Part shown: one piece after another, positions 1-35,331 of the stretch | How the letters are laid out: each line of letters begins with the position of its first letter | Numbering within the stretch: the stretch's first letter is position 1 | Assembly (NCBI GenBank): GCA_003279655.1 | Contig: QCHI01000015.1 | Coordinates: forward strand, 1 to 35,331 | Origin: Prochlorococcus sp. AG-402-A21 | Lineage (GTDB): Bacteria > Cyanobacteriota > Cyanobacteriia > PCC-6307 > Cyanobiaceae | DNA length: 35,331 bases | Reading direction: 5' to 3' | Made by a program: the position numbers and the translations under genes | The notes under the pieces: model-generated | Databases searched by the model: none | What the model saw: only the letters and a program-made list of their open reading frames with translations | Told to the model about the DNA's origin: nothing

Positions 1-2
1 TG

Positions 3-287
3 TTATTTTTTTACAATGCCTCCTTTCTCAAATTTCTTATAAAGTAAATAACCAATCATGAGTAGAATAATCAAAGAAAAGTTTTGATTAAAAAATCCAA
101 TTATTAGATAAGCAAATACTGGAATTAATAAGAATCTTTTGGCTGATAGCTTTTCTTCAGGTGTTAAATCTCTCCATTCAAGATATCTTCTCCATTGGAA
201 GACTCTTTTCATCTTTCTTCCTTTATATTGTCTTCTATTGAAAAAACTATTAAGAAAAATTTTTAGATCATTTAATTTTTGGTTCAT
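3..287 (-). CDS. Small basic membrane protein, 94 aa
   Basis: Unrecognised hypothetical protein. The first half (residues 1-50) is rich in Arg, Lys and Trp. The second half holds one long or two closely spaced hydrophobic segments at about residues 52-84, followed by a Lys-rich tail. This suggests a small inner- or thylakoid-membrane protein with a basic cytoplasmic head. It starts at ATG 287 and ends two bases from the window edge, so its downstream neighbour is not visible. Confidence 0.6.
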   Translation of the reverse strand: MNQKLNDLKIFLNSFFNRRQYKGRKMKRVFQWRRYLEWRDLTPEEKLSAKRFLLIPVFAYLIIGFFNQNFSLIILLMIGYLLYKKFEKGGIVKK

Positions 288-486
288 CTGCTCATAATGC
301 CAACTTTTTTAAGTTACCTAAAATCTGTTAAATAATTTATGTATGTAGTCAAGGTTAGTAGTTTTCATTGCTCATATCCATAGGTATTAGCCCAAGTAGA
401 TGTATATACGTTGACGATTAGTAGAATCTCTAATTCGAATGCCTTTGTTTTTCGGGGATATGAATGATCTTGAATTTGGATCTAAA

Positions 487-729
487 TTAGGCATTGTTAA
501 ATTTTTCTGTATTCTTTGGACTACAAAGTTTATCCCATAAAGCTTCAGACTCTTTAATTAATATATTTGCGTCTTTATTACCAAGGGACGAATGAGCATC
601 TCTCATAAGTTGTACGTATCTGAGTCTAAGCTCGCCCATTTTTATTTCACGATCTACATTACTCATACAATCGTTGTAATGATAAGGAGGATGTGAAAAA
701 TTGAGTTTGGTGTTGTGATGACTACTCAT
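487..729 (-). CDS. Small RY..L..W family protein, 80 aa (copy 1 of 3)
   Basis: Soluble hypothetical protein of unknown function. Residues 33-70 form an amphipathic region with the pattern L-x2-RY-x3-LM, then a Gly, then ESEALWDKL. The same pattern occurs in the gene at 13531-13776 (RYIELM ... AEIIWQKI) and more loosely at 6433-6606 (RYAFTL ... ANLIWHQI). The N-terminal 30 residues, rich in His, Asn and Tyr, are not well conserved. The predicted fold is two helices ending in a conserved Trp. The paralogy is the best evidence that this short frame is a gene. Confidence 0.7.
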   Translation of the reverse strand: MSSHHNTKLNFSHPPYHYNDCMSNVDREIKMGELRLRYVQLMRDAHSSLGNKDANILIKESEALWDKLCSPKNTEKFNNA

Positions 730-1419
730 TTAAGTAATTTAAGTAAATATTTAGCGAGACGAGGAACGCTGGTGAATACATCACATCCGTCTTATCTCTA
801 GTTGGTGCCAAATCCAACATTTACATATTCTGACTTTTAGGTTTTATAAGTGTGTTAGATGTTTGTTCGGTTTTAGGAACTAAGTAATTTCTATTGGCAA
901 TCGATTAATACGCAATGGTTGAAAAGTTCGCATTTGAAGAGTTTCTAAAGATCTACTTTGCTTGTTAAGCTTACTCATTCAATCGTTGGTTCTAACTTAA
1001 TAGGCAATTGAACAAAGTTTTATTTCGAATGTTATCACTGGTGAATTAGACTTTTGTTTTACAAAGCCTTTCTATCTATCTATAAAATAATCATCTTACC
1101 TATATATCACATTAATGAAGTTATACTTCTTTTGAACTTGCAAGCACTACTTATCTTAGAGATAATCATTCAAGTTAGTTCATCAGTAATAGTTTAGGAA
1201 CGACTTCAGCAAAAATAAATGAATCCGAATCAAATTTTACCCCAATTAAATTTTTTTGATAGCTATTTTTTTTTGACGTATTAGATATTTATTTGGTGAC
1301 GATTTTTAATTTTGATCCAACAAAAGATACTAAAGCTGATTTGCCTTATGCTTATTGAGAAAATGACTGACATTTTGCAGCCTTTTTCTCATAAGCTCAG
1401 GGTAATGAATTGGTCTTTA
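730..1419. other. Gene-poor stretch, no supported gene
   Basis: About 690 bases where I see no frame above about 20 codons with coding character, no tRNA and no strong hairpin. A 17-codon frame at 915-968 (begins MVEKFAFEEF) is the only candidate and is not convincing. The stretch may be decayed coding sequence. Confidence 0.5.
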
Positions 1420-1692
1420 TTAAGTGTAGATTTTTGCGCAAATGGGCCCAGCTTCTTCGTCCGTAAATACTGGAGTAGTTTCCCAATCTAGATATTCAGC
1501 CCATTCAGCTGCGTGCTCGTAAAGTGCTTTTGGATCTTCTGCTTTAACAAGAATCCAGCCTTCGAGTGAACCTGGAGCATGATATCTACCCAACATTTCT
1601 GCTCCTAAGTATGGAGCTCCAGTGGCTAAAAATTTTTCTGCACCTTTTTGGTGGTAACCAGGTTTGAATTTCCAATGCTGAATGTAAAGCAT
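1420..1692 (-). CDS. DUF3303-like small protein, 90 aa
   Basis: A compact dimeric-barrel-like protein of the YciI/DUF3303 type. It opens with MLYIQHWKFKPG, has a Gly-rich middle (ATGAPYLGAEMLGRYHAPG), a central strand GWILVKAEDPKALYEHAAEW and a C-terminal TPVFTDEEAG. That order (strand, helix, 'G-W-x-hydrophobic-V-x-A', Asp, helix with Trp, 'PV-x-T/D-x-E') is typical of DUF3303 proteins, whose biochemical role is unknown. Base composition is less AT-rich than the surroundings, suggesting an older, constrained gene. Relatives lie at 4739-5035 and, as a pseudogene, at 9283-9546. Confidence 0.8.
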   Translation of the reverse strand: MLYIQHWKFKPGYHQKGAEKFLATGAPYLGAEMLGRYHAPGSLEGWILVKAEDPKALYEHAAEWAEYLDWETTPVFTDEEAGPICAKIYT

Positions 1693-1887
1693 GAATCATT
1701 TGTGTGATTTTGACTTTTATAATCGAAGTTTGTTTTTATTGCTCGTAAATATGATCACATTTTGATAGTCATCCTTATTCTTAAATCTATCTAGTACTCC
1801 AAAGTTTGGTGCTTGAGTTGGTTTACCTCTCCTTGATCATGAAGAACCAGGATTTAACTATTTTCAGTTCAGTTTCATTTGTGCTTT

Positions 1888-2086
1888 TTATGGCAACCAA
1901 TTTGAAAACACTTCACTCCATAGAATATGAGCTGAAGCTTCGACATTTAAGTATTTCCCTGAAACCCATGGTTCAGCCCCTATTACTATAATTGGTGTAA
2001 CTGAATTATCTTCACACACTGCTAAAAATAGGCTTTATTCCTGCTGCTTCCTGATTCGCTCTATCTTCATCAAATTCATTTGGTCA
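1888..2086 (-). pseudogene. Frameshifted remnant of a small gene
   Basis: On the minus strand, one frame reads EFDEDRANQEAAGIKPIFSS and then stops. A shifted frame continues with VTPIIVIGAEPWVSGKYL and then HILWSEVFSNWLP before a TAA at 1890-1888. Both pieces look like protein and join with a single-base shift near 2030. No intact start or full-length frame exists. I cannot name the family. The opposite-strand frame at 1806-1991 is treated as a shadow. Confidence 0.4.
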
Positions 2087-2373
2087 TTCTGAAAAAGGGT
2101 TGATAATTTAAATGCGATCTGATTAGCTACTGGCAATTTTAATTATCTTTTTATCTAATTCAGGATAGTTTCTACTTTATGGGGACATATAAATGTTCAC
2201 CCTCTGACTGTTTAAGGACAGAATGCAGTGTTTGAAAATTTTTTATGTTAGAAGAACGTTCATCTTATTCACAGCGTAGTAGGAGATTGAATCACAAAGT
2301 AGAAAATTAGGTGTTAAGACGGACTTGTTTACTGTCGCTAATGACGCATTAATTGTTTAATTCTTTTTTTTTT

Positions 2374-2541
2374 ATGCCATTACGAGCTCTTGATGATTTT
2401 ATTGATGATTGTTTTCTCAGTGGTGATGAAATTTGCAAATTTCAAATCTATAGATCAAGAAAATATGAGAATAGGGTTAACCCAATTGCCTCTCAACTAA
2501 TAGCGTCCAAGCAAAAGATCGGTCAAAGTAAGACAACATAA
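2374..2541 (+). CDS. Hypothetical protein, 55 aa
   Basis: Short soluble protein beginning MPLRALDDFIDDCFLSGDE and ending in a basic Ser/Lys/Gln-rich tail. I chose the ATG at 2374; the upstream TTG at 2353 would add a Phe-rich peptide read from a T-run. The acidic first half and basic second half, with ordinary codon use, support a real gene. Family not recognised. Confidence 0.5.
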   Translation: MPLRALDDFIDDCFLSGDEICKFQIYRSRKYENRVNPIASQLIASKQKIGQSKTT

Positions 2542-2676
2542 AATGCCTATAAAGTTTCTAACTTTTATAGGTCTATACTCTCTTCAGTATCACAAAAACT
2601 TTGAGCATTTTTAGCTTGAACTGGATTATTGCAAGACTTGATGTAAAATAAAAAATATGGTATGTGATTTTTCAAA

Positions 2677-2961
2677 ATGCCATTAAAGAAAAAGCCAGCA
2701 CCAGTGCCTTGGGATATAAATGTGGGTGATGATAATTATCTAAAAGAGCCTTGGATTCTTAAGAAAGGAAAAGAATTTATTACTATTGAAACAGATAGAC
2801 ATAATAAAGGAAATTTCTACCTTCAAAAAGATGATGAGAAACGTTTATCTATAAGTGCTTTACAAGCTAAAATGACATATCATCAACTTATAGAGTTTGG
2901 TTATAAACTTCAAAAACCTAGGAGAAAAAAAATAAGGACTCAAGCAATTAGTAATGAATAA
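2677..2961 (+). CDS. Hypothetical basic protein, 94 aa
   Basis: Unrecognised soluble protein. A Lys/Pro-rich start (MPLKKKPAPVPWDI) is followed by a mixed region with aromatic residues (EPWILKKGKEFITIETDRHN, FYLQKDDEKRLSI), a helix around residues 60-75 and a strongly basic end (KPRRKKIRTQ). The charge suggests nucleic-acid or membrane-surface binding, but this is only inference. The clean ATG and absence of a competing frame support the call. Confidence 0.65.
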   Translation: MPLKKKPAPVPWDINVGDDNYLKEPWILKKGKEFITIETDRHNKGNFYLQKDDEKRLSISALQAKMTYHQLIEFGYKLQKPRRKKIRTQAISNE

Positions 2962-3113
2962 ACTGGAGATTAACTACTATTTCGTTTGAGGAAGATCCTA
3001 CTAGATGGATTACAATTTTATCGTACTATTCTTAATGAACACTTTTTGAAGTGTCTTTATTTCCCTTGCAAATATAAATATATTGATTTTATTAAAAAAT
3101 ATAGGTAATCAAA

Positions 3114-3287
3114 ATGGATACTTCAAAAGTAATTACTACTAATCAAAAAAACATAGGCAGTCCACTTTCTTTTGAAGAAGAGGTTGGTTTATCTTCTTAT
3201 GACTTAGCCTTGATCTCTATTAATAAAATCACCGCGAGGCGTAAATCATTAATTTATGACTCTTCAATGTCTACATATTTAATCTAA
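3114..3287 (+). CDS. Hypothetical protein, 57 aa
   Basis: Open frame from ATG 3114 to TAA 3287. The middle reads GSPLSFEEEVGLSSYDLALI and the end is KITARRKSLIYDSS. It is soluble and begins acidic and ends basic. No family recognised. A similar SFEE stretch occurs in the short broken frame at 9794-9911, but that is too little to claim homology. Confidence 0.45.
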   Translation: MDTSKVITTNQKNIGSPLSFEEEVGLSSYDLALISINKITARRKSLIYDSSMSTYLI

Positions 3288-3489
3288 GTGATAGGGCCAG
3301 TTGTCTACGCTCTACTGGTATACGCTTATACTGGTAGAGATTTGCTGTTTTATTTATAGCTGGAACAAATGATAATGACTAATAAATGTAGCTGTTAAAA
3401 CTAACTATTTATATCTTTTTATTGATTTTGAGTTAAATGCTTACTCATTAATGATAATAACTATAATTAATCGGTTTTCTACGAATTTT

Positions 3490-3609
3490 ATGCATGAAAA
3501 TCTAAAAATCTAATGGTCTACTACTCTGATCGGAATTACTTCTGTCTTAGGTGCATTTTCAATTGCTGAAATACTTTTCCTGGGTTTTTCTAGTGCTAGT
3601 AAATACTGA
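3490..3609 (+). pseudogene. Possible broken single-helix membrane peptide
   Basis: ATG 3490 opens a frame that meets a TAA after seven codons (3511-3513) and then continues as a hydrophobic helix (TLIGITSVLGAFSIAEILFL) to TGA 3609. The helix looks like those of neighbouring micro-proteins, so a nonsense mutation in a small membrane gene is plausible. The frame is short enough to be chance. The rest of 3288-3769 shows no gene. Confidence 0.25.
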
Positions 3610-3769
3610 GGTAAGAAAGCGGAGGTCATAATACTCCCGCATTAAGACGGATTTACTCTTGGTCTTTATTTCTATTTAATCATATATACATTCACGATTA
3701 ATACTAAGAAACACTGAAAGCTTACGAGAGTATGTGAATTTTTCTTATCTCAAAATTTATGTGACAACT

Positions 3770-3973
3770 ATGAATAACAAAGCTTTATCAAACCAATCCA
3801 ATCAAAATGATGATTATGTACAAAGGTCACAAGCAGAGATGCAAAGAAGATTTGTGGATCTTCAATTTAAGAGAAGTGAATTGGAGAAGCAGTTAAAAAT
3901 AGTTAATGAAGTTCTTTTTTCTTTGGGTAGAGAAATGGAGCAACATTTTTCATATGATCAGTTTTATAAGTAA
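3770..3973 (+). CDS. Coiled-coil protein, 67 aa
   Basis: A Gln/Asn/Ser-rich start is followed by a long amphipathic helix from about residue 17 to 55 with heptad-like spacing (QRRFVDLQFKRSELEKQLK, then EVLFSLGREMEQH). This suggests a short coiled coil, perhaps for self-association. The ATG at 3770 is preferred to GTG 3734, which would add a hydrophobic peptide. It resembles in layout, but not clearly in sequence, the coiled-coil protein at 35037-35237. Confidence 0.6.
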   Translation: MNNKALSNQSNQNDDYVQRSQAEMQRRFVDLQFKRSELEKQLKIVNEVLFSLGREMEQHFSYDQFYK

Positions 3974-4206
3974 CCATAACGTCTTGAGATTTTGCTTATA
4001 AGAAAAGCGCTTATAGAATGTTTAGTATTTAACAAAATTAAATTTTTATTTGTTTGAATTTCTATTTGATTATTCAAGATTGAGTCAAGACCTAAGACTT
4101 CAACTTTTTAAGAAAAGATAATTTATGTATATTTACTATAAGTTATAGATGAATGTATTTTTTTAGTTTACTCCAGTAGGCATAATTATAAAAATAGCTA
4201 TAAATA

Positions 4207-4596
4207 ATGATTGCTTTACGAAATTTACTACACCAGGGATTGCTCATTTGTTCCATCTTTTTTCTAATATTTTTTTCTTCTTCTTTTAAGATATTTGCTG
4301 ATGAGATCAAATGGTTAGAAGTATCTAAGTCAAATAATGAATCACTATCTATAAACCCTAATTCAATCAAATATAATAACAAAGGTTTTCTTTCGGTTAT
4401 TGCTAAATACTCTGAGATCGATTCAGGTGATCAAACTGTCATAAATAAAGAACCCTTTTTAATGGCTATAGATTGTGAAAATAGATTATTTAGTAAATTT
4501 CCAGCAAATGTTGATCTTAGGCAAGTAAAAAAATGGGAAAAACCGATTAATAATAAGTTAATTAAAAAAACTATTATTAGCAGTTGTTCTTACTGA
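4207..4596 (+). CDS. Secreted protein, surface-adhesin-E-like, 129 aa
   Basis: Residues 1-31 form a signal peptide (basic start, Leu/Ile/Phe core, likely cleavage after IFA before DEIKW). The mature part follows a pattern seen in small periplasmic proteins resembling surface-adhesin protein E: a Trp-containing first strand, 'S-x-N-x-S-x-SI-N-P-N-S-I', a strand ending in AKYSE, and an AIDCENR strand. Cys90 and Cys127 may form a disulfide in the periplasm. Role unknown. It stands alone with a gene-free upstream region. The overlapping minus-strand frame at 4143-4382 is a shadow. Confidence 0.7.
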   Translation: MIALRNLLHQGLLICSIFFLIFFSSSFKIFADEIKWLEVSKSNNESLSINPNSIKYNNKGFLSVIAKYSEIDSGDQTVINKEPFLMAIDCENRLFSKFPANVDLRQVKKWEKPINNKLIKKTIISSCSY

Positions 4597-4738
4597 TTGA
4601 TTAGTATGAACAGACATAATTACTGTATTAAATTTGTAGGTGAAAATTCGATATTAAAAAGTTATAGAAAGATCATATTTAGTTGAATTCTTGATAACTC
4701 TAAGCAAAGTAGTTGTGTGGAATGTTTTCCCTTGAGTT

Positions 4739-5035
4739 ATGCAGCGTTATCTGATCTCTTATGAATTTAATGATGGAGAAGATCAAGAAACAGGTGGCGA
4801 TATGTTGGTTAAATGGTATGAAACAGGAGGAGTAGAGAATAGACCAGAAACCTATCAGGTCCATTCATGGGTTTTCATGATTCAGAATGGTACTGGTCAT
4901 TGCGTCGTTAGGGCAGATTCTTTAGATACGATATGGAAACTCTGGCATCCTTGGAGGAAATTGATGGATATATCTATTCAACCTTGTTTAGATCTGGAAG
5001 AAACAATCTCATTGATCAAACAAACTAGACCATAG
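4739..5035 (+). CDS. DUF3303-like protein, 98 aa
   Basis: Begins MQRYLISYEFNDGEDQETG, matching the first strand and loop of DUF3303 proteins. It then has a helix ending KWYETGG, a central 'G-x-C-V-V-R-A-D-S-L' strand and turn, a helix with two Trp (TIWKLWHPWRKL) and a final 'I-x-P-C-L-D-L-E-E' segment. Length and order fit the family, whose function is unknown. It is closely related in layout to the dead copy at 9283-9546 (VWE-stop-HQPW against IWKLWHPW) and more distantly to 1420-1692. Confidence 0.7.
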   Translation: MQRYLISYEFNDGEDQETGGDMLVKWYETGGVENRPETYQVHSWVFMIQNGTGHCVVRADSLDTIWKLWHPWRKLMDISIQPCLDLEETISLIKQTRP

Positions 5036-5091
5036 TGTAAATCCTAGATTTTGAATATAAAACGATTCTGAAAACCTTTGGATCTCTTCAC

Positions 5092-5448
5092 TTGCTATTT
5101 GGTGTACATCTTATATGCAAGTTAGTTTTCTCAGTGGAAAAGATTGTTCAAACTGTCTCATCAGAAATATTGCTGTATATTAGAGGCTTCGCTGATGTTG
5201 TTGCCGCATGTAATGTAGGTATTGGCTTTGTATTAGTTATTTCGAGTTCCATAAGAGATTTCCATTCTTCTAGAAAAGTATTGTTTGGTTAGTTGGTCTT
5301 AATGTCTTTCTTATTAATAGGTGCTGTCTTCAAAACAATAAATACAGGCATTCTTGTTGATCCTGGTCCAACCCCACCTTTTTGGATTGTTGTAATTGCT
5401 AATCCTTTTTTGTGTACCTATGGATTACTGAAAGGTAAGAATTGTTGA
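5092..5448 (+). pseudogene. Membrane protein interrupted by one in-frame TAG
   Basis: A single reading frame runs from about 5041 to TGA 5448, broken only by TAG at 5290-5292. The first part (from TTG 5092) has two hydrophobic segments, ending SRKVLFG. After the stop come FLLIGAVFKTI and LVDPGPTPPFWIVVIANPFL. Together they form a plausible membrane protein of about 118 residues with three or four helices. No ATG is found upstream, so the start may also be lost. It could be a nonsense pseudogene, a sequencing error, or two small proteins (second ATG at 5302). Family not identified. Confidence 0.55.
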
Positions 5449-5582
5449 TAAATGAAGGCTGTACTTTTGTATAGCTGTTAATACATTCCGAATAATGAGA
5501 GAAGCTAGTGATAATTTTTACTAAGCAATGAATAAAATGAACACAATTATCTTATATGCTCTCGATTAATTGAAGAGAATTT

Positions 5583-5780
5583 ATGCTAACTAATTTATTT
5601 GCTTCTGCATTTCCTTGGCTCTGGCTTGCTGGATCAGATCTTGGAATAAATCATTTCACCACTGACTTAATACTTGTTGTTTCGTTTGCAATTGTGACAG
5701 CGCTACCCATGTCATTCCTAAGGCCAACAATTAAAAAGTGGGAACAAGCTGGAGTTAAGAGCTCTCTTTTTTCAAAGTAG
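5583..5780 (+). CDS. Small membrane protein, 65 aa
   Basis: Two hydrophobic stretches (about residues 4-17 and 26-47) separated by a polar Asp/Gly/Asn turn, then a basic amphipathic tail (RPTIKKWEQAG). The gene is followed 30 bases later by a good terminator, so it is likely a monocistronic transcript. Function unknown. Confidence 0.65.
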   Translation: MLTNLFASAFPWLWLAGSDLGINHFTTDLILVVSFAIVTALPMSFLRPTIKKWEQAGVKSSLFSK

Positions 5781-5809
5781 AATTTAAAGTTGATAGCCGA
5801 TATCTTTTT

Positions 5810-5832
5810 GGGGGCCTTATCCCCCCTTTTTA
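5810..5832 (+). terminator. Rho-independent terminator
   Basis: GGGGG at 5810-5814 pairs with CCCCC at 5821-5825 around a six-base loop, followed by a T-run. It ends transcription of the 65-aa membrane protein at 5583-5780. Confidence 0.8.
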
Positions 5833-5898
5833 TTGGTTATTCTTACGGATTGAAATTTTTTGACCTATCGATTTAATAGAAACAAATTATATGATTTT

Positions 5899-6021
5899 AT
5901 GACCATTGCAGCTTTCTTGAAAAAAAAGATTTCTAAAATAAAAAACAGGTTTGATGTTCAAAAAGTTCCAATCATGATGCAGAAAGATCTTGAAACTACG
6001 GCTTATTTGAACAAGATTTAA
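5899..6021 (+). CDS. Small basic protein, 40 aa
   Basis: ATG 5899 to TAA 6021. The start MTIAAFLKKKISKIKNRF is an amphipathic, Lys-rich helix, followed by VQKVPIMMQKDLETTAYL. It could bind membranes or nucleic acid, but no family is recognised. It lies 71 bases before the membrane protein at 6093 on the same strand. Confidence 0.45.
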   Translation: MTIAAFLKKKISKIKNRFDVQKVPIMMQKDLETTAYLNKI

Positions 6022-6092
6022 AACGAAATAGTTAATGCGTAAGCCAAACTTATGAATATGAAAGTAGGGTAGATCTAGTTAAGGTTTATGTT

Positions 6093-6410
6093 ATGACTGC
6101 TATTGCTGCTCCTACAGTAAAAGATCAGGAATTAATTTCACATGGATTGATTGAATCAGTAAGTGTAAATTCATCAACAGATTTCGTTTCACCAAATTTG
6201 AATGAAACGGAAAAAAATAAAGAAAAGGATGTAAATGATTTTATAAATACTTTTATATGTCACCTTGTTTTTTATGCGGTTTTTTGCATTTCCCTTGTCT
6301 TGCACATCCTTATTGATCTCGGCCTTGGTTCGCTAGTTAAAAATCAATTTCTTCAGTTGATTGAAATTGTAAAAAATATTTTTGTTGTAAAAACTCCTGC
6401 TTTCGCTTGA
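6093..6410 (+). CDS. Membrane protein with DTFICHL-type helix pair, 105 aa (copy 1 of 2)
   Basis: An acidic N-terminal half (residues 1-50) contains 'DQELISHGLIESVSVNSSTDF-x-SPN'. Next come INTFICHLVFYAVFCISLVL and a second hydrophobic stretch ending DLGLGSLVKN. The gene at 24014-24331 matches along its length (DQELAQFGWVESIATNS, SDFKSPK, DTFICHLIFYVVF, IDLGFGSFLKN), so the two are clear paralogs. The Cys-His in the first helix and the Asp-Leu-Gly after it are conserved in both. Likely an inner- or thylakoid-membrane protein. Function unknown. Confidence 0.75.
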   Translation: MTAIAAPTVKDQELISHGLIESVSVNSSTDFVSPNLNETEKNKEKDVNDFINTFICHLVFYAVFCISLVLHILIDLGLGSLVKNQFLQLIEIVKNIFVVKTPAFA

Positions 6411-6432
6411 TTAAAGAATATTTAGAAATTAA

Positions 6433-6606
6433 CTATGCTCTGCAGTTGATTCGAGGAGTGTTTTTAGATTTTTGGCTAATTATTTGATGCCATATGAGAT
6501 TAGCTTCTTTTGCTAAATCCATATATTCATTTCTGCCTTCAGCATTCTTCATCTTCAATAATGTGAATGCATACCGATAGGTGAGTTTTTTAGTCATAAT
6601 CTTCAT
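6433..6606 (-). CDS. Small RY..L..W family protein, 57 aa (copy 2 of 3)
   Basis: Starts at ATG 6606 (or the internal ATG at 6597) and ends at TAG 6433. It reads KLTYRYAFTLLKMKNAEG, then YMDLAKEANLIWHQI, aligning without gaps with 13531-13776 (RYIELM ... LLRDAEIIWQKI) and 487-729. Shared positions are Leu, Arg-Tyr, Leu, Gly, Leu, Glu/Asp-Ala and Trp. It lacks the long N-terminal part of the other two. It converges with the membrane gene at 6093-6410. Confidence 0.65.
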   Translation of the reverse strand: MKIMTKKLTYRYAFTLLKMKNAEGRNEYMDLAKEANLIWHQIISQKSKNTPRINCRA

Positions 6607-6979
6607 GCCTATGGATAGAAGGATGTATCAAAGGCTCGAAATTGATTGTATTGAATGTAACATTCTGATTTTTCTCTATTGAAAAGCTAGTCATAGCAGC
6701 TGTTTGATTGTCTAGTATCTTTTCATCAGATCATACTTTCTGTCTGCATGTCTAATAAAGGAAGAATATTTATTAGACTCTTTGTTTTGATTTTGTCCCT
6801 TTTGTGATTGTTTCTTGGTCCAGTATTCCAACCAATAAAAATCGAATTCAACTTATTTATTAAAGGTTTTTGCTTATTACTGATAAAATTAACCAATGAC
6901 TTTATAAAAAAACTTTAAATTTGCTACTCCATCAAGCACATTTCTTTCTACTAAAATCAAAAATTAAATTTTAATTCTT
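6607..6979. other. Intergenic stretch, nothing recognised
   Basis: About 370 bases with only short frames (for example 23 codons from ATG 6610). It should contain the promoters of the two flanking divergent small genes. No conserved element was recognised. Confidence 0.4.
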
Positions 6980-7066
6980 ATGGGAGATAAGAAGAAAAAG
7001 AAGAAGTGCAAAAAGAAAAAATGCTCTGCCTGGAAGGGTGGTAAATGTATTTGTCATGGTCAATAA
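6980..7066 (+). CDS. Lys/Cys-rich micropeptide, 28 aa
   Basis: ATG 6980 to TAA 7066. The sequence is MGDKKKKKKCKKKKCSAW followed by KGGKCICHGQ. It has four Cys, one His and about twelve Lys in 28 residues. Cys-x4-Cys and Cys-x-Cys-His spacing could bind a metal or form disulfides, and the Lys block could bind nucleic acid or membranes. These roles are inferred from composition only. AAA/AAG repeats in an AT-rich genome can mimic coding sequence, but the Cys/Trp/His end argues for a real peptide. Confidence 0.55.
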   Translation: MGDKKKKKKCKKKKCSAWKGGKCICHGQ

Positions 7067-7471
7067 AAACAGTCATAAATGGCCTCTATAGTGAGTCGAT
7101 AGCTATTTTCAGTAAAGTCAAAGTCTTAAAAAATTAATTTATCTCTTGTGTTAGCAATACCTCGACCGAACTACGCTGTTAGGAATGTTGTTTTTAAAGT
7201 AAGAAAATAGATCTTTATAAAGCTTTTTTCTTAACCTCAGATCCTCTCTCACTTTAATCAAAAAATAATGACCTCATCTAAGCGCTCCATAAACTGGTAA
7301 AGAGGAACAATATCAATCTTTTTACTGATTATTCTAGAGATTCAAGCACATTGAAATTCTTACGCTCTACGATTGCTGTCTTACTTTTTTCCCTGTTGGT
7401 TTTCTTGCATACATTACCACTATTTAAATTTATTTATTTATGTATTTAATAGGTCATTCATCTTTCCCCTA
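7067..7471. other. Gene-poor stretch, nothing recognised
   Basis: About 400 bases with no convincing frame on either strand, no tRNA and no strong terminator. Short peptides such as the ten-codon frame from ATG 7268 are not supported. It may be decayed sequence. Confidence 0.4.
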
Positions 7472-7642
7472 CTAGCTTTTCAACCTAGTAGTGAATGCAT
7501 CACCCTCAACAAAAATCTTTTTTCGATTAATACCCGCTGGTAAAGCAAAAATTAGTACTACAGACATGAAAACAATTAAATCCAAAGGGAACCTTCCAAT
7601 TCCCCACTCTGAGAAAGCTAATGCTAAAGGTGTGAGTTGCAT
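7472..7642 (-). CDS. Small membrane protein, 56 aa
   Basis: ATG 7642 to TAG 7472. It begins MQLTPLALAFSEWGIGRFPL, has one hydrophobic helix (LIVFMSVVLIFALPAG) and a basic tail (INRKKIFVEG). It is preferred over the opposite-strand frame at 7491-7676 because the helix, turn and tail look like a normal single-pass membrane protein. Function unknown. Confidence 0.5.
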   Translation of the reverse strand: MQLTPLALAFSEWGIGRFPLDLIVFMSVVLIFALPAGINRKKIFVEGDAFTTRLKS

Positions 7643-7924
7643 CTTGATTTTTTGTTGTCAGTCAAAATTTATATGAAATTATAAAATTTGGAATATTGGC
7701 TTAGCAAAAGTTATTGAGAGATGTTGGAGGTTTAGAAATCGATAGTAACTATGCACCACCGTTTATGAAAAAATTTCACTTTTTCGAAGAATTATCGACC
7801 GTAATTTGGATACATTCCCAATGTTATTTCAATATTTTTAAGAAATTTTGACATGCATACTCTTGTGAGTTCTAAGTTGATTTAATTGAGTAATCATTAG
7901 TTTTAGATTCAACTCTACGTCAAC

Positions 7925-8158
7925 TCATGGGGATAAATAAATATTCAGGTTAATAGCTATTAACTCCATTAAGGATGATTGCATAGCTTGAAAGCCATAG
8001 TTTTGTAAGAACAGGTTCGGATCTAAACCACTTTGTACGAAAGATATTAAACATTGATATTTGTGTTTATGTTGGATAGCAGACTTTTTGTAATGTTTTT
8101 CGAAAGCTATTGTGGCTGCACTTCTTTCTCCTTTGGATGAGTAAAGGTGTAAATAACT
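7925..8158 (-). pseudogene. Open frame without a start, probable gene fragment
   Basis: A minus-strand frame of 77 codons lies between stops and reads SSKGERSAATIAFEKHYKKS, then [20 protein letters not shown], then [13 protein letters not shown]. It looks like protein but has no ATG or GTG near its beginning. It may be the 3' part of a decayed gene. Coding on the other strand here was also considered, but only short frames exist there. Confidence 0.3.
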
Positions 8159-8851
8159 TCACAGGTGTATTCGACATATACAGTCACAAAACCTCTGATG
8201 GATGAGTGGGAGACGGAAAAGACTACTTTGACAGTTTTATGTGGTTTAGGTGATCCAATTAAATACGTTGGAAAATATCAACAAGTAAAAAATAATTTTT
8301 AACTGCGACTCACGTAATAAATACCAAAACGGTTAATCTCTCCTTTGCTAATTGTAGGATTATTGTCTCCAGTCACTCTACAAAGGCTGAAGTATACAAT
8401 GCCCTATGTGATGTTAGTCAAACTACTTCAAGTAATGGCGACTCAAATATTGAGGTTTTTAATTGCAAATAACTCTTCAAAGGAGGGGTTTTTAGGACTA
8501 AATGATTTCATTCACAAAGATAGTATTTCGTAGTGGGTTTCAGTTCTACAAGAGGATAATCTTCTCCTCTATGTCTCAGGTGTGGCTGGTGGTACTTATA
8601 CAAGAGCAGTTGTCGGCATTGCAGTATGCCTGCTAGTGCAGAGATACTGTGTAATAGCACTACTTGGAGGCGTGTATGGAGGAGACCGTTTGGGATCTCA
8701 AGTAGGGAAAGGAGAAAATTTCTTATTTCCAGTCATTGGTCAGAATTCCGAAGGAAGCACTATTGCTCATAATTTTAGAACGCTTAAAAGGACAACTTTC
8801 AAAAAACTGAAAAGGGAATTAGCCGAAATTAGTGGTTTAAGAATGGGGTAA
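8153..8851 (+). pseudogene. Decayed coding region with several in-frame stops
   Basis: One plus-strand frame is unusually open. It runs from about 8153 (YTVTKPLMDEWETEKTTLTV, then GDPIKYVGKYQQV) through TAA stops near 8300, resumes at 8345, meets one TAG at 8531-8533 and continues (VLQEDNLLLYVSGVAGGTYT, then GGVYGGDRLGSQVGKGE) to TAA 8851. From 8345 on it is about 169 codons with a single stop. A second frame around 8362-8472 (AEVYNALCDVSQTTSSNGDS) also looks coding, so indels are likely too. I read this as a dead gene or two adjoining dead genes of unknown family. Confidence 0.35.
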
Positions 8852-8993
8852 GTCAAAATTATTGGGAAAAGAAGTATATTTTTATAAAACCATTAATTGT
8901 TGAATAATATTGGTTTTAAAAGAAAAGGTTGGAGTCATAGAAAGTTGTATGTATATATAGTTTCAGTCCATAAAATAAATAACTCTGAAGCTC

Positions 8994-9167
8994 ATGAGTA
9001 AGAAAAAGAAGACAAAAATAAATAATCCCAAAAATATTCACAAAGTTGTTGAACAACAACAACCTGAAAAAAGTAATACTCTTATTTTTGGCGGAATTCT
9101 ACTTGCAATGAGTTCGATCGGACTTTTGATTTTTGTACTTAGCGATAAGATATTTCATTTGAATTAA
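8994..9167 (+). CDS. Small single-pass membrane protein, 57 aa
   Basis: ATG 8994 to TAA 9167. A Lys/Asn/Gln-rich head (MSKKKKTKINN, VVEQQQPEKS) is followed by one hydrophobic helix (LIFGGILLAMSSIGLLIFVL) and a short tail. Positive-inside charge suggests a cytoplasmic N-terminus. Clean start, no competing frame. Function unknown. Confidence 0.6.
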   Translation: MSKKKKTKINNPKNIHKVVEQQQPEKSNTLIFGGILLAMSSIGLLIFVLSDKIFHLN

Positions 9168-9282
9168 GAATTTCAGTGTCTATAAAAAACTACATCTACG
9201 AGAAATATTTTTAATTTTCCATCGAGTACAAATTTTTGAGAAGGTTTATTTAAACAAACCCTCTGACTTATAACTTTGATTA

Positions 9283-9546
9283 CTAATCCAACTCTTTATG
9301 AACAGCAAGATATTCCCTGACAGTAAGAACAGTAATGACCTCAACATTATTACCAAACCCTTTACACCAAGGCTGATGTCATTCCCAAACTGCCTTGTGA
9401 TTGGATTCTTTTACAATCGCCCAGCCATTTGCTCCTTAATGATTCACGACTCTGTTGATGACCTCGAAATCCTCATGCTTTTCTGATGCGCAACCACTTT
9501 CAACAAGGTGTGTAAAATCGTTGGCCCTTTCATTTGTGCATCTTGA
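9283..9546 (-). pseudogene. DUF3303-like pseudogene with two internal stops
   Basis: The minus-strand frame reads NDFTHLVESGCASEKHEDFE, then INRVVNH, a TAA (9438-9436), then GANGWAIVKESNHKAVWE, a TGA (9381-9379), then HQPWCKGFGNNVEVITVLTV and REYLAVHKEL to TAG 9283. Element by element this matches the intact gene at 4739-5035: a Gly-containing helix end, 'G-x2-x-V' strand, 'VW-x-x-HPW' helix, then a Glu/Lys tail. The TGA sits where the intact paralog has Leu-Trp, consistent with a TGG to TGA change. No start survives (TGA at 9549-9547). Plus-strand frames at 9298-9486 and 9455-9694 are treated as shadows. Confidence 0.65.
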
Positions 9547-9793
9547 TCAGGAAACTGCCAATGAATTAAATAAGTTTGGATCCATTAATATGAAAATATT
9601 ATTACGACACACTTTTAATAATCAAAATTTTTCCGATCATAATGATTTTTTAAGCAAATTAGTTTCATCAAAGCTATTTTTTGATTTGAGCTGAAGGCGA
9701 GAGTGATTGAGAAATAAGTAAATCAAACCGAACCATGTGAACCGAATAATACTTACTCACGCTTTTATTATTAATACAAGATAATTAGGAATA

Positions 9794-9911
9794 ATGTTAA
9801 ATGAAAATGACCTAATTTAGAGGAGTTTCTTTTGAAGAAGTTTTAGAAGAAGATATTTTTTTCAATTATGAACAATACTCAAATCTTCTAGAAGATTCTG
9901 AATGGTTATGA
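9794..9911 (+). pseudogene. Short broken frame upstream of a 26-aa membrane peptide
   Basis: ATG 9794 gives MLNENDLI then TAG. A +1 frame continues as FRGVSFEEVLEEDIFF, then NYEQYSNLLEDSEWL, ending at TGA 9911 with no start of its own (an ATG at 9807 is followed by TAA after one codon). The acidic peptide looks coding, and its stop overlaps the next ATG (ATGA). A single-base shift or a non-standard start would explain it. Confidence 0.3.
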
Positions 9912-9988
9912 AAACTACTGAATTACTTTTGATGTTTTTCTCATTGTCATTTTCTTTTTTAGGAATATCTTTACTTGTTTTTTATTAG
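9908..9988 (+). CDS. Micro membrane peptide, 26 aa
   Basis: ATG 9908 overlaps the stop of the preceding frame (ATGA), a usual sign of translational coupling. The peptide is almost wholly one hydrophobic helix (ELLLMFFSLSFSFLGISLLV). Either a genuine single-helix micro-protein or part of a decaying operon. Confidence 0.35.
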   Translation: MKTTELLLMFFSLSFSFLGISLLVFY

Positions 9989-10111
9989 ACATTATACGAC
10001 ATTTTTTTATACGGATGACCTATATTGGATTAATTACTTATATGCATTAGATTTAAAAAGTGCTTTTATGTTAATTAAGAAATTTAAATTTTAATTTTCG
10101 ATTTTTACAAA

Positions 10112-10444
10112 ATGGAAGACCAAATTAATGCCGCCGAAAAAAGCACATCTATTTCTGCCGAATTTTGTCAATGGTCAGGAGCTTTATTTGGTATTTTGTT
10201 CGGGATAGGTTTTTTCTTGACGGAGGTTCAAAAGAACGACTTAAAATCTTTCCCTTGGTGGAAGCCAATCACTGCTCTTGTCGCCGGAGCAGCGGTTTCA
10301 GCTCATGGTAGCAATGTTGTTAATAATAAAAGAACTGCAGAATTAACTGCTTTGTTAGTGAGGTCAACTAACAGCGCTTCTGAGTTGCCTATAGCAAAGT
10401 CACCAGAATATTCTGATCTTCTGGAGGACTCTGATAATCAATGA
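10112..10444 (+). CDS. Small membrane protein, 110 aa
   Basis: Polar N-terminus (1-18), then hydrophobic segments at about 22-38 (WSGALFGILFGIGFFL) and 50-66 (WKPITALVAGAAVSAHG), separated by a charged loop with a PWWKP motif. A soluble tail of about 40 residues ends in acidic Ser/Glu/Asp. The two-helix hairpin with a cytoplasmic tail fits a small inner- or thylakoid-membrane protein. Codon use is less AT-rich than its neighbours, suggesting a maintained gene. Function unknown. Confidence 0.7.
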   Translation: MEDQINAAEKSTSISAEFCQWSGALFGILFGIGFFLTEVQKNDLKSFPWWKPITALVAGAAVSAHGSNVVNNKRTAELTALLVRSTNSASELPIAKSPEYSDLLEDSDNQ

Positions 10445-10489
10445 CTTATAATGCTAATCAGTAATCATAAATTCATTTAATATTATTTA

Positions 10490-10527
10490 AGGTTTTCTCT
10501 CTCTTAAATAGAGAGAAAAGAGAAACC
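10490..10527. terminator. Long inverted repeat between convergent genes
   Basis: AGGTTT at 10490-10495 pairs with AAACCT at 10522-10527, enclosing CTCTCTCT and AGAGAGAA arms with a short TAAAT loop. It lies between the gene ending at 10444 (+) and the gene ending at 10592 (-). There is no clean T-run on either side, so terminator function is inferred from position. Confidence 0.45.
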
Positions 10528-10591
10528 TAAAAACGTCAATGATAATGACGAAAATATTAAAATTAGTTCAGTGTATTTCATTTGAGACACT

Positions 10592-10780
10592 CTAGAAATG
10601 CACTCTTTGTGGTTGAGCTTGATAAGAACAGATACCAAATTGTAAACACTCCATTTCTTCATCGATGTTTGATGGACGCTTTGAAAAGCTAAGCCTTTCA
10701 GATAGTTGACTAAGAACTAGTCGAGCAGCATTTTCTGCAGCCTCTGTAGTTAATTGAGCAAAGCGATTTCCGTAGGACAT
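10592..10780 (-). CDS. ECLQFGIC small protein A, 62 aa
   Basis: A variable N-terminal helix (MSYGNRFAQL, then AARLVLSQLSERL) leads to an acidic stretch, the core EMECLQFGICS and an 11-residue tail ending RVHF. The same ECLQFGIC core occurs in the proteins at 11186-11353 and 12671-12853, whose N-termini and tails differ. The two Cys are five residues apart and could form a disulfide, thioether or metal site. The ATG at 10780 is chosen over GTG 10798 because it lies at the same distance from the shared leader element (10803-10857) as in the other two genes. Function unknown; not a family I recognise. Confidence 0.75.
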   Translation of the reverse strand: MSYGNRFAQLTTEAAENAARLVLSQLSERLSFSKRPSNIDEEMECLQFGICSYQAQPQRVHF

Positions 10781-10802
10781 AGGAGGTCGAAGATCCACAA
10801 TT

Positions 10803-10857
10803 TATTTCTACTCCCATGGGGTGAATGATCCCTAGAGAATAAACACTTAAGTATTTA
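10803..10857 (-). promoter_or_regulatory. Shared promoter/leader element, copy A
   Basis: Read on the minus strand: TAAATACTTAAGTGTTT, then TCTCTAG, then after about 20 bases GAGTAGAAAT, 23 bases before the chosen start of ECLQFGIC protein A. The same ordered blocks precede proteins B and C. The TAAATACT block may be the -10 region and the rest a transcribed leader; the start site is inferred. Confidence 0.65.
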
Positions 10858-11030
10858 GGCTGTCTCAGTAATCAATGGTTAGCCTCTCGAAATTTTACAT
10901 TTTAATAAACTTATTTTTATGGAAATTCTTTGAAGATTTTACGTGAGGCATACAACATTTTAATTGTTGTAGAGATTGGTTTTTTTAGATTATTAGGTTT
11001 AATAGATTGAAAATTAAGTGAACCTGATTG

Positions 11031-11171
11031 ATGAGTGGTGATAACCTGCTTTCTCATTTGCCAGTAAAATTCTACTCTGATGAAATGACGGAAACCAAAA
11101 AGATCATTTATCTAGAACGAAAATTTCAAGAATTAGATGAGTTTATTGAAAATATTCCTGAAGTGGCATAG
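11031..11171 (+). CDS. MSGDNLL small protein, 46 aa (copy 1 of 2)
   Basis: ATG 11031 to TAG 11171. It begins MSGDNLLSHLPVKFYSDEMT followed by ETKKII and an acidic helix ending IPEVA. The gene at 30816-30986 begins MSGDNLLGEQPLKFYSEEVT followed by ETKIEL, so 15 of the first 23 positions are the same with conservative changes between. This paralogy, rather than length, supports the call. The family is not recognised. It lies convergent with ECLQFGIC protein B and close to protein A. Confidence 0.7.
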   Translation: MSGDNLLSHLPVKFYSDEMTETKKIIYLERKFQELDEFIENIPEVA

Positions 11172-11185
11172 TCCTGAATTTATTT

Positions 11186-11353
11186 TTATCCAAAATACAA
11201 CTCTTCTGGTCTAGGTGATTGTACTTGCACAGTACAAATTCCAAATTGTAAGCATTCCTGTTCCTCATCTTTTCGTAGTTTTTCCGTTTGACTTTGACTT
11301 AGGAATAATGCTTGGATATTGTTAATTAAAGGCCTGAATGGATTAATAGACAT
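11186..11353 (-). CDS. ECLQFGIC small protein B, 55 aa
   Basis: Start ATG 11353 is fixed by a perfect Shine-Dalgarno AAGGAGG six bases upstream; the in-frame ATG 11374 would place that site inside the gene. The protein has an N-terminal helix (MSINPFRPLINNIQALFLSQ), a charged linker (KLRKDEEQ), the core ECLQFGIC and a Pro-rich tail ending ELYFG. It shares only the core and the upstream element with A and C. The short hydrophobic N-part could be a leader or a membrane-associating helix. Function unknown. Confidence 0.8.
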   Translation of the reverse strand: MSINPFRPLINNIQALFLSQSQTEKLRKDEEQECLQFGICTVQVQSPRPEELYFG

Positions 11354-11379
11354 AATAACCTCCTTAATTACCATCTATA

Positions 11380-11435
11380 ATCTCTACTCTAATTGGTAGC
11401 AAAAAACTAGAGAGTAAACCCCAAAGTATTTATAC
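11380..11435 (-). promoter_or_regulatory. Shared promoter/leader element, copy B
   Basis: Minus strand: GTATAAATACTTTGGGGTTT, then CTCTCTAG, then after about 20 bases GAGTAGAGAT, 26 bases before ATG 11353. The same block order and spacing as copies A and C, with changes mainly between blocks. Confidence 0.65.
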
Positions 11436-11511
11436 GCCTTTACAGGGTGTGAAGAGGACGTTTTAAGCATTAAATGATGTGACTAGATTTAACAATATCT
11501 AAAGATACCGA

Positions 11512-11973
11512 ATGATCAAAACAATAATCAGAGCAATGTATTCTGCTTTTATTTCTATTGTCTTAATCTCAATTATTCTAGCTGGCTGGACTTGTTTTGC
11601 TTTTATTTCACAACCCAGAAAATCTGGTGAATTAATTAATGTGATACAAGATATGTATGAAAGTCAGAAGTCAGTAATCATAGACGTTGTTGATCTTTCG
11701 AAATTACTAATAAAGGATTCAAGTGAAAGAATTGCTAGTGAAGATAATAATCTTTTAACAGAATCAGAATTGCTGAATCAAGAAGACAAGTCTCTTTTTG
11801 ATGAGCCGACAATTCTAGATGATAATGGTAATAATCCTCTCGGGATAGTTATTGAACCATCTTTACCTGAAGTAAGCGCAGAAAATTTGCCTGAAACAAG
11901 TGTCGGACCATTAGATAATGATCAGAGAGAGGTCTCTATGGATGAAATGGAATTAGGAATGGACATGAATTAA
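11512..11973 (+). CDS. N-terminally anchored acidic protein, 153 aa
   Basis: One transmembrane helix near the N-terminus (residues 12-34, IVLISIILAGWTCFAFI) is followed by a long acidic, low-complexity region rich in Glu, Asp, Asn, Ser and Leu (for example LLTESELLNQEDKSLF). The basic start suggests the N-terminus is in the cytoplasm and the acidic part outside. It heads a run of three same-strand genes (12032 and 12198) that all encode exported or anchored acidic peptides. Function unknown. Confidence 0.65.
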   Translation: MIKTIIRAMYSAFISIVLISIILAGWTCFAFISQPRKSGELINVIQDMYESQKSVIIDVVDLSKLLIKDSSERIASEDNNLLTESELLNQEDKSLFDEPTILDDNGNNPLGIVIEPSLPEVSAENLPETSVGPLDNDQREVSMDEMELGMDMN

Positions 11974-12031
11974 GTCAATTAAACGAACTTTTTGATAAGG
12001 CTTTAATATTGACTTGCTTCCAATTTTTCTT

Positions 12032-12187
12032 ATGAATAAAGTTCTATCTTTAGTATTTACCCTTTCTGTTATGACAGTGCCTGTCTTGGCATGGGGTGAA
12101 GGTGGATGTTCTTTATCTAATAAGAATAATCCAAGTCAAGATGAGACTCTTGAGCAAGTAGATAGTTCCGATTCTTCCAAAAGGTAA
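12032..12187 (+). CDS. Small secreted protein, 51 aa
   Basis: ATG 12032 to TAA 12187. Signal peptide of about 20 residues (MNKVLSLVFTLSVMTVPVLA, cleavage before WGEGG), then a polar mature part with a single Cys and many Ser, Asp, Glu and Gln. It lies ten bases before the next signal-peptide gene and probably shares its transcript. Function unknown. Confidence 0.6.
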   Translation: MNKVLSLVFTLSVMTVPVLAWGEGGCSLSNKNNPSQDETLEQVDSSDSSKR

Positions 12188-12197
12188 TTGCAAGAAA

Positions 12198-12449
12198 ATG
12201 AATGTCTCATTGCTAATTCGAATTGTTTCTTTCTCTCTTGGTCTTCTTTTGATTGTATGTCCTGCGTCTCTTAATGCAGATGAAATAGATTCATCGCCTA
12301 TAGAATCAGACTCTATTGAAATCGTTCAAGCTCCTAGCCAAATGACAGAAAAGCAAATGAACGATCTTTTTGGTGAAGATCCCTATTTAGGCCAAACTTC
12401 ATATCTTCAGTCTCCGGATGGCTTTAGTCAAAGAGACAAATCAAAATAA
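12198..12449 (+). CDS. Small secreted acidic protein, 83 aa
   Basis: Signal peptide residues 1-27 (IVSFSLGLLLIVCPASLNA, cleavage before DEIDS). The mature part is acidic with repeated 'S-x-E/D-I' and contains QMNDLFGEDPYLGQ and a polar C-terminus. The pattern 'signal peptide plus acidic disordered tail' is shared with the two genes upstream, suggesting three related exported products. Function unknown. Confidence 0.65.
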   Translation: MNVSLLIRIVSFSLGLLLIVCPASLNADEIDSSPIESDSIEIVQAPSQMTEKQMNDLFGEDPYLGQTSYLQSPDGFSQRDKSK

Positions 12450-12587
12450 TGAGACTTATATTATCGAAAGAATCTAAGGAAAGTGTGGATAAAAAATTCT
12501 CGTATCAAAAAAACAATGTCTTTCAAGTAAAGCCCTAGTTGATCCTCCTACAATTGCCTCTATATTTTGAATTGGTTTTCCGTGACT

Positions 12588-12644
12588 GTATAAATACTTA
12601 AGTGTTCCTCTCCATAGATTTCTTAAACCAATATGAGTAGAAAT
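12588..12644 (+). promoter_or_regulatory. Shared promoter/leader element, copy C
   Basis: Plus strand: GTATAAATACTTAAGTGTTC, then CTCTCCATAG, then GAGTAGAAAT, 26 bases before ATG 12671. It matches copies A and B in order and spacing although the gene faces the other way, which excludes a simple tandem-repeat artefact. Confidence 0.65.
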
Positions 12645-12670
12645 TAAGCAGGTTGTTTAGATTTCTAACC

Positions 12671-12853
12671 ATGCCATTCTCAAAGCAATTATTTGACAAT
12701 TTTTCTGGGGTTTCCATTCAAGGGAATGAAATGTCTGAGTTGTTTTCTAATTACAAGCCAAAATATGATGATGATGTGATTGAGTGCTTGCAATTTGGTA
12801 TCTGTTCTACGCGTCCTGCCCCTCCAAGGGAAATACCTTATTTTCATTTTTGA
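12671..12853 (+). CDS. ECLQFGIC small protein C, 60 aa
   Basis: ATG 12671 is preferred to TTG 12653 because its distance from the shared leader element agrees with copies A and B. The N-terminal part (MPFSKQLFDNF, then MSELFSNYKPKYDDD) is unlike those of A and B. It leads into VIECLQFGICS and a Pro/Arg tail ending IPYFHF. All three tails end with a cluster of aromatic residues. Cys-x5-Cys is invariant. Unknown function; could be a precursor peptide, a regulator of a membrane complex or a metal site. Confidence 0.75.
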   Translation: MPFSKQLFDNFSGVSIQGNEMSELFSNYKPKYDDDVIECLQFGICSTRPAPPREIPYFHF

Positions 12854-12904
12854 AAAACAACTTTCCTTATGTAACTTTTCACTATTTACTAGTACTTAAC
12901 TAAG

Positions 12905-13117
12905 CTAATTCGCCAAAGTTAGCCAGCGTAAAATTATTAAAATCAAAACAGTCAAAACTAAAGGGAATGCTGGGTAACGAGTTTTGAAATTAGCAGGAGG
13001 CCACGGAGACCACGAGATAAGTCTTCCTTTGGGCTCTTTAATTACCTCTTTTTTATCTGAAGTCTTTGATGTCTTTGGGACAAATCCAAGTTTTTTGTTT
13101 TTCTTTGCTTCCGCCAT
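12905..13117 (-). CDS. Small membrane protein with basic N-terminus, 70 aa
   Basis: The Lys-rich N-terminal 30 residues (AEAKKNKKLGFVPKTSKTSD) are followed by a Trp/Pro segment (LISWSPWPPANFKTRYPAFP) and a C-terminal transmembrane helix (LVLTVLILIILRWL). This is the usual layout of a tail-anchored protein with its body in the cytoplasm. Start at ATG 13117. Function unknown. Confidence 0.7.
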   Translation of the reverse strand: MAEAKKNKKLGFVPKTSKTSDKKEVIKEPKGRLISWSPWPPANFKTRYPAFPLVLTVLILIILRWLTLAN

Positions 13118-13235
13118 GGTTATTTCATTTAAATAAAATATTAAAAGGTCAATTTGCAGAGCGTGACTTTAGGGAAACAATATTGATCTTATTTTTTTAA
13201 GATGATTTTTACACACACATATCCAGAAGTTGAAT

Positions 13236-13475
13236 ATGATTTCAGTAGTTTTTATTGCACTCTTCACTAGAGAAGCCTTAGCTATAAGAATCTCTCGTGC
13301 AATGTTCAATGAGAGAAAAAGTATTGAGAGCCTTAATGCTTATCAATGTATCCGATGTTATCTAGTTGACTTGTTAATTCCAGAGTTAATTGAACTTGCG
13401 AAAGACTATGGAATCGATATGTTTAAAGCTTCCTCGTTCAATAACAAATTGGTGGTTAACCCTACACGCGGTTGA
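13236..13475 (+). CDS. Hypothetical protein, 79 aa
   Basis: Begins MISVVFIALFTREALAIRIS, a hydrophobic start that could be a signal peptide or just a helix. It continues with a Cys-x2-Cys-containing segment (YQCIRCYLVDLLIPELIELA) and a basic end. The ATG at 13236 is preferred over TTG 13230. Two Cys two apart could be structural or bind metal. No family recognised. Confidence 0.5.
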   Translation: MISVVFIALFTREALAIRISRAMFNERKSIESLNAYQCIRCYLVDLLIPELIELAKDYGIDMFKASSFNNKLVVNPTRG

Positions 13476-13530
13476 TAAATTACCTTTTCAGAATGTCTAA
13501 GTGATAAATCAGTAACCAAGATTTTGTTAA

Positions 13531-13776
13531 ATGAGTAGGCACAACGTTCGTGTAAAAGCTAAATACCCTCATGGCTTCATAAAGAATGTAGCCAAATGCC
13601 AATTTGATGATCGACATGAAAAGCTTCATATGTTTACAAAAGTTGTCATGGAAAAGCAGGCTTTGAGAGAGAGGTATATTGAGTTGATGAATGATGCTGA
13701 AAGAGCCGTTGGCAGGAAAGAAGCTATTTACCTTCTTAGAGATGCTGAAATTATTTGGCAAAAAATTAATAGTTGA
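13531..13776 (+). CDS. Small RY..L..W family protein, 81 aa (copy 3 of 3)
   Basis: Basic N-terminus (MSRHNVRVKAKYPHGFIKN), then the conserved helical part ALRERYIELMNDAERAVG and LLRDAEIIWQKI. It matches 487-729 (LRLRYVQLMRDAHSSLG, ESEALWDKL), and both start MS-x-H. The overlapping minus-strand frame at 13480-13761 is a shadow. Function unknown. Confidence 0.75.
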   Translation: MSRHNVRVKAKYPHGFIKNVAKCQFDDRHEKLHMFTKVVMEKQALRERYIELMNDAERAVGRKEAIYLLRDAEIIWQKINS

Positions 13777-13884
13777 TATTTTGCTTTTTTAATTTTGGGA
13801 ATTCAATAAATTCTCCAATTCGATCGTAGTGAAATAATGAAATTGCCAAATCCAACAAATTTATATTGAAAGTTTTAAATCTAT

Positions 13885-14052
13885 TTATAGATTTTCATTA
13901 TTTTCAGTCATTAAATTATTGAGATCATCAACTATCTTATCTTCATCTTGTCCAATGATAGTTTGAGTCCCAAGGTCAAAGGTAGATTTTAAATCAGAAA
14001 GTAATTCCCTATCTTCTTGGTTTAAAGGATTTATTTTATCGAAGTTATGCAT
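13885..14052 (-). CDS. Acidic small protein, 55 aa
   Basis: ATG 14052 to TAA 13885. Entirely polar and acidic: DKINPLNQEDRELLSDLKST, then GQDEDKIVDDLNNLM. Its ATG overlaps the stop of the preceding gene by one base (TAATG), a strong sign of co-translation. Function unknown; the pair may form a small complex. Confidence 0.6.
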   Translation of the reverse strand: MHNFDKINPLNQEDRELLSDLKSTFDLGTQTIIGQDEDKIVDDLNNLMTENNENL

Positions 14053-14186
14053 TATTTATAAATAGATGGATCAAAGTTGATTTCAAGTTGATTAATGTTA
14101 TTTGAAAATTGATCAAGTCCCCACAACTCTCCTCTATTGGAAGCTTCAACTATTGATTCGTAAAATTCAGGAATATGTGATGACAT
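14052..14186 (-). CDS. Acidic small protein, 44 aa
   Basis: ATG 14186 to TAA 14052. It reads SHIPEFYESIVEASNRGELW, then NINQLEINFDPSIY. Soluble, acidic, with an amphipathic first helix. It overlaps the next gene by one base (TAATG), so the two form a two-gene micro-operon. No family recognised. Confidence 0.6.
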   Translation of the reverse strand: MSSHIPEFYESIVEASNRGELWGLDQFSNNINQLEINFDPSIYK

Positions 14187-14507
14187 GGTTCTAAATGGAT
14201 ATGGGTGAGATGCCCGCAGAAAGTTGGTGGAAATTAATCACTCCAAAAGAAATGAGAGCGGGAATGAACCAACTAAATGGAAGAAAAATTCTGATTTTAG
14301 ATTTTGTATCCTCGGACATGGTTCAGAGTTGAAAAATCAATCATGCGTTAAATATTTCTTTATCGAGAGAATGGATTGGTTCGGTTACCTATATAAAAAA
14401 GTCATCCAAAGAATCTTTTTATGTTTGTTGTTCCAATTAAAGATAACTAAACTTTGTTTTTGAATTCTATAGCCCTAACTTCGTAGGTTTTAAATTCTGG
14501 TGTTGAT

Positions 14508-16202
14508 TCATGAGGAACAGCTGTAATGGGAAATCCCACCGGCTCTAAAGAATTTCTTGGGCTTGAGTCTGTCGTATTTTTTCTGTACCTCTAATGATTG
14601 TTCTTCGTAAGGTTTGTCTAAAACAGCTTGTAGTTCCATTATGAGACCATAGTCACCCTTCTCTGCCATTTCGTATGCTGGTGTGATGAGCCATTCCCGC
14701 CATGTGTATTTTGGATTAATGCGTTTCATTTTTGCTGATATTTCATTTTGATCACCTGTGTTAACTACCTGCTCCCGCCATCTTTGTAGCCAACTGATCC
14801 ATTTTGTCTCAATCTCCTTTGAAATTGGTAGATAGAAACTATCTTTTAAGTCCTTAGGTTTTTTTGGTATACTTGAAAGTTTTCGGAAAAAGATTGTGTA
14901 ATCGACCTTTGTGTGAACCATGAGCTGTAGCATTTCATTTACTAGAGGTGCGTCATAGGTGACTAAGCCTAGTTTCTTTGTCCACATGTTCTCCATTTTC
15001 TGATTCATTACTGTAGTGAATCCATCGCGGATGTTATCTAGCCTGTCCAGTGCCTTAGCGTTTCCGTTAAGCAGAGGTCGAATCGCCCCCCAAAACATTT
15101 GATAATTTGCTTCGGCAGCAACTTGTTGGTTAAAGAACGCAAAATGTTCACCACCTCCTGTCCAAGGTTGGAATCTTGGATCGAAAAGTTCACAAAAACC
15201 AAATGGACCGTAATCGAGGGTGAAACCTCCTGCAGCGCAATTGTCACTGTTGAAATTACCTTGGCAGTAGCCAATCCGCATCCAATTAGCTACTAATGAT
15301 GTGAGTCGTTCTCTGAACGAATTTGCGAGCTCAACGACTTGATCGCTAAAGCTCAGGGTCGGATCAATTTCCTCCTTGTAATTTCTTACGATTAAGTGCA
15401 TCACAATCATCTCGAGCTCTTTCATGGCATCTTGATGCTCATTGTTGCGTACTCGTCGTGCAAAGAGTTCTATCTGACCCACCCGTAAAAATGATGGTGC
15501 GACTCGTGTTGAGATTGCAGCTGGTGTTTCTACCAATATGTCTGGATCGATTGAACTGGAGCCTTTTGTATACCAAGGCCTGCGGACTGTTTCAGATTTA
15601 GAGACATATAGTGTGAGAGATCGTGATGTTGGTACTCCGAGTGACTGCATATATTCCTGTGCTAAAAACTCACGAACACTTGAACGAAGCACTGCTCGTC
15701 CATCAGCTCCTCTGCAGTATGGTGTTGGTCCTCCTCCTTTAAGTTGCATCTCCCATCTTTTGCCATTAAAGAGACCTTCAAATACTGAAATAGCTCTCCC
15801 ATCTCCATAGCCGTTACCTGTCCCAAATGGACATTGCTGAATATATTCAGTTCCATAGATAGATAGTGCGTAACCGGTAGCCCAACCAACTGGTCGCATC
15901 GGAGTTGTTGCAACACTTATGTCGCCGGAGAATAGACGACGAAAAAGCTCATCCAGAGCAAGTTCCTGACTCAAGCCTAACTCGTTAAATAATATTTTAC
16001 TGTGAGCGACATATTCTGGCTTTGGAATTGCTGTTGGAGTGACAGGTACATAGTGACCAGAAAAGACCTCTCTTGTTAGGTGGTCGTCACCATCATCTGT
16101 TGCCTGAGGATCAGATTCGAGAGAATCCATGAATGAGTAGTCAGCTTGTTTCGCAAACTCAGAGAAAGTTCTAGTTGTCTGCATAGCTTTAGTACTGCTC
16201 AT
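14508..16202 (-). CDS. selO: SelO protein adenylyltransferase (YdiU/UPF0061)
   Basis: SelO is a pseudokinase-fold enzyme that transfers AMP from ATP to Ser, Thr or Tyr of target proteins and is linked to redox stress. Seen here: the nucleotide-binding block [20 protein letters not shown] (about 153-172, Lys155), [20 protein letters not shown] after it, the metal/catalytic block GNFNSDN (315-321) and TLDYGPFGF (328-336). The C-terminus ends SCSS, with Cys562 third from the end, where eukaryotic SelO carries selenocysteine. The 564 aa length is usual for the longer SelO class, which has QGNFNSDN in place of HGVxNTDN. G+C is higher than nearby genes. It stands alone, starting at ATG 16202. Confidence 0.95.
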
Positions 16203-16419
16203 TTAGATCTTTTTGTAGTTGGTTAAGTCTTTAATTTGATGATTCTTACATTTATATTTCTAGCATAGATTCGAAGCTTTAATGTTCTTAAATTTTGTTT
16301 TGAACTAGCCGATAAGAATAAAGAATGGAGAGTAAAATATTTTATTTTTGATTTGGCTGAATCGTTGAGAAAGTTTCAGGACATAAAACTACAGAGCCAA
16401 TTCAACTCAATATGAAAAG

Positions 16420-16671
16420 TTAATTCGTATCAGCTACATTTTTAAAGAACTCACAATAAACCATTAAATCCGACTCTTTTTCTGTTTTGAGATTTAGGTC
16501 TGAAATTGCTTTAGCAGTTTCAATTCTGTAAGCATACCAATCTAGGCAAAGATCTCTTTGCCTTTGAGTCTCAGAGATTACATTTGGTTTTAAGGAATTG
16601 ACTCGAGAAGTGGTTTTGGTACAGCCACTTATAAATACAGCAAATACAACAAGAGAAATAAAGTGTTTCAT
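16420..16671 (-). CDS. Small lipoprotein, 83 aa
   Basis: The N-terminus MKHFISLVVFAVFISGC is a lipoprotein signal with lipobox I-S-G-C, so Cys17 should be lipidated. The mature part is mixed charge with two further Cys (LCLDWYAYRI and VYCEFFKNVA) that may pair. It follows the DUF3764-like gene by seven bases and is probably in the same transcript. Function unknown. Confidence 0.75.
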   Translation of the reverse strand: MKHFISLVVFAVFISGCTKTTSRVNSLKPNVISETQRQRDLCLDWYAYRIETAKAISDLNLKTEKESDLMVYCEFFKNVADTN

Positions 16672-16678
16672 CTTTTAA

Positions 16679-16963
16679 TTAACTTTGTAAGTAACTAGTG
16701 ATGACGGTTGAATCATAAATGTGTCCAGCTTTCTCAATTAAAGGTCTTACTTCAGGATTGGAAAACATTGCGATTGATTTACCTTCTTCAGCTTGCTCTA
16801 TAAAAACAGCACTACTTGGTTCTTTTTTCTTTATCCCTCTATAAAGACAAATAATTTTTTCTTCTTTCATTATTTGTTTGTTTTCTTTACTGTCATAGAC
16901 CGTTGCCCATTGTTCAAACGGAACAGAAATCTTAAAACTGAATACGGTTGTTTCAAGAGCCAC
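16679..16963 (-). CDS. DUF3764-like protein, 94 aa
   Basis: The sequence order (TTVFSFKISVPFEQWATVYD, then KIICLYRGIKKKEPSSAVFI, then EQAEEGKSIAMFSNPEVRPL and a 'GHIYDST' end) matches DUF3764 of marine picocyanobacteria: a small dimeric alpha-beta-barrel-like protein with 'F-x-x-W', 'Y-R-G' and 'P-x-x-x-V-F' signatures. No activity is known. Length fits. It is seven bases upstream of the lipoprotein gene. The overlapping plus-strand frame at 16793 is a shadow. Confidence 0.7.
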   Translation of the reverse strand: MALETTVFSFKISVPFEQWATVYDSKENKQIMKEEKIICLYRGIKKKEPSSAVFIEQAEEGKSIAMFSNPEVRPLIEKAGHIYDSTVITSYLQS

Positions 16964-17104
16964 TTATTTGATCAGATGATTAGGAGCCAAAAAGAGCATT
17001 GCATGTTTTTATATGAAATTCTGTCTCATTAATAATATCTTCAACCTCTTCTAACTCAATTATGATTTTTTAATGTCATCACTATTAATTTTCTAAATGT
17101 CTGA

Positions 17105-17449
17105 TTATCTAAAAAGACCTCCTTTTTTCTTTGGAGTCTTTGCCTGAAGCTGTTCTTCTACGACTAATCTTGCTTTCTTATGAGCAATTTTAGATTCAAC
17201 CATTGTTGTGATTGATATCAAAAATAAGCCTCCTATTCCAATTAATTGTTCGGCTTTTGTTGGCTCTGTATCACCATTTAAGATTGATCCTAGAACGAAC
17301 CAAGCTGTAGCTGCTCCTCCAGTTGCAAAGTAAGGAATCCAGCGACGTTGGTAAAGGTATCCAGCACCTAAGCCAGGAAGGAAATTTAATGTTGTAGCAA
17401 CCCATCCACTGGATGCAGCAAGAATTTGTTCCTTAGAGGGGTTATCCAT
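17105..17449 (-). CDS. Small membrane protein, 114 aa
   Basis: Begins MDNPSKEQILAASSGWVATT. Hydrophobic segments lie at about 18-32 (LNFLPGLGAGYLYQRRW with a Gly-rich turn), 40-54 and 68-84, followed by a Lys/Arg-rich cytoplasmic tail ending KKKGGLFR. The 'P-G-L-G-A-G-Y-L-Y-Q-R-R' segment resembles the first half of TM2-type small membrane proteins, though I do not claim that family. ATG 17449 is preferred to TTG 17467. The gene shows ordinary, less AT-rich codon use, suggesting a conserved gene. Confidence 0.75.
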   Translation of the reverse strand: MDNPSKEQILAASSGWVATTLNFLPGLGAGYLYQRRWIPYFATGGAATAWFVLGSILNGDTEPTKAEQLIGIGGLFLISITTMVESKIAHKKARLVVEEQLQAKTPKKKGGLFR

Positions 17450-17555
17450 GTAAATCTCTAAAATCAAATTATGTCGATATCAATTGTTTTCTGTGGACTG
17501 AACTTGTTGTTGTGAGTTACACCACACAATTAGAATTTAGTTTCGATTTTTTTCA

Positions 17556-17627
17556 AGCGGATGACCAGACTCGAACTGGCGACATTCAGCTTGGGAAGCT
17601 GACGTTCTACCACTGAACTACACCCGC
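17556..17627 (-). tRNA. tRNA-Gly (anticodon CCC)
   Basis: A full cloverleaf on the minus strand. The acceptor stem GCGGGTG pairs with CATCCGC (one G-T). The D-arm is GTTC/GAAC around AGTGGTA, the anticodon stem TCAGC/GCTGA has loop TTCCCAA, the variable loop is ATGTC and the T-arm GCCAG/CTGGT has loop TTCGAGT. Loop positions 34-36 are CCC, so it reads GGG glycine codons. Discriminator base is T; CCA is not encoded. Length 72. Confidence 0.95.
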
Positions 17628-17690
17628 AGATCTTTAAGTTAGCGAAGTTAAATGCCTACCCTATCTTTAGACACTTTCTGAAATGAGAGT

Positions 17691-17855
17691 CTAATCAGTT
17701 CTTTTAATGCCCATATTTCTGTTTTTGCAGTCTTTTTCTATTTCTTTTTTGATCATCTCATAAAGCGCTAATTCTTCTGGATCTTCAGAACCAAGTCCAT
17801 ACCCCATCGTTGCAGCAATATAAATTTTGTGTTGTCTATGAGAACTCAGACTCAT
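17691..17855 (-). CDS. Hypothetical protein, 54 aa
   Basis: ATG 17855 to TAG 17691, reading MSLSSHRQHKIYIAATMGYG, then EDPEELALYEMIKKEIEKD and a basic end with one Cys. A Gly turn separates a possible beta part from a long amphipathic helix. Soluble. Lies just upstream of tRNA-Gly on the same strand. Family not recognised. Confidence 0.6.
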   Translation of the reverse strand: MSLSSHRQHKIYIAATMGYGLGSEDPEELALYEMIKKEIEKDCKNRNMGIKRTD

Positions 17856-17965
17856 TGGCTTTTAAACATTAATCAACGTAATTGGATGAATCATCTTACC
17901 TAAGATGATAACTGCAAATGTAATTTTAAAAAATCATAGCGATCTTGAAGTTGATCAATATCTTA

Positions 17966-18562
17966 TTAAGCAGAAATGATTTCTTTTTTTCTTGATCTCT
18001 TTAAAACTGCGTAAAAAGCTAAGACACTTATCGTTCCAGATGGACCTATAAATACATGCCATATTTGTTCGCCTGAACTTGAAAGTAGAATCCCAAAGAA
18101 TGTAGTAAAGAATACTCCCGTGATGGGATAAATAAAGAAGACCCAATCTTTAAATCGTCTCCACCATTGCGATATAAGTAGAATACTTATTAATACCTGA
18201 ATCAAAAGAGTTGTTGACTTGTCTAGTAACCAATAAGAAAAAACTGCGGCAATTATTAACAAAATATTGCTAGTTATGATCGATTTGTTTTTAGCTACTG
18301 AAATAGTAAAGAACGATAATCCAATAGAAAGAAATGAATAAAACAGCCAATTATATATTGATGAGTGATCTACATATATCCAATCCGTAGTTGTATGATC
18401 GAACATCTCAAACATTGAAGCAAGTCCTAGTGAGATAAAGGCAAAAGGTGGTAGCAGAGGAAATCTAATTTGCTTGAATCTGTTTATGGACTTAATTCCA
18501 ATAATGATAGGGATGAGAAATGCTTGTAGATGTGCTAATAACAATAATGATCTGAAGGTCAA
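17966..18562 (-). CDS. Multi-pass membrane protein, 198 aa
   Basis: Six or seven hydrophobic segments cover nearly the whole length. Polar residues inside or at the ends of helices stand out: SMFEMFDHTTTDWIYVDHSS after the second helix and GEQIWHVFIGPSG near the end. Conserved-looking Asp, His and Ser at helix ends recall the CREST hydrolase group (alkaline ceramidase-like), but the match is too weak to assign. The alternative is a non-enzymatic cyanobacterial membrane protein. It ends in a basic cytoplasmic tail. The frame at 17955-18146 is a shadow. Confidence 0.7.
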   Translation of the reverse strand: MTFRSLLLLAHLQAFLIPIIIGIKSINRFKQIRFPLLPPFAFISLGLASMFEMFDHTTTDWIYVDHSSIYNWLFYSFLSIGLSFFTISVAKNKSIITSNILLIIAAVFSYWLLDKSTTLLIQVLISILLISQWWRRFKDWVFFIYPITGVFFTTFFGILLSSSGEQIWHVFIGPSGTISVLAFYAVLKRSRKKEIISA

Positions 18563-18624
18563 TTAAGTTAATTTGGAGCTAATACGAAATTAGCAACTTT
18601 ATTGAAATCTTCCTAATACAAGAA

Positions 18625-18729
18625 CTAATATTTTTTAAAGAAACTTACCAATGATTGAAACCGGGTTAGTTGTTTAACAGAGGAAACCCGAGGACGGACT
18701 TGGCGAATATTTGGACGTTGACCGCACAT
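18625..18729 (-). CDS. Arg-rich micropeptide, 34 aa
   Basis: ATG 18729 to TAG 18625, reading MCGQRPNIRQVRPRVSSVKQ then LTRFQSLVSFFKKY. It is strongly basic, and the first 22 codons are distinctly G+C-richer than the surrounding DNA, which suggests selection. It lies 62 bases before the membrane gene at 18562 on the same strand. Function unknown. Confidence 0.5.
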   Translation of the reverse strand: MCGQRPNIRQVRPRVSSVKQLTRFQSLVSFFKKY

Positions 18730-18806
18730 TCCAAAAATAATTAAAATGTATTTCTAAATTCAAGCTAATACTAAGATAAAAGCAATAAGTAAATCAGTAA
18801 GAAGAT

Positions 18807-19019
18807 ATGTTCTTAATTCCTCCAGACTCACTTTCAAGATTATTGGTTGTTATGGTGGCGACTATTGTTGAGGTAATGAATTTTTTTGCGGTTTTAGATC
18901 CTTTAATAAAAACCTTTATGCAAGTTGCACTTGTCATTGGACCATTGAGTCTTGTGGGTTTGGTTTTGCTACTTAGGAAAATTGAAAAAGATCATCCAGA
19001 ACGTATACGATGGAAGTAA
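18807..19019 (+). CDS. Small membrane protein, 70 aa
   Basis: First of three tightly packed membrane genes. Two hydrophobic segments: residues 10-30 (RLLVVMVATIVEVMNFFAVL) and 37-56 (FMQVALVIGPLSLVGLVLLL), then a basic tail (RKIEKDHPERIRWK). Its TAA stop overlaps the next start (TAATG). Function unknown. Confidence 0.7.
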   Translation: MFLIPPDSLSRLLVVMVATIVEVMNFFAVLDPLIKTFMQVALVIGPLSLVGLVLLLRKIEKDHPERIRWK

Positions 19020-19216
19020 TGAGAAAAGAAAATCAATTCAACTCCGATTCGAATTATCCAGAAAACTTTTGGCCGAAAATATTAACTCTTCTCTGTATTG
19101 GGGCTTTTATTTATTGGGTAATGACTTCTCAAAATGCTGATAAAACTCTCGATCAATATCTTTTTGACCCAATTCTCAGACTATTTGACAGAATAAAAAT
19201 CAATGATTTTTCGTAA
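19019..19216 (+). CDS. Small membrane protein, 65 aa
   Basis: Second of the trio. ATG 19019 overlaps the preceding stop by one base (TAATG); an ATG at 19010 would give a nine-base overlap. A polar, Asn-rich start is followed by one helix (ILTLLCIGAFIYWVM) and a soluble tail (DQYLFDPILRLFDRIKI). Its stop directly abuts the next ATG. Unknown function. Confidence 0.7.
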   Translation: MRKENQFNSDSNYPENFWPKILTLLCIGAFIYWVMTSQNADKTLDQYLFDPILRLFDRIKINDFS

Positions 19217-19399
19217 ATGATTAACAGACTTATTTCAAGTGAAAGATCCAAATGGATTTTTGTGATTGGTGTGGTTGCCATTGGTGCAGGATTCACAGCA
19301 AAGAATGTGATCTCCTATCCAACTGAATGTATGAGCGAAGAAGTTGTACAAGACTTTGTTACACCTAAAGGAACTACAAGCAATTTCACCATTTTCTAG
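19217..19399 (+). CDS. Small membrane protein, 60 aa
   Basis: Third of the trio, starting on the base after the preceding TAA. A basic head (MINRLISSERSK), one helix (WIFVIGVVAIGAGFTA) and a polar tail with one Cys (YPTECMSEEVVQDFV). The zero spacing indicates a single polycistronic message for all three genes, so their products may work together in one membrane complex. Confidence 0.7.
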   Translation: MINRLISSERSKWIFVIGVVAIGAGFTAKNVISYPTECMSEEVVQDFVTPKGTTSNFTIF

Positions 19400-19455
19400 T
19401 TTTTTTTCCTCAATAAGTCAAAAAAGCCTCTACATTTGAAGAAAGAAATTTTAAA

Positions 19456-19740
19456 ATGTTTTTCTTTAATCCATTTTGGCCTTTAACAGCTTTAAGAATC
19501 GCTTCATTAAAAGCAACTTCAACATTACTTTTACTTCTTTTAATTAAATCAAACCTTCTTCGTTTGAAAGGTGGACTGATAGGCGGACTCGTTGCACTTA
19601 CACTTATTTCTGGATTAATTGTCTCATCAACAGTTGCTGGCGGAGCTGCTTACTACATTCTTCAAAATAAGAAATCAAATGATGATGAAGTAAACATGTC
19701 TGACGATGATGTAATTAATGCTGAAGCAGTTTCAGCTTGA
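19456..19740 (+). CDS. Small membrane protein, 94 aa
   Basis: Two hydrophobic regions: residues 5-30 (Leu-rich) and 42-66 (Gly/Ala/Val-rich, LVALTLISGLIVSSTVAGGA), then an acidic tail (SNDDEVNMSDDDVINAEAV). It follows the three-gene run by 56 bases on the same strand and may belong to it. The Gly-rich second helix suggests helix packing. Function unknown. Confidence 0.65.
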   Translation: MFFFNPFWPLTALRIASLKATSTLLLLLLIKSNLLRLKGGLIGGLVALTLISGLIVSSTVAGGAAYYILQNKKSNDDEVNMSDDDVINAEAVSA

Positions 19741-19883
19741 TTTCGTTTTGCAGTTACGTGCTAAAGATGGTTAATTGCTCATAATTTACTAATTGTTTAT
19801 GCACCTCTCTAACAAATTATCTTATGTGTTTTTTTTGTTCAACTGAATAATTATGAGAAATTAAAATTAGATTATCGAACTAT

Positions 19884-20684
19884 CTATTGGTTTATAAACA
19901 AATTTAGAATTTCATTTTTTAAATTGTCCATCGATTTAATAATCAGGTCTGCACCTGCTTTTCTCAACTCTGCCTCATAACTTAGACGTTTCTCTCGACT
20001 TGAATCTACATGTAAATGTGGGGGGGCAATAGCGATACTGATAAATTTCTGATCAGGGATCTTAATTCGAGCATTTATTACTGTTTTAACATCTGCAACA
20101 GTATCTCCAATATATGCAATTGGAGGGTTGGAAAGGCCTAAAGGATTTTTTGAAAGTTTAGAAGATAGTGAAATAAAACCTGTTGGATCAGGTTTTTCAG
20201 GCGCTTCACCCATTGCAATCAAGGGAGCAGAGGCTAAGCCAAGCCTCTGCTCTAAGACGAATTTCGCTGATGGTAATTCAGCTCCACTTACGAAACCCCA
20301 ACCAATTCTTCGCTGAGTTAATTCCTTAAAAAGTGTTTGTTTGACTAATAAAGTTTCATCTTTAATAAAACCTGACCATTCACTAGAGTCATGGTTTGGA
20401 TCTCCACCAAAATAAAAGTTTTCAAAGCATTCAATTAATATTTTTCTAGACGGAGCTGAAAAAGAAAGATTGTTTGTTTGTACATGTCTATTAATCATTT
20501 CTAGGCTCAAATCCCAATCATTGTTCCAACAGCCTTCACTTTTTATAGAATCAATATCTTCTATCGAGGGTCTCCACCCACTAAAAAAATTTACAGTTTC
20601 TTGGATAGCCAATCGATAGCTGTTTGTTACGTCACGAATAACCCCATCTATATCAAATAAAATTAGGCCAATATTATTCATCAT
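19884..20684 (-). CDS. HAD-superfamily hydrolase (TIGR01548-like), 266 aa
   Basis: A HAD phosphatase-like protein expected to act on small phosphorylated compounds using an aspartyl-phosphate intermediate and Mg2+. Motif I is FDIDGV with nucleophile Asp11 and Asp13; motif II the Ser in FVSGAELPS; motif III the Lys in GEAPEKPDP; motif IV YIGDTVADV. The cap lies between motifs I and II (about residues 20-130), typical of subfamily IA. The layout matches the cyanobacterial 'HAD-SF-IA-hyp1' group; the substrate is unknown. ATG 20684 is preferred to TTG 20714, leaving 26 bases after the stop of the upstream membrane gene. Confidence 0.85.
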   Translation of the reverse strand: MMNNIGLILFDIDGVIRDVTNSYRLAIQETVNFFSGWRPSIEDIDSIKSEGCWNNDWDLSLEMINRHVQTNNLSFSAPSRKILIECFENFYFGGDPNHDSSEWSGFIKDETLLVKQTLFKELTQRRIGWGFVSGAELPSAKFVLEQRLGLASAPLIAMGEAPEKPDPTGFISLSSKLSKNPLGLSNPPIAYIGDTVADVKTVINARIKIPDQKFISIAIAPPHLHVDSSREKRLSYEAELRKAGADLIIKSMDNLKNEILNLFINQ

Positions 20685-20710
20685 TGAGTTTTTCTTGTGA
20701 TTAAAGATGT

Positions 20711-20917
20711 TCAATGAAATTTATTGTTTAGTTGAAGCTTAAGTTCTAATTCACGATCTTTGAGACCTTTTTCATTTTTAATAATTCGATTACCGACCCA
20801 GGCAATTCCCATTGCAATGGTTGCGGGTATACCAATTACTGAAAATCTTGTAAGGCTTTGCATTCTTTTTGCTAGATAATAAAGAAGATTTGTTTGAGTC
20901 TTCTTTGAAGTTAACAA
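20711..20917 (-). CDS. Small membrane protein, 68 aa
   Basis: Basic head (MLTSKKTQTNLLYYLAKRMQ), one helix (FSVIGIPATIAMGIAWVG) and a charged, coiled C-terminal part (KNEKGLKDRELELKLQL). It lies directly upstream of the HAD gene and may be co-transcribed. No family recognised. Confidence 0.65.
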   Translation of the reverse strand: MLTSKKTQTNLLYYLAKRMQSLTRFSVIGIPATIAMGIAWVGNRIIKNEKGLKDRELELKLQLNNKFH

Positions 20918-20949
20918 GCAATTTTAAAAATTAAAATATTAAGTGAATT

Positions 20950-21039
20950 TCAACTTGTTTTGGTTCTTCTTAAATCTCTCCATAAGCAGGCCATCAAATA
21001 GAAATAACCAGCCATTGCAATTATAAAAAATGATGTCAT
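20950..21039 (-). CDS. Single-helix micro-protein, 29 aa
   Basis: ATG 21039 to TGA 20950. One helix (MTSFFIIAMAGYFYLMACLW) followed by the basic tail RDLRRTKTS. The ATG shares a base with the TGA of the preceding micro-gene (TGATG), so the two are translated together. Size and topology recall the tiny subunits of photosynthetic membrane complexes, but it matches none that I recognise. Confidence 0.6.
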   Translation of the reverse strand: MTSFFIIAMAGYFYLMACLWRDLRRTKTS

Positions 21040-21131
21040 CAGCTTTGCTCTGCAGTGGACATTTGAAAAATTGAAGCAGAAGTAACTACTAAAAGTATTC
21101 CGAATAAAATTATGTGATATGGAGTAAGCAT
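21039..21131 (-). CDS. FGILL..QMS micro membrane protein, 30 aa (copy 1 of 2)
   Basis: ATG 21131 to TGA 21039: MLTPYHIILFGILLVVTSAS followed by IFQMSTAEQS. The gene at 27037-27147 has MFGILLITGSVSFLQMSGGE, aligning without gaps over the helix and the QMS end. Both carry the conserved upstream element (21178-21224 here). It overlaps the next micro-gene by one base. Likely single-pass membrane subunit of unknown function. Confidence 0.65.
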   Translation of the reverse strand: MLTPYHIILFGILLVVTSASIFQMSTAEQS

Positions 21132-21177
21132 GTTAAAAAAATAAAAATCTTGATGAATCTAACCAACTAACTAAGTC

Positions 21178-21224
21178 GATGTTGTAGTGCAATGCGAAGA
21201 TTTTTGGGGTGGTTACACCAATAT
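21178..21224 (-). promoter_or_regulatory. Duplicated upstream element, copy 1
   Basis: On the minus strand it reads GGTGTAACCACC, then TCTTCGCATTGCACTACAAC. Seventeen or more bases (TTCGCATTGCACTACAACAT) are identical in the copy at 27214-27252. GGTG/CACC can pair as a small hairpin, and the other copy keeps a hairpin with different bases (GGGT/ACCC). It lies 47 bases upstream of the 30-aa gene. Promoter, operator or leader RNA are all possible. The plus-strand gene at 21268 could also use it. Confidence 0.6.
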
Positions 21225-21267
21225 CTGAGAATATGAGGTAAAACCATATTGAATAAATTGGAATGTA

Positions 21268-21453
21268 ATGGTTAGTTTCCTTTTCTTAATACTAAAGCCA
21301 GTACTCTTTTTGATGTTAAAAAAATTTTTCAAGAAGCAAATGAAAGCTTTTATTATCAGTGCAATTGAGTGGCTAGTTCTTCAAACAGACAATGATTTAG
21401 ACGATAAGATTCTTGCGAAGGTGAAAAGTGGAATGAAATTGGGTGTCGTTTGA
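21268..21453 (+). CDS. Small membrane-associated protein, 61 aa
   Basis: A hydrophobic start (MVSFLFLILKPVLFLMLKKF), a basic patch (FKKQMKAFI), then an amphipathic helix ending TDNDLDDKILAKVKSG. Possibly a one-helix membrane protein with a soluble tail. It is divergent from the 30-aa gene at 21131. Family unknown. Confidence 0.6.
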   Translation: MVSFLFLILKPVLFLMLKKFFKKQMKAFIISAIEWLVLQTDNDLDDKILAKVKSGMKLGVV

Positions 21454-21542
21454 TCAAATGCTTAAGCAAGTGGTAAATGGATTTACAATATTGACTCCAT
21501 GCAAAACACATTTATATTTTTGTTGTTAGGTGACTGTAAACT

Positions 21543-21755
21543 ATGACTGAAAAATGTGAAACGAAGTGGTCACCCACTGAAGATCAAATCGATAACATCA
21601 TTATTCCAGCAATGCAGGGAACTGCTCAGCAATACGCAAAGTATGCTAGTGAACTCCAATGTCCTCCTGCATTTATCGCACTAATGCTTCGAGATATTGC
21701 TGATACTTTTGAAGAAAATGCAGTAATAGGAGACAAAGGTTGTGATTGTTGTTAA
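21543..21755 (+). CDS. Small Cys-rich soluble protein, 70 aa
   Basis: Reads WSPTEDQIDNIIIPAMQGTA, then YAKYASELQCPPAFIALMLR, ending GDKGCDCC. Five Cys in total, with a C-terminal Cys-x-Cys-Cys cluster suited to metal or redox chemistry (inference). The segment ELQCPPAFIALML resembles ELECPDEFICDFL in the gene at 22339-22554, suggesting distant paralogs. Acidic helical protein with no membrane segment. Confidence 0.65.
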   Translation: MTEKCETKWSPTEDQIDNIIIPAMQGTAQQYAKYASELQCPPAFIALMLRDIADTFEENAVIGDKGCDCC

Positions 21756-21838
21756 ACCACCTTCAATTCGTCTACTAATTAAAAGTCAGCAAGTTAACTA
21801 TCCAGTTGTAGCAATAAGGTATTTTGTTTGACACTTTT

Positions 21839-22045
21839 TTATTTGCCTATTAAGCACAAGTAACGAGGAATACCCGAACTTTTTGTGTACTGCTTGCCTT
21901 GTTCCTCGCATTGAGACATGTTTTTCATTTCTATTTTTTCTATTCCGTAAGTACTGTTTTGAAGGATCAACCAAAAACTTTCGGCTTGCGCATTCATAGC
22001 TGTCAATAACATAGCCGATGACAAAAATAATAAATTGCGTTTCAT
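21839..22045 (-). CDS. Small secreted protein, 68 aa
   Basis: ATG 22045 is preferred because AGGAGA lies six bases upstream. A signal peptide (MKRNLLFLSSAMLLTAMNAQ, cleaved after AQA) is followed by a mature part with two Cys (NMSQCEEQGKQYTK and PRYLCLIGK) that could form a disulfide. Periplasmic, function unknown. Plus-strand frame 22018-22323 and minus-strand frame 21798-22205 overlap it in other frames and are not retained. Confidence 0.65.
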   Translation of the reverse strand: MKRNLLFLSSAMLLTAMNAQAESFWLILQNSTYGIEKIEMKNMSQCEEQGKQYTKSSGIPRYLCLIGK

Positions 22046-22212
22046 TAATCTTCTCCTTATGTCCAACTCTATCCAGAATTAATTCACTTTTTTGGAGGGA
22101 TTTCCTCTTTTTGTACCCGAACTGGTTAGCCCTACCTGAACCGACCTTTAGGGATAGATTATTCCTGGTTATATTCCGGATTATTAATTCAAATTTTAAA
22201 AACATTTTAGCA

Positions 22213-22323
22213 ATGTCAGCAATTAATAAAATTACTGCCGCTAAGCTTTTAGTTTTAATAAACCTTCCTGTTTTGCTTTTAATAGCAGGTGTTTACCAAA
22301 TAGGTTCTGCAGTAATAGTCTAA
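22213..22323 (+). CDS. Single-helix micro-protein, 36 aa
   Basis: ATG 22213 to TAA 22323: a short basic/polar head (MSAINKITAAK) and one helix (LLVLINLPVLLLIAGVYQIG). It is 15 bases before the next gene on the same strand and probably the first gene of a three-gene transcript (22213, 22339, 22557). Confidence 0.55.
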   Translation: MSAINKITAAKLLVLINLPVLLLIAGVYQIGSAVIV

Positions 22324-22338
22324 TTATTGTTTCTAGTT

Positions 22339-22554
22339 ATGGCCAAATGGATTCCGTCCCAAAAGCAAAAGTCAGGTTTAATAAGTAGAACATTCGAATT
22401 TTTTATTGATGAGTTAGCTGAATTGCAGGATGAGCTTGAGTGCCCAGATGAATTCATATGTGATTTCCTTGAAGTTGTTAAAAATCGATGGTCACCAGAT
22501 AGTTGTCATTCAAAGGCTAGGCAGCATAAAAGAGATAATCCAAGCTCCTACTAA
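22339..22554 (+). CDS. Small soluble protein, 71 aa
   Basis: Starts MAKWIPSQKQKSGLISRTFE, then an acidic helical part (FIDELAELQDELECPDEFIC) and a basic, His-containing tail. ATG 22339 is preferred over ATG 22327, which would add only MFLV. The ELECPDEFI segment resembles ELQCPPAFI in 21543-21755. Three Cys. It is two bases upstream of the DUF1651-like gene, so co-translated. Function unknown. Confidence 0.6.
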   Translation: MAKWIPSQKQKSGLISRTFEFFIDELAELQDELECPDEFICDFLEVVKNRWSPDSCHSKARQHKRDNPSSY

Positions 22555-22556
22555 AA

Positions 22557-22820
22557 ATGCAAAACGAAAGTTGGCTTGTAAAAAAAGATCGAGTCTGGGC
22601 AATGAGGTTTTTAAAAGATAAACACCCTGATGAAGACGGAACTACATACATAAGGGTTCACTACGCTAGCTGCAGGTTCAGATTCCTGCACGGCATTACT
22701 CCTCATGTTCAATTACATGAAAGTGAGAAGCTAACTTATGAAAAAGCAAGAGACCTATGGAGGTCATCAGTGGAAACAGAATGGGAAGTCTCTAAGAAAC
22801 CTTTATGGGAGACCTCTTAA
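22557..22820 (+). CDS. DUF1651-like protein, 87 aa (copy 1 of 2)
   Basis: The family pattern is 'W-L-V-x-D/G-x-x-W-x-x-R-F', a middle with a long strand, then 'A-x-x-L-W-x-x-x-x-x-x-x-W'. Seen here: ESWLVKKDRVWAMRFLKDKH, then SEKLTYEKARDLWRSSVETE and a final Trp. The paralog at 27458-27691 has DGWIREVNGLWVLRF and AIKLWMELLSTGW. DUF1651 is a small soluble family of Prochlorococcus and Synechococcus with no known activity. It follows 22339-22554 by two bases. Confidence 0.75.
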   Translation: MQNESWLVKKDRVWAMRFLKDKHPDEDGTTYIRVHYASCRFRFLHGITPHVQLHESEKLTYEKARDLWRSSVETEWEVSKKPLWETS

Positions 22821-22985
22821 AGCTTAAAAATAATTAGCAGAATTCTCTTTTAAGTTGGTATTTAAGAAAAAAAGATTTTGAAATTTGAGTATATACCACT
22901 AGATAGTTTTGTATCCAGATGAACTACACGTGCCATCCATGCATAACATAATAGTTTTTGTAGCAACCGCTACCAAAACGTTCAA

Positions 22986-23040
22986 CTCGTTACATTGCGA
23001 GCCGCATCTCGATTTAAGCCAAGGAACGGGGACTTAAATC
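22986..23040 (+). promoter_or_regulatory. Structured 5' region of the DUF4278 gene
   Basis: Two inverted repeats precede the gene: CTCG/CGAG (22986-22989 with 22998-23001) and a perfect 8-base pair GATTTAAG/CTTAAATC (23011-23018 with 23033-23040) enclosing a G/C-rich 14-base loop. The block is much less AT-rich than its surroundings, ends 19 bases before the start and is followed by a GGAG. It could be a leader RNA controlling translation; no known riboswitch was recognised. Confidence 0.5.
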
Positions 23041-23059
23041 AACATTCGGAGTATGGATG

Positions 23060-23233
23060 ATGACAACTCTTCTATATCGTGGACAAAACTATGTCCAGCA
23101 CAAAGAGCAAAAAGCTCAAAAGGATTGTGTTGAGCTGACTTACAGGCGTAATCACTACAACACATGCAGAAGCGATGCTAAGTCTGAGCTAAATTCCCAA
23201 TTGGCTTATCGCGGTCATCGCTATCAACATTAG
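23060..23233 (+). CDS. DUF4278 protein with two YRG motifs, 57 aa
   Basis: Begins MTTLLYRGQNYVQHKEQ, the L-x-YRG-x-x-Y signature of DUF4278, and repeats it at the C-terminus as LAYRGHRYQH. Between them lies a basic middle with VELTYRRNHYNTC. Small soluble basic protein of cyanobacteria with no known role. The ATG at 23060 follows a GGAG, and the gene is flanked by a structured 5' region and a strong terminator, so it is an independent, probably well-expressed unit. Confidence 0.8.
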   Translation: MTTLLYRGQNYVQHKEQKAQKDCVELTYRRNHYNTCRSDAKSELNSQLAYRGHRYQH

Positions 23234-23253
23234 TTTGTTAACTTTTTTTATAA

Positions 23254-23282
23254 GGCCCTGCTAGGCAGGGCCCTTTTTTTTT
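23254..23282 (+). terminator. Strong Rho-independent terminator
   Basis: GGCCCTGC (23254-23261) pairs perfectly with GCAGGGCC (23265-23272) around a TAG loop, followed by nine T. It ends the DUF4278 transcript. Confidence 0.95.
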
Positions 23283-23339
23283 GCTTAGATAATTCTTGCT
23301 TGGTTGAACAGGTATTAACTAGTACAAAGTTTATTTTTA

Positions 23340-23504
23340 TTAGCCCCCGTAAACTTTGCAAGTAGATGCTGTTGGATGATTACTACATTCTTTTTCCCAA
23401 AACTCATCTCTAGTTTCATTGGGAACCGTGTAAGAGAAGTCATGCATTGTTCGAATATCACTTAATGCATTTTTGATTATGTTCAAAGGAGTTTTTAGTT
23501 TCAT
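23340..23504 (-). CDS. Small protein with CP12-like C-terminal motif, 54 aa
   Basis: ATG 23504 to TAA 23340. It reads MKLKTPLNIIKNALSDIRTM, then HDFSYTVPNETRDEFWEKEC and SNHPTASTCKVYGG. The end 'E-C-x-x-H/N-P-x-A-x-x-C-K-V-Y' resembles the C-terminal redox loop of CP12 (Cys pair, Pro, Val-Tyr), the disulfide switch that ties GAPDH to phosphoribulokinase. The N-terminal CP12 signature (AWD-x-VEEL) is missing, so a role in Calvin-cycle control is only a possibility. It converges with the DUF4278 gene. Confidence 0.6.
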   Translation of the reverse strand: MKLKTPLNIIKNALSDIRTMHDFSYTVPNETRDEFWEKECSNHPTASTCKVYGG

Positions 23505-23775
23505 AACCCTCCGTATCGGTATAAAAATGTTCTAATCGATCTTGTTAAATTTATACACCTCGGCTTATACTCAAGTAGAATTAACTATTAGTCGATTAAC
23601 GAATCAAAGATAAGAATTATAGGAGTAGAGGCTATGCTTAAAGCTTTACCAAGTTAAAAAAATATAGTCTGTGGTTATTATCAGTTAAAAATCAATTGAT
23701 TGTCTCATTTTCTAAATGGTTGTGTAGTAATGAATAATCTTGGATTGAACGATGATAAACGCATATGACGTCTAT

Positions 23776-23880
23776 TTACCAATCTGGATATAAGTAATCG
23801 TCTCCTATGGGCTCTTCATAGAATTGACCAACTTCAATTCCATAAAAATATTTTGATAGTTTGGCGAAAAAATTTTGCAT
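23776..23880 (-). CDS. Micro-protein, 34 aa
   Basis: ATG 23880 to TAA 23776, reading MQNFFAKLSKYFYGIEVGQF then YEEPIGDDYLYPDW. A basic amphipathic first half and acidic, aromatic second half. It follows a minus-strand terminator (23885-23917) by a few bases, so needs its own promoter, which is hard to place; this lowers confidence. Confidence 0.4.
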   Translation of the reverse strand: MQNFFAKLSKYFYGIEVGQFYEEPIGDDYLYPDW

Positions 23881-23884
23881 TTAA

Positions 23885-23917
23885 ATAAAAAAACGGTCTG
23901 TGCAGACTCAGACCGTT
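23885..23917 (-). terminator. Strong Rho-independent terminator
   Basis: On the minus strand AACGGTCTG pairs perfectly with CAGACCGTT around an eight-base loop and is followed by a run of seven T. It lies 97 bases after the membrane gene ending at 24014 and probably terminates it. Confidence 0.85.
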
Positions 23918-24013
23918 AGTGAATTACTTCTTTCCTATCTAAATACATTATTTTAGTTATTGCGATAGTAAGGAATACCCAAATAATTTGTTTAAGGACA
24001 AGCCTAGTCTGTA

Positions 24014-24331
24014 TTAATTGGAATGAGCACTGATAAAGGAAGGCGGTTCAAACTTTTTTTGGAGTTTAAATAATGTATTTACTTTATTCTTTAAAAAGGA
24101 ACCAAATCCCAAATCAATAAAAATATATAGAAATAGGGAATAGCAAAAAACCACATAGAAAATAAGATGACATATGAATGTGTCTATGAGCTCAGATTCT
24201 TTTTCATTAGTTGTTTGCTCTTCAACATCTATCTTGGGTGACTTAAAATCACTTATTGAATTAGTAGCTATTGACTCAACCCAGCCAAACTGTGCTAGTT
24301 CTTGATCAATTATTTTTAGCGCTGAAGTCAT
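24014..24331 (-). CDS. Membrane protein with DTFICHL-type helix pair, 105 aa (copy 2 of 2)
   Basis: Paralog of 6093-6410. N-terminal soluble part with DQELAQFGWVESIATNSISD and an acidic stretch, then DTFICHLIFYVVFCYSLFLY and IFIDLGFGSFLKN. The two proteins agree in the whole order of motifs and in length. The Cys-His of the first helix and the Asp-Leu-Gly after the second are retained. The last 15 residues differ. Function unknown; a strong terminator follows. Confidence 0.75.
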   Translation of the reverse strand: MTSALKIIDQELAQFGWVESIATNSISDFKSPKIDVEEQTTNEKESELIDTFICHLIFYVVFCYSLFLYIFIDLGFGSFLKNKVNTLFKLQKKFEPPSFISAHSN

Positions 24332-24450
24332 AAAAAAGAAGAATTTTCAAATATTCATCTTTTTAGCGTGTTAAAAATCAAGTTCTAGGCCAACGTTACA
24401 TTCTTTAGGTTTTTATCTAATTTTGCTTGAAGACGAACACATGATTCCAG

Positions 24451-24672
24451 TTAATTTCTTCCATTGCATCTTTGAACTGCAAGCATGTTTGCATCCGCAT
24501 GATTCTTTTCTGATTTCCAAATCTTATTTGAAGTTTGACCAATACAAGCAACTTCAGCTGCATTTTTTATTCCTACTGGTACTTGAGTTAAAGCCAAGAT
24601 CATTAGGGCAAAACCTGTTCCAGGGGCATCAATATTTAATCGAAAGCTTTTGAGCCAATTTTTCTTACGCAT
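24451..24672 (-). CDS. Small protein with membrane-like middle, 73 aa
   Basis: Basic start (MRKKNWLKSFRLNID), a moderately hydrophobic segment (GTGFALMILALTQVPVG) and a polar end with two Cys (AAEVACIGQTSNKIW and LAVQRCNGRN). It could be exported through an uncleaved signal with the end outside and a possible disulfide. It is preferred over the plus-strand frame at 24423-24653, which looks like its shadow (Phe/Leu/His-rich). Confidence 0.6.
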   Translation of the reverse strand: MRKKNWLKSFRLNIDAPGTGFALMILALTQVPVGIKNAAEVACIGQTSNKIWKSEKNHADANMLAVQRCNGRN

Positions 24673-24771
24673 TGATCAATCCCTTTTTAATAATCCTTTA
24701 TAGCTAATTTTGTTATGTATGCTTGAGTTGAATGAAATGTCTCAAAAGCAAAAGAGGAAATTTAATTAAAA

Positions 24772-25722
24772 ATGTTATTTCCAGAAATAGAACCTAAGGA
24801 ACAAGGGATATTGAAAGTGAGCCCACTACACTCAATCTACTGGGAAAGAAGCGGAAATCCAAATGGATTCTCTGTCTTGATTGTTCATGGAGGTCCCGGG
24901 GGTGGGAGTAGTCCTTCTTATAGAAGATTTTTTGACCCAAAGAAATTCAATATTGTTCAATTTGATCAAAGAGGATGCGGTAGATCTTCTCCTCATTCTG
25001 AGTTAAAAGAAAATACGACTCATCATTTAATTGAAGACATTGAAAAATTAAGACAACTCTTAAAAATTGAATCATGGCATGTCTTTGGCGGCTCATGGGG
25101 CTCAACATTAAGCTTGATTTATGCCATTCAACACACGGAAAAAGTTTTAAGTCTTACTCTTAGGGGTATATTTTTGTGCAGAAAAACCGAATTAAGTTGG
25201 TTCTATCAAAAAGGTGCTAGTGAGATTTTTCCTGAAGAATTTGATCTTTATCAGTCTGTTATTCCGCAAAATGAGAGAGGCGATTTGATTAATGCTTTCC
25301 ATAAGAAATTAACCAGTCAAAATAGGTCTGAAAGAGCCCAAGCAGCTCATGCTTGGACGAGATGGGAAATGTCAACAAGCTTTCTCATGCCAAAAGAATT
25401 ATCCATAAAAAAAGCTGCAAATGATAATTTCTCAGATTCTTTTGCGCGTATAGAATGTCATTATTTTGTTAATAACATTTTTTTAGAGGAAAATTATATT
25501 TTAAAAAACATTACTAAGCTAAAAGATATTCCTGTTTCGATTGTTCAGGGAAGATATGACGTGGTTTGTCCCATGAGAAGTGCATGGGATCTTAATAAAT
25601 CACTGCCCTCTTCAAAACTTTATGTAATCGATAGTGCAGGACACTCAATGAAAGAGATTGGAATTTCTAAAAAATTAATTGAGTTGACGAATGAGTTAGC
25701 TAATTCTTCCTTTAACACCTAA
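24772..25722 (+). CDS. pip: Proline iminopeptidase (alpha/beta hydrolase, family S33)
   Basis: This enzyme removes N-terminal proline from peptides in the cytoplasm, helping recycle peptides. Seen: the oxyanion block VHGGPGGGSSPSYRRFFDP (39-56), FDQRGCGRSSPH (64-75, typical of the family), nucleophile elbow GGSWGS with Ser108, a helical cap at about 135-240, catalytic Asp263 in QGRYDVVCP and His291 in SAGHS. Length of 316 aa is usual. The start is ATG 24772 after an A-rich spacer. It stands alone on its strand between small minus-strand genes. Confidence 0.95.
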   Translation: MLFPEIEPKEQGILKVSPLHSIYWERSGNPNGFSVLIVHGGPGGGSSPSYRRFFDPKKFNIVQFDQRGCGRSSPHSELKENTTHHLIEDIEKLRQLLKIESWHVFGGSWGSTLSLIYAIQHTEKVLSLTLRGIFLCRKTELSWFYQKGASEIFPEEFDLYQSVIPQNERGDLINAFHKKLTSQNRSERAQAAHAWTRWEMSTSFLMPKELSIKKAANDNFSDSFARIECHYFVNNIFLEENYILKNITKLKDIPVSIVQGRYDVVCPMRSAWDLNKSLPSSKLYVIDSAGHSMKEIGISKKLIELTNELANSSFNT

Positions 25723-25814
25723 TTTCCATTAGCTGTTACTTGATCTCAATGATATTTAATTAATGCTACACCCATTAGAAATTACAAGAAAATCGTTTAA
25801 ATTCACTCATTGAT

Positions 25815-26039
25815 TTAATCTTGCTTGCTGTCTTTTTTTAAATCGCCAATAGCTTTTACTGGGAACTTCATACCTTGTCTCCATACAGCTGCAATTATTA
25901 AAGCAATGAAAGCAATAATGGGTATGAATCTAAGTACTTCCATCGTGGAAGGTTCCGCAACTAAAGATTTAAAAGGATCACTAAGAGATACGGGAACGAC
26001 CTCGTATGAATTAGCTAGTTCATTTAGATCTACTTGCAT
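25815..26039 (-). CDS. Small membrane protein, 74 aa
   Basis: Acidic soluble head (MQVDLNELANSYEVVPVSLS), one helix near the middle (VLRFIPIIAFIALIIAAVWR) and a basic tail (KFPVKAIGDLKKDSKQD). The charge pattern places the tail in the cytoplasm. The plus-strand frame 25825-26061 is a shadow. Function unknown. Confidence 0.7.
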   Translation of the reverse strand: MQVDLNELANSYEVVPVSLSDPFKSLVAEPSTMEVLRFIPIIAFIALIIAAVWRQGMKFPVKAIGDLKKDSKQD

Positions 26040-26246
26040 TTTTTTTTGGAATTATTTCTGAACCTTATAAAAAAAAACTGCGTATTTTCTTTTGACTCGT
26101 TTGTTTGTGATTTGTATGTAAAAAATATACCTGTATAAGTAAATAAAGCTAATCCTTTAGGTGATTTAAGTTTTATTAAACCGCTTCCTTTGACTTGTTG
26201 ATACTCTGCTTAAATTGATATTTGCACGTCTTTTGTTTTAGATAAT

Positions 26247-26381
26247 TTATTTGGTCAACCCTGAAAAGAGAAAGAACCAAGTAAAGATAATTATATTTAG
26301 ACCAACTGTTAAAGATATTGCGATCACTTTATAAGTGTTTCCAACTTCCTCAGATTCTTGATTGAGCTTTATTCTTTTCAT
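26247..26381 (-). CDS. Single-helix micro-protein, 44 aa
   Basis: ATG 26381 to TAA 26247: a charged head (MKRIKLNQESEEVGNTYKVI) and one helix (AISLTVGLNIIIFTWFFLFS). Clean start, typical tail-anchored layout of many small genes in this window. Function unknown. Confidence 0.6.
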   Translation of the reverse strand: MKRIKLNQESEEVGNTYKVIAISLTVGLNIIIFTWFFLFSGLTK

Positions 26382-26442
26382 TTTCTGTATAAAAAAACTT
26401 TTAGTTCACTCTCTCACCAAAGCCTATAGAAGGAGAGGTTTC

Positions 26443-26703
26443 ATGTTCCTTTCACTTAATAACATGAAGTTTTCTTTTGAAACGGCTTTGATTCTTCGCC
26501 CTTTAAGTTAATGCTACTTTACCGGCTACTTAAGCAATTTCATTAGTAGATCGGTTATTTGCATTCGAACTGAGGAATTACTTTTTGGTGAAAATCAGCA
26601 TGAGAAGTATTTAGGTGATCCGGTCTCTTTTAGTCGGATTTGCAAGATCGATATATATATACCAATTTCAATTTGCTGTCTAAGTTACAAAAACAAAAGC
26701 TAG
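26443..26703 (+). pseudogene. Possible small gene broken by one TAA
   Basis: A good Shine-Dalgarno (AAGGAGAGG, 26430-26438) precedes ATG 26443. The frame gives 22 codons (MFLSLNNMKFSFETALILRP), a TAA at 26509-26511, then 63 more open codons (CIRTEELLFGENQHEKYLGD) to TAG 26703. One stop in 86 codons is low for such AT-rich DNA but not decisive. Alternatively only the 22-aa peptide is made. The rest of 26382-26806 shows no gene. Confidence 0.3.
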
Positions 26704-26806
26704 CTTTAGCTTTAATAATTATTTTTATTAAGTTTGTATGTTTTGTACTTGATTCAATGTCAATGGATTTATTTACTGATTGATAAAACTTTTTCAGGAG
26801 CTAAAA

Positions 26807-26830
26807 ATGTATAGTTGCATATTGATATGA
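26807..26830 (+). CDS. Seven-codon upstream reading frame
   Basis: AGGAG at 26797-26801 precedes ATG 26807, which opens MYSCILI and stops at TGA 26828-26830. That stop overlaps the start ATG (26827) of the next gene. The arrangement (good ribosome site, tiny frame, ATGA overlap) suggests translational coupling, or that the site serves only to deliver ribosomes to the second ATG. Confidence 0.4.
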   Translation: MYSCILI

Positions 26831-27003
26831 CAAGAGCTCAAATCGTGGCACCTCCTTTACCAAATGGCTCAACTGAGGTGAAAATCATTGAACGAAGTTG
26901 GGGCATTGAAAGATGCTACGTAACACCAGATGGTGAGAAGGTTTGTACACCAGCTCCTTTTTTAACAAATCATCGAAACCTAGATTGGACTTGCTTTGCT
27001 TAA
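26827..27003 (+). CDS. Small soluble protein, 58 aa
   Basis: Starts MTRAQIVAPPLPNGSTEVKI, then ERSWGIERCYVTPDGEKVCT and a polar end with WTCFA. Three Cys and a 'R-C-Y-V-T-P-D-G-E-K-V-C' beta-hairpin that could hold a disulfide. Less AT-rich codon use than its surroundings. ATG 26827 is preferred to TTG 26815. Function unknown. Confidence 0.65.
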   Translation: MTRAQIVAPPLPNGSTEVKIIERSWGIERCYVTPDGEKVCTPAPFLTNHRNLDWTCFA

Positions 27004-27036
27004 AAAGTTTTCTAGTAAAATTAGTTTAATAACTGT

Positions 27037-27147
27037 TCAAATCGAATTTTGATTTTGATATCTTTGATTGGTGCTTCTTAATCCTTTTTCTCCTCCTGAC
27101 ATCTGAAGAAATGATACAGAACCTGTTATTAGTAAAATTCCAAACAT
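27037..27147 (-). CDS. FGILL..QMS micro membrane protein, 36 aa (copy 2 of 2)
   Basis: ATG 27147 to TGA 27037: MFGILLITGSVSFLQMSGGE then KGLRSTNQRYQNQNSI. The helix and QMS end match the 30-aa gene at 21039-21131, and the upstream DNA (27214-27252) matches that gene's upstream element. The frame stays open upstream (HALPSS before the ATG, similar to the LTPYHI of copy 1), so the original start may have been lost or may be a rare codon. Confidence 0.55.
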   Translation of the reverse strand: MFGILLITGSVSFLQMSGGEKGLRSTNQRYQNQNSI

Positions 27148-27213
27148 GCTACTTGGTAGAGCGTGAACACTTTAGTTTAGCCTTTTATATAAATTAGCTA
27201 CTCCAATACATTG

Positions 27214-27252
27214 TATGTTGTAGTGCAATGCGAATATCTTTAGGGTAGTTTC
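27214..27252 (-). promoter_or_regulatory. Duplicated upstream element, copy 2
   Basis: Minus strand: GGGTGAAACTACCC, then ATTCGCATTGCACTACAACA. It matches 21178-21224 over about 40 positions with most changes in and near the hairpin part. It lies 67 bases upstream of ATG 27147; the equivalent distance for copy 1 is 47. Confidence 0.6.
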
Positions 27253-27313
27253 ACCCATGCATTCACTTTTTTGTAGATCTTAAAATGATTTATTAAATTA
27301 ATTTGGTAACACT

Positions 27314-27406
27314 ATGAAATTGTTTACTCCATTTAGTATTCCAAAGGCAGGAATGACAGCTCTTCCAAAACGAAAAAATAAAGCAACTTCCAAAAAGCCA
27401 CACTAA
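27314..27406 (+). CDS. Basic micro-protein, 30 aa
   Basis: ATG 27314 to TAA 27406: MKLFTPFSIPKAGMTALPKR then KNKATSKKPH. Strongly basic with several Pro; might bind nucleic acid or membrane. Divergent from the micro membrane gene at 27147. Short, so confidence is limited. Confidence 0.4.
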   Translation: MKLFTPFSIPKAGMTALPKRKNKATSKKPH

Positions 27407-27457
27407 AAATGCCAACAACATTCATGGTATATTAGTACTACTAACCTGTATGGTTCT

Positions 27458-27691
27458 ATGAAGCGAGATGGATGGATTAGGGAAGTAAATGGACTATGGG
27501 TATTGAGGTTTCGGTATGATTGGGAGAGTTGGGATCAAAACCCTAAGGTTTTGATTGAGAGGGGGAGGCTTGAATCAAATGCACACCCACTTTTAAAAAA
27601 TCGCAAGAGGATGAGAAGAGGATTGGCGATAAAACTATGGATGGAATTATTATCAACTGGTTGGAGACGTGTTCCCCCGCAGTGGGATTAA
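27458..27691 (+). CDS. DUF1651-like protein, 77 aa (copy 2 of 2)
   Basis: Begins MKRDGWIREVNGLWVLRFRY, the DUF1651 signature (W, then L-W-V-L-R-F). A middle strand (PKVLIERGRL) is followed by a basic patch (LLKNRKRMRRG) and the end AIKLWMELLSTGWRRVPPQW, also typical ('A-x-x-L-W-x-x-L-x-x-x-G-W', terminal Pro-x-x-W). Length fits. It is closer to the family pattern than the paralog at 22557-22820. Function unknown. Confidence 0.8.
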   Translation: MKRDGWIREVNGLWVLRFRYDWESWDQNPKVLIERGRLESNAHPLLKNRKRMRRGLAIKLWMELLSTGWRRVPPQWD

Positions 27692-27877
27692 TAATCAAAA
27701 TGATGAAGTCCTCGTAATCTCCAAATCAAATTGGGTTTGTATCATATCTTTTTCATTTCAAAAGGAAAATCAATTTGAATTTTGTTTTCGCAGACAACTA
27801 AATGTATAGATTTTGACCATCTTTTCACTATTTAAAATTAAATTTATTAGGTTGGATTTTTAAATAAGAAAATAATC

Positions 27878-28162
27878 ATGACATCGGACATTGAATACTA
27901 TAAGCAACTTTCTAAAAAGGTTAATACAAAGCAAGATAAAATTAATTTCTTTGATCAAAATCAAAAGGCCTTCTACGTAGATATTTATTCTGATAGTTGG
28001 TCAAAGATGATGGAAGAATATGCTAAATCGGAGAATCTTAGTTCAGAGCAATTAAACAAAATTGAGGAAATGAAATGGCTTGATATGCCAGAGTCTTTGA
28101 AGCTTTTTGCTTATGATTTCTGTATTCTTAATGGATTTGTTTTTACCGGAGTTGGGACGTAG
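27878..28162 (+). CDS. Hypothetical soluble protein, 94 aa
   Basis: Helical, charged protein: MTSDIEYYKQLSKKVNTKQD, then AFYVDIYSDSWSKMMEEYAK, LSSEQLNKIEEMKWLDMPES and a hydrophobic end (LFAYDFCILNGFVFTG). No membrane segment except perhaps the last 15 residues. Good start and no competing frame. Family not recognised. Confidence 0.6.
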   Translation: MTSDIEYYKQLSKKVNTKQDKINFFDQNQKAFYVDIYSDSWSKMMEEYAKSENLSSEQLNKIEEMKWLDMPESLKLFAYDFCILNGFVFTGVGT

Positions 28163-28210
28163 ATAATACTAATTAATCCGTGATTAAAAAATATTTAGGA
28201 TCTTATTTAT

Positions 28211-28315
28211 GTGAATAATTTACCTCTCTACATTTTAAGTAGATTGATTCTTTTCATAGTGATTGCTTTAGTAATACGTCAGATGATTGTTTCCTCTGGG
28301 TTCATTGAGTTCTAG
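28211..28315 (+). CDS. Single-helix micro-protein, 34 aa (GTG start)
   Basis: GTG 28211 to TAG 28315: NNLPLYILSRLILFIVIALV then IRQMIVSSGFIEF. One transmembrane helix with Arg on both sides. No ATG is available in frame, so the GTG start is assumed. Its tail converges on the minus-strand cluster ending at 28359. Confidence 0.4.
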   Translation: MNNLPLYILSRLILFIVIALVIRQMIVSSGFIEF

Positions 28316-28358
28316 TTGGTATACGCACTACGCTTTTTGATTTTCTAATGGATGAAAT

Positions 28359-28499
28359 TTATTTTTTCATTTTCATCCTTTTGCTTTTTGGCTCAAATCC
28401 GTCTTTGAAGTCAGAACCGGATTTATTAAACCATGCCAAGAAGGCGGCAATAGTTGTTCCAATTAAAGCAGCAATACCCCATTGATATATCTCATCCAT
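28359..28499 (-). CDS. Small membrane protein, 46 aa
   Basis: Last gene of a minus-strand cluster. ATG 28499 overlaps the stop of the preceding gene by one base (TAATG) and is preferred to the in-frame start at 28541. It has one helix (WGIAALIGTTIAAFLAWF) and a basic tail (FEPKSKRMKMKK). Likely translated together with the next upstream gene. Confidence 0.65.
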   Translation of the reverse strand: MDEIYQWGIAALIGTTIAAFLAWFNKSGSDFKDGFEPKSKRMKMKK

Positions 28500-28747
28500 T
28501 AGCAATAAATTTTCCTTCCAGTTGCTGAGTAATAGTAGCAAGTACCATCAGCCCCGATATAGAACATACGGTTTTTATATTTTGACTTTGCAAATTGATC
28601 AAGTCTTCTTTCATGCAAATCGAAGTTTTTTGTATTTAATTCTGGGTTCCTTTCTCTTTGTTCAATGGTTCCCTCTTCTACATTCCAGGCCAATTTTCTT
28701 ATGATCCAAATTGAAGCAATAAAAAAAACAATAACTAATACGTTCAT
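28499..28747 (-). CDS. Membrane-anchored protein, 82 aa
   Basis: One N-terminal helix (MNVLVIVFFIASIWIIRKLA), an acidic/basic linker and a Tyr/Cys/Gly-rich end (NRMFYIGADGTCYYYSATGR, ending KIYC). The C-terminal part looks like a small beta hairpin with two Cys. It lies 22 bases after the secreted-protein gene at 28770-29099 and overlaps the next gene by one base. Confidence 0.65.
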   Translation of the reverse strand: MNVLVIVFFIASIWIIRKLAWNVEEGTIEQRERNPELNTKNFDLHERRLDQFAKSKYKNRMFYIGADGTCYYYSATGRKIYC

Positions 28748-28769
28748 TTATTTTGCATGAGAAAAGTTG

Positions 28770-29099
28770 TTAGCAATAGTCCCTTAACTCTCTCCATTTA
28801 TCTAGTCCTGCTTGAAGATTCTCTATTTCAGTTTTAGAACCATTTGTTTTAAATGCTTTAATCAAAGACTCCATAGCTTCGATTCCATAGCTAGCAGCTT
28901 CTCTTTGCCTTGCACAAACTCTGTCTCTGGATCCATCTTTTAAATCTGTCTCAATTTCTTTCAGTATTTTGCTTGCTTTCTCTTGTTTTTGATAAAAATC
29001 ACTTAAATACATCTCAAATTCCGACTCAGCATTAACTGATATGACTGAAGAAAATAAAAGAAACAAGGATATTAATAATAGAGGAAATAAGCGTTTCAT
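28770..29099 (-). CDS. Secreted helical protein, 109 aa
   Basis: Signal peptide of 24 residues (MKRLFPLLLISLFLLFSSVI, cleavage after VNA). The mature protein is mostly helical with charged heptads (FYQKQEKASKILKEIETDLK) and a pair of Cys (DRVCARQREAAS and the terminal RDYC) that may be linked. Expected in the periplasm or thylakoid lumen. First gene of the three-gene cluster down to 28359. Function unknown. Confidence 0.7.
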   Translation of the reverse strand: MKRLFPLLLISLFLLFSSVISVNAESEFEMYLSDFYQKQEKASKILKEIETDLKDGSRDRVCARQREAASYGIEAMESLIKAFKTNGSKTEIENLQAGLDKWRELRDYC

Positions 29100-29317
29100 C
29101 TTTTCATAATGGCGATCTTGCTAGTCTTCACAACCTATTTGTATGCAATGTCATATGGGGAACCCGAACACGCAGCGCGAATAAAATGTTTAGATGATAA
29201 TTAAATGAAATCAAATCAATTTTACCTCTCTGTTTTTACACGTAAACCATTGGAAATGTGTTTGCTTTTTATTTATTGTGCTTCATTAGCATGCTTGGCT
29301 AGTTGATAGATATTTAA

Positions 29318-29419
29318 ATGAACTCACCAAATAAACTATTTCAAAAAACCTTGTCAATGACATTTGCAGTTGTGGTTAGTACTTTCATTACTGATTCTTT
29401 TGTGAGCAATTTAGTATGA
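29318..29419 (+). CDS. Micro-protein, 33 aa
   Basis: ATG 29318 to TGA 29419: MNSPNKLFQKTLSMTFAVVV then STFITDSFVSNLV. One moderately hydrophobic helix. Its stop overlaps the ATG of the next gene (ATGA), so they are likely translated together. Confidence 0.45.
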   Translation: MNSPNKLFQKTLSMTFAVVVSTFITDSFVSNLV

Positions 29420-29622
29420 AAATACCTTCAATAAGTTTAAAAAGAACACTTGACGTGACCATGAAGGACACTTTCCGAAGGATAAAAGAATTAGGTGAGA
29501 AAGACAGTCAAGCATTAAGAGAGGAATACAAAGAATGGATAGAAGCTAGTGAAGGTGAGAGTAAACACCCTCATGTTTTATATATGAATCAGATGAAACC
29601 CAAAAATTCAAACGATTATTAA
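29416..29622 (+). CDS. Small soluble protein, 68 aa
   Basis: Highly charged: MKIPSISLKRTLDVTMKDTF, then RRIKELGEKDSQALREEYKE and a polar end with HPHVLYMNQMKPK. Mostly helical. It shares a four-base overlap with the preceding micro-gene and is followed at once by a terminator. Function unknown. Confidence 0.6.
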   Translation: MKIPSISLKRTLDVTMKDTFRRIKELGEKDSQALREEYKEWIEASEGESKHPHVLYMNQMKPKNSNDY

Positions 29623-29644
29623 AAAGGGGCTTAAGTTGCCCCTT
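29621..29644. terminator. Bidirectional terminator
   Basis: AAGGGGC (29624-29630) pairs with GCCCCTT (29638-29644) around TTAAGTT. On the minus strand the stem is followed by five T, ending the gene at 29690-30133. On the plus strand it directly follows the stop of 29416-29622. Confidence 0.75.
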
Positions 29645-29689
29645 GATAATCGTCTGACAATCAGAATTAACTGGTAATGTTTAGATCTC

Positions 29690-30133
29690 TCAGGCAGCTA
29701 ATAGTTCCTCCTCCGCTGGTAATGTTTGAGATGTTGACTTATCCAATTCATCACTTCCCTTTATTTCTAGAGAAATAACGTCTCCTGATTCTGGACTCGG
29801 CTCGACATTTTGCACGGAAGCCATTTCCAGATTGGGTTCCATTTTTACTGGTGAGGTAATCTCAGATAGAACCACTTGTGCTAACTCAGCTTCTTTAACA
29901 ACTTGAGACCATGGGTTAACTGTTGCTGCAATGAAGTCCCGATTTGCTTCTGTTTTGTCTCCACGGGTGATTAGTAAGAAAGGAAGGGCAACGGTAAACA
30001 GACAAAAAATGGCTAGGAAAAAGTTGGCGATGGCCATTTCTCTACCAGGTTCAAATGCTGCTAGAAGCATAAAAATAAAAGCAATTTGTATAAAAAATCC
30101 CTTACTTTTTATCTTTAAGCCATACCTTCGCAA
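29690..30133 (-). CDS. Membrane protein with acidic tail, 147 aa
   Basis: Basic head (MRRYGLKIKSKG), then two helices at about 13-30 and 36-56 (FFLAIFCLFTVALPFLLI), an Asn/Trp-containing segment (FIAATVNPWSQVVKEAELAQ) and an acidic, Pro/Ser-rich, probably disordered tail of about 60 residues. Both ends are predicted to be cytoplasmic. Higher G+C than neighbours. A terminator follows. Function unknown. Confidence 0.7.
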   Translation of the reverse strand: MRRYGLKIKSKGFFIQIAFIFMLLAAFEPGREMAIANFFLAIFCLFTVALPFLLITRGDKTEANRDFIAATVNPWSQVVKEAELAQVVLSEITSPVKMEPNLEMASVQNVEPSPESGDVISLEIKGSDELDKSTSQTLPAEEELLAA

Positions 30134-30208
30134 ACAAACTTAATCCAAAAATTTATTATGATCAAAATCAATGGCTTACAGGTGTATTTAAAATTGATTT
30201 TTTCTATG

Positions 30209-30622
30209 TCAGTTCTTGATGTCTCTTTCTGTCATTAGTCGATAAGCAAAATCATCAACCCTCTTCTGATTCACTCCATTATCTCCAACTCCTACTCTTG
30301 ATTCTGATCTGACTTGAATAATCCCTTTTTCTGGAATTGCTTTGAGCAGTAGATCATCGGTATACCTTCTCCATTTGGTCTTCGCTTCAGCATGAATAAA
30401 TGAATCAGTCTTTTCAACTATTTTTGTTCTGGCTGTTTCAGAAACTATTTTAGTTGCTTTCTTAAAAGCATTTTCTAAATCATTTACTTTAAAATCTTCT
30501 CTTACGCAGTGAGTTATGACAATACACTCTGGCAGATCAGTTGTTATTGCATTTGCTTTATGGGGGGTAATCGTAAGAACAGCAAGAATTGAAAAGAAGA
30601 AAGTTAAAAACCGATTAATCAT
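30209..30622 (-). CDS. DUF1499 secreted protein, 137 aa
   Basis: Signal peptide of 25 residues (FFFSILAVLTITPHKANA). The mature part has the DUF1499 order: a Pro-Glu-Cys then 'THCVRED' (Cys pair), a helix (NAFKKATKIVSETARTKIVE), the 'FIHAEAKTKWRRYTDDLLL' strand with aromatic residues, then 'IIQVRSESRVGVGDNGVNQK-R-V', the family's most conserved part. DUF1499 is widespread in cyanobacteria and plastids; its function is unknown. It should act in the periplasm or lumen. Confidence 0.9.
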   Translation of the reverse strand: MINRFLTFFFSILAVLTITPHKANAITTDLPECIVITHCVREDFKVNDLENAFKKATKIVSETARTKIVEKTDSFIHAEAKTKWRRYTDDLLLKAIPEKGIIQVRSESRVGVGDNGVNQKRVDDFAYRLMTERDIKN

Positions 30623-30815
30623 TGATCCAAAAGATCTAATAAAATGAATTTAAAAACAATACAAATCAATATATCCTAGATAAAAATTAAATGTGATTTA
30701 ACTCTAGAATTTTTAGGGATTTATGGCTTAAAATATAGATTTTTCAAAGCTTGTAAAAAGTATTATGGATAATTATGGATAAAAAAGACTTTTCTAAACC
30801 CATCTGAGCATTTTT

Positions 30816-30986
30816 TTAACTTGCTAATTCATTTCCCCATTCTTTGTGTTTCCTATCTAAATCTACAATTGAATTTTTTTGAGCATTAAGTATTAGTAAG
30901 CGATGAACTAGCTCGATTTTGGTTTCAGTTACCTCTTCTGAGTAAAACTTTAGAGGTTGCTCTCCAAGCAAATTGTCGCCGCTCAT
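30816..30986 (-). CDS. MSGDNLL small protein, 56 aa (copy 2 of 2)
   Basis: ATG 30986 to TAA 30816. It begins MSGDNLLGEQPLKFYSEEVT and continues with an amphipathic helix (KIELVHRLLILNAQ) and a charged end (LDRKHKEWGNELAS). The first 23 residues match the 46-aa protein at 11031-11171 (MSGDNLLSHLPVKFYSDEMT), then the two diverge. Soluble; function unknown. Confidence 0.7.
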   Translation of the reverse strand: MSGDNLLGEQPLKFYSEEVTETKIELVHRLLILNAQKNSIVDLDRKHKEWGNELAS

Positions 30987-31027
30987 TAAATCCTAATTTT
31001 AAATCAGTGGTTTTTTAGGATGAAATC

Positions 31028-31192
31028 ATGCATAATCATTGGTTTTTAAGGTTTTTTTTCTTTTTGCGTTACATCACTCTTGCTGGTTGTCCCTACCTTT
31101 GCCATTCAGTTAGCAAGAGTTTGGTGGTTATGATTTTGAATATTATCTTTATTCCTTACATCGCTTTCTCTAAAAAAACTTTAGCCTTGTAA
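31028..31192 (+). CDS. Doubtful 54-codon frame
   Basis: ATG 31028 to TAA 31192, Phe/Leu/Ile-rich (RFFFFLRYITLAGCPYLC, then MILNIIFIPYIAF). It could be a membrane peptide, but the +1 frame also holds a helix-like stretch (SLLLVVPTFAIQLARVWW) ending at TGA 31130, so the true frame is unclear and the segment may be decayed. Confidence 0.25.
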   Translation: MHNHWFLRFFFFLRYITLAGCPYLCHSVSKSLVVMILNIIFIPYIAFSKKTLAL

Positions 31193-31280
31193 GTACTGAT
31201 AGTTTGTAACGTTCCAATTCTTCTTCCCATCCTGCAAGGCTCACACCAAGTTAGTTCTTCAGTTTCCGTTTGATTTAGTA

Positions 31281-31484
31281 ATGCATCCTGTTTTTCATTC
31301 TGAATTTATAGGTCTTGAATGGCCCATCCTCTTTATTGGTCACATCATCATGTTCTGGTCTTTAACTGTAAGACTTGATTGGTCTTGGATTCCGTTGACG
31401 GATCATGAAAAATTATGCGGTTCTAAAGGTGATGCATATCGAGCTCAAGTGAGTTTATTGGAGAAAACTCTTGCAAATAGCTAA
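31281..31484 (+). CDS. Small membrane-associated protein, 67 aa
   Basis: Reads MHPVFHSEFIGLEWPILFIG with a hydrophobic stretch (PILFIGHIIMFWSLTV), then a Trp-rich turn (RLDWSWIPLTDHEKLCGSKG) and a helical end. One membrane segment is likely. It is six bases upstream of the secreted-protein gene at 31491, suggesting a shared message. Family not recognised. Confidence 0.6.
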   Translation: MHPVFHSEFIGLEWPILFIGHIIMFWSLTVRLDWSWIPLTDHEKLCGSKGDAYRAQVSLLEKTLANS

Positions 31485-31490
31485 AACTAA

Positions 31491-31697
31491 ATGAATTTAC
31501 TTCTTGCTTTAGCAATTTCCTTTTGCTTTTTATTTCCCACAAAAACGCAAGCATCAAGAACTGATCAAGTTAGTTTTGTTTGTGAAAGTTTTGCCGCCGG
31601 TAAAATAGATGCCCTCAAAACATTAGAGGCATTAGATCTAAATATTGAAGATTATTCTATAGGCGTGAATAATGTTGCAAAAATATTTTGCGCCTAA
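31491..31697 (+). CDS. Small secreted protein, 68 aa
   Basis: Signal peptide of about 21 residues (MNLLLALAISFCFLFPTKTQ, cleavage after QAS or QA). The mature part has two Cys, SFVCESFAAGKIDALKTLEA and NVAKIFCA at the end, that could be paired. The layout resembles the gene at 34020-34259 (signal peptide, early Cys, Lys/Ala-Leu helix, 'KLYC' end), possibly a distant paralog. Periplasmic, function unknown. Confidence 0.7.
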   Translation: MNLLLALAISFCFLFPTKTQASRTDQVSFVCESFAAGKIDALKTLEALDLNIEDYSIGVNNVAKIFCA

Positions 31698-31778
31698 TTT
31701 TTGAGTTCTTTTTATTTATATCTACTATATTTAGATAATTCTTGATCTTCGACTTTAAAGTGTGCTTAAAAAAAGTGG

Positions 31779-32038
31779 ATGTTTATACAAGTAACAAGAA
31801 CTTCAATACTTCTGGTTATTATTATTATTTTCTAACTTAAGTAATACTACTAACAGGATGTGGATCAAATATCGTTGGATGAACAGTACTGTCATATAAT
31901 TTTAAATGGATATCACTTAATGAAACAGACTTATACACTTGTAAAAAAACAGGTTTAAATGGACAGCACTGGTGTGAAAATGCATACCCAGGTAAATGTA
32001 ATTTCTTATTTTCCTTGATTCTCGTTTTCACTAAATAG
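31779..32038 (+). pseudogene. Decayed small lipoprotein gene
   Basis: ATG 31779 gives MFIQVTRTSILLVIIIIIF, a signal-peptide-like start, then TAA. A shifted frame has the lipobox-like VILLTGCGSNIVG, then TGA, then LSYNFKWISLNETDLYTCKK and TGLNGQHWCENAYPGKC to TAG 32038. The pieces in order make a sensible lipoprotein with paired Cys, broken by a frameshift near 31840 and a nonsense codon at 31883. Family unknown. Confidence 0.4.
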
Positions 32039-32040
32039 AC

Positions 32041-32517
32041 ATGAATATCGCTCAATCATCCCCTTTGTATGAATATTGGAATTCTGATCAAGATGAGAAT
32101 GATGAAAACAAGAGACTGTTAAAGCTTAATTCAAATGAACCTGCTTCTAACCTTTTTAGAAATGAACCTTATAAATGGGAGAATCTCTATCAAAGCGTTC
32201 TTAAAAACGTTATCAGTGGAGATGATTCATCAATTAAAGGATTGATGGTTTTGTTATCTACAATCAGTAAAAAGGAGAAAGATATAGTACTTAACTCTCT
32301 AGAGGATTTGTTAGATAAGCATGTAATTTATAAACTGAAAAATGAAAAATATCAGGATTTAAAGTCTAGTAAAAATTTTTATACTGCCTTAAGAATATTG
32401 TTGACTATTTTTATCAATCCATATGATTTAGAACTTAAAAAAAAACCAAAATATCTTTATGAGAAAACTGGTATGTTTTTTTATAAGTTCAGAAAAATAG
32501 TTTTATCAAATCAGTGA
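32041..32517 (+). CDS. Hypothetical protein, 158 aa
   Basis: Largely helical soluble protein: acidic start (NSDQDENDENKRLLKLN), a helix-rich middle (YQSVLKNVISGDDSSIKGLM, then LSTISKKEKDIVLNSLEDLL), a more hydrophobic stretch (FYTALRILLTIFINPYDLEL) and a basic end. Lys/Ile/Asn-rich codon use typical of the island. No motif recognised. It starts two bases after the dead lipoprotein frame. Confidence 0.65.
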   Translation: MNIAQSSPLYEYWNSDQDENDENKRLLKLNSNEPASNLFRNEPYKWENLYQSVLKNVISGDDSSIKGLMVLLSTISKKEKDIVLNSLEDLLDKHVIYKLKNEKYQDLKSSKNFYTALRILLTIFINPYDLELKKKPKYLYEKTGMFFYKFRKIVLSNQ

Positions 32518-32576
32518 GTTTTAACTTCTGTTGAAACATCTCAAATGTATAAAATTTCTTTCTTAGAGAATGATGA

Positions 32577-32861
32577 CTATTGGAGAGAAAATTTTTTTAT
32601 TAATTTTCTAAGTTTTTCTGACCTAGAGTTTTTTTGTGGTCTGGCATCATCAAGTACTGCTGCACAACATAGTTGCCATGATGAACCATCTTTTAATTTC
32701 AATTCTTTAGAAATATTGACTGGAGCAGAGGTTAAGGAAGTTATTTCATCGATATGCTCCACGGTCTCCCACAGTTCACTCTCTAAGAAATCTAGTTCAA
32801 CTTTTGAGAGGAGTTTTGTTGCTATAAAATCCTTGACTAATTCTGTAAGTTCTAAAGACAT
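32577..32861 (-). CDS. Hypothetical protein, 94 aa
   Basis: Helical acidic start (MSLELTELVKDFIATKLLSK, then VELDFLESELWETVEHIDEI), a loop with two adjacent Cys (GSSWQLCCAAVLDDA) and a basic end (SRSEKLRKLIKKFSL). It is chosen over the opposite-strand frame 32545-32877, which is Ser/Phe-rich in the way antisense frames usually are. Family not recognised. Confidence 0.65.
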   Translation of the reverse strand: MSLELTELVKDFIATKLLSKVELDFLESELWETVEHIDEITSLTSAPVNISKELKLKDGSSWQLCCAAVLDDARPQKNSRSEKLRKLIKKFSLQ

Positions 32862-33046
32862 TTTTCAATTAATCTAGTTGATAAATCCAATGTTTTAAAG
32901 CGGAATGCATTTTGTAATAAGTTATTTTATTTTGAGGATAGCACTTATCTAAATTATTTAATTACGATCTAATTTCCGAATTCAATCCTTAAAGAATTAA
33001 TTAGTTTACCTATAATAAAAAAAGAAACCGATTCCTGAAGCAATAA

Positions 33047-33421
33047 ATGAGCATGGAGATTACATCCGAATCTGCAAAAAAGGCACAAAAAGAAGCTGAA
33101 TGGGCATATAACAAAGCGATGGAAAAGTTCTATTATTCAATGTTGGAGGTTGTTTTCTTAAGGATCAAAAGTCACCTATCTACCCAGGGCCTAAAGAAAG
33201 TTGTGGAGATAGATGAGAAAAGAGCTAACAACGAAAATCTGGGAGTTGAATTTAGTAAAAAAACTTGGTCGGCATTAGCTGAAGCATGGACAGGTGCGGA
33301 GGGTTTGGCAATGACAAAGATCGCTGAACTCTATGGGCTGGGTATATCTGACTTGGACATATCAGAAATTCAAAAGCATGATGGAAATGATGGTTCTCCA
33401 AAATGCGCTACGTCAAATTAA
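33047..33421 (+). CDS. Hypothetical helical protein, 124 aa
   Basis: Amphipathic helical protein: SAKKAQKEAEWAYNKAMEKF, then FLRIKSHLSTQGLKKVVEID and TWSALAEAWTGAEGLAMTKI. Ala/Lys/Glu-rich with several Trp; no membrane segment. Start ATG 33047 (or ATG 33053). Likely soluble and perhaps self-associating. No family recognised. Confidence 0.65.
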   Translation: MSMEITSESAKKAQKEAEWAYNKAMEKFYYSMLEVVFLRIKSHLSTQGLKKVVEIDEKRANNENLGVEFSKKTWSALAEAWTGAEGLAMTKIAELYGLGISDLDISEIQKHDGNDGSPKCATSN

Positions 33422-33613
33422 TTTTGAGGTACATTGAAGCTGTCCTGAATATTTTCACTGATTGATTTGAAGTTGCAACAATTAAAAAAATTCTTGAAAG
33501 AAAGAAAAAAGCTACTCAAAAAGAAATATCTTAAGAAACTTGTTGAAAAACAATCAAACTAACTCTGACTTGAATGGGTGGTATTTGTTCCTATGTCGTA
33601 TTAGTCTAGGTAT

Positions 33614-33859
33614 ATGACATATTATTCAAAGCCAAGTTATATTCAATATGATGAGTGGTTTGATAACAATATTGATCCGTTCGAATTAGAGTATGAGAAG
33701 GAAAAAAAGTTTAGTGATTCTGTTCACGAGAAGTTTTATAAAATGTCAAAACATAATTTAATTATCGGTGGATCCGAGTCTGTTGCAGATTTAAATAAAT
33801 CTGAGAGATGTTCAGGTGGTTTCTGCTTATTAACAGATGATGAACTAAAGCAACTTTAA
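33614..33859 (+). CDS. Hypothetical acidic protein, 81 aa
   Basis: Tyr/Asp/Glu-rich: MTYYSKPSYIQYDEWFDNNI, then DPFELEYEKEKKFSDSVHEK, and an end with a Cys pair (SERCSGGFCLLTDDELKQL). Cys-x4-Cys with Gly-Gly between could be a disulfide hairpin or metal knuckle. Soluble, function unknown. Confidence 0.6.
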   Translation: MTYYSKPSYIQYDEWFDNNIDPFELEYEKEKKFSDSVHEKFYKMSKHNLIIGGSESVADLNKSERCSGGFCLLTDDELKQL

Positions 33860-33881
33860 TCAAATGTAAATTAAGAAAAAT

Positions 33882-34010
33882 ATGAATTATCATTTTTTTA
33901 TTTATTTAGAAGCATTAACTTTTTTTCTTTTGACGACAATGTTTCTCCTTTTGTATAAAAGCAATAAATGGTTCCTTCGCTCAAGTGATTTATCTAAAAA
34001 AGATGATTGA
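33882..34010 (+). CDS. Single-helix micro-protein, 42 aa
   Basis: ATG 33882 to TGA 34010: MNYHFFIYLEALTFFLLTTM is one transmembrane helix continuing into FLLLYKSN, then a charged tail (FLRSSDLSKKDD). It is nine bases before the signal-peptide gene at 34020, so probably co-transcribed. The opposite frame 33902-34210 is a shadow. Confidence 0.5.
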   Translation: MNYHFFIYLEALTFFLLTTMFLLLYKSNKWFLRSSDLSKKDD

Positions 34011-34019
34011 ATTATCCAT

Positions 34020-34259
34020 ATGAAATATCTACTACTATTGACTCTCTTGTTGGGTCTAAGCACTCCTTCGAAAGCAGTTACTACCCGAATGTTTAAAGTT
34101 CTAGATACTTGTGCAAGATATAGGTTGAAAGAGAAAACGGCTTTAGTCGCAATAAAAGACCTCAAACTCAAATATGACGGTAGAGATGAAAGTGAGGCAG
34201 AGTTATTCATAAAATTGTATTGCTCAGTTTTTACTCCAAATGAAAATGTAGATTTTTAA
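34020..34259 (+). CDS. Small secreted protein, 79 aa
   Basis: Signal peptide of about 19 residues (MKYLLLLTLLLGLSTPSKA, cleavage before VTTRM). The mature part has a first Cys (FKVLDTCARYRLKEKTALVA), a Lys-rich helix and a second Cys (AELFIKLYCSVF), possibly paired. Similar layout to 31491-31697. It is 11 bases upstream of the amidotransferase gene. Function unknown. Confidence 0.7.
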   Translation: MKYLLLLTLLLGLSTPSKAVTTRMFKVLDTCARYRLKEKTALVAIKDLKLKYDGRDESEAELFIKLYCSVFTPNENVDF

Positions 34260-34270
34260 TTAATTGATTT

Positions 34271-35002
34271 ATGAGTCGTTTACTTGTTCTCCAGCATTTA
34301 GAACGCGAGCGACCTGGACTGTTTGTCAATCTTGCTGAGGAGAGAGGGTTTAGTGTTTGTACTTTTCGCTTGGATCTAGGAGATTCTCTTCCTGAACTTA
34401 GGAATGGAGATTTACTTTTGGTGTTGGGTGGACCTATGGGTATAAGAGACATTGGGACTTCAACTTACCCATGGCTTATTGAGGAAGTTGATCTAATAAA
34501 AGCAGCCTTAAATCAAGGTATTGGATTAATTGGAGTATGCTTGGGAGCTCAACTTTTAGCCTATGCAGCTGGTGGTGATGTTGAAATGCTTCAAGAGGAT
34601 GGATCTTATAGAACATCAGCTGAAATAGGGTGGGACTATATCTTTCCTCAATCATTGAAAAATCAGAGCAAACTGACAACATTTTTAAGTTATCCTTTCC
34701 CTGTTTTGCATTGGCATGGAGACAGAATCTTATTGCCTAATACTGCAGATCTGATTGCTAGTAGTTGTAGATGTAAGGAGCAATTATTTAGTATTGGTTC
34801 ATTAGCTTATGGTTTACAATTTCACGTTGAGGTAGATGATAAGATGGTTAATACGTGGATTTCAGAAGATCAAAAATTTATTTCTTCAGCCTTAGGAGCA
34901 GAGGGGCAATCCATTTTAAAACAACAACAAAAAGAATTTGGTCATAAAACATTAGATTCTAGATTAAAGTTTTTAAACATTTTATTTGACCTATTAAGCT
35001 AG
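34271..35002 (+). CDS. Class I glutamine amidotransferase, 243 aa
   Basis: A stand-alone glutaminase-type domain like the N-terminal half of GMP synthase. Seen: oxyanion strand LLVLGGPMGIRD (49-60), nucleophile elbow GVCLGAQ with Cys90, HWHGD (147-151) and the catalytic pair in LQFHVEV (His185, Glu187). The middle and length match the COG0518 'GMP synthase-like' group, which hydrolyses glutamine or a gamma-glutamyl compound; the real substrate or acceptor is unknown. It follows the small secreted-protein gene by 11 bases. G+C is higher than its neighbours. Confidence 0.9.
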   Translation: MSRLLVLQHLERERPGLFVNLAEERGFSVCTFRLDLGDSLPELRNGDLLLVLGGPMGIRDIGTSTYPWLIEEVDLIKAALNQGIGLIGVCLGAQLLAYAAGGDVEMLQEDGSYRTSAEIGWDYIFPQSLKNQSKLTTFLSYPFPVLHWHGDRILLPNTADLIASSCRCKEQLFSIGSLAYGLQFHVEVDDKMVNTWISEDQKFISSALGAEGQSILKQQQKEFGHKTLDSRLKFLNILFDLLS

Positions 35003-35036
35003 GTAAGAATTTTAGCTGCTTAAAATATTTATTAAA

Positions 35037-35237
35037 ATGATTGATGACTACACACTTGCGAAGTGCAAAAAAGATAGGGAAATTCTTCAATTAAAAATTA
35101 AAAATCTTGAGCATGGTATTAATGAAGCCGAAAAAATGATTGCCGAGTCACAAATGAATGATGAGGCATTAACTTTTTTAAGAAGAAAAGTCGCAGAATC
35201 TAATCAGGATTTAGCAATACTATATTTAATTCACTAA
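35037..35237 (+). CDS. Coiled-coil protein, 66 aa
   Basis: Almost entirely helical and charged: MIDDYTLAKCKKDREILQLK, then IKNLEHGINEAEKMIAESQM and TFLRRKVAESNQDLAIL. Heptad spacing of Leu/Ile suggests a two-stranded coiled coil. Its stop overlaps the stop of the partial minus-strand gene at the window edge by two bases. Function unknown. Confidence 0.65.
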   Translation: MIDDYTLAKCKKDREILQLKIKNLEHGINEAEKMIAESQMNDEALTFLRRKVAESNQDLAILYLIH

Positions 35238-35331
35238 GTCATTTTCATTGGAATTCTTTTTTGAAACGCGTCTTTAAGATCGTCATAAAGTGAGTAAGCC
35301 GTACACGACCGTATCTTTCGTTTAAAAACTT
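35234..35331 (-). CDS. Partial gene at window edge (C-terminal end)
   Basis: The minus-strand frame enters the window open and reads VFKRKIRSCTAYSLYDDLKD then AFQKRIPMKMT before TAG 35234. The 32 visible codons are basic, then mixed; the start lies outside. Convergent with the coiled-coil gene, with stops overlapping. Too little to identify. Confidence 0.55.
   Translation of the reverse strand, partial: VFKRKIRSCTAYSLYDDLKDAFQKRIPMKMT

Follow-up and report, generated by a model that had tools for sequence, protein, structure and literature searches.

Prochlorococcus microproteins with a near-constant two-cysteine core look like a real family under selection, apparently undescribed

The window, by which we mean the whole 35,331-nucleotide stretch of Prochlorococcus sp. 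AG-402-A21 DNA that was analyzed, carries three short genes whose products share the core ECLQFGIC. Gene A (10592..10780, minus strand) encodes 62 residues (MSYGNRFAQLTTEAAENAARLVL...ECLQFGICSYQAQPQRVHF), gene B (11186..11353, minus strand) encodes 55 residues (MSINPFRPLINNIQ...ECLQFGICTVQVQSPRPEELYFG), and gene C (12671..12853, plus strand) encodes 60 residues (MPFSKQLFDNFSG...ECLQFGICSTRPAPPREIPYFHF). Their core codons lie at 10628..10651 (minus), 11234..11257 (minus), and 12782..12805 (plus), respectively. Gene A may alternatively start at a GTG at 10798 instead of the ATG at 10780. All three reading frames were confirmed; in every one the residue after ECLQFGIC is S or T, and each protein contains two cysteines, spaced C-x5-C. 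The sequence-only reading had also given every tail an aromatic last residue, which does not hold for B, a protein ending in LYFG. We searched the own genome with a CLQFGIC codon pattern and found 3 matches, all at the window genes, against 0 for the reversed control; the exact ECLQFGIC codon pattern of the three cores, applied to the genus, was present in 31 of 41 congeneric genomes, again with 0 control matches. These zero controls rule out a chance origin of the core. The looser pattern C-x2-F-G-x-C matched 12 places in the own genome versus 3 for the control and is therefore not specific by itself.

The window genes sit within a stable syntenic block. Two conserved neighboring open reading frames on the plus strand, of 110 residues (10112..10444) and 153 residues (11512..11973), were each found at 23 of 24 loci and have no Pfam match. 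In a Pfam scan of ten window proteins, the sole family match was SelO protein adenylyltransferase (14508..16202, minus strand; PF02696, E 1.6e-66), which serves here as context only, with a putative link to the family.

A fourth gene, very similar to the window trio, is located elsewhere. Relatives were recovered in 110 of 200 genomes of a high-light genus, and among the genomes searched the family occurred only in Prochlorococcus-type ones. Members share a layout of variable N-terminal segment, acidic linker, core, and tail; judged by eye, the N-terminal segment is likely often an amphipathic helix, and the tail of class C and high-light members approximates [IV]P[YF]FH[YF]. The N-terminal halves of the trio had been called dissimilar, a description that stands for direct comparison (profile probabilities of 2.5% for A-B, 0.3% for A-C, and 0.2% for C-B) but not once relatives are used as links (H-D 97%, D-C 96%, H-B 92%, and H-C 78%). 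The N-terminal half of class A reached a probability of only 28% against class H, and its membership rests mainly on the core, the linker, and the first residues. Whole-length alignment with the core included gave identities to the first protein of 53% and 39%. By sequence, the trio is best read as paralogs within one apparently undescribed family. Neither this paralogy nor the common upstream leader described below had been part of the sequence-only reading.

No described family was found for these proteins, as had been suspected: searches of Pfam, NCBIfam, PHROGs, and the PDB gave no match, nor did a text search with the core letters, and a described domain as the identity of the core is thereby ruled out. 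None of the three window proteins matched a Pfam family at E <= 1, and another of these searches gave a single hit of 14.6 bits versus a cut-off of 234. In the literature search, the family was named in no title or abstract start and the core letters were not found.

The core had been called invariant, which is true locally but not among relatives, where the family type is [ED]C[LMI][QHT][FY]G[IFN]C and variants include ECMQFGIC, ECLQFGNC, ECLQFGFC, ECLHFGFC, DCLTYGFC, KCLQFGNC, ECLQFANC, and ECLQFCIC. The variation in homologs that was to count against a selected core was found in part: relatives with open reading frames (of the kind MSCGKPLKHAQ...KNEVLQLGKAK) lack the core at four loci. In the high-light set, 37 of 40 matches keep E-C-[MI]-Q-F-G-I-C in a profile search that did not require the core, and three copies have the first core cysteine replaced by tyrosine. 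The cysteine pair is present in 56 of 56 sequences of an alignment biased toward the core. Many members carry further candidate ligands, namely an M[ST]CGNPxKH N-terminus in class D and many high-light members and FH[YF] in many tails, as would suit a structural microdomain in which the core pair, an N-terminal cysteine or histidine, and a tail histidine bind zinc or iron constitutively. We consider such a microdomain unlikely, since the N-terminal cysteine is absent from A, B, and C and often tyrosine in high-light members, class D lacks the tail histidine, and only the core pair is general. The metal-binding form would perhaps be a dimer.

Selection on the core, proposed from the three sequences, is strongly supported at the protein level. 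In alignments of 24 A-class, 23 B-class, and 28 C-class sequences, dN/dS was 0.00-0.03 for the eight core codons versus 0.09-0.44 for the N-terminal part, so the core is the family's most strongly selected part. A short stretch that is conserved close to a likewise conserved non-coding leader could also reflect an RNA or DNA function that overlaps the reading frame and preserves the core in place of the protein. We give this explanation almost no weight, as the core dS is 0.42-1.02 with dN near 0. Together with synonymous changes at all eight core codons among the matches listed, the dN/dS values rule out RNA-level conservation of the core.

The same values bear on whether the core is itself the product of a modified-peptide or small redox cofactor precursor, for which mycofactocin and PQQ precursors are models. 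A fixed short core of cysteine, phenylalanine, and glycine in several paralogous short reading frames would fit such a precursor. However, lanthipeptide and YcaO-type precursors usually have a conserved N-terminal leader and a more variable core, and the variable N-terminus and fixed core seen here are the reverse of that pattern. Moreover, the own genome (96% complete) contains no LanC-like (PF05147) or YcaO (PF02624) match, the ten scanned window proteins include no maturase match, and a tail follows the core. We therefore find no support for the modified peptide that had been suggested earlier as one use of the cysteines, and regard it as quite improbable.

A leader of about 60 nt lies upstream of the genes of classes A-D. 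We trained a model (R1) on 29 leader sequences that included the copy of C and left out those of A and B. The model recovered the untrained copies of A (10792..10859, minus strand; 54.1 bits, E 4.8e-16 in the window) and B (11369..11435, minus strand; 46.8 bits, E 9.3e-14 in the window), as well as the training copy of C (12588..12656, plus strand; 60 bits, E 7e-18). It gave 59 matches across 20 syntenic loci, some being training sequences, with further untrained copies at L151, L154, and L148. The leader was not found before high-light genes, nor at any of the eight loci of a D/C hybrid class (L117-L119, L145-L147, L150, and L152). A conserved secondary structure was rejected: RNAalifold found none when all 93 sequences were folded together, and the structures that it gave for three of the five classes were weak and did not resemble one another. 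The leader is probably a common promoter or operator for classes A-D; a -10 box and start site could not be placed within it.

Of 52 matches of an unnamed covarying structured RNA, 27 also have the leader in front of them. In the high-light genus, strict filters that lose weak matches left this RNA in just 16 of 200 genomes, and of these 16 places only that of G768 adjoins a family match; L190 and L187 are further cases. Structured RNA near high-light members had been expected. Conceivably, one promoter or leader in low-light Prochlorococcus drives the microproteins and the multi-copy RNA as a regulon, and one trigger, whether light, redox, or infection, would release peptide adaptors and regulatory RNA together, with classical regulatory proteins hardly needed. 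We find such a joint regulon doubtful, because the leader is found at only 27 of 52 RNA matches and not at all paralogs.

High-light members differ in context. Of the 200 high-light genomes, 90 gave no family match (25 of 66 among the good ones), and 22 of 132 matches contain stops, so the gene is dispensable in this genus. There it shares an operon with a Cys-ending membrane microprotein, the latter present at 30 loci; the third open reading frame of the operon keeps its Cys tail in 5 of the distinct cases listed and lacks it in 11. Genes that we take to be hli lie at 24-26 of 58 loci, with Chloroa_b-bind matches that are sub-threshold only. In 3 of 10 loci, Yfr11 is encoded on the opposite strand at a distance of about 200 nt; PMC2518516 reports that its level falls in light and rises with DCMU. 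The family copy in G187 (taken as MED4) adjoins Yfr16, which the same paper assigns to genomic island 2, in the vicinity of genes induced by phage. In addition, cyanophage P-TIM68 carries a relative of the family that comes next in the operon. These neighbors, with gene decay across part of the genus, would suit a toxin-antitoxin-like or phage-response island cassette in which membrane microprotein, small proteins, and sRNA act jointly. Against this, the window genes occupy a stable block, a pattern scan and a second search found no viral relatives of the family, and a third search gave only hits at E 2 or worse; we judge the cassette improbable.

The best reading of the core is a putative docking or thiol motif. 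We tentatively propose, while thinking it somewhat more apt to fail than to hold, that the family consists of adaptor microproteins, expressed conditionally, with a C-terminal thiol-pair module that docks on one common, conserved cellular partner. The core cysteines would form a reversible disulfide or soft-metal site, the N-terminal part would direct each paralog to a target or location of its own, and through the leader a single signal, perhaps light or redox state, would induce classes A-D together. AlphaFold2 (AF2) gave no fold (pLDDT 63.6, pTM 0.26) beyond a short helix (residues 34-42) where the model is most confident, a prediction compatible with a disordered protein carrying a binding segment. 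We counted paralogy, protein-level selection, core retention in high-light matches, the leader, and the high-light context for this proposal, and core-less relatives, tyrosine-for-cysteine copies, high-light dispensability, the leader's absence from high-light and D/C hybrid loci, and the 5 versus 11 Cys tails against it.

Few regulatory proteins are present in Prochlorococcus, a phototroph of huge abundance, yet its low-light strains keep several family copies in which one short stretch is strongly selected. Such a constant core, set between flanks that change, offers a ready bait for one common partner, and the leader connects the genes to a structured RNA; a piece of dark proteome in an ecologically central organism thus becomes testable.

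Among comparable systems, RiPP precursors are likewise encoded by short genes and have a C-terminal stretch that is fixed and contains Cys, but here the N-terminus is variable and a tail follows the core. The Yfr11/Yfr16 sRNA (RF02363) shares with the family its adjacency to some high-light members; it is an RNA and not a relative, and the available part of PMC2518516 contains no description of the protein family. Cyanobacterial micro-proteins of <80 residues are a further comparison; their conserved cysteines are discussed as redox or metal sites in PMC5126843. There, NsiR6 has two cysteine pairs, one CPVC, and 63 homologs over the phylum, whereas our family is multi-copy and narrow in range, with C-x5-C. 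CP12, the redox-switch protein of the Calvin cycle and the model for Cys-pair small proteins in that paper, is likewise a short cyanobacterial protein with conserved cysteines. It differs in having two cysteine pairs (PMC5126843) rather than one C-x5-C pair, its domain profile was unmatched by the window proteins (Pfam, E <= 1), and the present family has several paralogs confined to Prochlorococcus-type genomes among those searched. The conserved cysteine pair expected of a thiol redox-switch microprotein is present in 37 of the 40 profile-found high-light matches.

Translation bore out three small ORFs with ECLQFGIC near the C-terminus, two on the reverse strand (A, 10592-10780; B, 11186-11353) and one on the forward strand (C, 12671-12853). 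The window is one whole contig of a 1.67 Mb genome, in which the codon pattern for CLQFGIC occurs three times, always inside the window (reversed control, 0), and the ECLQFGIC pattern was matched in 31 of the 41 genomes of the genus (control, 0). A looser pattern, C-x2-F-G-x-C, was found at 12 places in the genome versus 3 for the control; these include A, B, C and a fourth member, D, with CLQFGNC on another contig (C13), and the remainder fall in short or dissimilar frames and are apparently due to chance.

Selection on the core acts at the protein level, as shown by sets of 24 (A), 23 (B), 28 (C) and 30 (D) sequences. Over the eight core codons, dN/dS was 0.009, 0, 0.008 and 0.032, respectively, at a core dS of 0.42-1.02, and it was 0.22, 0.44, 0.24 and 0.09 in the N-terminal part and 0.62, 0.36, 0.19 and 0.10 in the tail. 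Because most loci came to light by a search for the exact core, conservation counts of this kind are biased; the 171 distinct ORFs from these core-biased loci carry ECLQFGIC (86), ECMQFGIC (57), ECLQFGNC (18), another form (8) or none recognised (2). As a check on this bias, 40 of 110 stop-free high-light matches (our own count), spread across the ranking, were fetched: 37 had E-C-[MI]-Q-F-G-I-C, and the other three had Tyr replacing the first Cys. The core had been called invariant, which holds locally but not for the whole family. Further paralogs found via an upstream leader carry ECLQFGFC, ECLHFGFC or DCLTYGFC, and open D-like ORFs (MSCGKPLKHAQ...) in four related loci (L112, L113, L114 and L116) end in KNEVLQLGKAK or similar and have lost the core Cys pair. 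The D-like ORF of L120 ends in ECLQFDNG.

Of what the sequence-only reading proposed for the core, selection was thus upheld, but the idea that these proteins are modified-peptide precursors is disfavoured, because the genome has no LanC-like or YcaO match (the types examined), a Pfam scan of ten window proteins matched SelO only, and core dN/dS lies far below that of the N-terminal part in classes A-D. The SelO adenylyltransferase, encoded near the family cluster (14508-16202, reverse strand), has the C-terminus YSCSS. We tentatively infer, as a possible rather than a probable reading, that the core with its Cys pair would dock on a partner common to the members, that docking would be under redox control, and that the N-terminal parts would confer specificity.

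Orthologs of each window gene (classes A, B and C) occur at matching loci and normally form a single syntenic cluster; the neighbouring ORFs at 10112-10444 and 11512-11973 are present in 23 of 24 loci. Class D, located elsewhere, has five cysteines, and hybrid members join a D-like start to a C-like end. With the core removed and 16 unclassed sequences excluded, profile comparison of N-terminal halves gave high probabilities for D with H, a set of mostly high-light members (97%), D-C (96%), H-B (92%) and H-C (78%), lower ones for D-B (46%), A-H (28%) and A-D (13%), and 2.5% (A-B), 0.3% (A-C) and 0.2% (C-B) directly between window classes. On these probabilities, the halves described earlier as dissimilar indeed have no recognisable direct likeness between window classes, but relatives link B, C and D to one another. 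It is chiefly the core, the linker and the first residues that, judged by sequence, tie class A to the family. Compared with L112 and L114, where the copies are open, a fifth paralog in the genome (contig C3; L263:8528-8734, reverse strand; core, ECLSYGFC) seems to have a broken frame.

The family had no match in Pfam, NCBIfam, PHROG or PDB, and no description of it was found there or in the open-access literature searched, supplements apart; within these sources, the earlier remark that no described family with this signature is known was borne out. A single NCBIfam match scored 14.6 bits where the cut-off is 234 and was rejected as noise. AF2, given 56 sequences, predicted a short helix at residues 34-42 (pLDDT 63.6, pTM 0.26), a model from which no fold is claimable. 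Scanning genome contigs for EC[LM]QFGIC returned 187 stretches, among which 167 are relatives; 80 were kept, all titled Prochlorococcus but for one uncultured Synechococcaceae. A protein search with D matched 38 of 400 genomes of the taxonomic family, 37 from its own genus and one from a second. Across 386 genomes of the phylum, a profile search gave 27 matches at E <= 0.1, of which 15 lie below 1e-6 (our own count), all in genera g1, g4 and g18, and the remaining 12 (E 0.008 to 0.1) are apparently chance matches. In the high-light genus, g18, 110 of 200 genomes matched (41 of 66 good ones), with one to three copies each; in-frame stops occur in 22 of 132 matches (our own count), and the gene is therefore decaying in part of this genus. 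No relative was confirmed in a viral contig scan, and phage searches gave E values of 2 or worse in one and zero matches in another.

Classes A-D have a common leader, a similar stretch on the 5' side of each gene: (T)ATAAATACTT..GTG....C(T/A)TAG....GAGTAGAAAT. AATACT lies at most 120 nt from the start in 24/29 A, 21/22 B, 24/29 C and 23/31 D genes, and in 14/59 other members, some by chance; a common RNA fold was sought in the leader and none found. A sequence-only model of 29 copies (a typing error affects one of them), with the A and B window copies outside the training, recovers all three window leaders. Of its matches in the genome, the top four are the leaders belonging to C, A, D and B; match five lies 5' of the seemingly frame-broken paralog, the sixth, seventh and ninth lie 5' of structured RNAs, and the eighth has no recognised ORF after it. 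The model found 59 copies across 20 syntenic loci and more in 25 others, and matched the untrained loci L151 and L154 at E below 1e-10. It found no copies in the D/C-hybrid loci L117-L119, L145-L147, L150 and L152, and the high-light loci tested had no leader 5' of the gene.

The structured RNA, which follows some leaders in the form GGAGTC..GCACTT-(variable)-AAGTG..GACTC AAAGGGG..CCCCTT, is partly co-led with family genes: the leader match ends where the RNA starts in 27 of 52 matches, among them 23 of the main 30 (by our own reading), and copies downstream of gene D are mostly without leader. In eight sequences, 95.6% of cells pair, versus 32-54% when slid, and four pairs change on both sides (shuffled mean 1.1), with the number of pair types not above shuffles. 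In 52 model-fitted matches, whose alignment leans to the structure, 94.5% pair and 45 cells show both-side changes (mean of the shuffles 11.1, with 0/500 reaching 45), with seven both-side-changing pairs (reached by 31/500 shuffles) and pair types reached by 427/500. The RNA occurs in 39 of the 41 genomes of the genus, in up to nine copies, and in 16 of 200 high-light genomes. Model matches in the genome flank gene D (C13:9084-9200 and C13:10457-10563) or lie at C28:5141-5258, loci L338-L367 carry the RNA too, and the window has none; a form at about 9673 on C13 resembles it by eye and is not a model match. At L326:763-933 (forward strand), a 56-aa ORF without Cys (MTRKRDKIWTAIIATRQWFTKLF...) comes after leader and structured RNA, and its start recurs in L318, L319, L320 and L322. 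An Rfam search of 15 loci matched only a tRNA and Yfr13, leaving the structured RNA unmatched. It may be one of the NATL2A sRNAs Yfr106-108, validated according to PMC7368042.

In high-light genomes, the gene often comes after one for a membrane microprotein of 53 aa that has FCSKSxSDPYC towards its end (30 loci), and before an ORF from a third small family, complete members of which terminate in YWxKEC..HPTN..C..YCD. The case for Cys as a shared theme of this operon is weak, since the distinct ORFs listed for the third position keep the Cys tail in 5 cases and lack it in 11 (our own count). Hli-like ORFs matched in 24-26 of 58 high-light loci. A second family of small proteins with several paralogs (68 ORF matches, 33 sources) includes a 54-aa window ORF at 23340-23504 (reverse strand), MKLKTPLNIIKNALSDIRTMHDF...FWEKECSNHPTASTCKVYGG; a member comes after the ECMQFGIC gene in high-light strains, and a relative adjoins Hsp20 in cyanophage P-TIM68. 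At 22976-23038 (forward strand), a Glutamine-II riboswitch (RF01704, 65.6 bits) lies 5' of a short ORF; one also occurs in 2 of 10 scanned loci with family members.

Yfr11 was matched on the opposite strand, upstream of the gene, in 3 of 10 loci scanned. In G187, a high-light genome taken as MED4, the family gene (657929-658111) belongs to an operon at about 657730-658271 of C1, comprising the membrane microprotein, the family member and a third-family ORF without Cys tail. This operon adjoins Yfr16: the Yfr11-model match at 657391-657529 coincides with Yfr16, placed at 657392..657529 in genomic island 2 by PMC2518516. According to the same paper, Yfr11 goes down on transfer to light and up with DCMU, and Yfr16 has the same responses in weaker form.
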